A stretch of 64,000 nucleotides of DNA, taken from assembly GCA_900142905.1 (NCBI GenBank), contig FSRV01000002.1:2976001-3040000 (forward strand). Direction: 5' to 3'. The position numbers and the translations under genes are program-made. The stretch is from Burkholderia sp. GAS332. Its GTDB lineage: Bacteria > Pseudomonadota > Gammaproteobacteria > Burkholderiales > Burkholderiaceae. This document shows positions 1-64,000 of the stretch, in pieces; within the stretch, counting starts at the first letter, position 1, and each line of letters begins with the position of its first letter. The notes under the pieces are model-generated. The model saw only the letters and a program-made list of their open reading frames with translations. It was not told the DNA's origin and did no database searches.

Positions 1-1
1 A

Positions 2-568
2 TTGCACGACAAATTCGTCGATGCGCAATGGACGTTTGTACGCGGCGGCCAGCCCTTGATCGATGAACCGCTCTATCGCTATCCTGCCGTCGCCTATCAG
101 GCGCAAGTGCACGCGGCCGTCAATATCGGCCTCGCGCGCGCGGCGCTCGATTTGCTGACCGGCATGTCCGGATCGACCAAAACCACGACCGGCGCGCCGC
201 GTCTCGCGGACCGCGGTTACTACCGCTCAGGTCTGGCGAAAGCCGAGGCCAACTGGCGCAGTGCCCGCGCGTTCTTCTACGAATCCGCGGCCACCGCCTG
301 GCAAACGATCATTGCCGGCGACCCTGTCACGCAGGAGCAGGCCAATCTGCTGCGCCTGAGCGCGACACACGCCGCGCAAATCTGCGCCGAGGTCGTCATG
401 CAGGCTTACCATATGGCGGGCATCGCCGCGATCTATCGCGAGAACCGACTGCAGCGTCTGGTGCGGGATTCGATCGTCGTGACCCAGCACGCGTTTCTTG
501 GCGAAGGGACTTACGACGCATCCGGCGCGCTGTTCGCCGGCGTGCCGCCGGTCACGCCTTATCCCTGA
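2..568 (+). CDS. Flavin-dependent monooxygenase of the acyl-CoA dehydrogenase fold (3' part only)
   Basis: The frame is open from the window edge, so only the C-terminal 188 residues are seen and the true start lies upstream. The helical C-terminal domain is of the acyl-CoA dehydrogenase / group D flavin monooxygenase type (DszC- or HsaA-like): a long helix with conserved Arg, Ala and Gln, followed by QAYHMAGIAAIYRENRLQRLVRD. The next gene is a stand-alone flavin reductase, which favours an oxygenase of a two-component monooxygenase over a true acyl-CoA dehydrogenase. Substrate unknown; the aromatic ring-cleavage genes downstream suggest an aromatic compound. The family call is good; the substrate is inference. 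Confidence 0.75.
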   Translation: MHDKFVDAQWTFVRGGQPLIDEPLYRYPAVAYQAQVHAAVNIGLARAALDLLTGMSGSTKTTTGAPRLADRGYYRSGLAKAEANWRSARAFFYESAATAWQTIIAGDPVTQEQANLLRLSATHAAQICAEVVMQAYHMAGIAAIYRENRLQRLVRDSIVVTQHAFLGEGTYDASGALFAGVPPVTPYP

Positions 569-590
569 TGCGCCTGATGCGCCTGATGCA
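564..590 (+). repeat. Three tandem 9-bp repeats across a stop codon
   Basis: The unit CCTGATGCG occurs at 564-572 and 573-581, then as CCTGATGCA at 582-590. The first unit contains the stop codon of the monooxygenase gene, so slippage here would not change the protein. Confidence 0.8.
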
Positions 591-620
591 CCAACACTCC
601 ACCACCACGAGGCAGAGAAC

Positions 621-1157
621 ATGACGATCGAAGACACCAGAAGGCGTTTCCGCGACGCCATGGCGTGCCTGCCCGCCGCCGTCAACGTCATCACCACGGA
701 CGGGCCAGGCGGTCGCTGCGGCATCACCGCGAGCGCCGTGTGCTCGGTCACGGACGCGCCGCCGACGATGCTGGTCTGTATCAATCAGGCCAGCTACGTC
801 CACGACGTCCTTCACCGCAACCGCAACGTGTGCATCAATGTGCTCGCCGCCGAGTACCAGGATCTCGCGCGCGATTTTGCCGGCATGACAGCGGGTTCGA
901 TGGACGAGCGATTCGGACGTCATGCATGGGCGAGCGGACAGGCTTCGGTGCCGGTTCTCGCGGATGCGATTGCCAGCTTGGAAGGCGAAATCGTCGACAT
1001 CAAAACGGTCGGTTCGCACTCCGTGATGTTCGCGCAGATCAGGCACATTGCATTGCGATCCGATGGTGACGGGCTCATCTATTTCGGGCGGCAGTTCCAT
1101 CGCCTGACACGGCCGGCAGCGGTCACGCCGAGCGCTCACGCGCATACCGGGAGCTAA
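621..1157 (+). CDS. Flavin reductase (HpaC-like) of a two-component monooxygenase
   Basis: A 178-residue protein of the flavin reductase family, which uses NAD(P)H to make free FMNH2 or FADH2 for a partner oxygenase. Seen: the N-terminal RRRFRDAMACLPAAVNVITT stretch and GITASAVCSVTDAPPTMLVC, the split-barrel flavin-binding segment typical of HpaC/HsaB proteins, at about residues 33-51. The ATG at 621 follows a GAGGCAGAG ribosome-binding site; an earlier in-frame start at 498 would overlap the upstream gene and lacks family sequence. It lies 52 bp after the oxygenase gene and is probably in its operon. It could serve another oxygenase, but the pairing is classical. Confidence 0.88.
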   Translation: MTIEDTRRRFRDAMACLPAAVNVITTDGPGGRCGITASAVCSVTDAPPTMLVCINQASYVHDVLHRNRNVCINVLAAEYQDLARDFAGMTAGSMDERFGRHAWASGQASVPVLADAIASLEGEIVDIKTVGSHSVMFAQIRHIALRSDGDGLIYFGRQFHRLTRPAAVTPSAHAHTGS

Positions 1158-1159
1158 GC

Positions 1160-1885
1160 GTGGAGGCCTGCTTGTTTCTTCTCGCCCAATGCGATGAAAT
1201 CGACGACACCGGCAAAGCCCGCTCGCCTATCGACCCAGCGTGGCTCGCAGCGGTATCGCGTGACATACCAGGGCTGACGCGTTTCGTGATCCATCTGCCT
1301 GCGGGGTCATCGGATAGCGACCCGCTGTCGAAGCCCCATGCTTCGAGCCCCTGCTGCGCATTGCAATGGTATTTCGACGATCTCGGCTTGCTCGAAACCA
1401 CGCTGCAAGCCAACGGCGCGGTGCAGAGGATCGTGGATCGCGCAACCCACGCCGCCGAAGTCGATCTCACGTTCGCGCAGCAAGTCATGGCAGTCCGGCC
1501 ATTCGCCACACCGAGTCCAGGCAAACCCAGTCATCGCGCTGAACGATGCACCTACCTCGTCAGCTACGAAGGCGAAGCGGAAGATTTAGACGCATGGCTG
1601 ACGCACTACCTCACCCATCATCCGCCGCTGATGGCGCAACTGCCCGGCGTTCGCGAGCTGGAAATCTACACGCGGCTCGATTTCCGATCCGGCCTGACCA
1701 TTCCGCGCGCCACCGCCATGCAGCGTAACAAGGTCGTCTTCGACGATCGCGAAGCGCTCGCCGCGGCGCTGGCGTCGCCGATCCGTGCCCACATGAAGGC
1801 GGATTTCAACGCATTTCCGCCGTATAGCGGCCCCACCCCGCATTTCCCTATGCGCAGCATTTACGGTAATCTGAAACCGACATAA
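1160..1885 (+). CDS. Hypothetical protein with EthD-like C-terminal region
   Basis: A 241-residue protein starting at GTG, two bases after the stop of the flavin reductase gene, so almost certainly translated in the same operon. The C-terminal half (from about residue 130) has YLVSYEGEAEDLDAWLTHYLTHHPPLM and later MQRNKVVFDDREALAAALASP, a pattern like EthD/dimeric alpha-beta barrel proteins, small partners common in oxidative catabolic operons. The N-terminal half may be a second degenerate copy of the same fold. Function not known; a role beside the monooxygenase is inferred only from position. Confidence 0.6.
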   Translation: MEACLFLLAQCDEIDDTGKARSPIDPAWLAAVSRDIPGLTRFVIHLPAGSSDSDPLSKPHASSPCCALQWYFDDLGLLETTLQANGAVQRIVDRATHAAEVDLTFAQQVMAVRPFATPSPGKPSHRAERCTYLVSYEGEAEDLDAWLTHYLTHHPPLMAQLPGVRELEIYTRLDFRSGLTIPRATAMQRNKVVFDDREALAAALASPIRAHMKADFNAFPPYSGPTPHFPMRSIYGNLKPT

Positions 1886-1914
1886 ACGCCCCTCATTGCC
1901 GCGATCCGAACGTC

Positions 1915-2856
1915 ATGACCAAGTCGCACCCCGGCATTACGGATTTGAATCTGCTGCGCGTGTTTCTGGCCATCTCCGATCTGCGCAGTCTGACCGCCGC
2001 GGGCGAGCGACTCGGCCTGACGCAACCGGCGGTCAGCCATGCGCTGCGCCGGTTGCGTGTTTTGTTCGACGACCCGCTGTTCGTTCGAACGCCCACCGGC
2101 ATGGTCCCGACCAACGCCGCTTTGCGCTTGCACGGGCCCCTCACCCAGGCGTTCGGGATCATCAACGTGGCGGTCCAGCAACTCGCGAAATTCGACCCCG
2201 CCACCGCGCAACGGGTCTTCCACGTTTCCATGTCGGACATGTCGGAGTTCTACTTTCTGCCGCCGCTTCTCGCGATGCTCGACCAGAACGCGCGCGGCAT
2301 CCGTATCGAGATCGCGAACGTCCCAGTCGACTCGGTAAGCGCCGCCATGCGCAGCGGCAAGATCGATCTGGCACTCGGCTACGTGCCGGGCCTCGATCCG
2401 GGTTGCGTGAGCAAGACCCTCTTCGTCGACGAACATGTCTGCGTGGTGCGGGCAGGCCACCCGCTACGCAAACAGAAGCCGACCAAGGAAGACCTCGCGG
2501 GCTTGCGCTACGTCTACGCAAGCACAAACGCAACCGGGCACAGGATGGTCGAGCAATGGCTGGAAGAACTGAATCTGCGGCGGGATATCGTCTTGCGACT
2601 GCCTCATTTTGTGGTGGCGCCCGAGATCGTTCAACATACCGATCTCGCTGTGATTTTCCCGAGGAGCATCGCGCAGCGCTTTAACCGCAACAAGGCTTTT
2701 CGCATCCTTCCCTTGCCGTTCTCCCTGCCGCCAATCGAAATTCAGGTCCATTCGCACTCGCAATTCTCGGCGGACCCGGGCATTGCATGGCTTCTCGATG
2801 TGATTTACACCCTATTCCATCAGCCGTCGGCCGGCACAGAGACGAGACGTATATGA
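1915..2856 (+). CDS. LysR-family transcriptional regulator
   Basis: A 313-residue LysR regulator. The N-terminal helix-turn-helix is at about residues 10-65 (LNLLRVFLAI, GLTQPAVSHALRRLR, FDDPLFVRT), followed by a periplasmic-binding-like effector domain. It resembles the NodD/LinR-like branch, with MVPTNAALRLHGPL after the winged helix. It starts 29 bp after the EthD-like gene on the same strand and overlaps the next LysR gene by 4 bp (ATGA), so the two regulators are probably co-translated. Target genes are likely the monooxygenase operon or the ligJK unit, but no operator was assigned. Confidence 0.88.
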   Translation: MTKSHPGITDLNLLRVFLAISDLRSLTAAGERLGLTQPAVSHALRRLRVLFDDPLFVRTPTGMVPTNAALRLHGPLTQAFGIINVAVQQLAKFDPATAQRVFHVSMSDMSEFYFLPPLLAMLDQNARGIRIEIANVPVDSVSAAMRSGKIDLALGYVPGLDPGCVSKTLFVDEHVCVVRAGHPLRKQKPTKEDLAGLRYVYASTNATGHRMVEQWLEELNLRRDIVLRLPHFVVAPEIVQHTDLAVIFPRSIAQRFNRNKAFRILPLPFSLPPIEIQVHSHSQFSADPGIAWLLDVIYTLFHQPSAGTETRRI

Positions 2857-3752
2857 ATCTTAGGGCGTTACAGTGCTTCGTGATTCTGGCAGAGGAGCTC
2901 AATTTCAGCCGCGCCGCCGAGCGCTTGCATATCGCACAGCCCGCGCTGAGCCAGCAGATCCGTTCACTTGAAGAGCGGCTTGGCACGCAGCTGGTCGATC
3001 GGGCTAGACGCCCGCTGAGTCTGACCGAAGCCGGCCACTACCTCTGCACGGAGGCGCGTCAGATACTGGGTTCGTTGGAACAGGTGTCCCTGACGGCGCA
3101 AGAAATTGGTGTCGGCCGGCGCGGATGGCTCAGCATCGGCTTCACGCGTTCGGCGATGTACAGCATCCTGCCGCCCGCGCTCAAGGCGTTTCACAACGCC
3201 TTCCCGCAGGTTGAACTCAAGCTCTTCGAACTGCTCACCGAGGAGCAAACCGATGCGTTGCGCGACATGCGCATTCACATCGGCATCGGGCGGCAGCCGC
3301 TGGCGATTGATGGCTGCACGTCCTATCCGTTGCTGCGCGAGCGCGTCATGGTCGCGCTCGATCCGGGCCATCCGCTCGCCGCGCACAAAACCGTGCGAAT
3401 TGCCGATCTCGCCGATACGCCCTTGATTCTGTATCCGAAGCACCAGAATGCACAGTTCAAACGCTCGGTGCAAACGCTCTATCGCGATGCGGGCGTGACT
3501 CCGGTTGTCGCTCACCAGGCCTATGAAATTCAGACCGCGATTGCACTCGTGGCAGCGGGCCTGGGCGTGACGTTCATCGGCGAATCGGTTGCAAGGCATG
3601 GACGCACGGACGTCGTGTTCCGCCACCTCGCCGGTCCCGGTTCGTCATACAGATCAACGCTCGCGGCCACTTTTCGCACCGACGACGCTTCGCCTCATCT
3701 GCGTGCTTTCCTCGATTGCCTCCCCGCCCCGCTTGCTGACGCAGCACTATAA
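2853..3752 (+). CDS. LysR-family regulator, CatR/BenM-like
   Basis: A 299-residue LysR regulator with N-terminal sequence LRALQCFVILAEELNFSRAA and LHIAQPALSQQIRSLEERLG, the type found in aromatic-catabolism activators such as CatR, BenM and TfdR. The ATG at 2853 overlaps the stop of the preceding LysR gene; an earlier in-frame start exists but would add non-family residues. The next operon (transporter plus ligJK) begins 247 bp downstream on the same strand. Two tandem LysR genes before one catabolic unit suggest that each senses a different intermediate; this is inference. Confidence 0.88.
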   Translation: MNLRALQCFVILAEELNFSRAAERLHIAQPALSQQIRSLEERLGTQLVDRARRPLSLTEAGHYLCTEARQILGSLEQVSLTAQEIGVGRRGWLSIGFTRSAMYSILPPALKAFHNAFPQVELKLFELLTEEQTDALRDMRIHIGIGRQPLAIDGCTSYPLLRERVMVALDPGHPLAAHKTVRIADLADTPLILYPKHQNAQFKRSVQTLYRDAGVTPVVAHQAYEIQTAIALVAAGLGVTFIGESVARHGRTDVVFRHLAGPGSSYRSTLAATFRTDDASPHLRAFLDCLPAPLADAAL

Positions 3753-3999
3753 GTAAAAACCTATACAAGAATAAGCAAGCGGTCTTGGACTCTCCGTCCG
3801 AGCGTTCTTATCATGGGCCTCATGCTTCAGCCACCGCCCGTTCATGAGCGAATCAGCGCATGCAGGCACGAGCGGCGGCTGCTGAAGTTCGGCCGTCAAA
3901 CGCGCGGCCAACGGGACACTGCCGGCGTTCGATCCGGCAGGCCGACCATAAGGACGCAGCCACGGCTCACGAAGCCGTCGCCGCAAGGTAGGAGACAGC

Positions 4000-5322
4000 A
4001 TGACCTCATTCGACGAAGCCGCAACCATGCGCAAAGTGTACGGGCGATTAATGCCTCTGCTCTTCGCGATGATGTTCTTCAACTATCTGGACCGGATCAA
4101 TATCGGTTTCGCCGCGCTGGACATGAACAAGCAGTTGGGTTTCAGTCCGGCGGTGTTTGGTTTCGCGGGCAGCATCTTCTTCTTCGGCTACATGTTGCTG
4201 GAAGTACCGAGCAACCTGTTGCTGCATCGGGTCGGCGCGCGCCGCTGGATCGCGCGCATTCTGCTGACGTGGGGCGCGGTCGCGGCAGCCACCGCCTTCG
4301 TCTTCAACGATTCGAGCTTCTATGTCCTGCGCTTTCTGCTGGGCGTGATGGAAGCAGGCTTTTTGCCGGGCGTGGCGGTCTATCTGACCAAATGGTTTCC
4401 GGAGCGTTACCGGGCGCGCGCGGTGGGCGGCTACATCATCGCCGGTTCGTTCTCGGCGGTGCTGGGCGGTCCGATCTCGACGACCTTGATGACCTACGCC
4501 AACGGCGTGCTCGGCTTGCAGGGATGGCAATGGATGTTCATTCTCGAAGGCATCCCGGCGATGGCGCTCGGTTTGCTGACGCTGCGCATCATGACCGAGC
4601 GTCCGGCCGACGCCAACTGGCTCTCCGACGACGAAAAGCGCTGGCTCGAATCGACCCTCGCGGCCGAACGCGAAGCCGTGGGCGGCAGCACGCATTTTCC
4701 GCTGCTGCGCGTGGCGAGCGACATCCGCGTATGGAGTCTCGCATGTCTGTTCGGCTGCGCATTGGTCGGCGTTTATGGCCTGTTCCTGTGGCTGCCGCAG
4801 ATCGTCAAGAGTCTCGGCCATCTGAGCAATATCGAGGTCGGTTTTCTGTCCGCCGCACCGCCGCTGCTGGGCGTATTGGGCACCTTCCTGATCAGCCGCA
4901 GTTCCGACCGCACCGGCGACCGCAAGAAGCATCTCGCGTTCGTGTACGGCATGAGCGCGCTGGCGATTGCCGGCAGCGCGTACGCACCGAACCCCGTGAT
5001 CGCCTATGCGCTGCTGTGTCTGACCGGTTTGTTCATCTACGCTGGCAACCCGCTGTTCTGGAGTCTCGCGTCGTCGTTCAGAACCGGTGCAGCAGGCGCC
5101 GCGACGATTGCGCTGATCAACACCATCGCGCAGTTCGGCGGCCTGGTCGGCCCTTGGAGCATCGGACTCGTGCGCAATGCGACCGGCAACTTCAAGCTAG
5201 CCTTGCTGACCATCGCGGCGTTTCTGGTAGTCGCGACGATCATCGCACTCGTGATGCGCGTCACGCCGGCTGCAGATAAAACGAGCTCGCTCGCGGCCGG
5301 CGACCCCGCCCCACGCGCCTGA
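4000..5322 (+). CDS. MFS transporter, anion:cation symporter (ACS) type
   Basis: A 440-residue, 12-helix major facilitator protein. Family marks seen: MMFFNYLDRINIGFAALDM in the first helix, GYMLLEVPSNLLLHRVGARRWIARI in the loop 2-3 region, and FLPGVAVYLTKWFPERYRARAVG before helix 5. ACS proteins import aromatic acids, tartrate, phthalate and other organic anions with protons. TAGGAGA lies just upstream of the ATG. It precedes the ligJ/ligK pair on the same strand, so its cargo is probably an acid that feeds 4-oxalomesaconate, or an aromatic precursor. The exact substrate cannot be told from sequence. Confidence 0.88.
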   Translation: MTSFDEAATMRKVYGRLMPLLFAMMFFNYLDRINIGFAALDMNKQLGFSPAVFGFAGSIFFFGYMLLEVPSNLLLHRVGARRWIARILLTWGAVAAATAFVFNDSSFYVLRFLLGVMEAGFLPGVAVYLTKWFPERYRARAVGGYIIAGSFSAVLGGPISTTLMTYANGVLGLQGWQWMFILEGIPAMALGLLTLRIMTERPADANWLSDDEKRWLESTLAAEREAVGGSTHFPLLRVASDIRVWSLACLFGCALVGVYGLFLWLPQIVKSLGHLSNIEVGFLSAAPPLLGVLGTFLISRSSDRTGDRKKHLAFVYGMSALAIAGSAYAPNPVIAYALLCLTGLFIYAGNPLFWSLASSFRTGAAGAATIALINTIAQFGGLVGPWSIGLVRNATGNFKLALLTIAAFLVVATIIALVMRVTPAADKTSSLAAGDPAPRA

Positions 5323-5422
5323 GAACCCTGCCTGAAGGATTAGCGGATGCACAGCGCGAACAGATAAGCGCGCGCCAGCACAGGTCATCACTCACAAGGA
5401 CACCCAACGGGTTTTTCACACC

Positions 5423-6463
5423 ATGATCATCGATTGCCACGGTCACTACACCACCTCTCCGCCGCAGCACGAGGCCTGGCGCGCGCAGCAGATCGCCGCG
5501 CTGAAAGACGGCGGCTCGCCGCCACCCCGCCCCCTCATTACCGACGACGAAATTCGCGAGAGCATCGAAACCGGCCAGATTCGTATCCAGCGCGAACGCG
5601 GCACCGACCTCACGATTTTTTCACCGCGCGCCGCCGGCATGGGCCATCACCTCGCCACGGCCGATGCCAATGCAGTCTGGTCGAGCGAATCCAACGACCT
5701 CATCCATCGTGTGGTTTCGCTGTTTCCGCGCAACTTCGTCGGCGTATGTCAGTTGCCGCAAGCGCCGGGCGTGGCCCCGGCCAATTGCATCGCCGAATTG
5801 CGGCGCTGCGTAGACGAGCTGGGGTTCATCGGCTGCAATCTGAATCCGGACCCGTCCGGCGGCCACTGGTCGGGGCTGCCGCTCACGGACCGCTCGTGGT
5901 ATCCGCTCTATGAAGCGATGGTGGAACTCGACGTGCCGGCGATGATTCACGTGTCGTCGTCGTGCAATCCGAATTTTCATGCAACCGGCGCGCATTACAT
6001 CAACGGCGACACGTCCGCTTTCATGCAATTGCTGCAGGGCGACCTGTTCGCCGACTTCCCGACCCTGCGCTTCATCATTCCGCACGGCGGCGGCGCAGTG
6101 CCCTATCACTGGGGACGCTATCGCGGGCTCGCGCAGGACATGAAGCGGCCGCTGCTCAGCGAGTACCTGATGAAGAACGTGTTCTTCGATACCTGCGTGT
6201 ACCACCAGCCCGGTGCAGAACTGCTCGCCAAGGTCATTCCGGTCGAGAACATCCTGTTCGCGTCGGAAACCATCGGCGCAGTTCAGGGTATCGATCCGGA
6301 AACCGGCCACTACTACGACGACACGCGGCGCTACATCGACGCCATCGAATGGCTTAGCGCCGCGGATCGTCAGCGTATCTACGAAGACAACGCCCGCGCG
6401 GTGTACCCGCGGCTGTCACATCAACTTGAGCAACAATTCGCCACGCAAGGGGCAACGGTATGA
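5423..6463 (+). CDS. ligJ: 4-oxalomesaconate hydratase (LigJ-type amidohydrolase)
   Basis: A 346-residue amidohydrolase-superfamily protein very like Sphingobium LigJ, which hydrates 4-oxalomesaconate to 4-carboxy-4-hydroxy-2-oxoadipate in protocatechuate and gallate 4,5-cleavage. Visible marks: DCHGHY at residues 4-9 (metal-binding His6 and His8), GFIGCNLNPDPSGGHW at 134-149, IHVSSSCNP with His176, IIPHGGGAVPYHWGR at 218-232, and ASETIGAVQGIDP at 280-292 (a likely acidic ligand at 282). The stop overlaps the start of the next gene (ATGA), giving tight coupling with the aldolase of the following step. Ring-cleavage dioxygenase and lactonase genes are not in the window. Confidence 0.9.
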   Translation: MIIDCHGHYTTSPPQHEAWRAQQIAALKDGGSPPPRPLITDDEIRESIETGQIRIQRERGTDLTIFSPRAAGMGHHLATADANAVWSSESNDLIHRVVSLFPRNFVGVCQLPQAPGVAPANCIAELRRCVDELGFIGCNLNPDPSGGHWSGLPLTDRSWYPLYEAMVELDVPAMIHVSSSCNPNFHATGAHYINGDTSAFMQLLQGDLFADFPTLRFIIPHGGGAVPYHWGRYRGLAQDMKRPLLSEYLMKNVFFDTCVYHQPGAELLAKVIPVENILFASETIGAVQGIDPETGHYYDDTRRYIDAIEWLSAADRQRIYEDNARAVYPRLSHQLEQQFATQGATV

Positions 6464-7140
6464 ATCTCACTACGAATCCCATCGGATGGCGCGAACACGA
6501 ATCCGCGCCTCAGGCAAACACGGCAACGCTCGATGCGTTACGTGAACTGGCGGTTTCGCTACTCAGCGACAACATGGCGCGCGCAAGCGGCATGGTCGGC
6601 TTACGGCCGTATCATCAGCCGAAGCCGATGGCCGGCACCGCGGTCACTGTCCATACCCGCCCCGGCGACAACCTCGCAATCCATCGCGCTTTCGACTTTT
6701 GCCGGCCCGGCGATGTGCTCGTGATCGACGGCGCGGGAGAGCTCACGCAAGCGTTGATGGGCGAGATCATGGCCAGCTTCGCGGAGAGCCTGGGCGTGCA
6801 GGGCCTCGTGATCGACGGTGCGATCCGCGATGTCGGCGCGCTACGTCAGCGCGATTTCCCGGTGTACGCGCGCGGCGTGACGCACCGCGGGCCTTACAAG
6901 AACGGGCCAGGCGAGATCAACGTGCCGGTCACGGTTGGCGGGATGGTGGTTCATCCGGGGGATATCATCGTTGGCGATGAAGACGGTTTGCTCGCGATCT
7001 CACCCGCTGACGTGGAAGCGGTGATCGAAGGTGCACGGCGGCAGCATACGAAAGAAACGGCGGCGTTGAAGTCGATCGCCAATGGGAGTTTCGACCGTTC
7101 GTGGGTCGTTCCCCATCGCGACCGGATGATGAACAACTGA
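6460..7140 (+). CDS. ligK: 4-carboxy-4-hydroxy-2-oxoadipate aldolase (RraA fold, LigK/GalC type)
   Basis: A 226-residue RraA-fold aldolase that would split 4-carboxy-4-hydroxy-2-oxoadipate into oxaloacetate and pyruvate. The class II pyruvate-aldolase signature is intact: Glu102, then 20 residues, then Arg123-Asp124 (GLVIDGAIRDVGAL), followed by VYARGVTHRGPYKNGPGEINVPV, as in characterised HMG/CHA aldolases. The ATG overlaps the ligJ stop by 4 bp. Together ligJ and ligK complete the lower branch of protocatechuate or gallate 4,5-cleavage. An RNase-regulator (RraA) role is unlikely given the context. Confidence 0.9.
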   Translation: MNLTTNPIGWREHESAPQANTATLDALRELAVSLLSDNMARASGMVGLRPYHQPKPMAGTAVTVHTRPGDNLAIHRAFDFCRPGDVLVIDGAGELTQALMGEIMASFAESLGVQGLVIDGAIRDVGALRQRDFPVYARGVTHRGPYKNGPGEINVPVTVGGMVVHPGDIIVGDEDGLLAISPADVEAVIEGARRQHTKETAALKSIANGSFDRSWVVPHRDRMMNN

Positions 7141-7247
7141 CTTCCCGCGCGGCGCCAGAGCGTGCATGATGTTGCTGGTTTGCCGCGTACCGTGAGTCGC
7201 GGCGAGCCAGCCAACATCGTCTCAACCCTGCAGGAATCGTGTGCCTC

Positions 7248-7646
7248 ATGGCGGAATATCTGAACGCTGCAACGCTCCTTGAACTCGCGCAACATGCGGA
7301 ACAGCGCGCTGCCGCGCCATGCATGTGTACCAGAACACCGCTGGAGGGCTGGCAATCGCAGCCGCTTTCGCTCGACGAAACGCAGTTCAAGGAAATCGGC
7401 ACGCTTGCACCGGATGACGATCCGGAACCTACCTTCAGCGAGTACCTGCCGGGCAAAACGAACTACTGGTCTGCCGACGCGCCCATCGCGCCGCGTTACT
7501 TCCCGTACAACCGCTGTGCCGTCTGGCAATGCTCGTTGTGCAGCCGTGTTTATCTGCGATACACGGAAGGGGGTGGCTACTTCGTCGACCGGAGGATTCG
7601 CGCTGTACAGTCGGCGCTGATCGAGGACGTTCCGCTTCCTGAGTGA
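7248..7646 (+). CDS. Hypothetical protein, Cys-rich, about 132 residues
   Basis: A small protein with no recognised family. It holds a CMCTR motif near residue 25 and a WQCSLCSRVYLRYTEGGGYFVD stretch near residue 95; these Cys pairs could bind a metal, though the spacing does not form a standard zinc finger. AGGA at 7232-7235 lies 12 bases from ATG 7248 and only 3 from an in-frame GTG at 7239, so the start is uncertain between the two. It stands alone between the ligK operon and a decayed AraC gene on the opposite strand. Similar orphan proteins are familiar from Burkholderiales, but I cannot name a function. Confidence 0.6.
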   Translation: MAEYLNAATLLELAQHAEQRAAAPCMCTRTPLEGWQSQPLSLDETQFKEIGTLAPDDDPEPTFSEYLPGKTNYWSADAPIAPRYFPYNRCAVWQCSLCSRVYLRYTEGGGYFVDRRIRAVQSALIEDVPLPE

Positions 7647-7660
7647 CGCAACGTGCGGAC

Positions 7661-8436
7661 CTAATGTCCAGGTTTCAGCGCCGCATACGTCCCCGGTGTG
7701 AACCCATATGCCCGCTTGAAAAGCCGGTTGAGATGGCTTTGATCGTAAAAGCCGACGGCCGCGGCGGCAGCCCAAACTCTTTGCAGAAGGCACGCGTGAG
7801 GTAATAGCGGCTCAGCCCCACCAGTTCCGCCAGTTCGTCGACCGGGATATCGCGCGCATAGTTGGCGGCAACGTACTCACGCACTTGCGCCATCTTGCGG
7901 GCTTCGCGCCGGCCATCGCCGAGTTCGTGCTGCGATTGCCCATATCGTCCGACCAGCATCCCCATCGCCGCCCACCAGTTCGCCTGCCGCTCCATCAGCG
8001 AGACCGAGCCGTGTTCGTCGAGGCTCGCATGCGCCTTGACCAGCAGACCGGCAAGGTGGGCATCCTGATAGAGCCCCGGCGGGATCAGAAGCGGCTTGTC
8101 GGGACGCGAGTCGGGCGAAAACACGGCGCCCAGCGCACCCACGCCCTCCATGTCGAGATAGATGGCGCGGTAATTCCATTCGCGGCCCTCCCACACCTCG
8201 CCGCTGTGATACTCGCCGGGTCCGAACACGAGCACGCTGCCAGGTCCGGCGACGTCGCTGCCGGTGCGCGTATGGCACTGCCCCGCGCCGGTTTCCGTCA
8301 TGACAATGACGAGTTCGTCGTGCAGATGCCGGTCGAACTTGTGCTCGCCGTAGCGTGCGGTCGCGAGACAGGCGCCGTCGAGCGCGCCGTCTCGCCAGCA
8401 CACCACCTCCGGCTCGCTTTTATCCGATGTGTCCAT
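7661..8436 (-). pseudogene. AraC-family regulator with internal deletion and frame change
   Basis: The N-terminal sensor (EHKFDRHLHDELVIVMTETG, cupin-like) and the first helix-turn-helix (PVDELAELVGLSRYYLTRAF) read normally from ATG 8436, which has a GGGAG site. After KEFGLPP the frame runs into unrelated residues and stops at 7675. The missing C-terminal end, AVGFYDQSHLNRLFKRAYG then FTPGTYAALKPGH, is intact in another frame and ends at 7661. Compared with intact relatives, about 27 codons linking the two helix-turn-helices are absent. Both the deletion and the frame change should destroy DNA binding. It is downstream of alaX on the same strand. Confidence 0.85.
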
Positions 8437-8459
8437 GGGTCGCTCTCCCGGGATGTCCT

Positions 8460-9218
8460 TCAAGCCAGCTCGATTCTGACCCGACGATTGCGGCGTCCCT
8501 TGTTCTCGATCTTCACGATGCGGATCGGCCTCGATTGCGCCGTATTGGTCAAATGCGTGCCGCCGCACGCCTGCCGGTCCAGCTCGCCGATTTCAACGAT
8601 CCGCACGGTGCCGTCGGAGGTCGGCCGCGGCGCCACCGAGAGACTGCGGATCAGGCCCTGCGTCGACTTCGCTTCCGTTTCGCTGACGTAGTAGGTCCGC
8701 ACATCCATCGCGCTGCGAATCACTTCGTTGACCGGCTCCTCCAGCAGACGCAGCGCGTCGTTATCCGCTTCGGGCAGATCGAAGTCCATGCGGGCAGTGC
8801 CGTCGGCGTTGATCTGCGCGCCGGTCACGAGCGCGCCGGCAAAGCGCTGATACACGAGGGCGTTGAGAATATGCGTGCCCGTGTGAAGCTGGGCGACGGC
8901 GGCACGCCGGGCTGCGTCGACGGCCACGTGGACGTCGCCGTTCAGTTCGAGCGGCTCATCGAGCAGATGCCAGAGCATGCCGCCTTCCGGCGCGACGCCA
9001 GTAATGCGGACGGCGCCGTGCGCGTGCGTCAGCGTCGCCGCGTCCGATACCTGGCCTCCGCCGCCCGGGTGCAAGGCCGAGCGACCCAGCACGACTGCGC
9101 CTGGCCGCGAGGCGATCACGCTCGTTTCGAACTCGAGTAAGTCCGGCTGCTCATGGCAAAGATAGTGCGGCACCTTGATGTCCTCGCAGGAAATGAAGTG
9201 ACTGATTACGCCTAGCAT
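8460..9218 (-). CDS. Alanyl-tRNA editing protein AlaX
   Basis: A free-standing editing domain homologous to the C-terminal part of alanyl-tRNA synthetase, which hydrolyses Ser-tRNA(Ala) or Gly-tRNA(Ala). Seen: LHPGGGGQVSDAA near residue 45, HTGTHILNALV (HxxxH zinc motif) near residue 110, and DRQACGGTHLTNT (CxxxH) near residue 215, so all zinc ligands are present. ATG 9218 was chosen; a GTG four codons earlier at 9230 is also possible and neither has a strong ribosome-binding site. About 252 residues, usual for AlaX-M proteins. The gene lies 23 bp upstream of the broken AraC gene. Confidence 0.9.
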   Translation of the reverse strand: MLGVISHFISCEDIKVPHYLCHEQPDLLEFETSVIASRPGAVVLGRSALHPGGGGQVSDAATLTHAHGAVRITGVAPEGGMLWHLLDEPLELNGDVHVAVDAARRAAVAQLHTGTHILNALVYQRFAGALVTGAQINADGTARMDFDLPEADNDALRLLEEPVNEVIRSAMDVRTYYVSETEAKSTQGLIRSLSVAPRPTSDGTVRIVEIGELDRQACGGTHLTNTAQSRPIRIVKIENKGRRNRRVRIELA

Positions 9219-9371
9219 ACTCAGTCTCACGGGAGGTCGTCTTGGTTAAAAATGCCCTGTGTAATTGGGAACGGACCGAGGCCGCCCGTCTTCGTTGGAT
9301 CGGACAAATTGATGCCGATCCCTCGTGAGGACGCCAATCGCCGCGTGTCCCGGCGACTTCAGGGGGGCTGC

Positions 9372-10260
9372 TTACCCCCGTTTCAACATCCGTAAATTGA
9401 CCGGTCTGCTCTGGTTCAGGTAGGCGAGCAACGCACGCGCTTCGCGCAAGTCCTTCGTCTCGAAGCCTTCCGAAAACTGGCTGTAGACCGACGACAGTAC
9501 CGCGCCCGCTTCCGCGACGGCGCCTGTCGACATTTTCAGGCGCGCGAGACTCATTGCGCTGCGCAATGCCCAGCCAAGTGCCCCCTGCCCGAGGTTTGCT
9601 CGTGCCGCGCAACGACGCTACGATTCGCGTGAGCGGCGAGCCATCGCTCGTGCCTTCGGGATCCAGCACCTCGGCTACCGCGCACGGCACGAACTGAGAT
9701 GCGCTCACTCGAGAAAGTTCGACGAGCCATACGCCGTCCACAAAGCGGTCAGCGACTTGCCGGGCCGCTTCTATCGCAAGACGCGTCTTGCCAATGCCGC
9801 CCGGACCGACGAGGCAGACCAGTACCGAGCTTGCGCTCGCGTCAATCACTTCGTCGATCGCCGCGTCACGCCCGTAGAGCATCGAACCGGGCGACGGAAG
9901 ATTCGATCGGACCGCCGCAGGTCCGGCTTCGCGACCGGCACACCCAGACTGTGATTCGGACGGCGAGTCCTGCGGCTCGAGCGCGAGACGATACCCTCGT
10001 CCTGGCACGGCGATCAGCCGTTTGGACGACGCACCCAGCATTTTCCTGATGGCAGAAATATGAACATGCAGATTGTTATCGGCGACCACCGTGTCCGGCC
10101 AGACGCGGCGCATGATTTCGTTCTTCGAGACGAGGTTGCCGCCGGCGCTGGCCAGTAGTTCGAGCATGTCGAACGCTCTGGAGCCCAGATTGAACGGTTT
10201 CTTTGCAACCAGTACCCGACGCTGATCCGGCAAGATCTCAACATCACCAATGGTCAACAT
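9372..10260 (-). pseudogene. Winged-helix/ATPase transcriptional regulator, internally deleted remnant
   Basis: From ATG 10260 (site AGGGGA) the frame encodes an OmpR-type winged helix (residues 1-95, NEIMRRVWPDTVVADNNLHVHIS) and the start of an NB-ARC-like ATPase with Walker A GPGGIGKTRLA. It breaks after SPLTRIVASLRGT near 9605. The C-terminal end of such proteins, GALGWALRSAMSLARL to a stop at 9372, follows at once in a different frame. Intact relatives are roughly 900-1000 residues, so the ATPase end and the TPR-like middle, some 600 residues, are gone. A remnant with no likely function. Confidence 0.85.
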
Positions 10261-10608
10261 GATGGTTTCCCCTGACTGCAATACCCGCGTCCATTGAGGT
10301 ATGTCGACGGCATACCGCACACTTGCCGCAGCGTCCGCTGAAATCAGTCTGGGTGTTTGCCTCGGTCACCGGAATCGCTGCTGAATCGATGATGACCCGC
10401 GGGTGCCATTGCTCCAAGTGAATATCCGTGAAAAAACGCAACCGGCATGACGCGGTCCGCGTGCACCAATGGCCGTGCCATCCGCGCCGTTGTGGGGAGG
10501 GGGCGGGCCCCGGCCAGTTGCAGCGTCACCCTGCTGCCCACCGGCAAATTCACACGCCCGCTTCACTTGCCGAACGTCGCCCCGCATCCCGCTTCGCGCA
10601 GCTCAGGG
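10261..10608. other. 348 bp with no recognised gene
   Basis: The stretch between the broken winged-helix gene and the end of poxB. Several short open frames cross it on both strands, but none resembles a known family or has a convincing ribosome-binding site. It may be decayed coding sequence, consistent with the two damaged regulators beside it. Confidence 0.5.
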
Positions 10609-12330
10609 CTAACGCAGATTGGTCCGCGCGAGTTCGACGATCTCGTCGCCTCTGCCGCTGAGGATCGCCCGCATCATGTAGAGGCTGAAGCCCTTCGCCT
10701 GAGCGAGTTCGACGTTCGGCGGCATGGCCAGTTCGTGTTTGGACGTCACGACATCCACGAGCGCCGGACCGGGATGAGCGAACGCTTGCTGCAGCGCACC
10801 CGCCACGTCCTCGGACTCTTCCACGCGGATGCTGAAAATGCCCGCGCCTTTCGCGATCGCGGCGAAATCAGTCTTGCTGAGGTCGACGTTGGTGTCGAGG
10901 TAGCCGCTCGCCTTCAGTTCCATCGACACGAAGCCCAACAGGCTGTTGTTGAACACCACCACCTTGATCGGCAAATCGAGCTGCCGCGCGGTAAGCAAGT
11001 CGCCAAGCAGCATCGACAAGCCGCCGTCGCCCGACAGCGACACTACTTGCCGCCCCGGATGGGCGCCCTGTGCGCCGAGCGCCTGCGGCATCGCATTGGC
11101 CATCGAACCATGATTGAACGAACCGTGCAGTTGCCGCTTGCCATTCATCGTCAGATAGCGTGCTGCCCAGATGGTCGGTGTGCCGACGTCAGCGGTGAAA
11201 ATCGCGTCGTCGTCCGCGGTCTGGTCGATGAGTGTCGCCAGATATTGCGGGTGGATCGGCCGGCCCGCGCCAGAAGGCGTGGCGAGGTCGTCCAGACCCT
11301 GGCGAGCCGACGCGTAGTGCTTGCGCGCGTTATCGATGAAAGCGCGGTCGGCCTTACGTTGCAGTAGCGGCAATGTCGCGGCGACGGTTTCCTTGACGGT
11401 GCCCACGAGCCCCAGCGCGAGCGGTGCGCGATGGCCGAGCTTCGCCCCTTTCCAGTCGATCTGGATGACCTTCGCGTGAGGAGGATAGAACGGCCGATAC
11501 GGAAAATCGCAGCCCAGCAGCAACAGCGTATCGCACGACATCATGGCATGGTAGCCGGAGCTGAAACCGATCAGCCCGGTCATGCCGACATCGTACGGGT
11601 TGTCGTACTCGATGAACTGCTTGCCGCGCAACGCATGGACCACGGGCGCACCCAGCACATCGGCGAGTGCGACCACTTCGTCGTGCGCGCCTTGCGTGCC
11701 GCTGCCGCACATGATCGTCACCGCATCCGACGTGTTCAACATCGCGGCGAGACGCTCGAGATCGGCTCGCGCGGGCATGATGGTGGGCGGTGCGCTTGCG
11801 GTCCACGACGGCACTTCAGTCGGTCCCTCGCTCAATGCCACATCGCCCGGCAACACGATCACGGCGACGCCACGTTCCTCGATGGCGGTGCGCATTGCGC
11901 GAGCCAGCACGCGGGGAAACTGCGACGCGGAGGACACGAGTTCGACGTAGTGACTGCACTCCTTGAACAATTCCTGCGGGTGCGTTTCCTGAAAGTAGCC
12001 GAGCCCGATTTCTGTCGACGGAATATGGGCGGCGATCGCGAGTACAGGTTGCTGGTTGCGATGGCAGTCGAACAGCCCGTTGATCAGATGCAGATTGCCG
12101 GGTCCACAACTGCCCGCGCACACGGCAAGCCGCCCCGTCGAGGCCGCGTCCGCGCCGGCCGCGAATGCCGCCGCCTCCTCATGACGGGTATGCATCCAGC
12201 GAATCGATCCGATCTGATCGAGGCTGTAGGCGAGACCGTTCAGGCTGTCGCCTGTCACGCCCCAGATTCGTTCGACGCCTGCTGCAGCAAGCGTGCCTGC
12301 GAGATATCCGGCGATGGTGTTCTTGGCCAT
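10609..12330 (-). CDS. poxB: Pyruvate:quinone oxidoreductase (ubiquinone-dependent pyruvate dehydrogenase)
   Basis: A 573-residue thiamine-diphosphate enzyme very close to E. coli PoxB, which decarboxylates pyruvate to acetate and CO2 and passes electrons to ubiquinone at the membrane. Seen: [20 protein letters not shown] near residue 20, [15 protein letters not shown] with the ThDP-activating Glu, [20 protein letters not shown] near residue 80, [20 protein letters not shown], and a C-terminal ThDP-binding [32 protein letters not shown] 12330 has AAGGAG eight bases upstream. It is divergent from the chromate transporter genes and single in its unit. In E. coli, PoxB serves stationary-phase and low-oxygen life; its regulation here cannot be read. 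Confidence 0.93.
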
Positions 12331-12614
12331 GCTGTACTCCTTTTCACTGAGGACGAGGTCAACGTATTGCACTGGACGGCTTGTGAGCCATCCTACGTGG
12401 TTCCGGTCAATCTAGAATTAAGCCCCACTGAAGAGTTCTTAAAGTGACCTCGTTTGGCCCAAAGCGTCACGTAGCGGCAAGGCTGACTAGCCGCCGGGAT
12501 GTCGTCCAGCGAGCGGCCGGTGGTTGATATAATTTTTCAAGGCGTACGGAATCGGGCACGCATCAGCGCTGCCCCCAATTCGCCCGTCAACCGTCAATCT
12601 GACTGGAAGATTCG

Positions 12615-13181
12615 ATGCCCCTGCAATTAGCCAACACGAGTCGACCGCCCACCCTCACCGGGCTTTTCCTGATCTTCAGCCGTATCGGGCTCACCAGCTT
12701 CGGAGGCGGCCTGAGCGGCTGGCTCCTGCGCGAATTCGTCCAGGATCGCGACTGGATCAGTGAAGAAGATTTTTTGAACGGCCTCGCCATTTCGCAGGCA
12801 CTGCCGGGCATCAACGTCAAAAACATGGCGATCTGGATCGGCCACCGTCTGCTCGGCTGGCGCGGCGCGTTGCTGGCAGTCACCGGCATCATCGTTCCGC
12901 CCGCCATTCTGATTGTTATTCTCGGCACGGTTTTCGAGCATCTGCTGCATTTCCCGATCGCTCACGTCCTGCTTGCGGGCGCGGCGGCAGCGGCCACGGG
13001 CCTGTCGTTGTCGATGGGCGTGACGACCGCACTTCGAGTGCCACGCAGACTCCTTCCTCTGCTCTTCCTCGCGGGCACCTTCGTCGCCGTCGGCATACTG
13101 CGCCTGCCGCTGGTGTGGGTCGTGATCGGCGCGGGCGGTCTGAGCGTGCTGGTCGAATACATCAAACTACGCAAAGCCTAG
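12615..13181 (+). CDS. chrA: Chromate transporter, N-terminal-type half (short-chain ChrA)
   Basis: A 188-residue membrane protein of the short-chain CHR family, which forms a heteromer with a second half protein to export chromate or a related oxyanion by proton exchange. Seen: FLIFSRIGLTSFGGGLSGWLLREFV (the first CHR repeat motif, FGGG) and SQALPGINVKNMAIWIGHRLLG, then several hydrophobic segments. GGAAGA precedes ATG 12615. The partner gene follows after 2 bp. Chromate as the substrate rests on family knowledge; some short CHR pairs have no proven role. Confidence 0.85.
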   Translation: MPLQLANTSRPPTLTGLFLIFSRIGLTSFGGGLSGWLLREFVQDRDWISEEDFLNGLAISQALPGINVKNMAIWIGHRLLGWRGALLAVTGIIVPPAILIVILGTVFEHLLHFPIAHVLLAGAAAAATGLSLSMGVTTALRVPRRLLPLLFLAGTFVAVGILRLPLVWVVIGAGGLSVLVEYIKLRKA

Positions 13182-13183
13182 CC

Positions 13184-13756
13184 ATGTCGAATCGTGTTCT
13201 TCTGCAGCTAACGGCGGTTTTCGCGCCCCTGTCACTGGTGACGATAGGCGGTGGCCAGGCCATCATCGCCGATATCCAACGGCAGGTTGTTGACGTGCAT
13301 GGATGGATGACGCATGCCCAGTTCGGTGTCGACTTCGCCATCTCGCGCATGGCGCCTGGTCCCGGCTCGCTGTTAGCCACTTTGATCGGCTGGCAGATTG
13401 CCGGCTTCTGGGGCGCCGTGGTGGCCACGCTGGCACTACTCCTGCCGACCGGCATCCTGATCTACGGCGTGACCCACGTCTGGACACGCTATCAGGGCGC
13501 GGCGTGGCAGTTGGCGCTCGAGCGCGGGCTGCGGCCGGTTGCTTCCGGCATGATTCTCGCCGCGGGATGGGTTCTGCTGAAGTCGCTCGACGGCGGCCTT
13601 CCTGCCCAGGCGATTGCCCTCGTTTCAGTCGGGACACTGCTCAGCACGCGAATCAACCCGCTGCTTCTATTGCTATGCGGTGCATTGCTGCTGCTCGGTA
13701 TGTCCGCGCTCAGCGCCAGCCTGCCGTCCATGCTTCAGGTGCACATGGCGAGCTAG
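13184..13756 (+). CDS. chrA: Chromate transporter, C-terminal-type half (short-chain ChrA)
   Basis: A 190-residue partner of the preceding protein. It carries the second CHR repeat motif, FAPLSLVTIGGGQAIIADIQRQVV, and ISRMAPGPGSLLATLIGWQIAGFWGA, with about five membrane segments. The ATG at 13184 is 2 bp past the stop of the first half, so the two are translationally coupled and should be made in equal amounts. Neither half looks truncated: tandem short CHR genes are a normal form, not a split long-chain gene. Confidence 0.85.
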   Translation: MSNRVLLQLTAVFAPLSLVTIGGGQAIIADIQRQVVDVHGWMTHAQFGVDFAISRMAPGPGSLLATLIGWQIAGFWGAVVATLALLLPTGILIYGVTHVWTRYQGAAWQLALERGLRPVASGMILAAGWVLLKSLDGGLPAQAIALVSVGTLLSTRINPLLLLLCGALLLLGMSALSASLPSMLQVHMAS

Positions 13757-13766
13757 TGCTAGCCCA

Positions 13767-15014
13767 TCATGGTGTCTGCAGCGTGCCGTCCTTCAAGCGG
13801 GTTTGGGTCCACGTCGTCACGGTGTTTTCGCACGGATACTTCGCGGCCTCGGCTTCGTCGATGTCCACGCCCAGGCCCGGTTTGTCGTTGGCATAAACGT
13901 ACCCGTTCCTGAACTCGGGCAAGCCTGGGAAAACATCTAGCAGTGCCTCTCTCGGCCCTTTGAGTTCCTGGATCACGAAGTTCGGCGGTTCGGTGCCCGA
14001 CCATTCCTGCACGCCGAAATTGCGCGCGGCGAGATCGATATGAATGTTCGCTGCATGCGCCAGCGGCGACATATCACCCGGACCGTGCCATGCGGTCCTC
14101 ACCCCGAACTGCTCGGCAAATATCTGCAGCTTGCGTCCCGCCGTGATGCCGCCGATCTGGCTTAGATGAACACGGATGAAGTCGATCAGGCGCTCCGTGA
14201 TCAGAAACCGCCATTCGTACGGATTGTTGAACAGCTCGCCCTGGGCCAGCGGCGTAGTCGTTTTCGCGCGTAGCTGACGCATCCATTCACCTTCCTCGAG
14301 CGCAATCGCGTCTTCGAGAAAGAATAGTTCGTACTGTTCCAGTTCGCATGCGAAGCGGATCGCTTCGACCGGCTTCAGACGTTCATGCACGTCATGGCAC
14401 AACTCGACGTCGAAACCGATCTTGCTGCGAATGCCGTCGAACAGCTTGAGCGTCTCCCGCATATACTTTCTGCTGTCGAGATACACGCCATCCGCGGCGC
14501 CTTCGGGCGCGCTCGCAGGCGCGTTGCCGAAGCCACCCCCGCCATAGCCGCCGCTCTGACAACGAATATGCGTGATGCCCTGCTCGCGATATTTCTGGAT
14601 GTTCTCGCACAACTCGTTCAGATCGCGGCCATCCGCATGGCGATAAATCGGCACGCCTTCGCGGCATTTGCCGCCGAACAGCTGATAGAGCGGCATGTTC
14701 GCCATCTTGCCCTTGATGTCCCACAGCGCCATATCCACACCGGAGATCGCGTTGTTCTCGATCGGACCATTACGCCAGTACGCGTTCTGATGCATCAGTT
14801 GCCATAGCTCCTCGATCGCCTCAGCGTCACGGCCGATCAGCAACGGTCGCAGATACTCCTCGATGAGACACTTCACCGCCATGTGCCGGTAGGCGAACGT
14901 CGCACATCCGAGACCGGCCAGACCGGGCTGGTTGGTCTCGATCTTCACGACCATCAGGTTGATGCCTTCCGGCGCGGTCAGGATGACCTTTACATCGGTA
15001 ATCAGGGTTGCCAT
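13767..15014 (-). CDS. Mannonate/sugar-acid dehydratase of the enolase superfamily (ManD/RspA type)
   Basis: A 415-residue enolase-superfamily protein. Start ATG 15014 gives the usual N-terminus MATLITDVKVILTAPEGINL. Seen: an N-terminal capping domain, GVDMALWDIKGKMANMPLYQLFGGK near residue 110, QSGGYGGG, FDVELCHDVHERL with metal-ligand Asp, FFLEDAI with metal-ligand Glu, and a C-terminal WHGPGDMSPLAHAANIHIDL. Such proteins dehydrate D-mannonate or D-gluconate; low-activity members also exist (E. coli RspA). It sits downstream of an ACS transporter, a gluconate-5-dehydrogenase-like enzyme and a GntR gene, so a hexonic acid is the likely substrate. Mannonate versus gluconate cannot be settled by eye. 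Confidence 0.85.
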   Translation of the reverse strand: MATLITDVKVILTAPEGINLMVVKIETNQPGLAGLGCATFAYRHMAVKCLIEEYLRPLLIGRDAEAIEELWQLMHQNAYWRNGPIENNAISGVDMALWDIKGKMANMPLYQLFGGKCREGVPIYRHADGRDLNELCENIQKYREQGITHIRCQSGGYGGGGFGNAPASAPEGAADGVYLDSRKYMRETLKLFDGIRSKIGFDVELCHDVHERLKPVEAIRFACELEQYELFFLEDAIALEEGEWMRQLRAKTTTPLAQGELFNNPYEWRFLITERLIDFIRVHLSQIGGITAGRKLQIFAEQFGVRTAWHGPGDMSPLAHAANIHIDLAARNFGVQEWSGTEPPNFVIQELKGPREALLDVFPGLPEFRNGYVYANDKPGLGVDIDEAEAAKYPCENTVTTWTQTRLKDGTLQTP

Positions 15015-15129
15015 GGTCTGTCTGCCAAAATCGAATCTATCGAACGAAGCCGGATTGCGCGTTTCTTCGTCAAAACGTGATATCCAACGTGCCGGGAAAG
15101 CCGGACCGGTGTGAGCGATTTCCCTCGCG

Positions 15130-16422
15130 TCATGAGCGATGCAACGACAGGGAAGCGGTGCGCCTCGCGTGCTCGTCCGCATTCGCGGGCACGGTCATCA
15201 TCAGGATCACCGAGGCCAGCAGGCCGGCCGCCATGAAGATATACGAAGCCGCCGGGCTGCCGGTCGCGCCGTTCAGATAACCCACCACCCACGATCCCGC
15301 GAACGCACCCAAGGCGCCGCACGCGTTGATGAGGCCGATCGCGCCACCCAGCACGTTGCTCGGAATCAGTTCCGGCACCAGCGCGAAGAACGGGCCATAC
15401 GGCGCGTACATCGTTGCGCCTGCAACGACCAACAGCGCGAACGAAATCCAGAAATGCGAGCCGCCGATCAGATAGGAAGCGACGAACGCAATGGTCCCGA
15501 CGAGCAGCAGCGGCCACACGAACAGCTTGCGGTTGCGCGTCTTGTCCGAGAGCCACGACGCAAGCAGCATCAGGATGATCGCAGCGAGATACGGAACGGC
15601 GGCGAGCCAGCCGACCGAAACGATATCGATCGTCGAAGCGCCCTTGAGAATCGACGGCAGCCACATGATGAAGCCGTACACGCCGATGCTCCATAACGCG
15701 TGAATCGAGCAGAACTTGATCACGATCGACGAACGGAACGCCGCCTTGTAATTGCGTACCGGCGCGATGTGGGCCTGCTCGGCCGTCAGACGCGCTTCGA
15801 GTTCGGTCTTTTCAGCATCGCTCATCCAGGGCGCGTCGGCCGGACGATCCTTCACGGTGAACCACCAGACCACCGCCCACACGAGCGCGGGGACGCCTTC
15901 GAAAATGAACATCTCGCGCCAGCCGAAGCTATGCACCAGATAACCGGACACCACCGACATCCACAATACCGTGACTGGATTACCGAGAATCAGGAATGTG
16001 TTGGCGCGCGAGCGTTCGCTGCGCGTGAACCAGCGGCTGATATACATCAGCATCGACGGCATCACGGCGGCCTCCACCACGCCGAGGACGAAGCGCAGCA
16101 CCATCAGCATCGGAATATTGCTGACCATGCCGGTCGCCGCCGCACACAGGCCCCACAGAATCAGGCTGAAAAAGATCAGCTTCTTGACGCTATTGCGCTG
16201 TGCGTAAATCGCCCCGGGTACCTGAAACAGGCAGTAGCCGAGAAAGAACAGCGAGCCGATCAGCGACGAGGTGCCGTGCGAGATGCCGAGATCCCTGTCG
16301 ATTCCGGCGGCAGCAGCAAAGCCGTAGTTCGCGCGATCGAGATAGGCGAGGCTATATGTGATGAAGATGATGGGCATCAGATACCACCATCTTTGAGTTG
16401 CTACGGGTTTGACGCTTTCCAT
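15130..16422 (-). CDS. MFS transporter, ACS family, likely hexonate/hexuronate importer
   Basis: A 430-residue, 12-helix permease. Seen: FITYSLAYLDRANYGFAAAAGID in helix 1, GYCLFQVPGAIYAQRNSVKKLIF after helix 2, GVVEAAVMPSMLMYISRWFTRSERSRANTF, and a D-galactonate/hexuronate-permease-like pattern throughout. GGAGA precedes the ATG. It lies between the dehydrogenase and dehydratase genes of a sugar-acid unit, so it probably brings in the sugar acid with protons. It is not closely similar to the ACS protein at 4000-5322. Confidence 0.87.
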   Translation of the reverse strand: MESVKPVATQRWWYLMPIIFITYSLAYLDRANYGFAAAAGIDRDLGISHGTSSLIGSLFFLGYCLFQVPGAIYAQRNSVKKLIFFSLILWGLCAAATGMVSNIPMLMVLRFVLGVVEAAVMPSMLMYISRWFTRSERSRANTFLILGNPVTVLWMSVVSGYLVHSFGWREMFIFEGVPALVWAVVWWFTVKDRPADAPWMSDAEKTELEARLTAEQAHIAPVRNYKAAFRSSIVIKFCSIHALWSIGVYGFIMWLPSILKGASTIDIVSVGWLAAVPYLAAIILMLLASWLSDKTRNRKLFVWPLLLVGTIAFVASYLIGGSHFWISFALLVVAGATMYAPYGPFFALVPELIPSNVLGGAIGLINACGALGAFAGSWVVGYLNGATGSPAASYIFMAAGLLASVILMMTVPANADEHARRTASLSLHRS

Positions 16423-16502
16423 GATGTCTCCGGACCGGTACGGCGCGCGAACTATCTGATGCGAGTGGCAGTTTGTTTTGCTCTACTCGCGTGGACCTGC
16501 AT

Positions 16503-17270
16503 TTAAAGAACAGCCAGCCAGCCGCCGTCGACGTAGATGATCTGGCCGTTCACATAGCTCGACGCCGGCGAAGCCAGATACACCGCCGTACCGACGAGCT
16601 CTTCCGGCTTGCCCCAGCGTTGCGAAGGATTGCTGCTCTTGACCCATGCGTCGAACGCGGCGTTCTCGATCAGCGGCTTGTTCATGTCGGTCAGGATGTA
16701 GCCCGGCCCGATCGCGTTCGCCTGAATGTTCGAGGCCGCCCACTCCGCGCTCATGGCGCGGGTCAGCATCTTGATGCCGCCCTTCGCCGCCGTATAGGCG
16801 CCGACTGTCGCGCGCCCGGCTTCGCTCGTAAGCGAGCCGATGTTGATGATCTTGCCGCCCGTGCCGCGCGCGATCATGCGGCGTGCGGCCTGCTTCGCAA
16901 CGATGAAGGCGCTCGTCAGATTGGTGTCGATCACGCGCTGCCAGTCGCTCAGTTCGAGCTCGACGAGTGGCTTGCGAAACTGGATCCCGGCGTTGTTGAC
17001 CACGATATCGACTTGCACGCCGTCCTTGTCCCACTGCGCGAAGGCTTCGGCTACGGCGCTTTCGTCGGTCACGTCGAAGGCGCGTCCTTGTGCATTGAAA
17101 CCCTTGGCACTCAGACGGGCGGCCGCTTCAGCGACCGTGTCGGCGCGCGTGCCGTTCAGGATGACGTTCGCACCGGCGGCGGCCAGTCCCTCGGCAAGCG
17201 CGAAACCGATGCCGCGCGCCGAGCCGGTAACGAGCGCCGTGCGGCCGCTCAGATCGAATAGCTTTGTCAT
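16503..17270 (-). CDS. Short-chain dehydrogenase, gluconate 5-dehydrogenase-like
   Basis: A 255-residue classical SDR. Cofactor motif TGSARGIG at residues 15-22, NNAG at 92-95, catalytic Ser146, Tyr159 and Lys163 (GAYTAAKGG), and a C-terminal NGQIIYVDGGW. The sequence is close to IdnO/gluconate 5-dehydrogenases that interconvert D-gluconate and 5-keto-gluconate, although other polyols and sugar acids are possible. Start ATG 17270 follows GAGAGGA. First gene of a probable three-gene unit (SDR, transporter, dehydratase). A 17-bp palindrome lies about 100 bp upstream. Confidence 0.87.
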   Translation of the reverse strand: MTKLFDLSGRTALVTGSARGIGFALAEGLAAAGANVILNGTRADTVAEAAARLSAKGFNAQGRAFDVTDESAVAEAFAQWDKDGVQVDIVVNNAGIQFRKPLVELELSDWQRVIDTNLTSAFIVAKQAARRMIARGTGGKIINIGSLTSEAGRATVGAYTAAKGGIKMLTRAMSAEWAASNIQANAIGPGYILTDMNKPLIENAAFDAWVKSSNPSQRWGKPEELVGTAVYLASPASSYVNGQIIYVDGGWLAVL

Positions 17271-17371
17271 GCGTGTGTCCTCTCGATGTTCAGAAACGAG
17301 GCGCGAGTGCGCCCCTCGCGAACGTGATAACGGTCGCGATGAAGTGGATTACGGTTTCGCTGGGGAGGCCT

Positions 17372-17388
17372 TCTGACAGTCTGTCAGA
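17372..17388. promoter_or_regulatory. Perfect 8-1-8 inverted repeat, candidate GntR operator
   Basis: TCTGACAG, one T, then CTGTCAGA, about 100 bp upstream of the sugar-acid unit and just downstream of the GntR gene. A symmetric 17-bp palindrome is the usual form of FadR-type GntR operators. Assignment to the neighbouring regulator is inference. Confidence 0.6.
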
Positions 17389-17429
17389 CGCGCTGCCAAG
17401 TACGCCTTAACGGGTCAATAAGCGAATCA

Positions 17430-18149
17430 TTAAGCAGGTTGGTCGTTAGCGGTTTGGTTCAGCGCGGCGCGGTCTTCGAAGTCCTGCTCGGCACGCCTGA
17501 TGAGCGTGAGCACCGCCTCCTCTGCACCCTCGGGGTCGCCCTTCTCGATCGCGACACACAGTGCCTCGTGCATCGGCAGCGAACGGGCCGGACCGCCGGC
17601 GATTTCAGAGCTGAGTTCGAAACTGGTGCGCAGGATCGCCGACAGCGCGTTCTGCATCTGCTGGACGAACTGGTTATGGCAGGCGGTGAGGATGGCGCCA
17701 TGAAACGCGAGGTCGGCGGGAACGTACTCGCCGTGGCCGGCGACCGCGCGCTCCATGGCCTTGAAAGCCCGCCGGACCGCGATACGGTCTTCATCAGTCG
17801 CGCGCTTCGCGGCAAGCCTGGCCGCATTCGGCTCGATGATCATGCGCAGCTCCATCAGGTCTTCGATGAGACCTGGCTCCGCGGCGCCCGCACGCGCGCG
17901 CCACATGATCACGTCCGGGTCGAACAACTGCCATTGCGCGCGCGGCAGCACGACCGTGCCGTAACGGCGGCGCACCTGCAGCATGCCCTTCGCGGAGAGG
18001 GACTTCATCGTCTCGCGGATGGTGATCCGGCTCACCTGCATCTGCTCGGCAAGCACCGGCTCGGCGGGAAGAATGTCGCCGGGCATGAATTTGCCTGAAC
18101 AAATCTGTTCACCCATCTGATTCAGGACCTGCCTGTGCAAAGTTGCCAC
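17430..18149 (-). CDS. GntR-family (FadR subfamily, FCD domain) regulator of the sugar-acid unit
   Basis: A 239-residue GntR protein: winged helix at residues 5-70 (LPAEPVLAEQMQVSRITIRETMKSLSAKGMLQVRRRYGTVV) and a C-terminal FCD effector domain with EPNAARLAAKRAT, FHGAILTACHNQF and MHEALCVAIEKGD, which carry the metal/ligand His residues. The start is GTG 18149 with GAGGG seven bases upstream. It lies upstream of the SDR-transporter-dehydratase unit on the same strand, and the DgoR/UxuR-like sequence fits a repressor released by a sugar acid. A perfect 12-bp palindrome 16 bp upstream of its start suggests autoregulation. Confidence 0.88.
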   Translation of the reverse strand: MATLHRQVLNQMGEQICSGKFMPGDILPAEPVLAEQMQVSRITIRETMKSLSAKGMLQVRRRYGTVVLPRAQWQLFDPDVIMWRARAGAAEPGLIEDLMELRMIIEPNAARLAAKRATDEDRIAVRRAFKAMERAVAGHGEYVPADLAFHGAILTACHNQFVQQMQNALSAILRTSFELSSEIAGGPARSLPMHEALCVAIEKGDPEGAEEAVLTLIRRAEQDFEDRAALNQTANDQPA

Positions 18150-18164
18150 GATTTGCCCTCTAGG

Positions 18165-18176
18165 TCATACGTATGA
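18165..18176. promoter_or_regulatory. 12-bp perfect palindrome before the GntR gene
   Basis: TCATACGTATGA ends 16 bp before the GTG start of the GntR gene, so a bound protein would block its translation-initiation region or promoter. It differs from the palindrome at 17372, so the two may not bind the same protein. Confidence 0.5.
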
Positions 18177-18242
18177 TGTAGAAAGATAGGCGTGAATAAG
18201 GCCCGTTGCAATTCGGGTTGACCCGGAGTGTTAATGGGAGGG

Positions 18243-18315
18243 GGTTACCGGCGTGGAAGAGGTTGCCGGGGATAGAAAGGGTCGCCGGCATGGAAAGGGT
18301 TGCCGGGGCGGCAAG
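18243..18315. repeat. Four degenerate tandem repeats of 18-19 bp
   Basis: Units at 18243-18260, 18261-18279, 18280-18297 and 18298-18315 share the form GGTTGCCGG followed by a purine-rich GGAAAG-like half. They lie in the gap between the GntR gene start and the end of the BPSS1780-type gene, with no open frame of note. Confidence 0.75.
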
Positions 18316-18382
18316 CGCCGGGCAAAGGCGCTGCGGCTTCGCTGGGCATCGAGCAACGCGCCGCCAGGCGCGAACCCGTCAC

Positions 18383-19180
18383 TTACTGCTTCTCGAATAT
18401 GCCGCGATAACCGCCGTACATCGACAGCACGATCAGCGCGCTGACTAGCGGCGTAACGAGCAATCCGCGCAATGGAAGCGGCGCGAAGGTGGCAAGCCAC
18501 ACGTCGACGGCGATGGCAATGCCGAACACCGAAGCGACCCGCCAGTTACGCGCCACGGCACGCAGGCTCGCCGCCATCGCATTCAGAGGCGAAACGTTGT
18601 TCAGCACAACCAGCGCCGGCGCGAACCATACCAGCGAAGCCGCGACCGCATAGGCCAGCATATTCAGTACCGGCTCCAACGCATTGCCCGTGCCGTTATG
18701 CGCGCCGTAGACGATCGTCAGATCATGCACGCCGTTCGGTGCAACAGATGCCTTCATGGACACATGAAACGCCACAAACGCGATCACGTGACCCGCATAG
18801 GCAACGGCAGCGCCGCACTGCCCGATCGTGATCAACGCATTGCGATGGACATTGACGGCTTCGACTGTCTCGCGGATCGACCACGGGCGCGCATTGCTCG
18901 CACGTTCCTGCATCAACACCAGACCCGCGGCGAGAACCGGTCCGACGAGCACCGCCAACACGCGCAACGGCGGCGCCAGTTCGAACAGCGTCACGAAATC
19001 GGCGCAGACGAGAATCGCCACGAGCCACAGTACCGGATTCGCGCGAGCGATACAGAACCCTTCCGCGAGCCAGCCGGCAACGTGCTGTACGCTGACCACG
19101 CGACTGTCCGGATAGCGCAGCCCGGAAGCATGTTGCGGGTGTGCCGGGACTGCCGTACTGCCTGAATAGTGCATGTTCAT
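18383..19180 (-). CDS. BPSS1780-type integral membrane protein
   Basis: A 265-residue protein with about six membrane segments and the pattern VSVQHVAGWLAEGFCIARANPVLWL at residues 28-52, typical of the BPSS1780 family of Burkholderia membrane proteins. Function is not known. AAGGAAG precedes ATG 19180. It lies 56 bp downstream of the DUF1700 gene on the same strand and may be the third gene of the PadR unit. No catalytic motif is visible. Confidence 0.75.
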   Translation of the reverse strand: MNMHYSGSTAVPAHPQHASGLRYPDSRVVSVQHVAGWLAEGFCIARANPVLWLVAILVCADFVTLFELAPPLRVLAVLVGPVLAAGLVLMQERASNARPWSIRETVEAVNVHRNALITIGQCGAAVAYAGHVIAFVAFHVSMKASVAPNGVHDLTIVYGAHNGTGNALEPVLNMLAYAVAASLVWFAPALVVLNNVSPLNAMAASLRAVARNWRVASVFGIAIAVDVWLATFAPLPLRGLLVTPLVSALIVLSMYGGYRGIFEKQ

Positions 19181-19236
19181 GGCCGCTTCCTTTTCAACGA
19201 ATGAGGATAGAGACGTCAGTCAACCTGCGCCGCGCT

Positions 19237-20421
19237 TCAGGCGGATTGCCCTTCGTCGAGCCGAGCAGTAATCAGAGCGAGTTGCCGCTGGACGTAGCGG
19301 ACCAACCCGCGCCATGTGATGCGCGTCAACCACAAGCACAGCCACAAGCCGACGATGCCGGCGGCCAGCAGCGCGAAACCGTAGATCATCGCGCCGATGC
19401 CCGAGCCATGCGACCCGACGATCACGACGTTATCCGCGCCGCTCCTGATCGCCATGTGGTCACGATCGATCACGACCGAATCCGACCCGCTCTGGACCGC
19501 CAGACTTTTACCGCTGCCGTCCATGCCTTGCACGAAGGACACGTGTTCGCCATGGTTCCTGATGTCCCATGCCATCGACTTCGAACCGGCACCAACGCGC
19601 GCGACCGATACCTTATCCCCTTCGTGATCCTTAAGATCGAGCGCGATGATGTCGGCGGATGCGATAGACCATGTGCCGTCCGGGTCGACTTTGAACAGAT
19701 CACGTGCGCCGCCAACCGAATTGATCCTGAGTTTTCCGCCGTCGTTCTTGATATCAATCGGACCGGCAAGCGTCACGATGGAAATCCGTGTGGCGGCGTC
19801 CGGCCGCAGCACGAAACGGTCACCATCCACTCGGAACACCTTCATATTGGCGGTTGCCTGGCTCGCGTCGCCCTGCGCGGAAGCGTGATCCGTGTTGCTC
19901 GAGTCGCTCTCGTCGGCATCGTCTTTCGCCGCCTTGTCTTTTCCGATAACACTCGCCAGCGGACCCGTTCTCACGTTACTGCTCTCGAAGGTGAACGGCA
20001 CCGAATGGAACGACGGCCACCCGAACAGGTGATGGCTCCCGAGCGCGACCACGGTCACGAGCCCAGCCACCGTCAGCGAACCCGAAACCACGTAGCCGAT
20101 CGTCAGCATCAGCAGATAGAACATGAACGGGATCAACAGGAACAACTGCAACAAGCCGAGCCCCGCGATCGATACGACCACCCGCATCAGGTTGCCGAAC
20201 GAGCGGCGCGTCTCCCACTGGCGGAAATTCGCCTGCGCCTTGAGTTCGCGTGCGAGCTTCACAGGATCGCCAAGCGCCGCGACCACCTCGACCTCACTGC
20301 GGCCCGCTGCGAGCGCATCGCCGAAGTACTCGCGATAGTCGGCGACGATTTCGTCGACCACCTTTTTCGGCAAACTCCGCAGTTCGTGGCGCAATTGCTG
20401 GATGAATGCGTCCTGCGTCAT
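19237..20421 (-). CDS. DUF1700 (HAAS-type) membrane protein with extracytoplasmic beta domain
   Basis: A 394-residue protein. Residues 1-55 form the HAAS/DUF1700 helical domain (FIQQLRHELRSLPKKVVDEIVADYREYFGDAL), followed by two or three membrane helices (about 75-135). A long hydrophilic region from 140 to 345 has repeating beta-strand character like bactofilin/DUF4097 domains, and a last membrane helix lies near 350-370. HAAS proteins are regularly paired with PadR-type regulators and are thought to act in envelope stress or signalling. It overlaps the PadR gene by 4 bp (20418-20421). The precise role is unknown. Confidence 0.78.
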   Translation of the reverse strand: MTQDAFIQQLRHELRSLPKKVVDEIVADYREYFGDALAAGRSEVEVVAALGDPVKLARELKAQANFRQWETRRSFGNLMRVVVSIAGLGLLQLFLLIPFMFYLLMLTIGYVVSGSLTVAGLVTVVALGSHHLFGWPSFHSVPFTFESSNVRTGPLASVIGKDKAAKDDADESDSSNTDHASAQGDASQATANMKVFRVDGDRFVLRPDAATRISIVTLAGPIDIKNDGGKLRINSVGGARDLFKVDPDGTWSIASADIIALDLKDHEGDKVSVARVGAGSKSMAWDIRNHGEHVSFVQGMDGSGKSLAVQSGSDSVVIDRDHMAIRSGADNVVIVGSHGSGIGAMIYGFALLAAGIVGLWLCLWLTRITWRGLVRYVQRQLALITARLDEGQSA

Positions 20422-20759
20422 TGCTTTTCCCCTGTTCCATAGGGCGTACCGGACAAGGCCAGCACACCGTTGACTTCATCGACAAAACTGCGCCATTCGC
20501 TTTGCATTTCCGCCAGACTGCTGCGGCCTGCCGCCGTCAGCGAGTAATACTTGCGAGGCGGCCCCGAACTGGATTCCACGAAATACGTCGACACCCACGC
20601 CTCGGCCTGCAAGCGGCGCATCAACGGGTAGATCGTGCCCTCGCTGATCTCCATGGTTTCGGAGAGCGTCGAGACGAGCTCGTACGCATAGCTGTCGCCG
20701 CCGGCGAGGACAGCTAGCACGCACATGTCGAGGGTTCCTTTCTTGAGCTGCGTTTTCAT
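20418..20759 (-). CDS. PadR-family transcriptional repressor
   Basis: A 113-residue winged-helix protein with the PadR signature: KGTLDMCVLAVLAGGDSYAYELVSTL, then EISEGTIYPLMRRLQAEAWV and GPPRKYYSLTAAGRSSLAEM. The short C-terminal helix (residues 82-105) should mediate dimer formation. The ATG has only a weak ribosome-binding site. It is translationally coupled to the DUF1700 gene. Two copies of an operator-like sequence lie 19-131 bp upstream, so it most likely represses its own unit. Confidence 0.87.
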   Translation of the reverse strand: MKTQLKKGTLDMCVLAVLAGGDSYAYELVSTLSETMEISEGTIYPLMRRLQAEAWVSTYFVESSSGPPRKYYSLTAAGRSSLAEMQSEWRSFVDEVNGVLALSGTPYGTGEKQ

Positions 20760-20777
20760 TCAATTCCATTACATTAG

Positions 20778-20806
20778 TGTGCATAGCACGGTACCTTGCT
20801 ATGCAC
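20778..20806. promoter_or_regulatory. PadR operator candidate 1 (perfect 10-8-10 palindrome)
   Basis: GTGCATAGCA at 20779-20788 is matched by its exact reverse complement at 20797-20806, across an 8-bp spacer. The 12-mer ACGGTACCTTGC at 20788-20799 recurs inverted at 20869-20880. It sits 19 bp upstream of the PadR start. Confidence 0.7.
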
Positions 20807-20868
20807 TGGTGCGGCGCGTACTGATCCGCCAGATGACGAACGAACTCTAGCACCCAGTATTGTTTAAT

Positions 20869-20890
20869 GCAAGGTACCGTTTTATGCACA
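20869..20890. promoter_or_regulatory. PadR operator candidate 2 (inverted copy of site 1)
   Basis: On the minus strand this reads TGTGCATA, two A, then ACGGTACCTTGC, matching site 1 at 20 of 22 positions but facing the other way, about 90 bp distant. It lies between the PadR unit and the divergent MHS operon, so it could affect both. Confidence 0.65.
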
Positions 20891-20954
20891 GGACGAAGCC
20901 GCTCACCGAGCCGGCCGTCCACCATTCGCCGCATTAATACAAAGAATTAGAAAA

Positions 20955-20993
20955 CAGACTTTTACTTATTGTTTTTGGCTTCCGATAAAGGCA
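20955..20993 (+). promoter_or_regulatory. Shared 39-bp element A before the MHS operon
   Basis: An AT-rich element with ACTTAT near its middle, then TTTTTG, and ending CGATAAAGGCA. About 29 of 39 positions match the element at 25963-26001 without gaps. The TTAT and ATAA ends form a LysR-type box (T-N11-A style). It ends 62 bp before the ATG at 21056. The neighbouring LysR gene at 24956-25933 is the likely binder. Confidence 0.7.
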
Positions 20994-21055
20994 CCAGGCC
21001 ATGCGCGCAATGGCTGCGTTCATCCACGAAACCGCCATGCCTCAAGGAGAAACCC

Positions 21056-22408
21056 ATGACGTCCTATCGCCCCGCGGACACGCCACCGCCGCCAGACGGC
21101 ACCCAAAGCAACATGAAAAAGATCGCGGTGGCGAGTGTGATCGGCACGACCGTCGAATGGTATGACCTGTTCGTTTTCGCCACCGCCTCGGCGCTCGTCT
21201 TCAACAAGGTGTTCTTTCCCGGCTTTGTCCCGTTGGTCGGCACCTTGCTGGCGTTCGGCACGTTTGCCTCCGCCTACCTCGCGCGCATTGTCGGTGCCGC
21301 CCTGTTCGGCCATTTCGGCGACCGCCTCGGACGCAAGGCGATGCTGCTGGTCTCGCTCATCATCATGGGCATCGCGACGTTCTCGATTGGCCTGTTGCCG
21401 AACTACGCGTCGATCGGCATCTGGGCACCCATTCTGCTGCTCACCTTGCGCGTCATTCAGGGACTCGCGCTCGGCGGCGAATGGGGCGGCGCCGTGCTGA
21501 TGGCGGTGGAACACGCACCCGCCGGCAAGCGTGGACTGTATGGTTCGTGGGTGCAGATCGGTGTGCCTGCCGGTACCCTGATCGCCAATCTGGCGTTTCT
21601 GGTCTGCAATGCCACGCTTTCAAACGACGCACTGCTCTCCTGGGGCTGGCGCATTCCGTTCCTTACGAGCGCATTGCTCGTGGGGGTCGGGCTTTATATC
21701 CGTCTGAACACATCCGAAACGCCGTCGTTTCGCAAAATCAAGGAAGCCGACGCCCAGGTCAAATTGCCGATCGCCGAGGTACTCACCCGATACTGGAAGC
21801 AGGTTCTGCTCGGCGGCATCGCGACCATGTCGACGGGCACCTCGTTCAACCTGATCGTCGCTTTCGGGCTAACCTATGGGACGCAAACGCTAGGCTTCTC
21901 ACGCAACGCGATGCTTTCCATCGCATTGATTGCCTGCGCGCTCTGCATCGTGTTGTTGCCGGCCTTCGGCAAGCTATCCGATATCGTGGGCCGCAAACCG
22001 GTGATCATCGGCGGCATCGTCGCGGAAGCCCTGCTCGCTTTCCCGCTTTTCTGGCTGCTGGATACGCGCGAGTTTCCGTTTGCACTGCTCGGCTATCTGC
22101 TGATGATGACCGCCTTCGCCGCGAACTATGGACCCATCGCAACCTTCCTCGCGGAGTTGTTCGGCACCGAGGTTCGCTACTCCGGCCTGTCGGTGAGCTA
22201 TATGTTGTCCGGCCTGCTCGGCAGTGCCGCCACGCCAATTGTCACCACCGCGCTGTTGTCCGCTACGGGCCGCGGTTCGTCGGTGGCGTGGTACATGATG
22301 GGCTCTGCTGCTGTTTCGGTACTCGCACTCGTGCTGCTCGCCGAGACGCTGCGCCGCGATATCTCGTCTGCGTCGCGCGCCAACGCCGCCACGGCGAGCC
22401 TTTCGTGA
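21056..22408 (+). CDS. MHS-family metabolite:H+ symporter (MFS)
   Basis: A 450-residue MFS permease of the MHS branch (relatives: ShiA, KgtP, ProP). Seen: GTTVEWYDLFVFATASALVFNKVFFP in helix 1, FGDRLGRKAMLLVSLIIMG in loop 2-3, LRVIQGLALGGEWGGAVLMAVEHAP (diagnostic), and GRKPVIIGG in loop 8-9. ATG 21056 follows AAGGAGA at 21044-21050; upstream in-frame codons are not family-like. First gene of a four-gene operon with an RraA-fold protein, a class II aldolase and a GhrA-like reductase, so the cargo is probably a small hydroxy- or oxo-acid. Confidence 0.88.
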   Translation: MTSYRPADTPPPPDGTQSNMKKIAVASVIGTTVEWYDLFVFATASALVFNKVFFPGFVPLVGTLLAFGTFASAYLARIVGAALFGHFGDRLGRKAMLLVSLIIMGIATFSIGLLPNYASIGIWAPILLLTLRVIQGLALGGEWGGAVLMAVEHAPAGKRGLYGSWVQIGVPAGTLIANLAFLVCNATLSNDALLSWGWRIPFLTSALLVGVGLYIRLNTSETPSFRKIKEADAQVKLPIAEVLTRYWKQVLLGGIATMSTGTSFNLIVAFGLTYGTQTLGFSRNAMLSIALIACALCIVLLPAFGKLSDIVGRKPVIIGGIVAEALLAFPLFWLLDTREFPFALLGYLLMMTAFAANYGPIATFLAELFGTEVRYSGLSVSYMLSGLLGSAATPIVTTALLSATGRGSSVAWYMMGSAAVSVLALVLLAETLRRDISSASRANAATASLS

Positions 22409-22441
22409 ACGTCTGATATGAAAACGGAAAGGGCCGCTCTT

Positions 22442-23101
22442 ATGCAAGCCACGCTAGACTCATCCTTACTACACAGCCTCGAATCCGTCAGCTTCCCGAC
22501 ACTCGGGCATTTTCTGGAAAACGGCTTCGCGGATCATCGCCTTCGCGCAATGGTCTCCAACGTGAAGGTGGTCGGGCGCGCGGTGACGCTCAAGCTGCTG
22601 TCGCCCGACGCGATCCCTGTGAACCGCGCGCTGTCGCAACTCAACCCCGGCGACGTGCTGGTGATCGACATGAGCGGTGACCACACGCATGCGCCGGTCG
22701 GAGCGGTCACGGCATGCGCCGCGCTCAATGCCGGCGCGAGGGGTGTCATCGTCGACGGCGTGGTGACCGACCTCATCGAACTACGCAGCACGGGGCTGCC
22801 GGTGTTCGCGCGCGGAACTTCGTTGCTGACGACCAAAAAACGCGACACGATGTCGAGTCTGTTCAACGAACCGGTGGTGTGCGGCGGCGTCGTGGTGCGC
22901 CCTGGCGACATCGTGCTGGCCGACGACAACGGCGTGCTGTTCGCCGAAGCGCCGGCCCTTGCCGCCGTGATCGATCTGGCGCTGGCCTCAGACCACGCGG
23001 AGCCCGCCATACTGGCTCGGCTTAACGCCAAGGAGCCGCTTCACGAGGTCCTGCAGTGCTTCCTGTCGTCAAGTATTCACGCTGCTAATGATCAGCATTA
23101 G
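22442..23101 (+). CDS. RraA-fold protein lacking the aldolase Arg and acidic residue
   Basis: A 219-residue member of the RraA/LigK family. ATG 22442 was chosen because GGAAAGGG lies eight bases upstream; an ATG at 22418 is in frame but poorly placed. The fold is recognisable (LNPGDVLVIDMSGDHTHAPVG, GVIVDGVVTDLIEL, VFARGTS, VCGGVVVRPGDIVLADDNGVLF). The signature acidic residue-X20-Arg-Asp reads Ala88-X20-Thr109-Asp110. Class II pyruvate aldolases of this fold need the Arg, so this protein probably does another reaction, such as decarboxylation or hydrolysis, or a non-catalytic job. It is co-directional with the MHS and class II aldolase genes. Confidence 0.85.
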   Translation: MQATLDSSLLHSLESVSFPTLGHFLENGFADHRLRAMVSNVKVVGRAVTLKLLSPDAIPVNRALSQLNPGDVLVIDMSGDHTHAPVGAVTACAALNAGARGVIVDGVVTDLIELRSTGLPVFARGTSLLTTKKRDTMSSLFNEPVVCGGVVVRPGDIVLADDNGVLFAEAPALAAVIDLALASDHAEPAILARLNAKEPLHEVLQCFLSSSIHAANDQH

Positions 23102-23181
23102 AACATTGAAATTGACGGACACTGACGCGCTAACGAACACTACGCGCACTACAGCAAGTGAGAACCTGGGAGACTTCTGAA

Positions 23182-23985
23182 ATGCAATCCACGCCCACAC
23201 CCGATCGCATGAGCGACAAACCGGCGCCGCGGGGTGCCGAACAACAGGTACGAGAGGAACTGGCGGCGCTCTACCGGCTGGCCGCTCACTTTCGCATGAC
23301 CGACATGATCGACACGCACATCACGGCGCGCCTGCCCGGTTCGCCGGGCGAGCCGCCGGCGTTTCTGATCAACCGCTATGGCGTGCTGTTTCACGAGATG
23401 CGCGCGTCGGACCTCGTGAAGATCGATCATCTCGGCAACGTCATCGACGAGCGGGCGCACAGCGAGCCGGCGCTGTTTCGTGTGAACGCCGCCGGGTTCA
23501 CGATTCATTCGGCCATCCACGCGGCACGCGACGATCTGCATTTCGTGATCCATACGCACACCGCAGCCGGAACAGCCGTATCGGCTCAGGAGCAGGGACT
23601 GCTGCCGATCAGTCAGCATGCGTTGAAGTTCTACGGCAAGCTGGCCTATCACGATTACGAGGGCATCGCGCTCGAACTGGGCGAGCGTGAGCGTCTGGTG
23701 CGCGACCTCGGTTCCTGCAAGGCGATGATCCTGCGCAACCATGGCTTGCTTGCGGCAGGCACCACGGCAGCCGAAGCGTTCCACGAGATCTATTTCCTCG
23801 AGCGTGCCTGTCAGGCGCAAATCCAGGCGCTGGCCGGCGGCAGCGCGCTGCGCATCCCGCCGCGAGAAGTGTGCGAGTTGACCGCGAGCCAGTTCGCTCG
23901 CGAGGACTCCGCGGAAATAGCGGAGCTAGCGTGGCACGCAGCGTTAAGGTTGATCGACGACCCGCAATCCGACTACCGCAACTAG
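23182..23985 (+). CDS. Class II aldolase/adducin-domain protein
   Basis: A 267-residue protein of the L-fuculose-phosphate aldolase / adducin fold. Zinc ligands visible: HTH at residues 124-126 (FVIHTHTAAGTAVS) and His187 (LRNHGLLAAG). There is also ITARLPG and a long C-terminal helical tail after residue 215, as in the decarboxylase/dehydratase-like branch common in Burkholderia. Such proteins act on hydroxy-acid or sugar-phosphate substrates by retro-aldol cleavage or decarboxylation. Third gene of the operon, 80 bp after the RraA-like gene and 22 bp before the reductase. Substrate unknown. Confidence 0.85.
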   Translation: MQSTPTPDRMSDKPAPRGAEQQVREELAALYRLAAHFRMTDMIDTHITARLPGSPGEPPAFLINRYGVLFHEMRASDLVKIDHLGNVIDERAHSEPALFRVNAAGFTIHSAIHAARDDLHFVIHTHTAAGTAVSAQEQGLLPISQHALKFYGKLAYHDYEGIALELGERERLVRDLGSCKAMILRNHGLLAAGTTAAEAFHEIYFLERACQAQIQALAGGSALRIPPREVCELTASQFAREDSAEIAELAWHAALRLIDDPQSDYRN

Positions 23986-24007
23986 GCCCGCTTTCCGATT
24001 CGATGCA

Positions 24008-24934
24008 ATGACCAAATTAGTTCTGATGAGCCGTGACTACGACATGTCACACCTGGTGCAGCCGATTCTGCGCGCCGCCCCTGAATTCGATGTCGTGATG
24101 CACGGCGAGCGATCCGCCGGCGATGCTGACATTGCCGTGTGCTGGAATCCGCCGGCCGGCGCGCTGGCGGCGCTGCCGAACCTGCGGCTCGTGCATAGCA
24201 TCGCCGCGGGTGTCGACAACATTCTGTCCGACCCTGCGCTGCCCGCCGTACCGCTGTGCCGGGTCGTCGATCCGCAACACGCACGCGGAATGAGCGAATT
24301 CGTGACTTGGGGAGTGCTGCACTTTCATCGTCAACTCGACCGCGTTCTCGCCAATCAGCGTCTTAACCGCTGGTTCCGCCACGATCGGCGCGATGCTGCC
24401 GAATGCGCCATCGGCATCATGGGACTGGGAGAAATCGGCAGCCGCGTCGCGACGGATTTGCAGCGCTTCGGCTTTGCGGTGCGCGGCTGGGCACGCAAGT
24501 CCCGTGAACTGCCGGGCGTGACGACTTTCGCCGGTCCGCAGGAATTCAAGCCATTCCTCCAGGGGACGGACATCCTCGTGTGTCTCTTGCCGCTCACGCA
24601 CGAAACTCGCTGGATTCTCAACGCGAACACGTTCGAGCACTTACGGCCTGGCGCGAAGCTGATTCACGTCGGTCGTGGCGAACATCTAGTGCCTGCGGAC
24701 CTGATTGCGGCGCTGACGAGTGGGCAGATCGGAGGTGCAATCGTCGACGTGTTCCCGACGGAGCCGCTACCACCTGAAGATCATTTATGGCGGGCACCGA
24801 ATCTGATCGTGACGCCTCACATGGCGTCGGTCGCGAGTTCGGAGACGATCGGCTCGCAAGTGGCGCTCAATGCACGCAGGCTGATTCGCGGCGAACCGCT
24901 GGAGAACGTGGTCGACGTCACGCGCGGCTACTGA
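24008..24934 (+). CDS. D-2-hydroxyacid dehydrogenase, glyoxylate/hydroxypyruvate reductase A-like
   Basis: A 308-residue protein like GhrA, reducing 2-oxoacids such as glyoxylate or hydroxypyruvate with NAD(P)H. Rossmann motif GLGEIGSR at residues 139-146; catalytic Arg223 (HVGRGEHL), Glu252 (DVFPTEPLP) and His271 (VTPHMAS) are all present. It ends the operon and stops 21 bp before the convergent LysR gene. In this setting it may reduce a 2-oxoacid released by the aldolases, or work in the oxidative direction on an imported 2-hydroxyacid. Confidence 0.88.
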   Translation: MTKLVLMSRDYDMSHLVQPILRAAPEFDVVMHGERSAGDADIAVCWNPPAGALAALPNLRLVHSIAAGVDNILSDPALPAVPLCRVVDPQHARGMSEFVTWGVLHFHRQLDRVLANQRLNRWFRHDRRDAAECAIGIMGLGEIGSRVATDLQRFGFAVRGWARKSRELPGVTTFAGPQEFKPFLQGTDILVCLLPLTHETRWILNANTFEHLRPGAKLIHVGRGEHLVPADLIAALTSGQIGGAIVDVFPTEPLPPEDHLWRAPNLIVTPHMASVASSETIGSQVALNARRLIRGEPLENVVDVTRGY

Positions 24935-24955
24935 GCGAAGCAGTTGAGCGCGGCG

Positions 24956-25933
24956 CTAAAGGTCAGCACTTTCCGCCTGGCCGTCGATGAACACGTTCAG
25001 GGCATCGATAAACGCGGCTTCAGCGGCGCTCAGCTTGCGGTCCAGTGACCACAGCATGTAGATATCGAGGTCGGCCACGCCTTCATCCGGCGGCAGCCGC
25101 TGAAGGCGGCCTTGAGCGATGTCATCGCGCACGACGTGTTCCGGCAGGCAGCCGATGCCGAAGCCCGCGAAGGTGAAACGCCTCACCTCGGTCATGCTCG
25201 ACGATGAGCCGACCACGCGCCCCGTGAAGCCCATCTCGTCACGAAAGAACGTGAGCGGCGACAGGTGATCGCCCACTTTGTCGCCGGTGAAGGAGACGAA
25301 CTTCTCGCCTGCAAGATCGGCGACCCGCAGATCGTCGCGTCCAAAGAGCGGATGATGACGTCCGCAGAAAAGTGCGTACCGTTGACGCAGAAACACGCGG
25401 CTGTCGACCCGTTTGGGTAACGCGCGCCGCGGCGTCAGTCCAAGCGTCGCGGATTTTTGCTGAAGACTGTTCACCACATCGGCGCTGCGCATTTCCTGAC
25501 TTTCGAGTTCGATACGCGGATACGTGCGATGGAACTCCGCGAGAAACGTGTCGTAGGCCGGAAAATCGATGCCGCTGACGGTACTCACACGCACCATGCC
25601 GGAGATATCGTGATCGCGATCCACCTCGGCAAGCGACAGGCGCGAGATCGTGCCGTATACGTCTTCAGCAATCTGCTTCACTTCGATTCCGGCCTGCGTG
25701 ACCTCGATGCGCGGACCGTGGCGATCCACGAGGCGCAGTCCCAACTGCTCTTCCAGGCGGCGCAGCGCCTGGCTCACGGCGGGCTGCGTCAGATGCAGCT
25801 TCGTCGCCGCACGACTCACGCTGCCTTCTTTCGCAATGGCGAGAAAAGTCCGCAGCAGATTCCAGTCGAGGCGGTCGTTCAGATAGGTGTCCGGGCGGTC
25901 TTTGCTCACGATGAGCCTCACTGTTTTCATCAT
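24956..25933 (-). CDS. LysR-family regulator, probable controller of the 21-29.6 kb regulon
   Basis: A 325-residue LysR protein with a slightly long N-terminus (about 20 residues before the DNA-binding domain). The helix-turn-helix spans about residues 23-82 (WNLLRTFLAIAKEGSVSRAATKLHLTQPAVSQALRRLEEQLG), followed by a two-lobed effector domain with FAGFGIGCLPEHVV. Divergent from the M20 amidohydrolase gene and convergent with the MHS operon, it sits between the two units that share a regulatory element. That position makes it the best candidate for binding the elements near 20955, 25963 and 28243. Confidence 0.88.
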   Translation of the reverse strand: MMKTVRLIVSKDRPDTYLNDRLDWNLLRTFLAIAKEGSVSRAATKLHLTQPAVSQALRRLEEQLGLRLVDRHGPRIEVTQAGIEVKQIAEDVYGTISRLSLAEVDRDHDISGMVRVSTVSGIDFPAYDTFLAEFHRTYPRIELESQEMRSADVVNSLQQKSATLGLTPRRALPKRVDSRVFLRQRYALFCGRHHPLFGRDDLRVADLAGEKFVSFTGDKVGDHLSPLTFFRDEMGFTGRVVGSSSSMTEVRRFTFAGFGIGCLPEHVVRDDIAQGRLQRLPPDEGVADLDIYMLWSLDRKLSAAEAAFIDALNVFIDGQAESADL

Positions 25934-25962
25934 CCGCCAAAATTATACTTAGGATTAGAATT

Positions 25963-26001
25963 AGAAATTAGACTTATCATTTTTGATTACGGATAAAGGC
26001 A
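25963..26001 (+). promoter_or_regulatory. Shared 39-bp element B in the lysR / amidohydrolase intergenic region
   Basis: It matches element A at about 29 of 39 aligned positions. It holds TTATC, a 13-bp gap, then GATAA, an interrupted palindrome of LysR type, and ends GATAAAGGCA. It lies 29 bp from the LysR start and ends 49 bp before the amidohydrolase ATG, where a LysR protein would bind to activate the operon and repress itself. Confidence 0.75.
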
Positions 26002-26050
26002 TCACGACGAACCCGACGCGGCCATCTCGCCGCGACTTCAGGAGTGTGTG

Positions 26051-27283
26051 ATGCTAAAGATCAATGGTGAGCGGCTCTGGACGAGCCTGATGAACATGGC
26101 TGCGGTCGGCGCCACGGCCGGTGGCGGTGTGCGGCGCCTCGCCCTGACCGAACAGGACGCGGCAGGCCGAGCGCTTTTTTCGCAATGGTGCGTCGAGGCC
26201 GGGCTCACGTTGTCCGTCGATCAGGTGGGCAATCTCTTCGCCCGGCGCGCCGGCAAACGGGACGACGCCGCGCCCGTCGCAAGCGGGAGCCACCTTGACA
26301 CCCAGCCCGAGGGCGGCCGCTTCGACGGGGTCTACGGCGTACTCGCCGCGCTCGAAGTCGTCCGCACCCTGAACGATGCCGGCATTCAAACCGACAAGCC
26401 CATCGAGATCGTCGTATGGACCAACGAGGAAGGCGCGCGCTTCACGCCGGCGATGCTCGGTTCAGCGGCCTTCACGGGCATCATGCCGCTCGCCCAGGCG
26501 TTGAACACGCGCGATGCAGCAGGGACATCGGTCGAGCAGGCATTGCAAGCAACAGGTTATGCCGGCACGCGCGCCGTGCCCGGCATCGTCTTCGACGCCT
26601 ACTTCGAGGCGCACATCGAACAGGGCCCTGTACTCGAGGAAAGCGGCGTGCCGATCGGCGTCGTCACGGGTGGCCAGGCCATTCGCTGGCTCGACGTGCA
26701 TGTGCGAGGACAGGCAGCACATGCGGGCACGACGCCGATGCAGTACCGCCGCGATGCGCTGTTTGCAAGCGCGGAAATGGCCGCGGAACTGGAAAGCATC
26801 GCGGCGGATTTCTTCCCGCAAGGCCTCGCCACCATCGGCGAGCTGCACATCCGCAATGCATCGCGCAACACCATCGCTGCAGACCTGTCGTTCACGGTGG
26901 ACCTGCGTCACCCCGACGACGCGATGATCGACAAAATGGAAGCCGCGCTGCGCGAGCGCTTCGATGCGATTGCGAAGCGCCGCCGCCTCACGGTCGAGGT
27001 GGGGCAGCATTGGGTCAGTCCGGCTACGCCGTTCGACCCGCACTGCATTGCTGCTGTCAGCAACGCGGTAGCGGCGCTGGACTATCCGCATCAACGCATC
27101 GTCAGCGGCGCAGGTCACGACGCGATCCATCTCGCCAAACATTGTCCGACCGCGATGATTTTTATTCCTTGCGTCGACGGTCTGAGCCATAACGAAGCCG
27201 AAGACGCTTTGCCGGCCGACGTCACGCGTGGCACGGACGTGTTACTTCACGCGATGCTGGCACGCGCTGGGCAGGCCGTATGA
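26051..27283 (+). CDS. M20-family amidohydrolase (N-carbamoyl-amino-acid hydrolase / allantoate amidohydrolase type)
   Basis: A 410-residue zinc/manganese hydrolase of the HyuC/AllC/UAH group, which cleaves N-carbamoyl or ureido bonds to release ammonia and CO2. Metal ligands and motifs: GSHLDTQPEGGRFDG at residues 79-93 (His81, Asp92), TNEEGARF at 124-131 (Glu126, Glu127), AHIEQGP with His188, GAGHDA, and SHNEAE near the end. ATG 26051 has GGAG six bases upstream; a GTG one codon earlier is less well placed. The ATGA overlap with the lyase gene implies joint action. The true substrate is unknown; the setting does not look like a purine or hydantoin operon. Confidence 0.87.
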   Translation: MLKINGERLWTSLMNMAAVGATAGGGVRRLALTEQDAAGRALFSQWCVEAGLTLSVDQVGNLFARRAGKRDDAAPVASGSHLDTQPEGGRFDGVYGVLAALEVVRTLNDAGIQTDKPIEIVVWTNEEGARFTPAMLGSAAFTGIMPLAQALNTRDAAGTSVEQALQATGYAGTRAVPGIVFDAYFEAHIEQGPVLEESGVPIGVVTGGQAIRWLDVHVRGQAAHAGTTPMQYRRDALFASAEMAAELESIAADFFPQGLATIGELHIRNASRNTIAADLSFTVDLRHPDDAMIDKMEAALRERFDAIAKRRRLTVEVGQHWVSPATPFDPHCIAAVSNAVAALDYPHQRIVSGAGHDAIHLAKHCPTAMIFIPCVDGLSHNEAEDALPADVTRGTDVLLHAMLARAGQAV

Positions 27284-28182
27284 ACGTTTATCAACCACCG
27301 CGTCCGCCAGTCATCCGGCGCACCTGGCTCTTCGTGCCCGGCAACCATTCCGAGGCCCACGCAGCCGCCCTGCGCAGCGGCGCCGACGCCGTCGTCGCCG
27401 ACCTGGAAGAAATGACTTCGCCGCAAGACCGGCCGCAGGCACGCGAACGCATTGTCACGCTATTGCGCGAAGCGGCTCGCGCCGGCACGTTCGGCTCGGT
27501 ACGGATCAACAAACTGGAGCACGACGGCCATGCCGATCTCGAAGGCGTTATGCCCGGCACCCCACGGGCGATTTTTCTACCGCACGCGGAGAGCACGGCT
27601 CAACTGGCCGCGCTCGACGATGCGCTGGCCGTCATCGAGCGCAAGCTGGGCCTTCCGGAGGGCTCGACGGAGGTGGTTCCAGTTATCGAATCCGCGAAGG
27701 GTCTGGTCAATCTGGGAGCGTTACTTCAGGTGGGTGCACGGATAAAGTGCTGCATGCTCGCGGTCGAAGACCTGGCGGCGAATCTCGGCGCACGCCGCAC
27801 GCCGGGCGGTAACGAACTGCTTTACGCACGCAGCCGTTTTCTGATCGAGTGCGTTGCCGCCGGCTGCGTGCCGATCGATCTTCCTTGTACATATCGGTCG
27901 GCACAGGTGCTTGGGCAGGACCTGGACATCTCCACGCAACTCGGATTCGCATCGAAAAGCGTCGTGTTTCCCGAACACGTGCCCGCGATCCATCGCGTGC
28001 TGACGCCATCCGCGGAAGACGTGCAGGCAGCGCGTGCACTCATCGACGCGCACGCAGTACAGCAGGCAAATCCACCCCCTGCCGGATCGGCATGGATCGA
28101 CTACCCGGAGCGCAATAACGCGCAACGGCTGATCGCGCGTGCCGCGCTCCTCCGCGCCTTTGACGACAGCGGCAACGCATAA
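27280..28182 (+). CDS. HpcH/HpaI-CitE-type aldolase/lyase
   Basis: A 300-residue TIM-barrel protein of the CitE/HpcH family, which cleaves C-C bonds of malyl-, citramalyl- or hydroxyacyl compounds with Mg. Seen: RTWLFVPGNHSEAHAAALRSGADAVVADLEEM with the metal site, substrate Arg in GSVRINKLEHD, VVPVIESAKGLVNL with metal Glu, and CMLAVEDLAANLGA with metal Asp. The C-terminal CitE lid is present. It overlaps the M20 gene by 4 bp. Whether it works on CoA esters or free acids cannot be seen. Confidence 0.87.
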   Translation: MNVYQPPRPPVIRRTWLFVPGNHSEAHAAALRSGADAVVADLEEMTSPQDRPQARERIVTLLREAARAGTFGSVRINKLEHDGHADLEGVMPGTPRAIFLPHAESTAQLAALDDALAVIERKLGLPEGSTEVVPVIESAKGLVNLGALLQVGARIKCCMLAVEDLAANLGARRTPGGNELLYARSRFLIECVAAGCVPIDLPCTYRSAQVLGQDLDISTQLGFASKSVVFPEHVPAIHRVLTPSAEDVQAARALIDAHAVQQANPPPAGSAWIDYPERNNAQRLIARAALLRAFDDSGNA

Positions 28183-28242
28183 GCCGGGCGAGCATTAGCC
28201 GCCTTGATACTGAAGATTAAAAATCCGAATTTTGCAGGCGTA

Positions 28243-28257
28243 TATCGGCGACCGATA
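28243..28257 (+). promoter_or_regulatory. Palindrome C before the second MHS gene, related to elements A and B
   Basis: TATCGG, CGA, CCGATA, with the right arm extending to CCGATAAAG as in element A. It ends 47 bp upstream of the MHS ATG. The left part is not conserved with A and B, so membership of the same set is probable but weaker. Confidence 0.5.
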
Positions 28258-28304
28258 AAGACGGCAGTCAAGCCACCGCTGTTCGTCCATCAACAGGATT
28301 CCCC

Positions 28305-29615
28305 ATGTCCCATTCTGAACAGACTCATCAGCCGGTGCGCGCCGCCACCGCGGCTTTTATCGGCACGGCTGTCGAGTTTTACGACTACTACACCTACGCA
28401 ACGGCCGCCGCGCTCGTTCTCGGTGACGTGTTCTTCCCGAGCAGCAATCACTTCCTCAGTACGATGGCGTCGTTCGGCACGTTCTTTGTCGGCTTCATTG
28501 CGCGTCCGTTGAGCGGCGCGGTGTTCGGGCATCTCGGCGACAAGCTGGGCCGCAAGAAGATGCTGCTGCTGACCATGTTCCTGATGGGGATCGCCACCAC
28601 CGGCATCGGCCTGCTGCCCGGCTACGCCAGCATCGGCATCTGGGCACCCATCTCGCTGGTGCTGTTGCGGATTCTCCAGGGCATTGCCGTCGGCGGCGAA
28701 TGGGGCGGCGCGGTGCTGATGGCAAGCGAGCACGCGCCAACCGGCCGCAAGACGTTCTTCGCATCCTTTCCGCAGATGGGTAGCCCGGCCGGCTTGATTC
28801 TTTCGCTCGTGTCGTTCAGGCTCGTTACCTCGCTCGATCACGAAAGCTTCGTTGCCTGGGGTTGGCGCCTGCCGTTTCTGGCCAGCTTCGTGCTGCTCCT
28901 GATCGGCATGGCGATCCGTCTCGGCGTAAAAGAGTCGCCCGAGTTCGAGCAGCTTCGCAAGAATCGCGAGGTGCTGAAGTCGCCCGTCAAGGAAGTGCTG
29001 CGCACCGCGTGGTATCCGATCGTCATGGCGGCGATGGCCACGACGATCGGCTCCGCCGGGTTCTTCTTCACCAACACGTTCATGATCTCGTATGTCACCG
29101 GCTATCTCGGCATGTCGAAATCGTTCATTCTCGATTGCCTGTTTGTGGTCACCCTCATCCAGTTGGCGTCCCAGCCGGTTTCGGCGCTGCTGGCCCAGCG
29201 TGTTGGAGAGACCCGCTTTCTGACCTACGCCGCCCTGCTATCCATGCTCACGCCCTACCCGATGTTTCTGCTCGTCCAGACACATAATCCGGTCGCGATC
29301 GTGGCGGGTATCTCGCTCGCGGTGGTGGTCCTGTCCGCCATCTACGCAGTCATCGCCGGTTTCATGACGCCGGCATTTCCCACGCAGGTCCGATACTCCG
29401 GCATTTCGATTGCTTATCAACTGTGCGCGACGATCGCCGGTGGGACGACGCCGTTGATCGGTACGATGCTCGCGCAGAACTACAAGGGCGAGTGGCTGCC
29501 ACTGGCGATTTTCTTCACCTTGCTTTCGGCCGTGTCGCTGGTTGGAATCGTGGGGCTCGGGCGTTATCGCAAGGGGATACGCGCGGAGGGATCTGCTGCA
29601 GTGCTTGCCAACTAG
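28305..29615 (+). CDS. MHS-family metabolite:H+ symporter (MFS), second copy
   Basis: A 436-residue MHS permease with the same diagnostic features as the protein at 21056-22408: GTAVEFYDYYTYATAAALVLGDVFFP, FGHLGDKLGRKKMLLLTMFLMG, and RILQGIAVGGEWGGAVLMASEHAP. It differs in loop 6-7 and the C-terminal half, so it is a paralogue and not a recent duplicate. Its own palindrome lies in the 122-bp gap after the lyase gene. Probably imports a substrate for the amidohydrolase and lyase. Confidence 0.88.
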   Translation: MSHSEQTHQPVRAATAAFIGTAVEFYDYYTYATAAALVLGDVFFPSSNHFLSTMASFGTFFVGFIARPLSGAVFGHLGDKLGRKKMLLLTMFLMGIATTGIGLLPGYASIGIWAPISLVLLRILQGIAVGGEWGGAVLMASEHAPTGRKTFFASFPQMGSPAGLILSLVSFRLVTSLDHESFVAWGWRLPFLASFVLLLIGMAIRLGVKESPEFEQLRKNREVLKSPVKEVLRTAWYPIVMAAMATTIGSAGFFFTNTFMISYVTGYLGMSKSFILDCLFVVTLIQLASQPVSALLAQRVGETRFLTYAALLSMLTPYPMFLLVQTHNPVAIVAGISLAVVVLSAIYAVIAGFMTPAFPTQVRYSGISIAYQLCATIAGGTTPLIGTMLAQNYKGEWLPLAIFFTLLSAVSLVGIVGLGRYRKGIRAEGSAAVLAN

Positions 29616-29804
29616 GGCGGACCGACAAAGGGGGATCAGACAAAATCATGTCGATTGGCAATTGCTGCGGTGCGGATGGACGCAAACCGGCCGAACACGC
29701 GCCCGCTCGTGAAACGCACGCGGGGGTGCTCGAAGTGACATAATTCCCGCGTCGTTGCTTTGCAACGCGCCCCCTACTTTCACGCCGCAAACAAGGAGAT
29801 TCAC

Positions 29805-30098
29805 ATGAGCAAGGGCTATTGGGTAACCGTGTACCGCGCGATTAAGGACCCGTCGAAGCTGGCCGCGTACGCGCAGTTGGCCGCACCCGCGGTGGCTGCC
29901 GCTAACGGCAAATTCGTCGTGCGCGGAGTGGCCGACGAAGTTCGTGAGCAAGGCTTGAAGGAACGGACTGTCGTGATCGAGTTTTCGACCTACGAGCAGG
30001 CCGTTGCCGCCTATGAAAGCGATGCCTACAAGAAAGCGCTTGAAGCCTTGGGCGATGGCGCCGAGCGCGATCTGCGCATCGTTCGCGGCGCTGAGTGA
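29805..30098 (+). CDS. DUF1330 family protein
   Basis: A 97-residue ferredoxin-like (dimeric alpha-beta barrel) protein: GYWVTVYRAIKDPSKLAAYAQLAAPAV, FVVRGVADEVREQGLKERTVVIEFSTYEQAVAAYESDAYKKAL. This pattern matches DUF1330. Its role is unknown; similar small proteins act as oxygenase-like or ligand-binding subunits. ATG 29805 follows AAGGAGA. It stands alone and converges with a DUF302 gene. Confidence 0.85.
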   Translation: MSKGYWVTVYRAIKDPSKLAAYAQLAAPAVAAANGKFVVRGVADEVREQGLKERTVVIEFSTYEQAVAAYESDAYKKALEALGDGAERDLRIVRGAE

Positions 30099-30107
30099 CG
30101 CGTAGGC

Positions 30108-30509
30108 TCAGTCAGCCGCCGCTGCCTGCACGAGCGCGCCGATGCCGTCGATAGCTTTCATCAACTCTGCAGGCGCGCCATGCCGCGCCTGCAGATAGCT
30201 CGTGGCGTTATACGAGAGCCATACCCGGCCGTCGTCGTCCTGCCACACCAGCACCTTGAGCGGCAGATCGAGCGCCACGCTCGGCACGGCCTGCATCAGC
30301 GGCGTCCCCGCCCGCGGATTACCGAACACAAGCAGTTGCGACGGAAGCATCTCAAGCCCCGCGCGTTGCGCATCCGCCGCGAAATTGATGCGGGCGAACA
30401 AGACGATGTTCTTCGCTTGAATCAGCGAGGCGAGTGTGTCGGCGGCCTGGTCAACCGTGCGTTGCGTGGGTACGGTGACGATGCCGTTGTCGGCTGTGAG
30501 CGTAGACAT
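30108..30509 (-). CDS. DUF302 family protein
   Basis: A 133-residue protein with the DUF302 pattern: TVDQAADTLASLIQAKNIVLFARINFAADAQRAGLEMLPSQLLVFGNPRAGTPLMQAVPSVALDLPLKVLVWQDDDGRVWLSYN. The family binds or senses an unknown ligand and is often found beside redox or metal genes. ATG 30509 has GGGAG upstream. It is divergent from the phosphonate GntR gene, and a GntR-type palindrome lies in the shared 104-bp gap. Confidence 0.87.
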   Translation of the reverse strand: MSTLTADNGIVTVPTQRTVDQAADTLASLIQAKNIVLFARINFAADAQRAGLEMLPSQLLVFGNPRAGTPLMQAVPSVALDLPLKVLVWQDDDGRVWLSYNATSYLQARHGAPAELMKAIDGIGALVQAAAAD

Positions 30510-30530
30510 GGATTTCTCCCGGTGCTGACG

Positions 30531-30542
30531 ATTGTTGACAAT
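30531..30542. promoter_or_regulatory. GntR/FCD-type operator candidate, site 1
   Basis: ATTGT-TG-ACAAT in the gap between the DUF302 gene and the GntR gene. VanR-type FCD regulators bind TTGT-two bases-ACAA palindromes. A near-identical sequence lies at 38168-38179 in the phnS/phnA promoter region. Confidence 0.65.
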
Positions 30543-30613
30543 AGACAAGCAGCCACGTTATGGTCAAAGAAGCCGACCGTCTGTTATCCCATCCTTTGTT
30601 CTAATCGCCGATC

Positions 30614-31327
30614 ATGACCACGTCAACCACATCTAGCGCCATCGAACTGCTGCAGCGGCATTCCCTTGCGACGCTAGTGCAGGAAATGCTCGAACGCAGC
30701 ATCGTCTCGGGGGAATTCGCCCCGGGGGAGAAATTGAACGAAGTTGAAGTCTCCACGCGGTTGAACGTGTCTCGTGGGCCGCTGCGCGAGGCGTTCCGCG
30801 CCCTGGAACAGGCAGGTCTGCTGAAGACGGAGAAAAACCGCGGTGTCACGGTGCGCGCGTTATCACTCCGCGAAGCCGAAGAGATTTATGAAGTCCGGGC
30901 GATGCTGGACGAATCGGTCGCCCGCGCTCTCGCCAATCGAATGACGCCTGCAACGCTTGCCACACTCAAAGGCATCATCACGTCGATGAAAGCCGCGAAG
31001 AAGGATCATGACCTCACGCGCTACACCGCATTGAACGTCCAGTTGCACGACGCGATGGTGACGGGTGTCGGCAACCAGCACTTGATCGAAACCTATCGGC
31101 ATCTCGTCCGTCAACTCGGCTTGCTCCGTCAGGCCGCAATCGAATCGGAAAAGAGTGCGCTCGCGACATCGGTCGCGGAACACGAAAAAATCGTCAACGC
31201 GCTCGCCAAGGGCGATGCGGAGCTCGCCGTCACACTCGTGCGTGAACACGTCGCCCATGGCCTCGCGAGAATGCGGCACGCTCACGAGCATTGGGCAGCG
31301 TCCGCCGGCAATACCGGCGGCAACTGA
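30614..31327 (+). CDS. phnR: GntR-family (FCD) regulator of phosphonate utilisation
   Basis: A 237-residue GntR protein: winged helix at residues 15-80 (LVQEMLERSIVSGEFAPGEKLNEVEVSTRLNVSRGPLREAFRALEQAGLL) and an FCD domain with YEVRAMLDESVARALA, NVQLHDAMVTGVGNQHLIE and SVAEHEKIVNALAKGD. The pattern fits the phosphonate-utilisation regulators next to phnW in Burkholderia. No strong ribosome-binding site is seen before ATG 30614. It ends 62 bp before the convergent FAD oxidase gene. Palindromes upstream of it and of phnS/phnA support control of the cluster and of itself. Confidence 0.8.
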   Translation: MTTSTTSSAIELLQRHSLATLVQEMLERSIVSGEFAPGEKLNEVEVSTRLNVSRGPLREAFRALEQAGLLKTEKNRGVTVRALSLREAEEIYEVRAMLDESVARALANRMTPATLATLKGIITSMKAAKKDHDLTRYTALNVQLHDAMVTGVGNQHLIETYRHLVRQLGLLRQAAIESEKSALATSVAEHEKIVNALAKGDAELAVTLVREHVAHGLARMRHAHEHWAASAGNTGGN

Positions 31328-31389
31328 AACAGAGCCGGACAGTTGCGCACGCGGCTCCGCGCTCAGCGCTACAGGGCCACACCACCGCA

Positions 31390-32778
31390 CTAAGCTTTAT
31401 CTGACTTCCCCGCCGCATTGGCGAGCTTGCTGAGCCATCGGTCGACCAGCCAGGGCTGCTTATCTTCGTCCTCCGCGCGCTCCTTGCGCCGAATCGCGTC
31501 CCGCACGGTAATCGAGCCCACGTACCGGATCGGCTCGGGCGGGAAATAGCCCAACGGTCCCTTCGTCAACGGACTGCGCGTCCATTCGTTGTCGAGTTCG
31601 AGCAACAGCGAAGACAGGATCTGTCCGCCCATATAGGTCGGCCCGACACCGTTGCCGGAATAGCCAAATCCATAGAGCACGTTTGGCGCGTCGTCGAGCC
31701 GGCCGAAAAACGGAAAGCCCGTCACCGACCGATCCGACGGACCGTTCCAACTCGCCGTCACCGGCACGTCGCGCAACGCCGGGAAGAAATCGTGCAGGCT
31801 GCGCGTCAGATCGGCTTCATACGGCGAGCGTTGATCGAACACCGGCGCGATCCGGCCTCGCCAGGCAAAGGTGTTGCCGCCCTTGCCGAGCATCAGCCGG
31901 CCGTCCGCGGTACTGCGATAGTAGTAAACGAAGATGCGCGAGTCGAGCACCGATACGCCATCTTTCAAGCCGATCTGTTGCAGCAACTCCGGGCATTTCT
32001 CGGTGACGATCATGTCGCTGGAGACGACCGCAAGCGTGCGTTCGAACTGCTTGAAACGGCTCGCCATCCACGCATTGATCGCGAGCACCAGTTTGGGCGC
32101 GGTGACGCTGCCAGCCGGCGTGCGCACAGTCACGCGCTCGCCGGACGTGAAGTCGAGCATCGGCGTGCGTTCGTAAATACGAATGCCCATTTCAATCGCG
32201 ACGCGCCGCAAACCGCGCACGAGCTTGCCTGGATGAACCGTTGCCGCGACCGGCGAATACACGCCGCCGAGATTGCGCGCCGAACCGGAACGGCTCGCCA
32301 CTTCCTCCGGCGCAAGATGTTGATACGAATTGATGCCATGTTCACTCAGCGCGGCGATCACCGGGTCGAGCAGGCCGATCTGCGCGCGCGATGTCGCGGT
32401 GTAGAGCGTGCCGTCGAGCCGAAGCTCGGCATCTATAGCGTGTTCGGCACAGAAGTCGCGAATCCGTCCAACGGCCGCTTCGGACGCTTTCACCAGCCGG
32501 ATGGCTTCCGCCTCGCCGAACAGACGTCGCAGCGTGAAGAACTTCGTCGACCACGTCAGCAGGCACCCCCCGTTGCGGCCGCTGGCGCCCGCGCCGCACA
32601 AGTCGCTCTCGATGATCACGATGTCAAGATCGGGTTTCTTCTGCTTCGCCTGGATGGCAGTCCACAAACCGGTGAAACCCCCACCGACGATGCAAACATC
32701 GGCCGTCGTTGCGCCTTGCAGTGCGGGTGCCAGTGAACCATCGGCAAAGAGTGCTTGTTCAATCCAGAACGGACGCAT
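31390..32778 (-). CDS. FAD-dependent amine oxidoreductase (DadA/glycine-oxidase-like) in the phosphonate cluster
   Basis: A 462-residue DAO-family flavoprotein. ADVCIVGGGFTGLWTAIQAKQ at residues 26-46 is the FAD dinucleotide fold; the RNGGCL segment and the C-terminal GFGYSGNGVGPTYMGGQ complete the FAD site. Its place next to phnW and the aminoethylphosphonate importer points to oxidation of an aminophosphonate. It resembles oxidoreductases reported in such clusters (named PbfD) that act on N-methylated aminoethylphosphonate, giving the same aldehyde as PhnW. That assignment is inference; a role on another amino acid is possible. Confidence 0.82.
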   Translation of the reverse strand: MRPFWIEQALFADGSLAPALQGATTADVCIVGGGFTGLWTAIQAKQKKPDLDIVIIESDLCGAGASGRNGGCLLTWSTKFFTLRRLFGEAEAIRLVKASEAAVGRIRDFCAEHAIDAELRLDGTLYTATSRAQIGLLDPVIAALSEHGINSYQHLAPEEVASRSGSARNLGGVYSPVAATVHPGKLVRGLRRVAIEMGIRIYERTPMLDFTSGERVTVRTPAGSVTAPKLVLAINAWMASRFKQFERTLAVVSSDMIVTEKCPELLQQIGLKDGVSVLDSRIFVYYYRSTADGRLMLGKGGNTFAWRGRIAPVFDQRSPYEADLTRSLHDFFPALRDVPVTASWNGPSDRSVTGFPFFGRLDDAPNVLYGFGYSGNGVGPTYMGGQILSSLLLELDNEWTRSPLTKGPLGYFPPEPIRYVGSITVRDAIRRKERAEDEDKQPWLVDRWLSKLANAAGKSDKA

Positions 32779-32824
32779 GAATTGCTCACATTGATAAAAC
32801 GGTTTAACGCCACGCGACGCAAAG

Positions 32825-32860
32825 GAAGGCTTCTTCCCGCTCCAACGGAAAGAAGCCTTC
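32825..32860. other. 11-bp stem hairpin between phnW and the FAD oxidase gene
   Basis: GAAGGCTTCTT and its exact complement, separated by 14 bp, in the 96-bp gap between the two genes. There is no run of T after it, so it may act as an mRNA stabiliser or attenuator more than as a terminator. Confidence 0.6.
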
Positions 32861-32874
32861 GCACGTGGACATGC

Positions 32875-34005
32875 TCAGGCCAGCGCTTTCGCCGATACCT
32901 GCGTGATTCCCATTGCCTTTAGCGTATCGGCGATCGCGGCAACTGCGCCGGGGATGCCGGATTCTCCAAAGTGCCCAATACAACCGACACGGAATGTTTC
33001 TACCTGGGTCAGCTTGCCCGGATACAGGATGTAGCCGCGTTTCTTTACTTCCTGATAAAACGTCTTGAAGTCGTACCTCGGATCGTCTGGCGCATGGAAC
33101 GTGACGATAATCGGCGCCTGAATCGACGGGTCGAGAAAGGTGCGAAAACCCAGCGCGGCCATGCCTTCGATCAGCGCCCGGCAATTGTTTGCATAGCGCG
33201 CGCCGCGCGCTTCGAGACCGCCCTCCTCCACGTATTGCGCGATCGCCTGATCGAGTGCCGCGACGACATGCGTGGGCGGCGTGAAGCGCCACTGTGTCGT
33301 GCGATTCATGTAGACCCACTGGTCGTACAGATCCATGGCGAGTGACGGACTGTTGCCCTCGCATCGCTCCAGCGTGCTGCGGCGAATGATCACGAAGCCC
33401 ATGCCGGGCACCCCTTCCAGACATTTCCCGGAAGCGGCCACGACGGCGTCGAAAGGCGTTTGGCGCGCGTCGATGTCGATTGCGCCAAAAGAGCTCATCG
33501 CGTCGATGATCAGGCTGCGGCCGTGCTTCGCGACCACCATGGCAATCTCATGCAGTGGATTGAGCACCCCGGCGCCGGTTTCACAATGCACGAGCGCAAC
33601 GTGCGTGATGCCCGGATCGGCTGCTAGCGCGCGATCGACGTCAGCCGCTTTGACCTGCGTGTCTTCGGGATAGTCGAGGGTCTGGTGACGGCGGCCGAGC
33701 GCCCGGCAAATCTTGGCGATGCGCTGGCAATACGCGCCGTTGTTCGGTATCAAGACGTGTCCATCGCGCGGCACCAGCGTGCCGATCGCGGCTTCCACCG
33801 AGAACGTGCCGCTGCCTTGCAAGGGCACGCATTCATGCGTGTCTTCGCCATGTACGATGCGCAGCGTCTGCTGGCGAACGCGGGCGGTGATCTGATTGAA
33901 GTCGGCGTCCCACGATCCCCAGTCGCGCAGCATCGCCTGACGCGTGCGTTCTGAAGTCGTGAGCGGACCGGGCGTGAGCAGAATGGGCTGGGCGGGCAGA
34001 GTCAC
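32875..34005 (-). CDS. phnW: 2-aminoethylphosphonate:pyruvate aminotransferase
   Basis: A 376-residue PLP enzyme that moves the amino group of 2-aminoethylphosphonate to pyruvate, giving phosphonoacetaldehyde and alanine. Seen: [25 protein letters not shown] at the N-terminus, [14 protein letters not shown], Asp168 (IIDAMSSFG) and the PLP Lys194 ([11 protein letters not shown]), at the same positions as in characterised PhnW. It starts at GTG 34005 with AAGGAG six bases upstream. It lies 34 bp downstream of the importer permease gene, within one unit with phnS, the ATPase and the permease. Confidence 0.94.
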
Positions 34006-34039
34006 AGTAGCTCCTTATAGATCTTGATGAAGACGCGTT

Positions 34040-35767
34040 TCAGCCACGGCGCGGTGTGCGCCATGCCTGGGTTCTGCGCAATACGCCATGCGATACGCAG
34101 GCAAACAGCACGCAAGCAAAGGCCGCCGTCACGAGAACCAGCGTGGCCATTGCCGCGGCCGGGCCAATCTGTCCGGCGTCGTCGAGATTGAGAATGGCGA
34201 CAGAGGCCGGTTGCGTGTCGGGTGAATAGAGAAACGCAACCGCCGACACCGTCGTCATGCCATTGACGAACAGATAACGCGCGATCTGTAGGATCGACGG
34301 CAGGCACACCGGCACGGTGACGCGGAAAAACGTCTTGTAGAAAGGCACTTTCAGCGAAGCCGAGACCGCTTCGAACTCGTTGTCGATCTGCCGAAGTGCG
34401 GTGACCGCGGTCAAGTGGCTTGACGAGTAGTAGTGCACCACCGTGACGATCGCGAGCAGCGCGAGCGTGCCGTAAAGGCCGTTCAAAGGATTGGCGGGCG
34501 AGTTGAACAGAAAGATGTAGCTGATGCCGAGCACGAGCCCCGGCACGCCCATCGGCAGAATCGCGCACAGATTGATAAAGCCGCGTAACCAGCGCGGCCC
34601 GCGCGTCTTCTCGACCAGATACGCGCCGCCGAACACGATGATGGTGCCACCGATCGCCACGCACGCAGCCATTTTCAGGCTGTTCTTGTAGGCGTCGAAA
34701 ATCCCGGCGCCGATCAGTCCCATCTTGTAGTGCTGCAACCCGAGGCTCATTTGATACGGCCAGAACTTCACGAACGAAGCGAACACCGAAATGCCGACCA
34801 CCGCCAACAGCAGCAAGCAGACGAATGCGCAGTACCCAAGCATCGCCATATCGAAACCACGCGTGGGTTTCGGCTGATAAGGCGTCGAACGCGCGCCAAG
34901 TTGCGATTGCTGCTTGCGGCGAATGAAGAAGTCGACGGCGAACGCAACGAGCGCCGGACAAAGCAGCAGCAGGCTGACCACCGCACTCCGGTTGAAATCC
35001 TGCAAGCCGATGATGAGCTTATAGATGTCGGTGGAGAGCACCGAATAAGGTCCACCGATCACCACCGGCACGCCGAAATCGTTGATGCAGATCGTGAACG
35101 ACACCATCGTCGCGCTGATCAGACCATACTTCGCGCCCGGCAGCGTGATCGTAAAGAATTTGCGCGCCCGGCGCGTGCCCATCGCGTCGGCTGCTTCGTA
35201 TAGGCGTCCGTCAGACAGCGACAGCGCCGTCACGAGAATCATCAGGACATGCGGAAACGAGGCGTAGACCAGACTGCATACGATCCCCGGCAGCCCATAG
35301 ATCGAATGCCCGTGAAGCAACGGTTTCAGGACGCCCGAGTTGCCGAACCAGTAGATGAACGACACGGCGGACAGCAGCGTCGGCGCGAGCAGCGGAAGCA
35401 GCGCGACCGTGCGGACGGCGTTCTTCATCGGCATGCACGAGCGGGTCAGCGCGTACGCGAACGTGAACGCCATCGGAATCACAATCGCCGTCACCAGGCA
35501 GGCGACCGTGACCGAATGCAGTGTCGAGGTCCACACGCCGGAATCCACCAGATAGCCGCTGAAATTGGCGAGTCCGACGAAGTGGCCATCCGCATCGACA
35601 AAGCATTTACCGATCACCAAGGCCAGCGGCACCAGCAGAAACATACCGAGAAACGCGGACATCAGCACGAGGGCCAACTGCGCGATCCGGTCATGCCAAT
35701 GGCTCTTCTGCCGCACCTCGGCGTGACCTTCCTCGCCGCTGCGGCGCTCGATCAGGACGGCGCTCAT
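34040..35767 (-). CDS. 2-aminoethylphosphonate ABC transporter permease (two domains fused)
   Basis: A 575-residue inner-membrane permease holding two BPD-type transmembrane domains. The first EAA loop is YEAADAMGTRRARKFFTITLPGAKYG (near residue 190) and the second is FEAVSASLKVPFYKTFFRVTVPVCLP (near residue 480). About 12 membrane segments. In Salmonella the same work is done by two proteins, PhnU and PhnV; here they are one chain. ATG 35767 has AAGGAG and overlaps the ATPase stop by 4 bp. Confidence 0.9.
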   Translation of the reverse strand: MSAVLIERRSGEEGHAEVRQKSHWHDRIAQLALVLMSAFLGMFLLVPLALVIGKCFVDADGHFVGLANFSGYLVDSGVWTSTLHSVTVACLVTAIVIPMAFTFAYALTRSCMPMKNAVRTVALLPLLAPTLLSAVSFIYWFGNSGVLKPLLHGHSIYGLPGIVCSLVYASFPHVLMILVTALSLSDGRLYEAADAMGTRRARKFFTITLPGAKYGLISATMVSFTICINDFGVPVVIGGPYSVLSTDIYKLIIGLQDFNRSAVVSLLLLCPALVAFAVDFFIRRKQQSQLGARSTPYQPKPTRGFDMAMLGYCAFVCLLLLAVVGISVFASFVKFWPYQMSLGLQHYKMGLIGAGIFDAYKNSLKMAACVAIGGTIIVFGGAYLVEKTRGPRWLRGFINLCAILPMGVPGLVLGISYIFLFNSPANPLNGLYGTLALLAIVTVVHYYSSSHLTAVTALRQIDNEFEAVSASLKVPFYKTFFRVTVPVCLPSILQIARYLFVNGMTTVSAVAFLYSPDTQPASVAILNLDDAGQIGPAAAMATLVLVTAAFACVLFACVSHGVLRRTQAWRTPRRG

Positions 35768-36855
35768 TGAAGTCGCTCCTTCGCGGCGGAGAAGACGCAT
35801 ACGTGTTCGCGGTTGATGGCCAGATTGAAGCGCGACCCCGGCGCGAGGCGGGTGCGATGCATTTCATGAAACGACAGGTCGGCGACGATCTCCTGCTCGC
35901 CGAGCCCGTCCACCTTGAAGCTGACCCGGCAGAACGCGCCGAGGAATTCCAGCTTCTCGACTGAGGCGGGCAGCAGGTTGTCCGCCTCGCTGCCCGGCGC
36001 GCTGAGGTGAATATCTTCCGGGCGCACGAATGCCGACACTTTCGAACCCAAAACCGCGCGTTCCGATCCGCATCCGTAGCGCAGCGCAATGGCGCCCGCC
36101 TTGAGACTGCCGTCGCGTGCCACCTCGGCCGGAATCAGATTGACCTTGCCGATGAAGTCGGCAACGAAGGGCGAGGCCGGCTCGCGATAGATTTCGTGTG
36201 GCGTACCGATCTGTTCGATCACGCCCTGGTTCATCACAACGATCCGGTCGGCCATCGAAAGCGCTTCTTCCTGGTCGTGCGTCACCATGATCGTGGTCAC
36301 GCCGAGGCGCTGCTGCAACTGGCGGATTTCCTGGCGCAGCCGCACACGCACGCGCGCATCCAGCGCCGAGAGCGGCTCGTCGAGCAAAAGCAGACCCGGC
36401 GACGTGGCCAGCGCACGTGCCAGCGCGATGCGCTGCTGCTGCCCACCCGACAACTGGTTCGGATGCTTCTTCTGCGCATCCGGCAAGCCGACCAGGGCGA
36501 GCAGTTCGTTCACACGATCGGCGATCGCTGCGCGCTTCATCCTGCGATTCACGAGACCGTAGGCCACGTTGTCGAAGATGGTCAGATTCGGAAACAGCGC
36601 GTACGACTGAAAGACGATGCCGTAGTCGCGAAGCTGAGGCGGCAGCCGCGAAATATCGCGGCCGTCCTGCGTGATCTGGCCGGCACTCTGGGTTTCCAGT
36701 CCGGCAATGATGCGCAACAAAGTGGTCTTGCCGCATCCAGACGGCCCGAGAAAGCAGAGCATCTCGCCCTTCTTCACGCCAAGATTGATGTCTTCCAGAA
36801 CCGGCGTGTCGTTGAACCGCTTATAGACCCGCTCTACGCTCAAATACGCTGTCAT
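35764..36855 (-). CDS. phnT: 2-aminoethylphosphonate ABC transporter ATP-binding protein
   Basis: A 363-residue ATPase of the MOI/CysA-Pot type. Walker A GPSGCGKTTLL at about residues 37-47, Q-loop FQSYALFPNLT, signature LSGGQQQRIALARAL, Walker B LLLLDEPLSALD and switch His in MVTHDQEEA. The C-terminal TOBE region (from about 270) holds VSAFVRPEDIHL. ATG 36855 follows GGAGGAG. It powers the fused permease and works with PhnS. Confidence 0.92.
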   Translation of the reverse strand: MTAYLSVERVYKRFNDTPVLEDINLGVKKGEMLCFLGPSGCGKTTLLRIIAGLETQSAGQITQDGRDISRLPPQLRDYGIVFQSYALFPNLTIFDNVAYGLVNRRMKRAAIADRVNELLALVGLPDAQKKHPNQLSGGQQQRIALARALATSPGLLLLDEPLSALDARVRVRLRQEIRQLQQRLGVTTIMVTHDQEEALSMADRIVVMNQGVIEQIGTPHEIYREPASPFVADFIGKVNLIPAEVARDGSLKAGAIALRYGCGSERAVLGSKVSAFVRPEDIHLSAPGSEADNLLPASVEKLEFLGAFCRVSFKVDGLGEQEIVADLSFHEMHRTRLAPGSRFNLAINREHVCVFSAAKERLQ

Positions 36856-36981
36856 GTTCTCCTCCGCTTCCGCTTGCACGTCTGCACGGCGGCGACACAC
36901 TGCTGTGCGTTGCATCGCCGTATCGTTCGGGGCCGCGCAGCGCGCGACCCGGCGCTCGTCGAGACCTGGCTGAACCCGGCC

Positions 36982-38037
36982 TTACTTTTGCTCCTTGTTG
37001 CCGTAGCGCTTTTGCCAGTCTTCGAGAATTGCGTCGCGGTTCTTTGCGGACCATGTGAAGTCGTTCTTCACGAGCAGTTCGGAATAGTTATCGGGGATGC
37101 CTGACAGTTTCTTCGCGACGCCGGGGTACGCCACAATCGCCCACCATTGCGCGGTGATTTCATTGGCCTCCTTGCTGGCCATGAAGTCCGCGAGTTTTTT
37201 AGCCGCTTCCGGCTGCTTGGTCGTCTTCATGATGCCGGTCGCTTCCATGTCCCAGCCCAGCCCCTCTTTCGGAAAGATCAGGTCGATGGGGGCGCCTTGC
37301 GCCTGCAACTCGTGTCCGCGGAATTCGAACGAGATACCGATCGGAAATTCGCCGGTGCCGGCAAGCGTGCAGGGCTTCGAGCCCGAGTGCACGTATTGCG
37401 CGACGTTCTTGTCCAGCGCGTCCATGTACTGCCAGCCCTTGTCCTTGCCGAAGGTTTGCAGCCATGACGTGACGTCGAGATAACCGGTGCCGGACGACAC
37501 CGGACTCGGCATCACGATCATGCCCTTGTAGACCGGCTTGGTCAGGTCTTCCCATGAGGTCGGCTTAGGCAGGTGGCGCTTCTCGGCTTCGACGCGGTTG
37601 TAGCAGACCGTCGCGCCCCACACGTCCATACCGACCCAGTGCGGCGGCGTGTTCGCGTCGCTGTACTTGCGCGTCAGACTGTCGAACCCCTGCGGGGCGT
37701 AGGGCATCAGCATGCCTTGCAGATCGAGCAGCGTCAGGCTGGATGCCGCGAGCCCGAGCACCACGTCGGCACGCGGATTGTTCTTTTCGGCGAGCAGCTT
37801 GGCGGTGACCGCGCCCGTCGAATCGCGCACCCAGCGGATTTCGATATCCGGATTGGCCTTTTCGAACGCGTCTTTGTACGGTTTCATCGCTTCGTCTTCA
37901 AGCGCCGTATAGACGAGCAACTGCGTCTTCGCATACGCGAACTGGACCGCGCCGAGCGCGACGGCGGCGGCCACCAGACAACGCAGCGCCCGATTCAGAC
38001 GACCTCTGCGACCTTTAAACCCCGACTGTTCCTTCAT
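36982..38037 (-). CDS. phnS: 2-aminoethylphosphonate-binding periplasmic protein
   Basis: A 351-residue solute-binding protein of the iron/thiamine/polyamine-like group. A signal peptide spans residues 1-36 (basic start, LVAAAVALGAVQFAYA, cut before KTQLL). The mature part has VYTALEDEAMKPYKDAFEKANPDIEIRWV and ADVVLGLAASSLTLL, as in aminoethylphosphonate-binding proteins. ATG 38037 was chosen at the start of the signal peptide. First gene of the minus-strand phosphonate unit, divergent from phnA across a 238-bp region with an operator-like palindrome. Confidence 0.9.
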   Translation of the reverse strand: MKEQSGFKGRRGRLNRALRCLVAAAVALGAVQFAYAKTQLLVYTALEDEAMKPYKDAFEKANPDIEIRWVRDSTGAVTAKLLAEKNNPRADVVLGLAASSLTLLDLQGMLMPYAPQGFDSLTRKYSDANTPPHWVGMDVWGATVCYNRVEAEKRHLPKPTSWEDLTKPVYKGMIVMPSPVSSGTGYLDVTSWLQTFGKDKGWQYMDALDKNVAQYVHSGSKPCTLAGTGEFPIGISFEFRGHELQAQGAPIDLIFPKEGLGWDMEATGIMKTTKQPEAAKKLADFMASKEANEITAQWWAIVAYPGVAKKLSGIPDNYSELLVKNDFTWSAKNRDAILEDWQKRYGNKEQK

Positions 38038-38167
38038 TTCCAGACCCCTTGAGAAAGTGGCGTCGCGGCCAGCGACGAAAACGACCGGTGCTACGGGACC
38101 ACGGTGTGTTGCAAGCCTCTTAAGCAACCCCTGACAACTGCCTTCGACAACTGATGATTTGTTGTCT

Positions 38168-38179
38168 GTTGTTGACAAT
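38168..38179. promoter_or_regulatory. GntR/FCD-type operator candidate, site 2
   Basis: GTTGT-TG-ACAAT, differing from site 1 (30531-30542) in one base, lies 131 bp upstream of phnS and 97 bp upstream of phnA. Extra TTGT and ACAA half-sites flank it, so more than one dimer might bind here. Confidence 0.65.
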
Positions 38180-38260
38180 CTACAAAGCATCAATTTTAAT
38201 GTCAAGTATTGCCTCACTTTGCCACATAACGCCACATCACCCTGACCCGCCTTTCCCTAG

Positions 38261-39511
<1,251 letters not shown>

Positions 39512-39524
39512 CCGGGGATCAGAA

Positions 39525-40979
39525 ATGAATGCTGTGGCTGAAATGAAGGCTCAATGGCAGGTGCGTCATGAAGCGCTGCGCATCGGCGGCGAAAAGATCT
39601 TTCGCGACGACGTGATCGAAGTGCGCAACCCTTACGATGGCACGCTTGTCGGCACGGTGCCGAAAGCGACGCTCGCGGACGTGCGCCACGCGTTCGAATT
39701 CGCGCGTGCGTATCGTCCTTCGCTGACCCGCTATGAACGCGCCGCGATCCTGCGTCGCGCGGCCGATGCCGTGCGCGCACGCACCGAAGAAATCGCCGCC
39801 CTCATCACGGCGGAAGCGGGCTTGTGCAAGAAGGACTCGATCTACGAAGCCGGCCGCGTCGCGGACGTGCTGGTGTTCGGCGCAGGCGAAGTGCTGAAAG
39901 ACGATGGCCAGATTTTCTCGTGCGATCTCACGCCTCACGGCAAGAAACGGCGCGTCTACACGCAACGTGATCCGCTGCTGGGTGTGATTTCCGCGATCAC
40001 GCCGTTCAACCATCCAATGAATCAGGTCGCGCACAAGATCGTGCCGTCGATTGCCACGAACAATCGCATCGTCGTGAAACCGTCGGAGAAAGTACCGCTG
40101 TCGTGCTATCTGCTTGCCGACATTCTCCATGAAGCGGGCTTGCCGGTGCAGATGCTGCAGGTGTTGACGGGCGACCCGAGCGTGATTGCCGACGAACTGA
40201 TCACGAACCCCGCCATCGATCTCATCACGTTCACCGGCGGCGTCTCGATCGGCAAATCGATCGCCTCGCGCATGGGCTACCGGCGCGCCGTGCTCGAACT
40301 CGGCGGCAACGACCCGATCATCGTGATGGAGGACGCCGATCTCGACGAAGCCAGTTCGCTTGCTGTGTCAGGCTCGTACAAGAACTCGGGCCAGCGTTGC
40401 ACCGCCATCAAGCGCATGCTGGTACACGAGTCGGTCGCCGACCGCTTCACGGATCTCGTCGTGGAAAAGACACTCGCCTGGAAATATGGCAATCCGGCGG
40501 ATGGTTCAGTCGATATGGGAACGGTCATCGACGAAGCGGCCGCACAGTTCTGCGAACGCCAGGTCAATGACGCCTTGTCACGCGGTGCCCGTCTGCTGGC
40601 GGGCAACCTTCGCGAGGGTGCGCTTTACTCGCCGACGGTGGTCGACCGTATCACGCCCGACATGCCGCTCGTCAAGTACGAGACGTTCGGACCGGTGTCG
40701 CCGATCATGCGCTTTGCCAACATCGACGAAGCGATCCGCATGTCGAACTGCACGGACTACGCGTTGTCATCGTCGGTCTGCACGAATCGCCTCGACTACA
40801 TCACGCGCTTCATCACTGAACTGGAAGTGGGTAGCGTGAATGTGCGCGAAGTGCCCGGGTATCGGCTCGAACTCACGCCGTTCGGCGGCGTGAAAGACTC
40901 GGGGCTCGGCTATAAGGAAGGGGTGCAGGAGGCCATGAAGAGCTTTACCAATACGAAGACCTACTCGCTGCCATGGTGA
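39525..40979 (+). CDS. phnY: Phosphonoacetaldehyde dehydrogenase
   Basis: A 484-residue NAD-dependent aldehyde dehydrogenase converting phosphonoacetaldehyde to phosphonoacetate. Catalytic Cys292 (NSGQRCTAIKRM), Glu258 (VLELGGNDP) and Asn162 (TPFNHPMNQ) are present. The Arg-Cys-Thr around the nucleophile and the Arg/Lys-rich substrate pocket match PhnY. ATG 39525 has GGGGA upstream; the frame is open further up but overlaps phnA. With PhnW and PhnA it makes the three-step route aminoethylphosphonate to acetate plus phosphate. Confidence 0.93.
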   Translation: MNAVAEMKAQWQVRHEALRIGGEKIFRDDVIEVRNPYDGTLVGTVPKATLADVRHAFEFARAYRPSLTRYERAAILRRAADAVRARTEEIAALITAEAGLCKKDSIYEAGRVADVLVFGAGEVLKDDGQIFSCDLTPHGKKRRVYTQRDPLLGVISAITPFNHPMNQVAHKIVPSIATNNRIVVKPSEKVPLSCYLLADILHEAGLPVQMLQVLTGDPSVIADELITNPAIDLITFTGGVSIGKSIASRMGYRRAVLELGGNDPIIVMEDADLDEASSLAVSGSYKNSGQRCTAIKRMLVHESVADRFTDLVVEKTLAWKYGNPADGSVDMGTVIDEAAAQFCERQVNDALSRGARLLAGNLREGALYSPTVVDRITPDMPLVKYETFGPVSPIMRFANIDEAIRMSNCTDYALSSSVCTNRLDYITRFITELEVGSVNVREVPGYRLELTPFGGVKDSGLGYKEGVQEAMKSFTNTKTYSLPW

Positions 40980-40994
40980 GTACGATGTGAGTGT

Positions 40995-41016
40995 GAGAAG
41001 CGCTGCGGCGCTTCTC
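40995..41016 (+). terminator. Hairpin after phnY, probable terminator
   Basis: GAGAAGCGC, a TGCG loop, then GCGCTTCTC, 15 bp after the phnY stop. The following sequence holds only a CTTTT, so termination may be partial. Confidence 0.65.
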
Positions 41017-41128
41017 ATGTCGCTTTTGTGACAGAAACATCATCTTGGGATCACGTTGGGGATTCGTCCGCGAGCCAAACTGAAGTCACTCGGAGTCAAC
41101 CACGACACCGACCTTAAAGGAGGCTCAA

Positions 41129-41461
41129 ATGAAAGTTCGAAACGTACTTGGTGTTGGCCTGCTCACGGCCTTCCTCGCTCCACTGGCTTACGCAGACGTG
41201 GCGAGCCCATCGTCACAGCACCAGCCCGCCCAGCAATCCCAGCCGCACGCCGGCACCCTGCATACGATTGCTTCGTCGGGTGCGGTACCGCAGGTCAATC
41301 CCAGGGCCCACGGCAAGACGCGCGCTGAAGTCCGTCAGGAACTGATTCAGGCGCAGCGGGATGGCCTCATCCCCACGAACGACACGGACTATCCGCCGAG
41401 CAAACGCACGATCGAACGCAATAAGGCGCGTTTTGCCGGGCTCGAGCGCCACTACGAGTAA
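41129..41461 (+). CDS. DUF4148 secreted protein
   Basis: A 110-residue protein with a signal peptide (residues 1-22, cleaved after LAYA). The mature part ends in the DUF4148 pattern GKTRAEVRQELIQAQRDGLIPTNDTDYPPS followed by an NKARF tail. The middle (residues 25-60) is Pro/Gln/His-rich. DUF4148 proteins are abundant in Burkholderiales, periplasmic, and of unknown function. AAGGAGG lies before the ATG, so expression could be high. A second, diverged copy follows 114 bp later, and a metal-type two-component system lies next to it. Confidence 0.85.
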   Translation: MKVRNVLGVGLLTAFLAPLAYADVASPSSQHQPAQQSQPHAGTLHTIASSGAVPQVNPRAHGKTRAEVRQELIQAQRDGLIPTNDTDYPPSKRTIERNKARFAGLERHYE

Positions 41462-41575
41462 TCAGTAAGCCTGCTTGTTCTCACCTCGCAGCACCCTGCG
41501 TGCAAGCGCCTCATCGTTCAATCGGGAAGCGCATCGGGCAAAGCACGCCTATCTCTCAGCCAACCGGAGTCAACC

Positions 41576-41902
41576 ATGAAATCGATCACCACGCTCATCC
41601 TCGCCTCGGCGCTCCTCCTTTCCTCGGCTGTTCAAGCCCAAGGTCTGACACGTGCCGAAGTGAAGCAGCAACTCATCGAAGCGCAAGCCAACGGGCTCGC
41701 CTACATTACGGACACGTCCTATCCGGCGATTCATCCGAGCTTTGAACACAAGGTCAAAGCGCAAGCGACGCCGAATGGCTATGGTGGGGTGCCTGACGGA
41801 TCGCAGCAATCCGGCGTGGCGCCGCACGGACATCCGATGCCGCACGGCAACCCGCACTGCGTTGGGCCGGTTAGTTTCTGCAACATCTATGCAGGGTCAT
41901 AA
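41576..41902 (+). CDS. DUF4148-type secreted protein with His/Gly-rich tail
   Basis: A 108-residue protein. The signal peptide is residues 1-22 (LASALLLSSAVQAQ). A DUF4148-like core follows directly (GLTRAEVKQQLIEAQANGLAYITDTSYPAI). The C-terminal 35 residues, including HGHPMPHGNPHC and a second Cys, are rich in His and Gly and could bind metal. GGAGT precedes the ATG. It converges with the sensor-kinase gene 53 bp downstream, which suggests but does not prove a metal-related role. Confidence 0.78.
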   Translation: MKSITTLILASALLLSSAVQAQGLTRAEVKQQLIEAQANGLAYITDTSYPAIHPSFEHKVKAQATPNGYGGVPDGSQQSGVAPHGHPMPHGNPHCVGPVSFCNIYAGS

Positions 41903-41955
41903 ATGCGGGATCATCAGCACGGCGGCAATGGCCGCATGCGCGGGCCATGCCGTGC

Positions 41956-43413
41956 TCATCCGAGGTTGCACGACTCCACTCGCCGTACCGTCGCACTGGC
42001 CGGCCGGCTGGCGGGCCGATTGAAGCTCAGCACGAAGGCAGTGCGCACGCCGGGCTCGCTCGTCACACTGCACGCGCCGTCGTGTTCGTCCATGATCGAG
42101 CTGACGATCGCGAGTCCGAGCCCCGCACCCAACGCCGATTCATAGCGCGCCGGATCGACCCGATAGAAGCGATCGAAAATACGCCCGAGGTGCTCAGCAC
42201 CGATGCCCGGTCCAGCATCAATGACGGCGACCCTCGATACCGCATCGCGCTCCGTGCACTCCACGACGACTTCGCTGCCCGCCGGCGCATGGGCAACCGC
42301 GTTCGATAGCAGGTTGCTCAGCGCACGCTGCACAAGCAATTGATTGCCATCGAAACGCGCCTCGCCTGTCACGCGGATCCCGACGCCTTTGTCGCTGGCG
42401 AGCGTTTCATAGTAGCCGGCAACCTGCTCCGCCTCCTCACGTGCATCGATCCTCTTGAAGTTCACTCGATGCATGCGGTTTTCCGAACGAGCGAGGAACA
42501 GCATGTCATCGATCATTCTCGATAGACGCTGGGTTTCATCAATGCCTGATTCGATGACCGAACGGTATTCGTCTGCTTGCCGCGGCTTGGACAACGCCAC
42601 CTGCGATTCCGCGAGCATGTTTGTCAGAGGCGTACGCATGTCGTGCGCGAGATCGGAGGAAAAGCGCGACAGGCGATCGAAGGATTCATCCAGACGTTGC
42701 AGCATCCGGTTGAACGCCTGGTTCAGCGCACGCATCTCGCCGGACATGGCGATGTCCGGTAACGGTTGAGTCAGTTTGCTGCCCGACACCTGATCGGCCC
42801 GCTCGGCGAGCAACTTCAAGGGCCGCAGGCCCAGTTTCGCGAGCGAATACGCCACCAGCGCGGAAATCACGGTGCCTAGCAGCGTCACCAGCATGACGTT
42901 GACCGAATAGGTGCGAAGCAAGCCATTCTGCCGGCTGTCGTTGTACTGGACCACGACGCGAACCGAGGTACCGTCTGAACTCGCGCCGCCTAGCGGTACC
43001 GTCTCGCTCACGTAGCGATACTCCCCATAGGTCCGGTCAAAGGCCTTGGGGCGCCCGCTGCCGGAATCAACGAGAATGCCGTCGCGCAGCCGGAAGCCTG
43101 CCGAGCGGACGAGTTCGCGCCCGTCCCTGGCATAGATAGCCATTTCGATGTTTTCGTGCGCGTGGAACGGGTCGAACCACGCGGGGCCATGGCTCGCCAC
43201 ACCCGCGTCGCTGCGCTCTGTGACGAGGCGCGAGCGCGTAGCGGCCAGCGTCGTGTAAATCTCCTGCGCAGCGTCGGCCCGGACGTTCTGTTTGAGCGCC
43301 GCGTATAGGCACAGTCCGTTAACCGCGAGCAGGATCGAACTGGCGAGCGCGAACAGAATGGTCAGCCGAACGCTCAGCGTACGCGGCAAAAGTCGATGAG
43401 TCAGGCGGCGCAA
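41956..43413 (-). CDS. Heavy-metal-type sensor histidine kinase (CusS/IrlS-like)
   Basis: A 485-residue membrane kinase. It has a transmembrane helix at about 15-35, a periplasmic sensor of about 130 residues, a second helix near 170-190, HAMP at 190-245, the phospho-acceptor His in [21 protein letters not shown]-box [11 protein letters not shown], and G-boxes DAGPGIG and GAGLGLAIV. The start is TTG 43413, supported by GGAGG seven bases upstream inside the end of the response-regulator gene. It overlaps that gene by 13 bp. Copper, silver or zinc is the likely signal from family knowledge; the sensor residues do not decide. Confidence 0.88.
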
Positions 43414-44081
43414 TCGCGTACCTCCAGCACGTAACCCATGCCTCGAACCGTGTGAATCAGCTTGGTCGGATACATCTCGTCGATCTTTGCACGAACCCGT
43501 CTGACGGCGGAATCAACAACGTTAGTGTCGCTACTGAAGTTGATGTCCCAGACCTGCGAGGCGATGGTGGAGCGCGGCAAGACTTCGCCTTCGCGCCGCA
43601 TGAGCAGCCATAGCAGCGTGAATTCCTTGGCGGTCAGAAGGATCGTGTCGCCCTGGCGCGTCGCCTTGCGCCGTGTGAGGTCGAGTTCAAGATCCGCCAC
43701 CTGCAGAACCGACGGATCGCGGCCCTTCCCCCTGCGCAGGATCGTGCGAATGCGCGCGAGCAACTCCACGAAATCGAAGGGCTTGACCACGTAATCGTCG
43801 GCGCCCATCTCGAGGCCTTTGACCTTGTCGCTGGTATCGTCGCGGGCCGTCAGCAGCAGCACCGGGGTCATGTGTGTGCGCCTCAACGACGACAGTACCG
43901 ACCACCCGTCGAGACCGGGCAGCATGACATCGAGCACAACAAGGTCATACGCCTCGGTTGTCGCCTGATGAAGTCCGGTCACGCCGTCGCGCACCCAGTC
44001 GGTAACAAAACCCGCTTCATTGAGGCCTTTTTGCAGATATACCCCCGTTTTTTCCTCGTCTTCAACAATCAGAATTCTCAT
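43401..44081 (-). CDS. OmpR-family response regulator, heavy-metal (CusR/IrlR-like)
   Basis: A 226-residue regulator: receiver domain with phosphorylated Asp51 ([13 protein letters not shown]), Lys in [14 protein letters not shown], and an OmpR-type winged helix from about 125 ([54 protein letters not shown]). The [23 protein letters not shown] segment is typical of CusR/CopR/IrlR regulators. ATG 44081 gives the standard MRILIVEDE start; an ATG five codons upstream is also possible. A CusR-like box lies 44 bp upstream. Confidence 0.9.
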
Positions 44082-44124
44082 CTCAACTCTTTCCATTAAA
44101 ACGCGCTACACAGCGCGCGCGCAC

Positions 44125-44140
44125 ATGACGCATTTGTCAT
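44125..44140. promoter_or_regulatory. CusR/CopR-like box
   Basis: ATGACGCATTTGTCAT matches the CusR palindrome ATGACAA-NN-TTGTCAT at 12 of 14 defined positions. It lies 44 bp before the response-regulator start, where an autoregulatory site is expected. Confidence 0.65.
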
Positions 44141-44359
44141 TTGGCGGTCATGCATGCGCACTGGCTCATCGCTAGATTAGGTCACTGAAGTGCCGATGCA
44201 GGCTGCTGCATTAGTGGATGCATCGTCTCAAATCGAGCGTGTCGTTCTGCGGGCCAGCGAAACGACGAAAGCTAAATGTAATAATAAAGCCACTGCAACA
44301 GACATCAATCTGAGCGCGCAGTTCCGCAGAAACGAACAAACCCTCTACTGGAGCACCGA

Positions 44360-45028
44360 ATGAACCGAACGAAACGCATGCTGCTGGAAAACATCGCATG
44401 GGCCGCCGAATCGGCACAGAGCGACCCCGCATTCTTCGACGGCCTCGCACTCGGGCAGAGTCCGAAAGCCCTCTGGATCGGCTGTTCGGACAGTCGTGTA
44501 CCGGCGGAGATCGTCACGAATTGCTCGCCCGGCGACCTGTTCGTTCATCGCAACATCGCCAACCTTTTTTCGAGTACCGACGACAACGTCATGAGCGTGC
44601 TCGAGTACGCGGTTCAGGTCCTGAAGGTGCAAGACATCATCGTCTGCGGGCACTACGGATGTGGCGGCGTCAAGGCAGCGCTGCTCCCCATCCCGTCTGA
44701 TCTGCCGCATGTCGCGAGGCGTATTGCGCCGCTATGCGCGCTCGCTGGCGTACACAGCGCGGAGCTGAAACAGTGCGGCACCGGCGATGAGCAGGTCAAC
44801 CGCCTGGCCGAGCTGAATGTGATGGAACAGGTCCGGGCAATCCGCGCGACCTCGATCGTGCGCAACGCGGCGCATGCACCCTCCGTGCATGGCTGGATTT
44901 TCGGGCTGCACGATGGCCGCATCAAAGTGTTGATGGCGGGCGACCTTCCTTCGCGGCACAACGAATCGAGCCGCCGCATGGTTTCGGTACGCGAGTATCT
45001 GGTCACCGCAGGGACAATGGCCCACTGA
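44360..45028 (+). CDS. can: Beta-class carbonic anhydrase
   Basis: A 222-residue zinc enzyme interconverting CO2 and bicarbonate. Zinc ligands Cys42, Asp44, His98 and Cys101 and Arg46 fall at the same positions as in E. coli Can (IGCSDSRVPAE, CGHYGCGGVKAAL). GGAG lies before the ATG. The SulP transporter gene follows 73 bp later on the same strand; such CA-SulP pairing suggests bicarbonate uptake or pH/CO2 balance. Confidence 0.93.
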   Translation: MNRTKRMLLENIAWAAESAQSDPAFFDGLALGQSPKALWIGCSDSRVPAEIVTNCSPGDLFVHRNIANLFSSTDDNVMSVLEYAVQVLKVQDIIVCGHYGCGGVKAALLPIPSDLPHVARRIAPLCALAGVHSAELKQCGTGDEQVNRLAELNVMEQVRAIRATSIVRNAAHAPSVHGWIFGLHDGRIKVLMAGDLPSRHNESSRRMVSVREYLVTAGTMAH

Positions 45029-45101
45029 CCGGCGCTGTTCTGAGCGCCTCGTCAGCAAGATCTTTTAGTCCCTGTAAAGAATAGTCTGGAATCCAAAGCA
45101 T

Positions 45102-46661
45102 ATGACTCTACGTGAACAGTTTGCATCGTTCCCGCGCGACATGTTTGCCGGCACCGTCGTCTTTCTCGTTGCCTTGCCGTTGTGCCTCGGCATCGCCAAC
45201 GCATCCGGCGTGGAACCGTTCGCCGGTCTTCTTTCCGGCATCATCGGCGGGCTCGTCGTGGCCCTGCTGAGCGGCTCACATCTCAGCGTCAGCGGCCCTG
45301 CCGCCGGGCTGGTGGTGATCGTCGTCGACGGCATCGCGAAGCTCGGCAGCTTCCCTTCGTTCCTGATGGCGGTCCTGCTCGCGGGCGCCATCCAGTTCGG
45401 CTTCGGCATGCTCAAGGCCGGGCGCTTCGCCGCCTACGTGCCTTCTTCGGTCATCAAGGGCATGCTGGCGGCAATCGGCCTGCTGTTGATCATCAAGCAG
45501 GTGCCGCTCGCGGCGGGCTTCGCCAACGGCAGCGCGAGCGCCGCGAATGCCGCCGCCGGCACTATCGACACGCCGTTCGGCGCGATGTCGCTGGCCGCAT
45601 GCGCGGTCGCGATTCTGTCGATCGCGATTCTCGCGAGCTGGGAAACCCGAGCCATGCGCCGCTTCGCGCTGGTGCGCTTCGTGCCCGCGCCGCTCGCGGT
45701 TGTCGTACTCGGCATCGGCGTCACGTTGTTGCTGGACTTCACCGCGCCCGGCTTCGCGCCGCCGGCCGGACACCGCGTGTCCTTGCCTTCGCTGGCTTCG
45801 TTTGCGGCGCTGGACAAAGCGTTCGGCTGGCCCGAATTGACACACTTGATGAACCCGGACGTCTGGCGCCTGGCAATGACCATCGCCATTGTCGCGAGCC
45901 TGGAAACGCTGCTCAGTCTCGAGGCCGTCGAACAGATCGATCCGAAGAAACGCGTCGCACAGCCGGATCGCGAGCTTAAGGCACAGGGTATCGGCAACAT
46001 GGTGGCGGGCGCGATCGGCGCGCTGCCCATCACCTCCGTGATCGTGCGCAGTTCAGCCAATGTTCACGCGGGTGCGCAGAGCCGCTGGTCGGCGGTCGTG
46101 CACGGCGTGCTGCTGCTCGTGAGCGTTTTTGCGTTGACCGCCGTGATCAACCTGATACCGCTCGCCTGTCTCGCTGCCATCCTGATCTTCACCGGATTGA
46201 AACTCGCCAAGCCGTCGATGTTCGCGGATATCGCCAAGCAGGGAATCGCGCGTTTCGCTCCGTTTATCGTCACGATTGCAGGCGTGCTGTTGACTGACTT
46301 GCTGATCGGCATCGTACTGGGCATCGTGTGCAGCGTCGCACTGGCCATTCATGCCAACATGCAGCGGCCGATCACGATGGCGCGGCACGACGATCACTTC
46401 CTGCTGTCATTCCGCAAAGACGTGTCGTTTCTCGCGAAGGTCAGTCTGAAGGCGCATTTGAAGTCGGTTCCCGATCACGCCACAGTGGTCGTGGACGGCA
46501 GCCGCGCGGATTTTATCGACCCCGATGTGCGCGAACTGATCGATGAATTCGTGAATGACGCTCCCGCGCGCGGCATTCATGTGGAATGCCGGCAACTTGA
46601 GCCCGTCGCTCAGGAAAGGGGCAGGCCGTCGGGATTGCGGATGTTCCTGCGCCCGAGGTAA
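45102..46661 (+). CDS. SulP-family anion transporter (candidate bicarbonate or sulfate importer)
   Basis: A 519-residue membrane protein with 12 or more helices: DMFAGTVVFLVALPLCLGIANASGVEPFAGLLSGIIGG is the SulP N-terminal motif, and SGSHLSVSGPAAGLVVIVV is the phytosulfokine-like consensus. The C-terminal region from about 440 (VSLKAHLKSVPDHATVVVDGSRADFIDPDVRELIDEFV) is a short STAS-like domain. Bacterial SulP proteins carry sulfate, bicarbonate (BicA) or dicarboxylates. Placement after carbonic anhydrase favours bicarbonate, as inference. Confidence 0.87.
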   Translation: MTLREQFASFPRDMFAGTVVFLVALPLCLGIANASGVEPFAGLLSGIIGGLVVALLSGSHLSVSGPAAGLVVIVVDGIAKLGSFPSFLMAVLLAGAIQFGFGMLKAGRFAAYVPSSVIKGMLAAIGLLLIIKQVPLAAGFANGSASAANAAAGTIDTPFGAMSLAACAVAILSIAILASWETRAMRRFALVRFVPAPLAVVVLGIGVTLLLDFTAPGFAPPAGHRVSLPSLASFAALDKAFGWPELTHLMNPDVWRLAMTIAIVASLETLLSLEAVEQIDPKKRVAQPDRELKAQGIGNMVAGAIGALPITSVIVRSSANVHAGAQSRWSAVVHGVLLLVSVFALTAVINLIPLACLAAILIFTGLKLAKPSMFADIAKQGIARFAPFIVTIAGVLLTDLLIGIVLGIVCSVALAIHANMQRPITMARHDDHFLLSFRKDVSFLAKVSLKAHLKSVPDHATVVVDGSRADFIDPDVRELIDEFVNDAPARGIHVECRQLEPVAQERGRPSGLRMFLRPR

Positions 46662-46737
46662 GCGGGACGACGCACAGGACCTGAGCCCCATCGAACCCGG
46701 CCGCGCAGTTTGCCGAGTTGTTTTCGCGTTGCTCTAC

Positions 46738-46773
46738 ACGAAAACGGCCAATCTTTCGATTGGCCGTTTTCGT
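46738..46773. terminator. Strong hairpin terminator between the SulP gene and katG
   Basis: A 16-bp perfect stem, ACGAAAACGGCCAATC with its complement, around a TTTC loop. A run of A at the left and of T at the right of the stem lets it work for the + strand SulP gene and the convergent katG gene. Confidence 0.88.
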
Positions 46774-46818
46774 TTCGGCATCAAACCGTTAACGCGGGAC
46801 TGTCCCTACGCTCCGGCA

Positions 46819-49126
<2,308 letters not shown>

Positions 49127-49269
49127 GCCGCCCGCACAGTAGTGCTACAACATCCCGTTAGAGACGCGCGTCACGCCGAGCGCCCTCACCGCTTCGGCAT
49201 CAAGTCCTATGCTCGATGAATTCCGTTATAAAGTCGTACCCAGTTGTTCAACACCACCACGGAGGCAAC

Positions 49270-49824
49270 ATGGCACCTGAGCGCATCATGTTTATCCGGC
49301 ACGCGGAGAAGCCAGACGCCAGCGAGGGTACCGGCATCGAAGCGGACGGTAAGGCCGACGACGAAAGCCTCGCGGTTCGCGGCTGGCAGCGTGCCGGCGC
49401 GTTGGCGCGCTTCTTCTGTCCGATTGACGAGAAGCATGCCGAGCGACTGACGCCGGCCACCGTGTTCGCGGCGGGGAACGGTCCAGCCAGCAAGAGCAAG
49501 CGATCGATGCAAACCGTTACGCCGCTCGTTGCGCTGCTGCAAGCCACATCGCAGGTGAAGTACATCACGGCGTACCTGAAGGACGACGGCGCCGCACTCA
49601 TGACGGACGTGCTGACCCAATCCGGCATCGTGCTGATTGCATGGGAGCACAAGGTGCTGCCGCCACTAATCGGACACGTGCCTGGCGCGCCCGCGGTTCC
49701 TGCAACGTGGCCGGAGAACCGCTTCGATGTGGTCTGGATCCTCGATCGCAAGGCGGATGGATGGACATTCTCGCAACGCCCGCAATTGCTACTCGCCGGC
49801 GATATCGCCGAGCCGATCAGCTAG
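49270..49824 (+). CDS. Histidine-phosphatase-like protein
   Basis: A 184-residue protein whose N-terminus, RIMFIRHAEKP, carries the RHxE phosphohistidine motif of the histidine phosphatase superfamily. LAVRGWQRAGALARFF and a later WEHKVLPPLI (second His) fit the same fold. ATG 49270 has GGAGG nearby at 49261. An ATG at 49216 would add residues not seen in the family. Substrate unknown. It lies alone between katG and lon. Confidence 0.72.
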   Translation: MAPERIMFIRHAEKPDASEGTGIEADGKADDESLAVRGWQRAGALARFFCPIDEKHAERLTPATVFAAGNGPASKSKRSMQTVTPLVALLQATSQVKYITAYLKDDGAALMTDVLTQSGIVLIAWEHKVLPPLIGHVPGAPAVPATWPENRFDVVWILDRKADGWTFSQRPQLLLAGDIAEPIS

Positions 49825-49893
49825 ACCTTTGCGGTAGCAGCGAGCCCAGCCGACGGATGCGAGCGGTCCATGCCGCGTTCCGGCAGGGCTGCT

Positions 49894-52323
49894 TCAGTCC
49901 GTGGCGCCACGCGGCTTCACCGTCCCGCTCTCGATTAACTCGCGCATTGCGTCATCCACGGTCTCCAGCAGCACGAAGCGCAACTGCCTGCGCGCATCGG
50001 CGGGGAGGTCCTCGAGATCCGGCGCGTTGCGTGCGGGCAGCAGTACTGTCCCGATGCCGGCGCGCAACGCGGCCAGCACCTTTTCCTTGATGCCGCCCAC
50101 CGGCAGAACAAGGCCCCGCAGGCTGATCTCGCCCGTCACGGCGCAATCGCTGCGCACGGCTTGCCCCTTTAGCAGCGATACGATCGCAATGAACATGGCC
50201 ACGCCGGCACTGGGGCCGTCCTTGGGGACCGCGCCGGCCGGCACGTGGACATGAATGTCGCGCTTTTCGAAGCTCGAACAGTCGATGTTCAGCGCCTCGC
50301 AGCGCGACTTGACCAAGGTCAGCGCGGCCTGGACGCTTTCCTTCATCACGTTGCCCAACTGCCCGGTTAGCACCAGCCTGCCTCCGCCCGGCGTGCTGCT
50401 GGCCTCGATGAAAAGCAGTTCGCCGCCAACGGGTGTCCATGCCAGTCCGGTCACCACACCCGGCAAACTGGTGCGCATGGCCACTTCGCTCTCGAAGCGG
50501 TGATGCCCCAGTATCGACGGCAGGCGATCGGGCTCGATTCGCTCATGCGTCGCCGGATCCTCGGCCACGCGCAACGCGACATACCGGAATACCGCGCCGA
50601 TCTGCCGCTCCAGGCTGCGCACACCGGCTTCCCGCGTGTAGTCGCGGATGATGGACCGCAGCGCCTCGTCGCTCAGCTCGCATTGTGCGGGCGTCAGGCC
50701 GCACGCCTCCAACTGGCGTGGCACCAGGAAACGCCGGGCGATCTCGAACTTCTCAGCCTCGGTGTAGCCCGGCAGCTCCAAGACCTCCATGCGATCCATC
50801 AAAGGCCCGGGAATGCCTTCGGGCTGGTTCGCGGTGGCAACGAATACAACGGCGGACAGGTCGAACGGCACCCCAAGGTAGTTGTCGCGGAAGGAGGCAT
50901 TCTGTTCGGGGTCCAGGACCTCGAGCATCGCTGCGGCCGGGTCACCATGTACGCCGTGCCCGAGCTTGTCGAGTTCGTCCAGCAACATGACACAATTGCG
51001 CGCGCCCGCTTTGCGAATGGCCTGGACGATATTGCCCGGCATCGCGCCGATGTAGGTACGCCGATGGCCGCGGATTTCGGATTCGTCATGCACGCCGCCC
51101 AGGCTAACGCGCACAAACGGCCGCTCCAGCGCTCGGGCGATGCTCTGGCCGAGCGATGTCTTGCCCACCCCAGGTGGGCCGATAAAGCAAAGAATGGGCG
51201 CCTTGCCGCTCGGATTGAGCTTTCTGACACCCAGATACTCGAGGATGCGGCGCTTGACCTTTTCCAGGCCGAAGTGCGCCTCATCGAGAATCTCCCGCGC
51301 CCTAGCGATGTCGATGGGCGCTTCCGCCGGCAGTGCCCAAGGCAGTTCGGTCAGCCATTCGAGGTAGCTCACGCTGATGGCGTATTCGGAGGACGCCTCA
51401 GGCATCCGCTCCAGTCGGGCGAGTTCCTTGCGAGCATGCACTTCGACTTCCGGCGGCATATGGGCGGCTTCAATCGCGTCAGCCAGCTTACGGGCTTCTT
51501 CCCGGCTTTCGACGTTCTCACCGAGCTCTTGCTGGATGGTCCTGAGCTGCTCGCGCAGCATCATCTCGCGTTGACGCTGGTCGATCCGGCCGCGCGTCTG
51601 CTCGCCGATTTCCTGCGACAGGCGCAGGACTTCGATTCGCCCGGCGACAGCGTCGAGCACCTTGTCGAGCCGCTTGCAGAGATCGAGCGTTTCCAGGATC
51701 TCCTGCTTGCGCGCCGGCGGGATGTCGAGCAGACCGGCCACGGTGTCGGCCAGCAACCCGGGCGGCTCGATCGCGTCCAATGCCCTGATCAGGTCACCCC
51801 CGGCATTGGGCAGCAGCCCGATCATTTCCCCCGCGCGTTGCTTGAGAACCAGCACGCGCGCGTCGATGGCGGAGTCCCTGTGCGTGGGGTCGGGTAGCAG
51901 CTCCACCTGAGCGGCGCGGAACCCGAGGCCGGGCACCGGCGCGATCAGGCGAAAGCGCTCCACGCCCTGGCATATCAGGTGATGCGCGCCGTCCTCCGGA
52001 CTGGTCACATAGCGCAGCACGTTGGCCACGGTGCCAATGGTATTGAGGCCATCGAAGGACGGATCCTGCACCTGCGGATCGCGTTGCAGCACGATGCCCA
52101 AGGGCTGCTGGCGCATGACGGCCGCCTGCACATCCTCCTTGGTCTGCCCATGCCCCGCCGTAAGCGGTAACACCATGCCCGGAAACAGCACGGCATTGCG
52201 GACCGGCAGCAGAATCAGACTGTCTTTGGGGAGTGCCGGCATGGGGGCGGGCCCCCGGCTCGCCGGGGTGGCCTCAGGGACTTCAGGGGCCTCGGGGGCC
52301 TCGCTATCGCTGTCCGTGCTCAT
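49894..52323 (-). CDS. lon: ATP-dependent Lon protease (accessory copy)
   Basis: An 809-residue LonA-type protease: N-terminal substrate-binding domain (ILLPVRNAVLFPGMVLPLTAG), coiled-coil middle (GRIDQRQREMMLREQLRTIQQELG), AAA+ module with Walker A GPPGVGKTSLG and Walker B MLLDELDK, and a protease domain with Ser705 (PKDGPSAGVAM) and Lys748 (GGIKEKVLAA), spaced 43 residues apart as in E. coli. The N-terminal tail (residues 1-30) is Pro/Ala/Glu-rich and unusual. ATG 52323 has GAGGAGCGGAG upstream. The Hsp20 gene lies 32 bp upstream in the same unit. The usual clpX-lon-hupB setting is absent, so this is probably a second Lon. Confidence 0.92.
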   Translation of the reverse strand: MSTDSDSEAPEAPEVPEATPASRGPAPMPALPKDSLILLPVRNAVLFPGMVLPLTAGHGQTKEDVQAAVMRQQPLGIVLQRDPQVQDPSFDGLNTIGTVANVLRYVTSPEDGAHHLICQGVERFRLIAPVPGLGFRAAQVELLPDPTHRDSAIDARVLVLKQRAGEMIGLLPNAGGDLIRALDAIEPPGLLADTVAGLLDIPPARKQEILETLDLCKRLDKVLDAVAGRIEVLRLSQEIGEQTRGRIDQRQREMMLREQLRTIQQELGENVESREEARKLADAIEAAHMPPEVEVHARKELARLERMPEASSEYAISVSYLEWLTELPWALPAEAPIDIARAREILDEAHFGLEKVKRRILEYLGVRKLNPSGKAPILCFIGPPGVGKTSLGQSIARALERPFVRVSLGGVHDESEIRGHRRTYIGAMPGNIVQAIRKAGARNCVMLLDELDKLGHGVHGDPAAAMLEVLDPEQNASFRDNYLGVPFDLSAVVFVATANQPEGIPGPLMDRMEVLELPGYTEAEKFEIARRFLVPRQLEACGLTPAQCELSDEALRSIIRDYTREAGVRSLERQIGAVFRYVALRVAEDPATHERIEPDRLPSILGHHRFESEVAMRTSLPGVVTGLAWTPVGGELLFIEASSTPGGGRLVLTGQLGNVMKESVQAALTLVKSRCEALNIDCSSFEKRDIHVHVPAGAVPKDGPSAGVAMFIAIVSLLKGQAVRSDCAVTGEISLRGLVLPVGGIKEKVLAALRAGIGTVLLPARNAPDLEDLPADARRQLRFVLLETVDDAMRELIESGTVKPRGATD

Positions 52324-52355
52324 CTCCGCTCCTCGATTCGCCGGCGCTCGCCGGC

Positions 52356-52760
52356 TCAATCCAGCCTTTCGAAGTCCAGCACCAGGCAACCGTCCTGAGA
52401 GTCGCGTTGTGCCAGCCGGTAGCGCCCGGCCGGAAGCCGGATGTGCCGCTCGAAGCGTCCATAGGGAATTTCCAGGCAATGGACCGCGCCCCCGGCGAAA
52501 GCGCGCGGCAATTCCCGCTCGGCTGTTACGACCAGCATCGCGCCTTCGAGGTCCAGGCTGACGCGCTCAGGAGGCACGCCAGGCAGCGCCACCACAATCG
52601 CCAGCCGGCCCTCATGCTCGAACACCTCGATGGGCGGCTCCCATACTGGCGCGCGCGCGTGCTGACCCGCTAAGCGGAAGAACTGGCGATGCAAGCGCTC
52701 GGCGCGCTCGAGCGCATCGACGGCGGCGTCCCACATCGTGGCATGACGGGTGGTGCTCAT
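52356..52760 (-). CDS. Small heat-shock protein, Hsp20/alpha-crystallin type
   Basis: A 134-residue Hsp20 protein: WEPPIEVFEHEGRLAIVVALPGVPPERVSLDLEGAMLVVTAERELP is the alpha-crystallin domain and GRFERHIRLPAGRY its end. The short C-terminus lacks a clear I-x-I motif (it ends VLDFERLD). It would hold unfolding proteins, and being in one unit with Lon suggests hold-and-degrade teamwork. A good sigma-70-like promoter lies 47 bp upstream; no heat-shock (sigma-32) promoter was seen. Confidence 0.88.
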   Translation of the reverse strand: MSTTRHATMWDAAVDALERAERLHRQFFRLAGQHARAPVWEPPIEVFEHEGRLAIVVALPGVPPERVSLDLEGAMLVVTAERELPRAFAGGAVHCLEIPYGRFERHIRLPAGRYRLAQRDSQDGCLVLDFERLD

Positions 52761-53107
52761 GGCGGCTCCCTGCCTGTTCTGTCAGCCCAGCACGGGCTGT
52801 TCATTCATCAAAGGCCACCGGTGCACGCCTGTCAAGTCAGTGCAGGCAATAGACCTGCGCCGCACGCTCGCACCGTCCTGCTGCCCCTTGCCGAAGCAGC
52901 CGCCGATGCTGTTACGAAGCCTTGCCGCCGCATCATTGATATCTGGCAACCTGGCTTCCAGATGACAGTACTATTGAGCACGCGCTCGCCCGTTTTACTG
53001 CACCTCTGTTCCGTACGCCGCAACGGCATGTTGCGGGATTCAATATTCCAAAACGACATGGATGAATCGACAAGTGCGGGGAATGTTCTATCCACAGGAG
53101 AATGAGC
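52761..53107. other. 347-bp intergenic region between hsp20 and a small gene
   Basis: Holds the hsp20-lon promoter (52807-52835), a short GC-rich inverted repeat CAGCCC/GGGCTG near 52783-52799 in the leader, and then about 200 bp in which I recognise no gene. Confidence 0.6.
52807..52835 (-). promoter_or_regulatory. Sigma-70-like promoter of the hsp20-lon unit
   Basis: On the minus strand TTGACA (52830-52835), 17 bp spacer, then TTTGAT (52807-52812). A consensus -35 and spacing with a 4-of-6 -10 box, giving a leader of about 40 nt. Confidence 0.65.
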
Positions 53108-53299
53108 ATGGCTAACATTGACCTGGCCGAAGTTGCAGAACTTCAACGTAAGTCTGCAAACGCCTATGCATTAGCTAGGAATGCATATGAATTGGCGAAA
53201 ACGGCGGCAGACCTTCATTCCGCAGCAATCGAGCAACAAACTGCTGCCCTTGCGTATCGAAGTGCCGTATCCGCCCGCGAAATCGTCATTGGCATCTGA
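53108..53299 (+). CDS. Small hypothetical protein, helical
   Basis: A 63-residue protein, Ala-rich and predicted almost all alpha-helical (NIDLAEVAELQRKSANAYALARNAYELAKTAADLHSAAIEQQTA). ATG 53108 sits seven bases after AGGAG; the ATG two codons earlier is too close to it. I do not recognise the family; the heptad-like pattern suggests a short coiled coil. It may be a stress-related small protein given its neighbours, but that is only position. Confidence 0.55.
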   Translation: MANIDLAEVAELQRKSANAYALARNAYELAKTAADLHSAAIEQQTAALAYRSAVSAREIVIGI

Positions 53300-53388
53300 G
53301 ACCTGGTACCTGGTCGGGCGTGCTATCAATAGCTCAGACGTCGCCTCGAACGTTGCGATGAAGTATCCCGCTGCTAGCCAGGCCAGCG

Positions 53389-53892
53389 TTATTCATTTGT
53401 CGCTTCTTTGGCCTTGGACAGTGCCTCGACCAGCTTCAACTCATCGTCAAGTGAAAGATTGGTGTAGAGCACAGTCCCGCCCAGTTTCGCCAGGTCGGCT
53501 TCCACTTTATCCAGCGTCACATCCTTAAGCAGCGCAAATACGGCGGCCGCGCCTGGCTGAATTTTTTGCTCCAGCGACTTCACAAAATTGTCACTGACAC
53601 CGTATTCACTCAATTTGCCTGCCAATGCCCCGGATGCCGATCCCACTGCGGCGCCCAGCAACGGATTGAGAAATAGCCAACCAATCAGGCTGCCCCAGAA
53701 GGCCCCCCGCAATGCACCTGCCGCAGTCGGGTTGACCGTCTGATGGAGTTTTACTTTGCCGTCGGCCGTGCGCTCAACGATGACGGCATCACGCAGTTGC
53801 AAAAGGTATTCGCTTTGAAGTGTCTGTAGCTCCTTCAACGCGTCTTCTGCAACCGCCAAGTCCGGATAGGTAATCGCGATCAGTGTAGACAT
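53389..53892 (-). CDS. DUF1269 membrane protein
   Basis: A 167-residue protein of the DUF1269 family: STLIAITYPDLAVAEDALKELQTLQ at the start, then GAFWGSLIGWLFLNPLLGAAVGSASGALAGKLSEYGVSDNFVKSL (a Gly-zipper hairpin of one or two membrane helices) and AVFALLKDVTLDKVEADLAKLGGTVLYTNLS. Function unknown; such proteins are often found in stress-response clusters. ATG 53892 has GGAGGA upstream. It lies 32 bp downstream of the era-like gene, and a diverged paralogue is at 55712-56167. Confidence 0.85.
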   Translation of the reverse strand: MSTLIAITYPDLAVAEDALKELQTLQSEYLLQLRDAVIVERTADGKVKLHQTVNPTAAGALRGAFWGSLIGWLFLNPLLGAAVGSASGALAGKLSEYGVSDNFVKSLEQKIQPGAAAVFALLKDVTLDKVEADLAKLGGTVLYTNLSLDDELKLVEALSKAKEATNE

Positions 53893-53924
53893 AACGTGTC
53901 CTCCAAATGTAAGCGTTGACTGCG

Positions 53925-54836
53925 TCATTCATACCCATAGGCGCGAAGCCCCGCCTCGTTGTCGGCCCAGCCGCTCTTAACCTTGACGAAGGTCTCGAGA
54001 TACACGGGGCCGTCGAACAACTTCTCCATATCGATCCGCGCGTCGGTATTGATCTGCTTGAGCTTGGCCCCGTTCTTGCCGATCACGATCGCCTTTTGCG
54101 AGTCGCGCTCGACAAGGATCGTCGCGAAGATGCGCTTAAGGCGCCCTTCCTCCTCGAACTTCTCGATCACGACTGTACTGGTGTACGGCAGTTCGTCGCC
54201 GGTCCAGCGGAACACCTTCTCACGCAGGATCTCGGCGGCGAGGAACCGTGAACTGCGGTCGGTCAGGTCATCTTCGCCATAGATCGGATCGCCCTCCGGC
54301 AGATAGGGCTTGATCGTGTCCAGCAGGCGCGCGACGTCTTCCGGATTCGTGGCCGACAGCGGCACCATCTCGACGAATTCGCGCAATTGGCTCAGTTGTT
54401 GCATGAACGGGAACAGCGTCGCCTTGTCGCTGACGCAGTCGAGTTTGTTCGCGATCAGCAGCGTGGGCATGCCGGGCGGGATCAGGTCAAGCACCTTCTG
54501 ATCGTCCGGCCCAAAGCGGCCGGCCTCGATCACGAACAGGATCACGTCGACCGACGTCAGCGTCGACGTGACCGCGCGGTTCAGCGAACGGTTCAGCGCG
54601 GCGGCGTGGCGGGTCTGGAAACCTGGCGTATCGACAAAGATGAATTGCGCGTCTTTGGTCGTATTAATGCCGGTGATGCGGTGGCGGGTTGTCTGTGCCT
54701 TGCGCGACGTGATGCTGATCTTCTGGCCGACGAGCGCATTCATCAAGGTCGACTTGCCGACGTTCGGGCGGCCGACGATGGCGATCGTTCCGCAACGGAA
54801 ACCAGGAGGAGAAGAAGTGACGGCCGGATCGTTCAT
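53925..54836 (-). CDS. era: GTPase Era (ribosome assembly), isolated copy
   Basis: A 303-residue Era protein: G1 GRPNVGKS at residues 22-29, G2 region [10 protein letters not shown]3 DTPGF, G4 NKLD, and a C-terminal KH domain with [21 protein letters not shown]. It binds 16S rRNA and helps 30S maturation. ATG 54836 was chosen since GGGAT lies eight bases before it; earlier starts lack a site. Era is normally in an rnc-era-recO operon; here the neighbours are DUF1269 and yhbY, so this is probably a second copy. Confidence 0.9.
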
Positions 54837-55071
54837 AGTGTGCATCCCGATGATGACAACGAGCCCCGACAACGACCTGAGAAGTTAATATTGGGTCAGT
54901 TGATTATAGACAGCCAGGTCGCGTTCGATAGAGGTCGGCATGTCGATATGCTTACCAATAAGACCGATAGTTAATATCGTCTTATCCGCTGTTGATGTAA
55001 GCGGCTAGTCACGCCGAGAATGTCACACAGCTAGCTTTCCGTTATGCGGCCCCGTTCGTTTCATCGACCCC

Positions 55072-55587
55072 ATGCCCGCCCTTTCTCTGTCTCCCGCTGA
55101 GCGCTCCGCGCTGCGCGCCCAGGCGCAAGCGCTTAAGCCTGTCGTGCTAGTCGGCGCCGAAGGACTGACTGATGCGGTGCTCGCCGAGATCGACGTACAC
55201 CTCGCCGCACACAGCCTGATCAAGATCCGCGTATCGAGCGACGAACGCGACGCGCGCGACGCAATCTGCGAGCAGATTTGCGATTGTCTCGGTGCCGCAC
55301 CGGTCCAGCATATCGGTAAGCTGCTCGTCATCTGGAAGCCCGCAGCGGCCCAGCCCCATTCCGTGCGCAGCATGTCAGGCGTTGCCGGAGACGTCGGCAC
55401 AGTGAAGAAAGGTGCACCGCGCATCGTCAAGGTCGTCAAGCGGTCGCCCCATGCACCGGCAGTACGCCGCTCGAAGCTGCGGAAACTCGTGGTCCGCGGC
55501 AACGAGCGCGTGACCGCGGGCGGCAATGTCAAACGCGCGAAGAAACGCCAGACGAGCGCGAAGCGCCAGAATCAGGGCCATCAATAA
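55072..55587 (+). CDS. yhbY: YhbY-type RNA-binding protein (CRS1-YhbY domain), basic tail
   Basis: A 171-residue protein. Residues 1-95 form the YhbY/CRM fold (LSPAERSALRAQAQALKPVVLVGAEGLTDAVLAEIDVHLAAHSLIKIRVS, with the GxxG-like loop). YhbY binds pre-50S ribosomes in E. coli. The 75-residue C-terminal tail is Lys/Arg-rich (KVVKRSPHAPAVRRSKLRKLVV, KRAKKRQTSAKRQ) and longer than in E. coli. Divergent from the era copy. It is not beside rlmE/ftsH, its common neighbours, so a second copy is likely. Confidence 0.87.
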   Translation: MPALSLSPAERSALRAQAQALKPVVLVGAEGLTDAVLAEIDVHLAAHSLIKIRVSSDERDARDAICEQICDCLGAAPVQHIGKLLVIWKPAAAQPHSVRSMSGVAGDVGTVKKGAPRIVKVVKRSPHAPAVRRSKLRKLVVRGNERVTAGGNVKRAKKRQTSAKRQNQGHQ

Positions 55588-55711
55588 TCCCGTCGCTCCG
55601 CGCGCATTGCATGGGTACTGCCTTTGCGGCAGTATGCATGAGTGATGCCAGCGAGCTTCATCTGACAGGTTGCCTGTGACGCAGGGATTTCTTCATGGGA
55701 GGGACTTTACG

Positions 55712-56167
55712 ATGGCCCAACAACTGATCGTCGCGGTTTTTAGCAACGTGGCTGACGCGGAGAAAGCTGGCATGGATTTTCGGAATCTCGAAGAAAAGGA
55801 TGCGAGCTTTAAGGTCGAAAGCGGTGTGATGATTCAAAAGGACCCGGCTGGAAAAGTGACCTTGCTCGGTACAAAGACACAACCATTTTGGGGTGTTGTA
55901 ATCGGTGCCATAACGGGCGGCCTGATTGGTATGCTCGGTGGGCCATCCGGCGCGATACTCGGCTTCACGATCGGGGCAAGTACAGGGCTAGCTGGCGTTG
56001 CACTCATCGATATACTCGATCATGAGTTCGTCGATTCCATCAGCGGTGATTTTGCGCCGGGATGTGTTGCCATCATCCTCGAGGCTGCCGAAGCAACGCC
56101 CGATGCGGTTGACAAGATCGTTGCAGCGCATCGTGGAACGGACTACCGCAAGCCACTTGGGGCATAA
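55712..56167 (+). CDS. DUF1269 membrane protein, second copy
   Basis: A 151-residue protein. MAQQLIVAVFSNVADAEKAGMDFRNLEEKD, VGIQKDPAGKVTLLGTKTQ-like linker and the Gly-rich FWGVVIGAITGGLIGMLGGPSGAILGFTIGASTGLAG hairpin mark DUF1269, with GDFAPGCVAIILEAAE at the end. ATG 55712 follows GGGAGGGA. It is a diverged paralogue of 53389-53892 on the other strand, with era and yhbY between them. Function unknown. Confidence 0.83.
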   Translation: MAQQLIVAVFSNVADAEKAGMDFRNLEEKDASFKVESGVMIQKDPAGKVTLLGTKTQPFWGVVIGAITGGLIGMLGGPSGAILGFTIGASTGLAGVALIDILDHEFVDSISGDFAPGCVAIILEAAEATPDAVDKIVAAHRGTDYRKPLGA

Positions 56168-56338
56168 AAACAGGGCGTCGGTTTCGATCGCTGATCTCGA
56201 ACCATTTTACGGTTCAAGCCGGAATCGCCTGAACGCCGTGCGAGGGCTATGGCTGGAGCGCCAACCCGTGGGTTTGCGTGATCGAGTATAGGAGGGGTGA
56301 CTGATGTCAGCCCTCCCAGGTGAGGTTTGCGTTTCGCG

Positions 56339-56602
56339 TTAAGGAAGGAAGAGGTCGATAGTTAGGGGTACCGGATCGCCCTTCAAACCACTTCGAATCG
56401 CAAGTGCGGCCTTCTCGTAGATCACCTCGCGGTGCCGCTCGAACTCCTTCAGCAAGTCGGTTCTATGGCCTTCCGGCTGCGACAATTCTTTAAGCACTTC
56501 CCTGCTCACAATGCAGAAGTGATGGACACTGTCGACTCTGATGCCGAACTTAACGGCCTCGCCGTCATTTGCGACACTAATGCCTTCGATGTTGTCAGCC
56601 AT
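56339..56602 (-). CDS. DUF1488-like small protein
   Basis: An 87-residue protein. The pattern GEAVKFGIRVDSVHHFCIVSREVLKEL resembles DUF1488 proteins (short, beta-rich start, Cys near the middle). ATG 56602 has GGAGG nine bases upstream. Function is not known. It lies alone, with 170-bp and 440-bp non-coding gaps on either side. Confidence 0.65.
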   Translation of the reverse strand: MADNIEGISVANDGEAVKFGIRVDSVHHFCIVSREVLKELSQPEGHRTDLLKEFERHREVIYEKAALAIRSGLKGDPVPLTIDLFLP

Positions 56603-57046
56603 CGTCGCCTCCGTTGTGAGCTTTCGAAGCATCCTAGCATGTTATATCTAACCGGCGGTGGCTCTTCCGCCTACGCGCGACGGTGTCGACGAGAAATATT
56701 CGGAATCCTACCCAATCAATTTACTTCCACTCCCCCCCAAAGGACGTTGTCCTTGTTCTGCGCAACCAGAATCGTACGTCGGTTACCCATCCAGTTTCCG
56801 GCAAAGGCGCTACGCATGGCCAGAAGGTCTGCAGGTTGGGGCGTTCGACATCGTTGTCACGTCATTGCCGCCCTGCAGGACAAAAGAGACCCGGGCCCAC
56901 GCCAAACACGATCGTCTCGAAATTCGCAACAGTGTATAGCCAGATTAGGTATTTACCCCAATCTCCGCAAAACCTAAACTACCGCCACTTGCAACAAACA
57001 CATGGGTTTGTTGCTCATATCAAAATAATCGCTGGAGGTAGTCATC
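56603..57046. other. 444 bp with no recognised gene
   Basis: The gap between the DUF1488-like gene and the DUF4148 gene. Short open frames cross it, but none matches a known family. Its only clear feature is the inverted repeat at 56991-57014 near the right end. Confidence 0.5.
56991..57014. promoter_or_regulatory. 9-bp inverted repeat before the DUF4148 gene
   Basis: GCAACAAAC, six bases, then GTTTGTTGC, ending 32 bp before the ATG at 57047. It may be an operator or a leader hairpin of the transcript. Confidence 0.55.
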
Positions 57047-57307
57047 ATGAAGTCGATCATCAAGGCCTTTGCCATCGCCGCCCTCGTCGCCGCTCCGCTC
57101 GCTTCCTTTGCGCAGTCGAGCCAGCCCGTGACGCGCGCGCAAGTCCGCGAAGAACTCGCCCAGCTTGAAAAAGCAGGCTACAACCCGAACGACTGGCTGA
57201 ACTACCCGGCAAACATTCAGCGCGCTGAAGCCATCGTCGCACAACAGAACAGCAACAACACGGCTTACGGCGCCGACACCAGCAGCACGTCGCAATCGGG
57301 CAAGTAG
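57047..57307 (+). CDS. DUF4148 secreted protein
   Basis: An 86-residue protein: signal peptide residues 1-22 (AIAALVAAPLASFAQ, cut after FA), then the core VTRAQVREELAQLEKAGYNPNDWLNYPANIQRAEAIV and a Ser/Thr/Asn-rich tail. It is a typical DUF4148 member, unlike the two longer copies at 41129 and 41576, which have extra Pro/His-rich parts. GGAGG precedes the ATG. Two hairpins follow the gene, the second with a T run. Confidence 0.87.
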   Translation: MKSIIKAFAIAALVAAPLASFAQSSQPVTRAQVREELAQLEKAGYNPNDWLNYPANIQRAEAIVAQQNSNNTAYGADTSSTSQSGK

Positions 57308-57341
57308 GAATTCGGCCGACTCGCCCGGCATCTTGAAACAG

Positions 57342-57366
57342 GCCGGTATCTCGTATGAGAGCCGGC
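57342..57366 (+). other. Hairpin after the DUF4148 gene
   Basis: GCCGG and TCTC arms around GTAT pair with GAGA and CCGGC; no real T run follows, so it may stabilise the mRNA end. Confidence 0.55.
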
Positions 57367-57413
57367 TTGTGCTATTGCAGTTGATACCTCCGTCACCGGC
57401 GTCCCGGTGACTT

Positions 57414-57443
57414 CGCCCGGGCCAGATGGCTTGGGCGTTTTTT
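57414..57443 (+). terminator. Rho-independent terminator
   Basis: CGCCC and GCCA arms pair with TGGC and GGGCG, followed by six T (57438-57443). Well formed on the + strand, 107 bp after the DUF4148 stop. Confidence 0.8.
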
Positions 57444-57698
57444 GTCCGGCGCGGGGTGTGCTTGCGCCAGTAGCGGGAATCTTTCGCGCCTATCAAGCAG
57501 CCCAGTGCCCCGAGCGGTCGGATTTCACGCGGGCATTCCGGTCGATTATTCGACTGCGTACGCGGAGCCCGTGCGTCTGCCGCTGAAAAATTCTACGACC
57601 TCACACCATAAGCAGTACTTCCAATTCCGATCTCGCTCGATCCCTGGTTCTTACCGCGACACAACCCGCCAGCTTCATACCAATTCACGTTCAATAAT

Positions 57699-58757
57699 TC
57701 AAACGGCCTTGCGCAGGAAGCCCTGATTACCCCCATTACGGTTAGGTGCGAAGCCGTTGGCCTGCAGGGTCTCTTCCGCCGTGTCGTAAAACACGCCGAT
57801 CTTGCTGATTTCGCGCGCCTGCTGGGCGGTGGCCACCTCGCGGCCAAACTCGCGCGAGATACGCACCAACTGCTCGATCTGCTCGACCGTGCTCATCTTC
57901 TTCGTGCGCGTCTGGTTCCAGAGGCAATCCTCGGTGCCGCAGCGCACATGCAAGCCCAGCGCAATACCCATCATGTTGACCGGCAGCACGTTGCGCACGG
58001 AACTCTCCACCGTCAGCACCGCGCCGTCCGGCGTGGCGCGCACGAAGTTGGCGAGGTTGTAGATATTCGGTGCGTCCATGCCGCCGCTGATCGCCACCCA
58101 GTTCATGACCAGTGGGCCCTTATAGACGCCGCGCCGAATCAGCCGCTCAACCGACTCGAAGCTGTTGATGTTGTAGCACTGGAAGGCACTCTGGATGCCG
58201 GCTTCGCTCAGGCGGCGGATATGCTCCTCGGCCCAGCCGGGCTGCGCCGGCACCGTCATCTCCTTGTAGGCGTTGTAGATCGCGGGAATTTCCCTTGATG
58301 TGCCCTTGAAATCCGCCAGCTCCGCATGTTCGGTGACGTTCATCTGCGACGTGTTGATCGTCACCGTCACCTGGTCGGGCTTAGGATCGAGCTCGGCCAG
58401 CATGTGACGCGTGTCGTCGCTCAGCCACTTGGCCGCGGCACCTTCGGTCTCCGGTGCGAAGCTGATCGAGCCGCCCACCTGGATGATCATCTCGGGTACG
58501 CGGGCACGCACGCCGGCAATCAGCTCGTTGAACTTCGACAGGCGCTTGCTTCCTTTGCCGTCGAGTTCGCGCACGTGCAGGTGCAGCACCGTGGCGCCGG
58601 CGTTGTAGCAATCCACGGCCTTCTGGATCTGCTCCTCCATCGTGACAGGGATGTCCTCAGGAAAGTCGGAGGGCAGCCATCCTGGGGCATAGGGCGCGGC
58701 CGTGATGATCAAGGGTTGCTGGTTTTCAGGGTAAAGGGAACCGTCGAGAAAGTTCAT
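57699..58757 (-). CDS. BKACE-family enzyme (beta-keto acid cleavage, DUF849)
   Basis: A 352-residue TIM-barrel protein of the 3-keto-5-aminohexanoate cleavage (BKACE) family. These enzymes cleave a beta-keto acid with acetyl-CoA, giving acetoacetate and a CoA ester. Seen: ITAAPYAPGWLP at the start, zinc ligands His59 and His61 in VLHLHVRELDGKGS, GGSISF, and ALGLHVRCGTEDCLWN with a Cys where most members have Val or Leu. ATG 58757 has no good ribosome-binding site. It follows the MFS gene in one unit. The natural beta-keto acid is not known. Confidence 0.85.
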   Translation of the reverse strand: MNFLDGSLYPENQQPLIITAAPYAPGWLPSDFPEDIPVTMEEQIQKAVDCYNAGATVLHLHVRELDGKGSKRLSKFNELIAGVRARVPEMIIQVGGSISFAPETEGAAAKWLSDDTRHMLAELDPKPDQVTVTINTSQMNVTEHAELADFKGTSREIPAIYNAYKEMTVPAQPGWAEEHIRRLSEAGIQSAFQCYNINSFESVERLIRRGVYKGPLVMNWVAISGGMDAPNIYNLANFVRATPDGAVLTVESSVRNVLPVNMMGIALGLHVRCGTEDCLWNQTRTKKMSTVEQIEQLVRISREFGREVATAQQAREISKIGVFYDTAEETLQANGFAPNRNGGNQGFLRKAV

Positions 58758-58905
58758 GTCATGTCGCCAAAAGCAGGTTGGGAGTAAGGAAAGAGCGCGG
58801 GGACAGTGGCGACGTTGATTCCGTCGCACCGTTGATGGATTGATTATTTCGGTGAGCCAATGACTCCATTTGTTCGAAGCGTATCCTTGACCCCATCCCC
58901 GCAAC

Positions 58906-60249
58906 TCAGACCGCAGTGCCGGTGCTCAGGGTGCCGGCGAGGGCTGGCGCCACATCCAGCTTCACATCGGAGATCTGAGCCGCATCCGCGTCATAGCTGC
59001 GCATTGCGACGACAAAAAACACCGCGGCCAATATGCTGAACAGAGGAATGACGGTGAGTGCCTGCTGCAAACCCCATTGGTCGGACAGGACACCCGCCAG
59101 CAGCGGCCCCACGGCCAGGCCAAGCAGGTTTTGAAACAGGGAAAGTACGGCCGCACCGGTCGAGCGCACGCCTGGGTGAACGACGTCCATGGCAACGCCG
59201 GCAACCACCCCCACCGTGCAATTCATGAAAAAACTGCCAAGAACGATCAGCTTGAACTGTGCGTCACCCGTGTATGTGCCGCCAAACGCCAGCACGAAGA
59301 TCACCGATGTGATCAGGCACAGCGTGGACAGCGCGGGCAGCTTGTTGCGCGGCGTGCGACGTGCGAGGCGTCCCACCACGATGCCCCAGAACGTGCTGCT
59401 AACGGCGCCGACCAATACCACCACCGCGGCCGCCTTGGCCGCAGCTTCCGGGGTCATGCCGTGGAAACGGTTCAGGTAGCTGGGCAGCCACGACCAGATG
59501 GCCGACACGGTGATCAGTTGAGTCGACGCTCCGGCGCAGAGCCACAGCAGCGTGCGCGTGCGCGCCAATGTGCCAAAGATGTGCTTGAGCGTCCCCCCCA
59601 GAGACTGGGTCACCGGGTTCAAGTTTGGCGCCAGTGCCACCGTCTTGTAGTCGCGCACGAGCAGATAGAGCACGGCCAGCACGAGCCCAGGTACACCGAC
59701 TACACCAAAGGCGGCCTTCCAGCCCCACCTGGCCGCGATCATCCCGCCCAGCACCACGCCCAGCACTGAACCCAGCGATGGAGCCGCGTAGAAGGCGCCG
59801 AGCGCGGCGCTGCGCAAGCGCTTGGGAAATAGTGTCGAGATAAGGGCTACGCCAACCGACCCATAGCCGGTTTCACCCACCCCCACCATCGCACGCGCCA
59901 CAAACAATTGACTGTAATTGGCCGTGAACATGCACGAGATCGTGGCCAGGCTCCAGGTGATCGCCATCACCACGATGCTCTTTACACGGCCCATGCGGTC
60001 CGCCACCAAGGCGACCGGCAATCCCCCCACCCCCACTACGATGGAAATGATGGAAACCAGGGAACCCAGCTCTTTGTCACTCAGGTTCCATTCGCTCTTG
60101 ATGTGGGGAAATAGCGAGACGATCACCTGTCGGTCGATAAAATCGAAAAACATGAGCGCGAAGGTCATCGCAAAGGCGAACCAGGCCTGCCGCCTGCTCG
60201 TCAGGTAGTCGTTGTTGCCGGCCTCGGGGTCATCGGGTATCACGTTCAC
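58906..60249 (-). CDS. MFS transporter, probable partner of the BKACE enzyme
   Basis: A 447-residue, 12-helix permease: FALMFFDFIDRQVIVSLFPHIKSEWNLSD in helix 1, ALVADRMGRVKSIVVMAITWSLATI in loop 2-3, GVGETGYGSVGVALISTLFPKRLRSAALG near helix 4-5. It starts at GTG 60249, placed by AGGAGA seven bases upstream; no ATG is available nearby. First gene of the unit, divergent from the AraC gene, so it likely imports the BKACE substrate, perhaps a carnitine- or dehydrocarnitine-like or aromatic beta-keto acid (inference). Confidence 0.86.
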   Translation of the reverse strand: MNVIPDDPEAGNNDYLTSRRQAWFAFAMTFALMFFDFIDRQVIVSLFPHIKSEWNLSDKELGSLVSIISIVVGVGGLPVALVADRMGRVKSIVVMAITWSLATISCMFTANYSQLFVARAMVGVGETGYGSVGVALISTLFPKRLRSAALGAFYAAPSLGSVLGVVLGGMIAARWGWKAAFGVVGVPGLVLAVLYLLVRDYKTVALAPNLNPVTQSLGGTLKHIFGTLARTRTLLWLCAGASTQLITVSAIWSWLPSYLNRFHGMTPEAAAKAAAVVVLVGAVSSTFWGIVVGRLARRTPRNKLPALSTLCLITSVIFVLAFGGTYTGDAQFKLIVLGSFFMNCTVGVVAGVAMDVVHPGVRSTGAAVLSLFQNLLGLAVGPLLAGVLSDQWGLQQALTVIPLFSILAAVFFVVAMRSYDADAAQISDVKLDVAPALAGTLSTGTAV

Positions 60250-60305
60250 GCTTGTCTCCTGATATTTTTTGAAATGCCGGCCACCGTCCTGACGCCTCGC
60301 GCGTT

Positions 60306-60345
60306 CAGACGGCCTTGCGCAGGAAGCCCCGTTTACCGCCGTTGA
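60306..60345 (-). pseudogene. Leftover copy of the BKACE 3' end
   Basis: A 40-bp stretch encodes GGKRGFLRKAV on the minus strand, close to the last eleven residues (GGNQGFLRKAV) of the BKACE protein that ends at 57699. The DNA matches over ACGGCCTTGCGCAGGAAGCC without mismatch. It lies just upstream of the MFS start, so it looks like the tail of a second, otherwise lost, BKACE gene. Confidence 0.75.
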
Positions 60346-60473
60346 GCGTCTTGCCACGTTGCTGGCAGGTTGCGAGAGACACGGGGACTAGTGTGGGTGT
60401 GATGGATTTCCCCCGCTTGACATTACATGACAGGGACTTATCATTTTGTGCCAGTCTTCTATTCGGTTTTCCG

Positions 60474-61484
60474 ATGTCGTCACTTGTCCGCGCGGCGAGC
60501 TTAACCAACTACAGCGAGGTCGCTCGTGCAGCCGGACTGGACCCGGTACGGATGCTTCTTGACGCGGGGTTAAGTCCGGGCGTATTGCGCGAGCCGGACC
60601 TCATGATTCCGGTCGAGCGTGTCGGGCAACTGCTCCAGGCGTCCGCCACCCTGTCAGGCAACGAGAGTTTCGGACTGTGCATGGCCGAGTCGCGCCTCTT
60701 GTCCAACCTTGGGGCGGTAGGGTTGCTGATCCGCGACCAGGCGACGCTGCGCGACTCGCTCGACATGCTGATGCGCTATCAGGGCTTGCTCAACAGTGCG
60801 CTGTCGCTGGCGGTCGAGGAATGCGGTGAACTGGTCATCATTCGCGAGGTGGTCATTGCCGGCAGTGCGCATCAGCCCACGCGCCAAAGAGTTGAACTGG
60901 CACTGGGTGTCATGGTGCAGTTGATACGCCAGCTCCTCAAGACCGACTGGCAGCCGCGGCGCGTATGTTTCGAACATCCGGCGCCGCACGACGCTAGTAC
61001 ACATCAACGTTTTTTTGGGGGTTGCGTCGAGTTCGACTATGACTGCAACTGCATCATCTGCGCGAAGGGCGATCTCGACGCACGCAACCCCTCAGCCGAT
61101 CCGGCGATGGCGCGCTACGCGCAACAGTTGCTAGACGCGTCTGTCATGTCGCAGCAGGCGACCATGCTTGAGGACGTGCGGCGCACGATCCTGCTGCTCT
61201 TGCCCAGTGGACGCTGCAGCGTCGAACAGGTGGCCGGGCACCTCGGCGTGGTATGCCGCACGGTCCAGCGTCGGCTGGCGGAACAGGGGCAGAGCTTTTC
61301 GTCGATCGTCAACGACATCCGCAAGGAACTCAGCACGCGTCATGTCATCGAGAGCGATCGTCCGTTGACCGAGGTGGCGACCCTACTCGGTTTTTCCGCA
61401 CCGAGCGCATTCTCCCGCTGGTATCACACGCAATTCGGTTGCAGCGCCAAGGAGAGCCGGGCCGCGCGCGGCGCAGTGCGCTAG
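60474..61484 (+). CDS. AraC-family regulator with arabinose-binding-type (OruR-like) N-domain
   Basis: A 336-residue protein: the N-terminal domain (VARAAGLDPVRMLLDAGLSPGVLREPDLMIPVERVGQLLQASA) is the Arabinose_bd/OruR type, and the C-terminal pair of helix-turn-helices includes VEQVAGHLGVVCRTVQRRLAEQGQSFSSIV and LTEVATLLGFSAPSAFSRWYHTQFG. ATG 60474 was chosen at the family start; the frame is open upstream across the BKACE remnant. Divergent from the MFS-BKACE unit, its likely target. Confidence 0.87.
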   Translation: MSSLVRAASLTNYSEVARAAGLDPVRMLLDAGLSPGVLREPDLMIPVERVGQLLQASATLSGNESFGLCMAESRLLSNLGAVGLLIRDQATLRDSLDMLMRYQGLLNSALSLAVEECGELVIIREVVIAGSAHQPTRQRVELALGVMVQLIRQLLKTDWQPRRVCFEHPAPHDASTHQRFFGGCVEFDYDCNCIICAKGDLDARNPSADPAMARYAQQLLDASVMSQQATMLEDVRRTILLLLPSGRCSVEQVAGHLGVVCRTVQRRLAEQGQSFSSIVNDIRKELSTRHVIESDRPLTEVATLLGFSAPSAFSRWYHTQFGCSAKESRAARGAVR

Positions 61485-61595
61485 TCGCCTTTAAGCGGCA
61501 AGGTACGCCAGGAGCGGAGCGCACGTCATGCTTTCGCTGGCCTCGAAGGCCCGCATGCGCAAGCTCAACGGCAGCCAGGCAGAAGACAAGGCTCA

Positions 61596-62525
61596 CTAAC
61601 GCGTCGTGCGGCGCGTCCCCTGGCGCTTCGCGAGGCCGCCATATGACAGCGCTTTATCAATGAACCCCCGCACGCAAGGCGAATGCTCGCGAACACGATA
61701 CGCCACGGCGAGTTCGACCTGATCTTCGAAATCGCTTAAAGGTTTGAACACCACGCCAGGTTGGGCAAAGCCCCGGATGGATTGAGGTACGAGGGCCACG
61801 CCGTAGCCCGCCGACGCCATGCTGACCGCAGTCATGAAATCGTTGACCCGATACTCCGGTTGCGCATCGAACCCACCGACGCGGCCGAGTCTGGCGAGAT
61901 CTTCCGCGAATCCGGCCGCCTCGTTGAACTGCGGTGCAATGAATGACACCCCGCGCAACTGGGAAGCCTTCACGGCTTTCGCGCGCACGAGTGGGCTGTC
62001 CGCCGGCAGAGCAATTAGCAGACGTTCGCGCTGAACGACTTGGGCTGCGACCCCGTCGGGATAGTGCGCGCGGGGTCGAATGAAACCGACATCGATGGTC
62101 CCGTCCGACAAACGTTCCAGTTGCGTGGGTGTTTCCATCGCCACGACGTGCATGCGGACGTCCGGGCTCACCATCCTGAATGCCCTGAGCGTATCGGGCA
62201 GCAGCCCGGTCGTCACGGCCGAGCCGATATAGCCCAGCGCAACGTGACCTGCTTCTCCTCTTGCTGCCAGACGCCCGATGCGGTCAGCGCGCTCCAGTTG
62301 TCGCAGTGCGGCCTTAGCTTCGACGAGAAAAACGCTGCCCGCATCGGTCAGCGTGATCGCCGCGCGTTTGTTGCGGTTGAGCAAGCGTACGCCAAGATCG
62401 GTTTCAAGCCGCTTGATCTGCTCGCTGAGCACCGACTGTGCGATACCGAGCCGGTCGGCTGAGCGAGCAAAGTGCAAATCTTCGGCCAATGCGACGAATA
62501 GTTTGACTTGCCGGCTATCGATCAT
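61596..62525 (-). CDS. LysR-family regulator of the glutarate genes (probable)
   Basis: A 309-residue LysR protein: VKLFVALAEDLHFARSADRLGIAQSVLSEQIKRLETDLGVRLLNRNKR is the helix-turn-helix region and the rest an effector domain with YGVALVPQSIRGF. ATG 62525 was chosen; an ATG four codons upstream is also possible. It is divergent from csiD across 99 bp of AT-rich DNA, the usual setting for a LysR activator that needs an inducer. Known csiD regulators (CsiR) are GntR proteins, so this is a different control type. Confidence 0.86.
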   Translation of the reverse strand: MIDSRQVKLFVALAEDLHFARSADRLGIAQSVLSEQIKRLETDLGVRLLNRNKRAAITLTDAGSVFLVEAKAALRQLERADRIGRLAARGEAGHVALGYIGSAVTTGLLPDTLRAFRMVSPDVRMHVVAMETPTQLERLSDGTIDVGFIRPRAHYPDGVAAQVVQRERLLIALPADSPLVRAKAVKASQLRGVSFIAPQFNEAAGFAEDLARLGRVGGFDAQPEYRVNDFMTAVSMASAGYGVALVPQSIRGFAQPGVVFKPLSDFEDQVELAVAYRVREHSPCVRGFIDKALSYGGLAKRQGTRRTTR

Positions 62526-62624
62526 TTTTAATCTCAATCTACGAATAAAAACGCAGTTTATACGTGTTTAACGAATCACAGATAAGGAGTCAAATAGCCC
62601 TACTTTCTTCCCAAGGACACCTTC

Positions 62625-63560
62625 ATGAGCTCCGTCACCGCATTGCCGATGGCCACACCAGTCGATTCGCGACTGAAGTTTTCGATCGAGCGTCATCCCC
62701 ATCACGAACGTCTGCGTCATATCACGGTGCAACGTGACGCGTTGCAGACATTCTTCTCTTCAGTCAAAGACATCGACCTCCAGAACCTCGAATACGTGCC
62801 GTTCATGCGCTTTATGGTTGCGCACGCGCTCGAGCGTGCAGTCGGCGACGGTTTCGCCTCCGCACTTCGGCAACTCGTGCGGGACCGATCCACAGGAGGA
62901 TTCACGCTGGGCGTAGAGGACGCGAGCGCCGACCCTCGCGACTTCGTCCGTTTTGGAACGGCTGTCGGGTACCTGCTTGGACCGGCGAATCACGACGCCA
63001 TGTCCGGCACGTACTACGCGCGCTTCCTCGTGAAGGACACGGACGATAGCGACTCCTACCTGCGTCAGGCATACCGCCTGTTCACGCTGCACACAGACGG
63101 AACCTTTGTCGACGAGCCGACCGAATGGCTGCTCATGATGAAGTTCGCGGAAGAGAACGCGGTCGGCGGCGAGTCGCGCTTCATGCATATCGACGACTGG
63201 AGCGAGCGCGACAGGTTCCTCGACGATCCACTCGGCACCCGGCCGTTTCTCTACAAGGCGCCGGGTTCGAAGAACGTCGATGCGCAGGTCGAACGCCCCG
63301 TGTTCTTCCAGAGCGAGTATGGCCTCGCGATGTCGTTCATCGATCAATTCGTTCAGCCCCGTTCATCAGCCGAAGCGGTTTATCTGCACGACTTGTCGGC
63401 GTCGATGGAAGCGTCGTCCGCGACGCGCGAAGTCCCGCTTCCCGTGGGCGATCTCGTGGTCCTCAACAACTATTTCTGGCTGCACGGCCGGGCGCCGTTC
63501 CAGAAGCATCCGGCGCTTCATCGTGAACTGATGCGCCAACGCGGAGTGTTCGCACAATGA
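62625..63560 (+). CDS. glaH: Glutarate 2-hydroxylase (2-oxoglutarate/Fe(II) dioxygenase)
   Basis: A 311-residue enzyme, also called CsiD. It converts glutarate to L-2-hydroxyglutarate with O2 and 2-oxoglutarate. Iron ligands His156 and Asp158 (LFTLHTDGTFVDEP) and His287 (NNYFWLHGRAPF), with Arg300 for the co-substrate, are present. Tight link to the next gene by ATGA overlap. Together they route glutarate, from lysine degradation, to 2-oxoglutarate. Confidence 0.93.
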   Translation: MSSVTALPMATPVDSRLKFSIERHPHHERLRHITVQRDALQTFFSSVKDIDLQNLEYVPFMRFMVAHALERAVGDGFASALRQLVRDRSTGGFTLGVEDASADPRDFVRFGTAVGYLLGPANHDAMSGTYYARFLVKDTDDSDSYLRQAYRLFTLHTDGTFVDEPTEWLLMMKFAEENAVGGESRFMHIDDWSERDRFLDDPLGTRPFLYKAPGSKNVDAQVERPVFFQSEYGLAMSFIDQFVQPRSSAEAVYLHDLSASMEASSATREVPLPVGDLVVLNNYFWLHGRAPFQKHPALHRELMRQRGVFAQ

Positions 63561-64000
63561 CGACCGTCCGGCATCACCGCGGCTATGACGCGGACGTCCT
63601 GATCGTGGGCGGTGGCATCGTCGGCGTCTCGACGGCCATGCAACTGATCGAACGGCACCCGGGCCTGAGCGTGCTGCTGCTCGAGAAGGAGGCCTCGCTC
63701 GCGACTCATCAGTCCGGGCACAACAGCGGCGTGATTCACGCCGGCGTGTATTACGCACCGGGGAGCCTCAAGGCAGAGTTCTGCAGGCGAGGCGCTGCCG
63801 CGACCTATGAATTCGCCCGCCGCCATGACGTGCGGGTTGAGCAATGCGGCAAGCTGATCGTCGCGACCGAAGACGTCGAAATCGAAAGGCTGAATGCGCT
63901 CTACGCACGTTGCGAGCAAAACCGGCTCGAACCGCAGAGGCTCGATGAGGCGGCGTTGAGGGAACTCGAGCCGCGCATCGCGGGGCGCGCGGCAATCCGC
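63557..64000 (+). CDS. lhgO: L-2-hydroxyglutarate oxidase (5' part)
   Basis: The first 148 residues, cut by the window edge. DVLIVGGGIVGVSTAMQLIERHPGLSVLLLEKE is the FAD fold (residues 13-45), HQSGHNSGVIHAGVYYAPGSLKAEFCRRG the family motif next to it. LhgO oxidises L-2-hydroxyglutarate to 2-oxoglutarate and gives electrons to the quinone pool at the membrane. ATG overlaps the csiD stop (63557-63560). Confidence 0.92.
   Translation, partial: MTTVRHHRGYDADVLIVGGGIVGVSTAMQLIERHPGLSVLLLEKEASLATHQSGHNSGVIHAGVYYAPGSLKAEFCRRGAAATYEFARRHDVRVEQCGKLIVATEDVEIERLNALYARCEQNRLEPQRLDEAALRELEPRIAGRAAIR

What the first reader, a model, noticed from the sequence alone, without database searches (positions are those of the whole stretch)
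20955..28257. A shared 39-bp element suggests one LysR regulon over two units of an undescribed pathway
The sequences at 20955-20993 and 25963-26001 match at about 29 of 39 positions without gaps and end in GATAAAGGCA. A palindrome at 28243-28257 shares the right arm (CGATAAAG). Each lies 47-72 bp before a start codon: the first MHS gene, the amidohydrolase and the second MHS gene. The only regulator inside the block is the LysR at 24956-25933. The spacing of TTAT and ATAA arms fits a LysR box. That LysR binds all three is inference.
Basis: partly seen in the sequence, partly recalled or inferred. Interest (0 to 1): 0.78.

Follow-up and report, generated by a model that had tools for sequence, protein, structure and literature searches.

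The report
Conserved LysR regulon of unknown pathway
Three (probably four) promoters in a cluster of uncharacterised metabolic genes of a Paraburkholderia share a long, evolutionarily conserved control element that looks like the landing site of the LysR-type switch protein encoded among them; this is a normal kind of bacterial regulation, mapped here for an apparently unstudied set of genes.

Summary
The shared element is real and larger than reported. In the stated register the two 39-bp stretches match at 27 of 39 positions; ungapped similarity runs about 70 bp (A-B 48/70, A-C 46/70, B-C 38/70; 0 of 300 shuffles reach any). Anatomy: a T-N11-A box, a second box 22 bp downstream, a -35-like hexamer, 17 bp, and an invariant GATAAA. 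If GATAAA is the -10, the first box is centred at -65, the usual LysR position (recalled). A fourth, partial site precedes the class II aldolase. Genome-wide (10.4 Mb) the only strong matches are A, B, C and one beside a 61%-identical LysR paralogue. In the genus 79 of 81 LysR genes of this type have a divergent site within 250 bp, and the site follows the genes through rearrangements. A model trained only on paralogue promoters of other genomes still finds B and A, not C. "One LysR regulon" is well supported; binding, inducer, direction of control and pathway remain untested. New member of a known kind.

The parts
20923..20939 (+). Site A, recognition-type box CATTCGCCGCATTAATA (T-N11-A)
   Evidence: a site upstream of 17 of 17 MHS1 orthologues examined
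20946..20960 (+). Site A, second box (activation-type), 22 bp downstream of the first; incomplete T-N11-A (C at the A position)
20961..20966 (+). Site A, -35-like hexamer TTTACT, 17 bp before GATAAA
   Evidence: hexamer role inferred
20984..20989 (+). Site A, invariant GATAAA, inferred -10
   Evidence: 24 of 24 sites; the consensus scan does not call a promoter here
21056..22408 (+). First MHS transporter (metabolite/H+ symporter family)
   Evidence: best NCBIfam hit below its cut-off
22418..23101 (+). RraA-like protein
23070..23119 (+). Site D: partial element (box 23074-23090, second box 23097-23111, TTGACG 23112-23117, GAACAC where GATAAA would be) before the class II aldolase; overlaps the 3' end of the RraA gene
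   Evidence: above control in 23 of 31 Ald2 orthologues, one of which (L003) is site A itself
23182..23985 (+). Class II aldolase family protein
24008..24934 (+). D-2-hydroxyacid dehydrogenase (GhrA-like)
24956..25933 (-). LysR-type regulator; true start possibly GTG at 25907-25909, not ATG at 25931-25933
   Evidence: stop directly after ATGATG in L007, L008, L066
25931..25947 (+). Site B, recognition-type box CATCCGCCAAAATTATA (T-N11-A)
25942..25947 (-). TATAAT, inferred lysR -10, inside the site B box (negative autoregulation inferred)
   Evidence: sequence
25954..25968 (+). Site B, second box (T-N11-A)
25969..25974 (+). Site B, -35-like TAGACT
25992..25997 (+). Site B, GATAAA, inferred -10
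26051..27283 (+). M20 hydantoinase/carbamoylase/allantoate-amidohydrolase-family hydrolase
27280..28182 (+). HpcH/HpaI-CitE-like lyase
28193..28209 (+). Site C, recognition-type box CATTAGCCGCCTTGATA (T-N11-A)
28216..28230 (+). Site C, second box (T-N11-A)
28231..28236 (+). Site C, -35-like TTTGCA
28254..28259 (+). Site C, GATAAA, inferred -10
28305..29615 (+). Second MHS transporter
   Evidence: best NCBIfam hit below its cut-off

Best explanation
The element is the control region of a LysR-type regulon. A LysR tetramer, encoded at 24956-25933, anchors on a T-N11-A box and contacts a second, weaker box 22 bp (about two helical turns) downstream that abuts a poor -35 hexamer; with its unknown inducer bound it helps RNA polymerase start at the GATAAA promoter. 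This would switch on the first MHS/RraA unit (A), the amidohydrolase/lyase unit (B), the second MHS gene (C) and, perhaps, through a promoter without a GATAAA, the aldolase/dehydrogenase pair (D). At B the first box overlaps the TATAAT of the divergent lysR promoter, so LysR probably represses itself. Shown: element, spacing, conservation, near-exclusivity, co-occurrence with LysR. Inferred: that LysR is the binder, the tetramer, the -10/-35 roles, activation, autoregulation. Unknown: inducer and pathway.
For: Ungapped ~70-bp similarity of A, B and C. Invariant T-N11-A in 24 of 24 aligned sites and a second AT-N11-AT (83%) 22 bp on. Own genome: A, B, C and the LysR-paralogue promoter (all four in the training set) are the only hits below E 1e-14; the next is site D at E 0.10, not in the training set. 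Hold-out model R2, from 8 paralogue promoters of other genomes, returns three hits in 10.4 Mb: own paralogue, B (E 0.0013), A (E 0.0046). 79 of 81 LysR genes of the family in the genus have a divergent site within 250 bp. In 32 loci, sites precede 17 of 17 MHS1, 24 of 24 M20 and 25 of 26 MHS2 orthologues, 13 of these being weak Ralstonia-type or partial scores rather than strong ones counted at M20 (6 of 24) and MHS2 (6 of 26) plus low-scoring ones above the reversed-sequence control (part of these sites trained the model). The site follows rearranged genes: before MHS2 in L070/L071, MHS1 in L072, a solute-binding protein in Caballeronia L011/L014. The recognition helix LHLTQPAVSQAL is identical in the two paralogues of the own genome; in G266, a 48% relative with no site, it is changed.
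Against: No binding, expression or transcription-start data. GATAAA lacks the final T of a good -10, and a standard sigma-70 scan finds no promoter here, so the -65 numbering is conditional. G052 keeps site A with a truncated RraA and no LysR hit at E <= 1e-60. L008 keeps MHS2 but has lost site C. M20 in G117 and MHS2/Ald2 units in G118 and G056 keep sites with no LysR mapped beside them; those genomes list only the paralogue elsewhere. The hold-out model misses C. Two LysR genes (G033:C1, G012:C79) have no site within 250 bp. Site D is weak and overlaps coding sequence.
Confidence: 0.85

Rival explanations
1. The sites are read by the paralogous LysR (own genome C1:2350527-2351420), or by both LysRs, so the cluster's own LysR is not the sole regulator.
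For: Near-identical element at the paralogue's divergent promoter and identical LHLTQPAVSQAL helix. In G117, G118 and G056 cluster-type genes keep sites although one search lists only the paralogue in those genomes.
Against: G018, G043, G063, G074 and G123 have the cluster LysR as their only listed match and keep A and B. The hold-out model scores A and B far below the paralogue's own site and misses C, so the two operator classes have drifted apart.
Confidence: 0.3
2. One reading: LysR reads the TTAT...ATAA arms or the 15-bp palindrome inside the 39 bp.
For: T-N11-A at columns 57/69 in 92% of sites. Published LysR models have a third inverted repeat overlapping the target promoter (passages of PMC5002191).
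Against: TTAT at that place in only 6 of 24 sites; the outer arm of the palindrome varies in relatives; invariance of GATAAA is explained by its place 17 bp after a -35-like hexamer.
Confidence: 0.12
3. Promoters kept alike by common descent or recent duplication, without a shared regulator.
For: Both MHS genes belong to one transporter family, so a promoter could have been copied with a gene.
Against: Best tblastn matches between the two MHS types are 37-41% identical, yet promoters match ungapped over about 70 bp, with the invariant columns concentrated in the boxes and GATAAA. The element also sits before unrelated genes (M20, aldolase, solute-binding protein).
Confidence: 0.03
4. The flanking PadR regulator (20418-20759) controls the first MHS unit.
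For: Divergent to MHS1, with its own palindrome at 20780-20805.
Against: No PadR was mapped beside MHS1 in L001, L004, L005, L009, L021, L064 or L065, which all keep site A; sites B and C have no PadR beside them in the window.
Confidence: 0.05

Closest known systems
Divergent LysR-type systems (GcvA, MetR, OxyR, IlvY and others in PMC5002191; passages read)
   Same: Regulator and target usually divergent, two to three inverted repeats in the intergenic region, one of them over the regulator's own promoter and one overlapping the target promoter; an extended CTATA-n9-TATAG consensus is reported there
   Different: Other genes, unknown inducer, box sequence YATnnGCCnnnnTnATA in A, B and C, and extra copies in front of units that are not divergent to lysR
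LysR recognition/activation site model (passage of PMC8407307; passages of PMC11739112)
   Same: T-N11-A recognition site plus an activation site within a 50-60 bp bound stretch; tetramer with inducer-dependent contacts
   Different: Only sequence evidence here
Paralogous LysR-MHS-M20-histone-deacetylase-like amidohydrolase locus (L075, L077)
   Same: LysR 61% identical (own-genome copy), same element before a divergent MHS gene, M20 about 70% identical in L077-L079
   Different: Adds a histone-deacetylase-like amidohydrolase (scanned in L075 and L077); no RraA, aldolase or CitE-like gene was mapped beside it in L075-L079; M20 was not mapped in L075 or L076. No paper on it was found in the searches

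Membership tests
LysR-type regulator (protein) | N-terminal LysR HTH and C-terminal substrate-binding domain | tested here: met
   PF00126 E 4e-23 and PF03466 E 5.3e-35
LysR-type operator | Interrupted dyad T-N11-A in each promoter | tested here: met
   24 of 24 aligned sites; site D also has it
LysR-type operator | Box centred near -65 (position recalled) | tested here: inconclusive
   Centre 53 bp before GATAAA in A, B and C; -65 only if GATAAA is the -10; transcription start not mapped
LysR-type operator | Second, weaker box next to the -35 | tested here: met
   AT-N11-AT at column 30 in 83% of 24 sites, 22 bp from the first; site A itself lacks the A of this second box
LysR-type regulon | Divergent lysR/target with overlapping promoters | tested here: met
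   79 of 81 LysR genes in the genus have a divergent site within 250 bp; TATAAT inside the site B box, its role as lysR -10 inferred
LysR-type regulon | LysR binds the sites and controls the genes | not testable with these tools
   needs footprint, mutant and RNA data
LysR-type regulon | A small-molecule inducer | not testable with these tools
   unknown; the 25 NCBIfam hits shown for LysR (of 57) are all below their cut-offs

The most novel reading that the evidence does not exclude
Two paralogous LysR regulators with the same recognition helix share one operator class that occurs almost nowhere else in the genome, and so join two undescribed catabolic loci (the window's aldolase/dehydrogenase/amidohydrolase set and the MHS/histone-deacetylase-like set) into one cross-regulated network; genomes that lost one LysR keep the sites because the other reads them.
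Probability: 0.3. Interest if true: 0.5.

Novelty: new member of a known kind. Interest (0 to 1): 0.37.

Why it matters
It gives a LysR subfamily, on which I found no paper and which is present in about 30% of the sampled genomes of the window's family (121 of 398 at E <= 1e-70, both paralogue types counted), a precise operator and a target list. That ties transporters, an amidohydrolase, two aldolase/lyase types and a dehydrogenase into one presumed pathway whose substrate can now be sought by reporter screening. The paralogue pair is a natural case for asking how duplicated regulators divide their sites. It also illustrates a known pitfall (named in PMC5002191): a shared motif can be dominated by the core promoter while the regulator's own box lies beside it.

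Tried and rejected
Degenerate IUPAC patterns: the 46-bp pattern finds A and B only; a shorter one finds four weak hits and none of the known sites; profile models replaced them. A standard sigma-70 scan finds no promoter in 20760-28310; among its demands is T at the last -10 position, which GATAAA lacks. PadR as the common factor: rejected, it was not mapped beside site A in seven loci. Pathway: family scans give only broad families; literature searches for the gene set returned 0 papers; a betaproteobacterial regulon paper (PMC6449761) holds none of the five terms looked for. I did not settle on a substrate. Weak site-only genomes G189 (E 5.9e-4) and G367 (E 7.7e-5) and the hits G001:C6:1448425 and G124:C3:618140 were not followed up. 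The hold-out model misses site C. The one-genus and family scans used stricter Infernal filters that lose some weak matches.
Full report
OBSERVATION. A best-window test against 300 dinucleotide shuffles gives 29/39 for A-B (shuffle maximum 25), 28/39 for A-C (maximum 24) and 23/39 for B-C (4 of 300 shuffles reach it); over 70 bp all three pairs exceed every shuffle (48, 46 and 38). The site before the second MHS gene is thus a full third copy.

ANATOMY. Aligned without gaps on GATAAA, 24 sites from the window and relatives share A8-T9, A21-T22, A30-T31, A36, T44-T45, C49 and GATAAA in every row. T9-N11-A21 is a LysR-type dyad; AT-N11-AT recurs 22 bp downstream in 83% of sites. A hexamer 17 bp before GATAAA reads TTGACT in all five paralogue promoters of that alignment and TTTACT, TAGACT and TTTGCA in A, B and C. 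If GATAAA is the -10, the first box is centred at -65 and the second at -43. That reading is inference: GATAAA lacks the last T of the consensus and a generic scan calls no promoter.

A FOURTH SITE. Model R1, built from those 24 sites, finds A, B and C in the window (E 1e-19 to 3e-17; all in the training set) and a partial site D, not in the training set, at 23070-23119 (E 0.0006), with both boxes and TTGACG but no GATAAA, before the class II aldolase. With a matrix from the same alignment, 23 of 31 Ald2 orthologues have such a stretch above the reversed-sequence control maximum (in L003 it is site A itself); the eight without are six Ralstonia-type loci, L071 and L072. D overlaps the end of the RraA gene, so part of its conservation may be coding.

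GENOME-WIDE. In the own genome R1 gives four hits below 1e-14: A, B, C and a site beside a 61% identical LysR on contig 1, all four of them training sites; then D at E 0.10 and two chance-level hits. As a test free of that circularity, model R2 was built from eight paralogue promoters of other genomes. Its only hits in 10.4 Mb at E <= 10 are the own paralogue, B (E 0.0013) and A (E 0.0046); C is missed (150 of 325 first-look candidates were scored).

RELATIVES. LysR relatives at E <= 1e-60 occur in 64 of 144 genus genomes. Sites occur in 63 of 141; the two LysR-positive genomes absent from that list, G016 and G095, also have sites, and G052 alone has a site without a LysR hit at that threshold. 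Of 81 LysR genes, 79 have a divergent site within 250 bp; of 126 listed sites, 47 are not adjacent to a LysR. The loci holding 45 of those 47 were laid out: one (G012:C79:10592) precedes an unassigned ORF, one (G052) a truncated RraA, and 43 lie before MHS1, MHS2, M20 or aldolase genes (genome and named loci matched by sequence); the other two were not examined. In the family sample 118 genomes have both, 3 LysR only, 5 site only and 272 neither (Fisher p 1e-90, not corrected for relatedness). Of the five site-only genomes three (G304, G309, G410) have pieces of the paralogue LysR beside the site and two are weak hits. Of the three LysR-only genomes, G266 and G311 carry a 48-49% relative and G450 a truncated LysR overlapping a truncated MHS gene; R1 finds no site in those three loci at E <= 1. 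In G266 the recognition helix is changed (G311 was not aligned).

REARRANGEMENTS. The order differs among lineages and the element goes with the genes: M20 and MHS2 back to back in Ralstonia, with a one-base shift at M20 and a partial site at MHS2; MHS2 beside LysR in L070 and L071; MHS1 beside LysR in L072; a solute-binding protein beside LysR in Caballeronia L011 and L014; in L003 MHS1 and RraA were not mapped and site A stands before the aldolase. In 32 loci sites stand above the control before 17 of 17 MHS1, 24 of 24 M20 and 25 of 26 MHS2 orthologues; the Ralstonia-type ones (6 of the M20, 6 of the MHS2) score low. Counter-examples: L008 keeps MHS2 but has lost site C, and G052 keeps site A with a truncated RraA and no LysR hit.

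MECHANISM. The simplest account is the standard LysR one: a tetramer anchored on the first box, shifting on the second with inducer, activating promoters with poor hexamers, and shutting its own divergent promoter at B, where TATAAT (25942-25947, minus strand) lies in the box. Published passages describe this kind of layout (PMC5002191; PMC8407307; PMC11739112; passages only were read). In L007, L008 (P. fungorum) and L066 a stop follows ATGATG at once, so LysR there cannot start at that ATG, and the GTG at 25907-25909 is a likely start.

PATHWAY. Two MHS transporters, RraA-like, class II aldolase, GhrA-like dehydrogenase, M20 hydrolase and CitE-like lyase suggest uptake and breakdown of a carboxylated amide or ureido compound; this is a guess. 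No paper on the set was found in three searches.

VERDICT.

Noticed in passing
window 20780-20805 and 20867-20888: Palindrome TGCATAGCA..TGCTATGCA and an inverted partial copy between PadR (20418-20759) and site A; looks like a PadR operator (type recalled).
   Followed up: partly
window 25907-25933: The ATGATG start of the LysR ORF lies in or beside the site B box and is followed at once by a stop in L007, L008 and L066; the GTG at 25907-25909 is the likelier start.
   Followed up: partly
L075:7480-11167; L077:2762-7548: Paralogous LysR-MHS locus with a histone-deacetylase-like amidohydrolase (and M20 in L077), carrying the same operator.
   Followed up: partly
L126 (G052) 6366-7778: Remnant of the cluster: site A, a truncated RraA and an aldolase gene, with no LysR mapped.
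   Followed up: partly
L155 (G410) and L154 (G304): Paralogue LysR and MHS match only in broken pieces (in G410 also M20 and the deacetylase-like gene), while the element still scores strongly.
   Followed up: partly
L011:7006-7815 and L014:7053-7862: In Caballeronia the element stands before an amino-acid-type solute-binding protein divergent to LysR.
   Followed up: partly
L130:3902-4093: Back-to-back sites between divergent MHS2 and M20 in G019, about 8.8 kb from its LysR.
   Followed up: no
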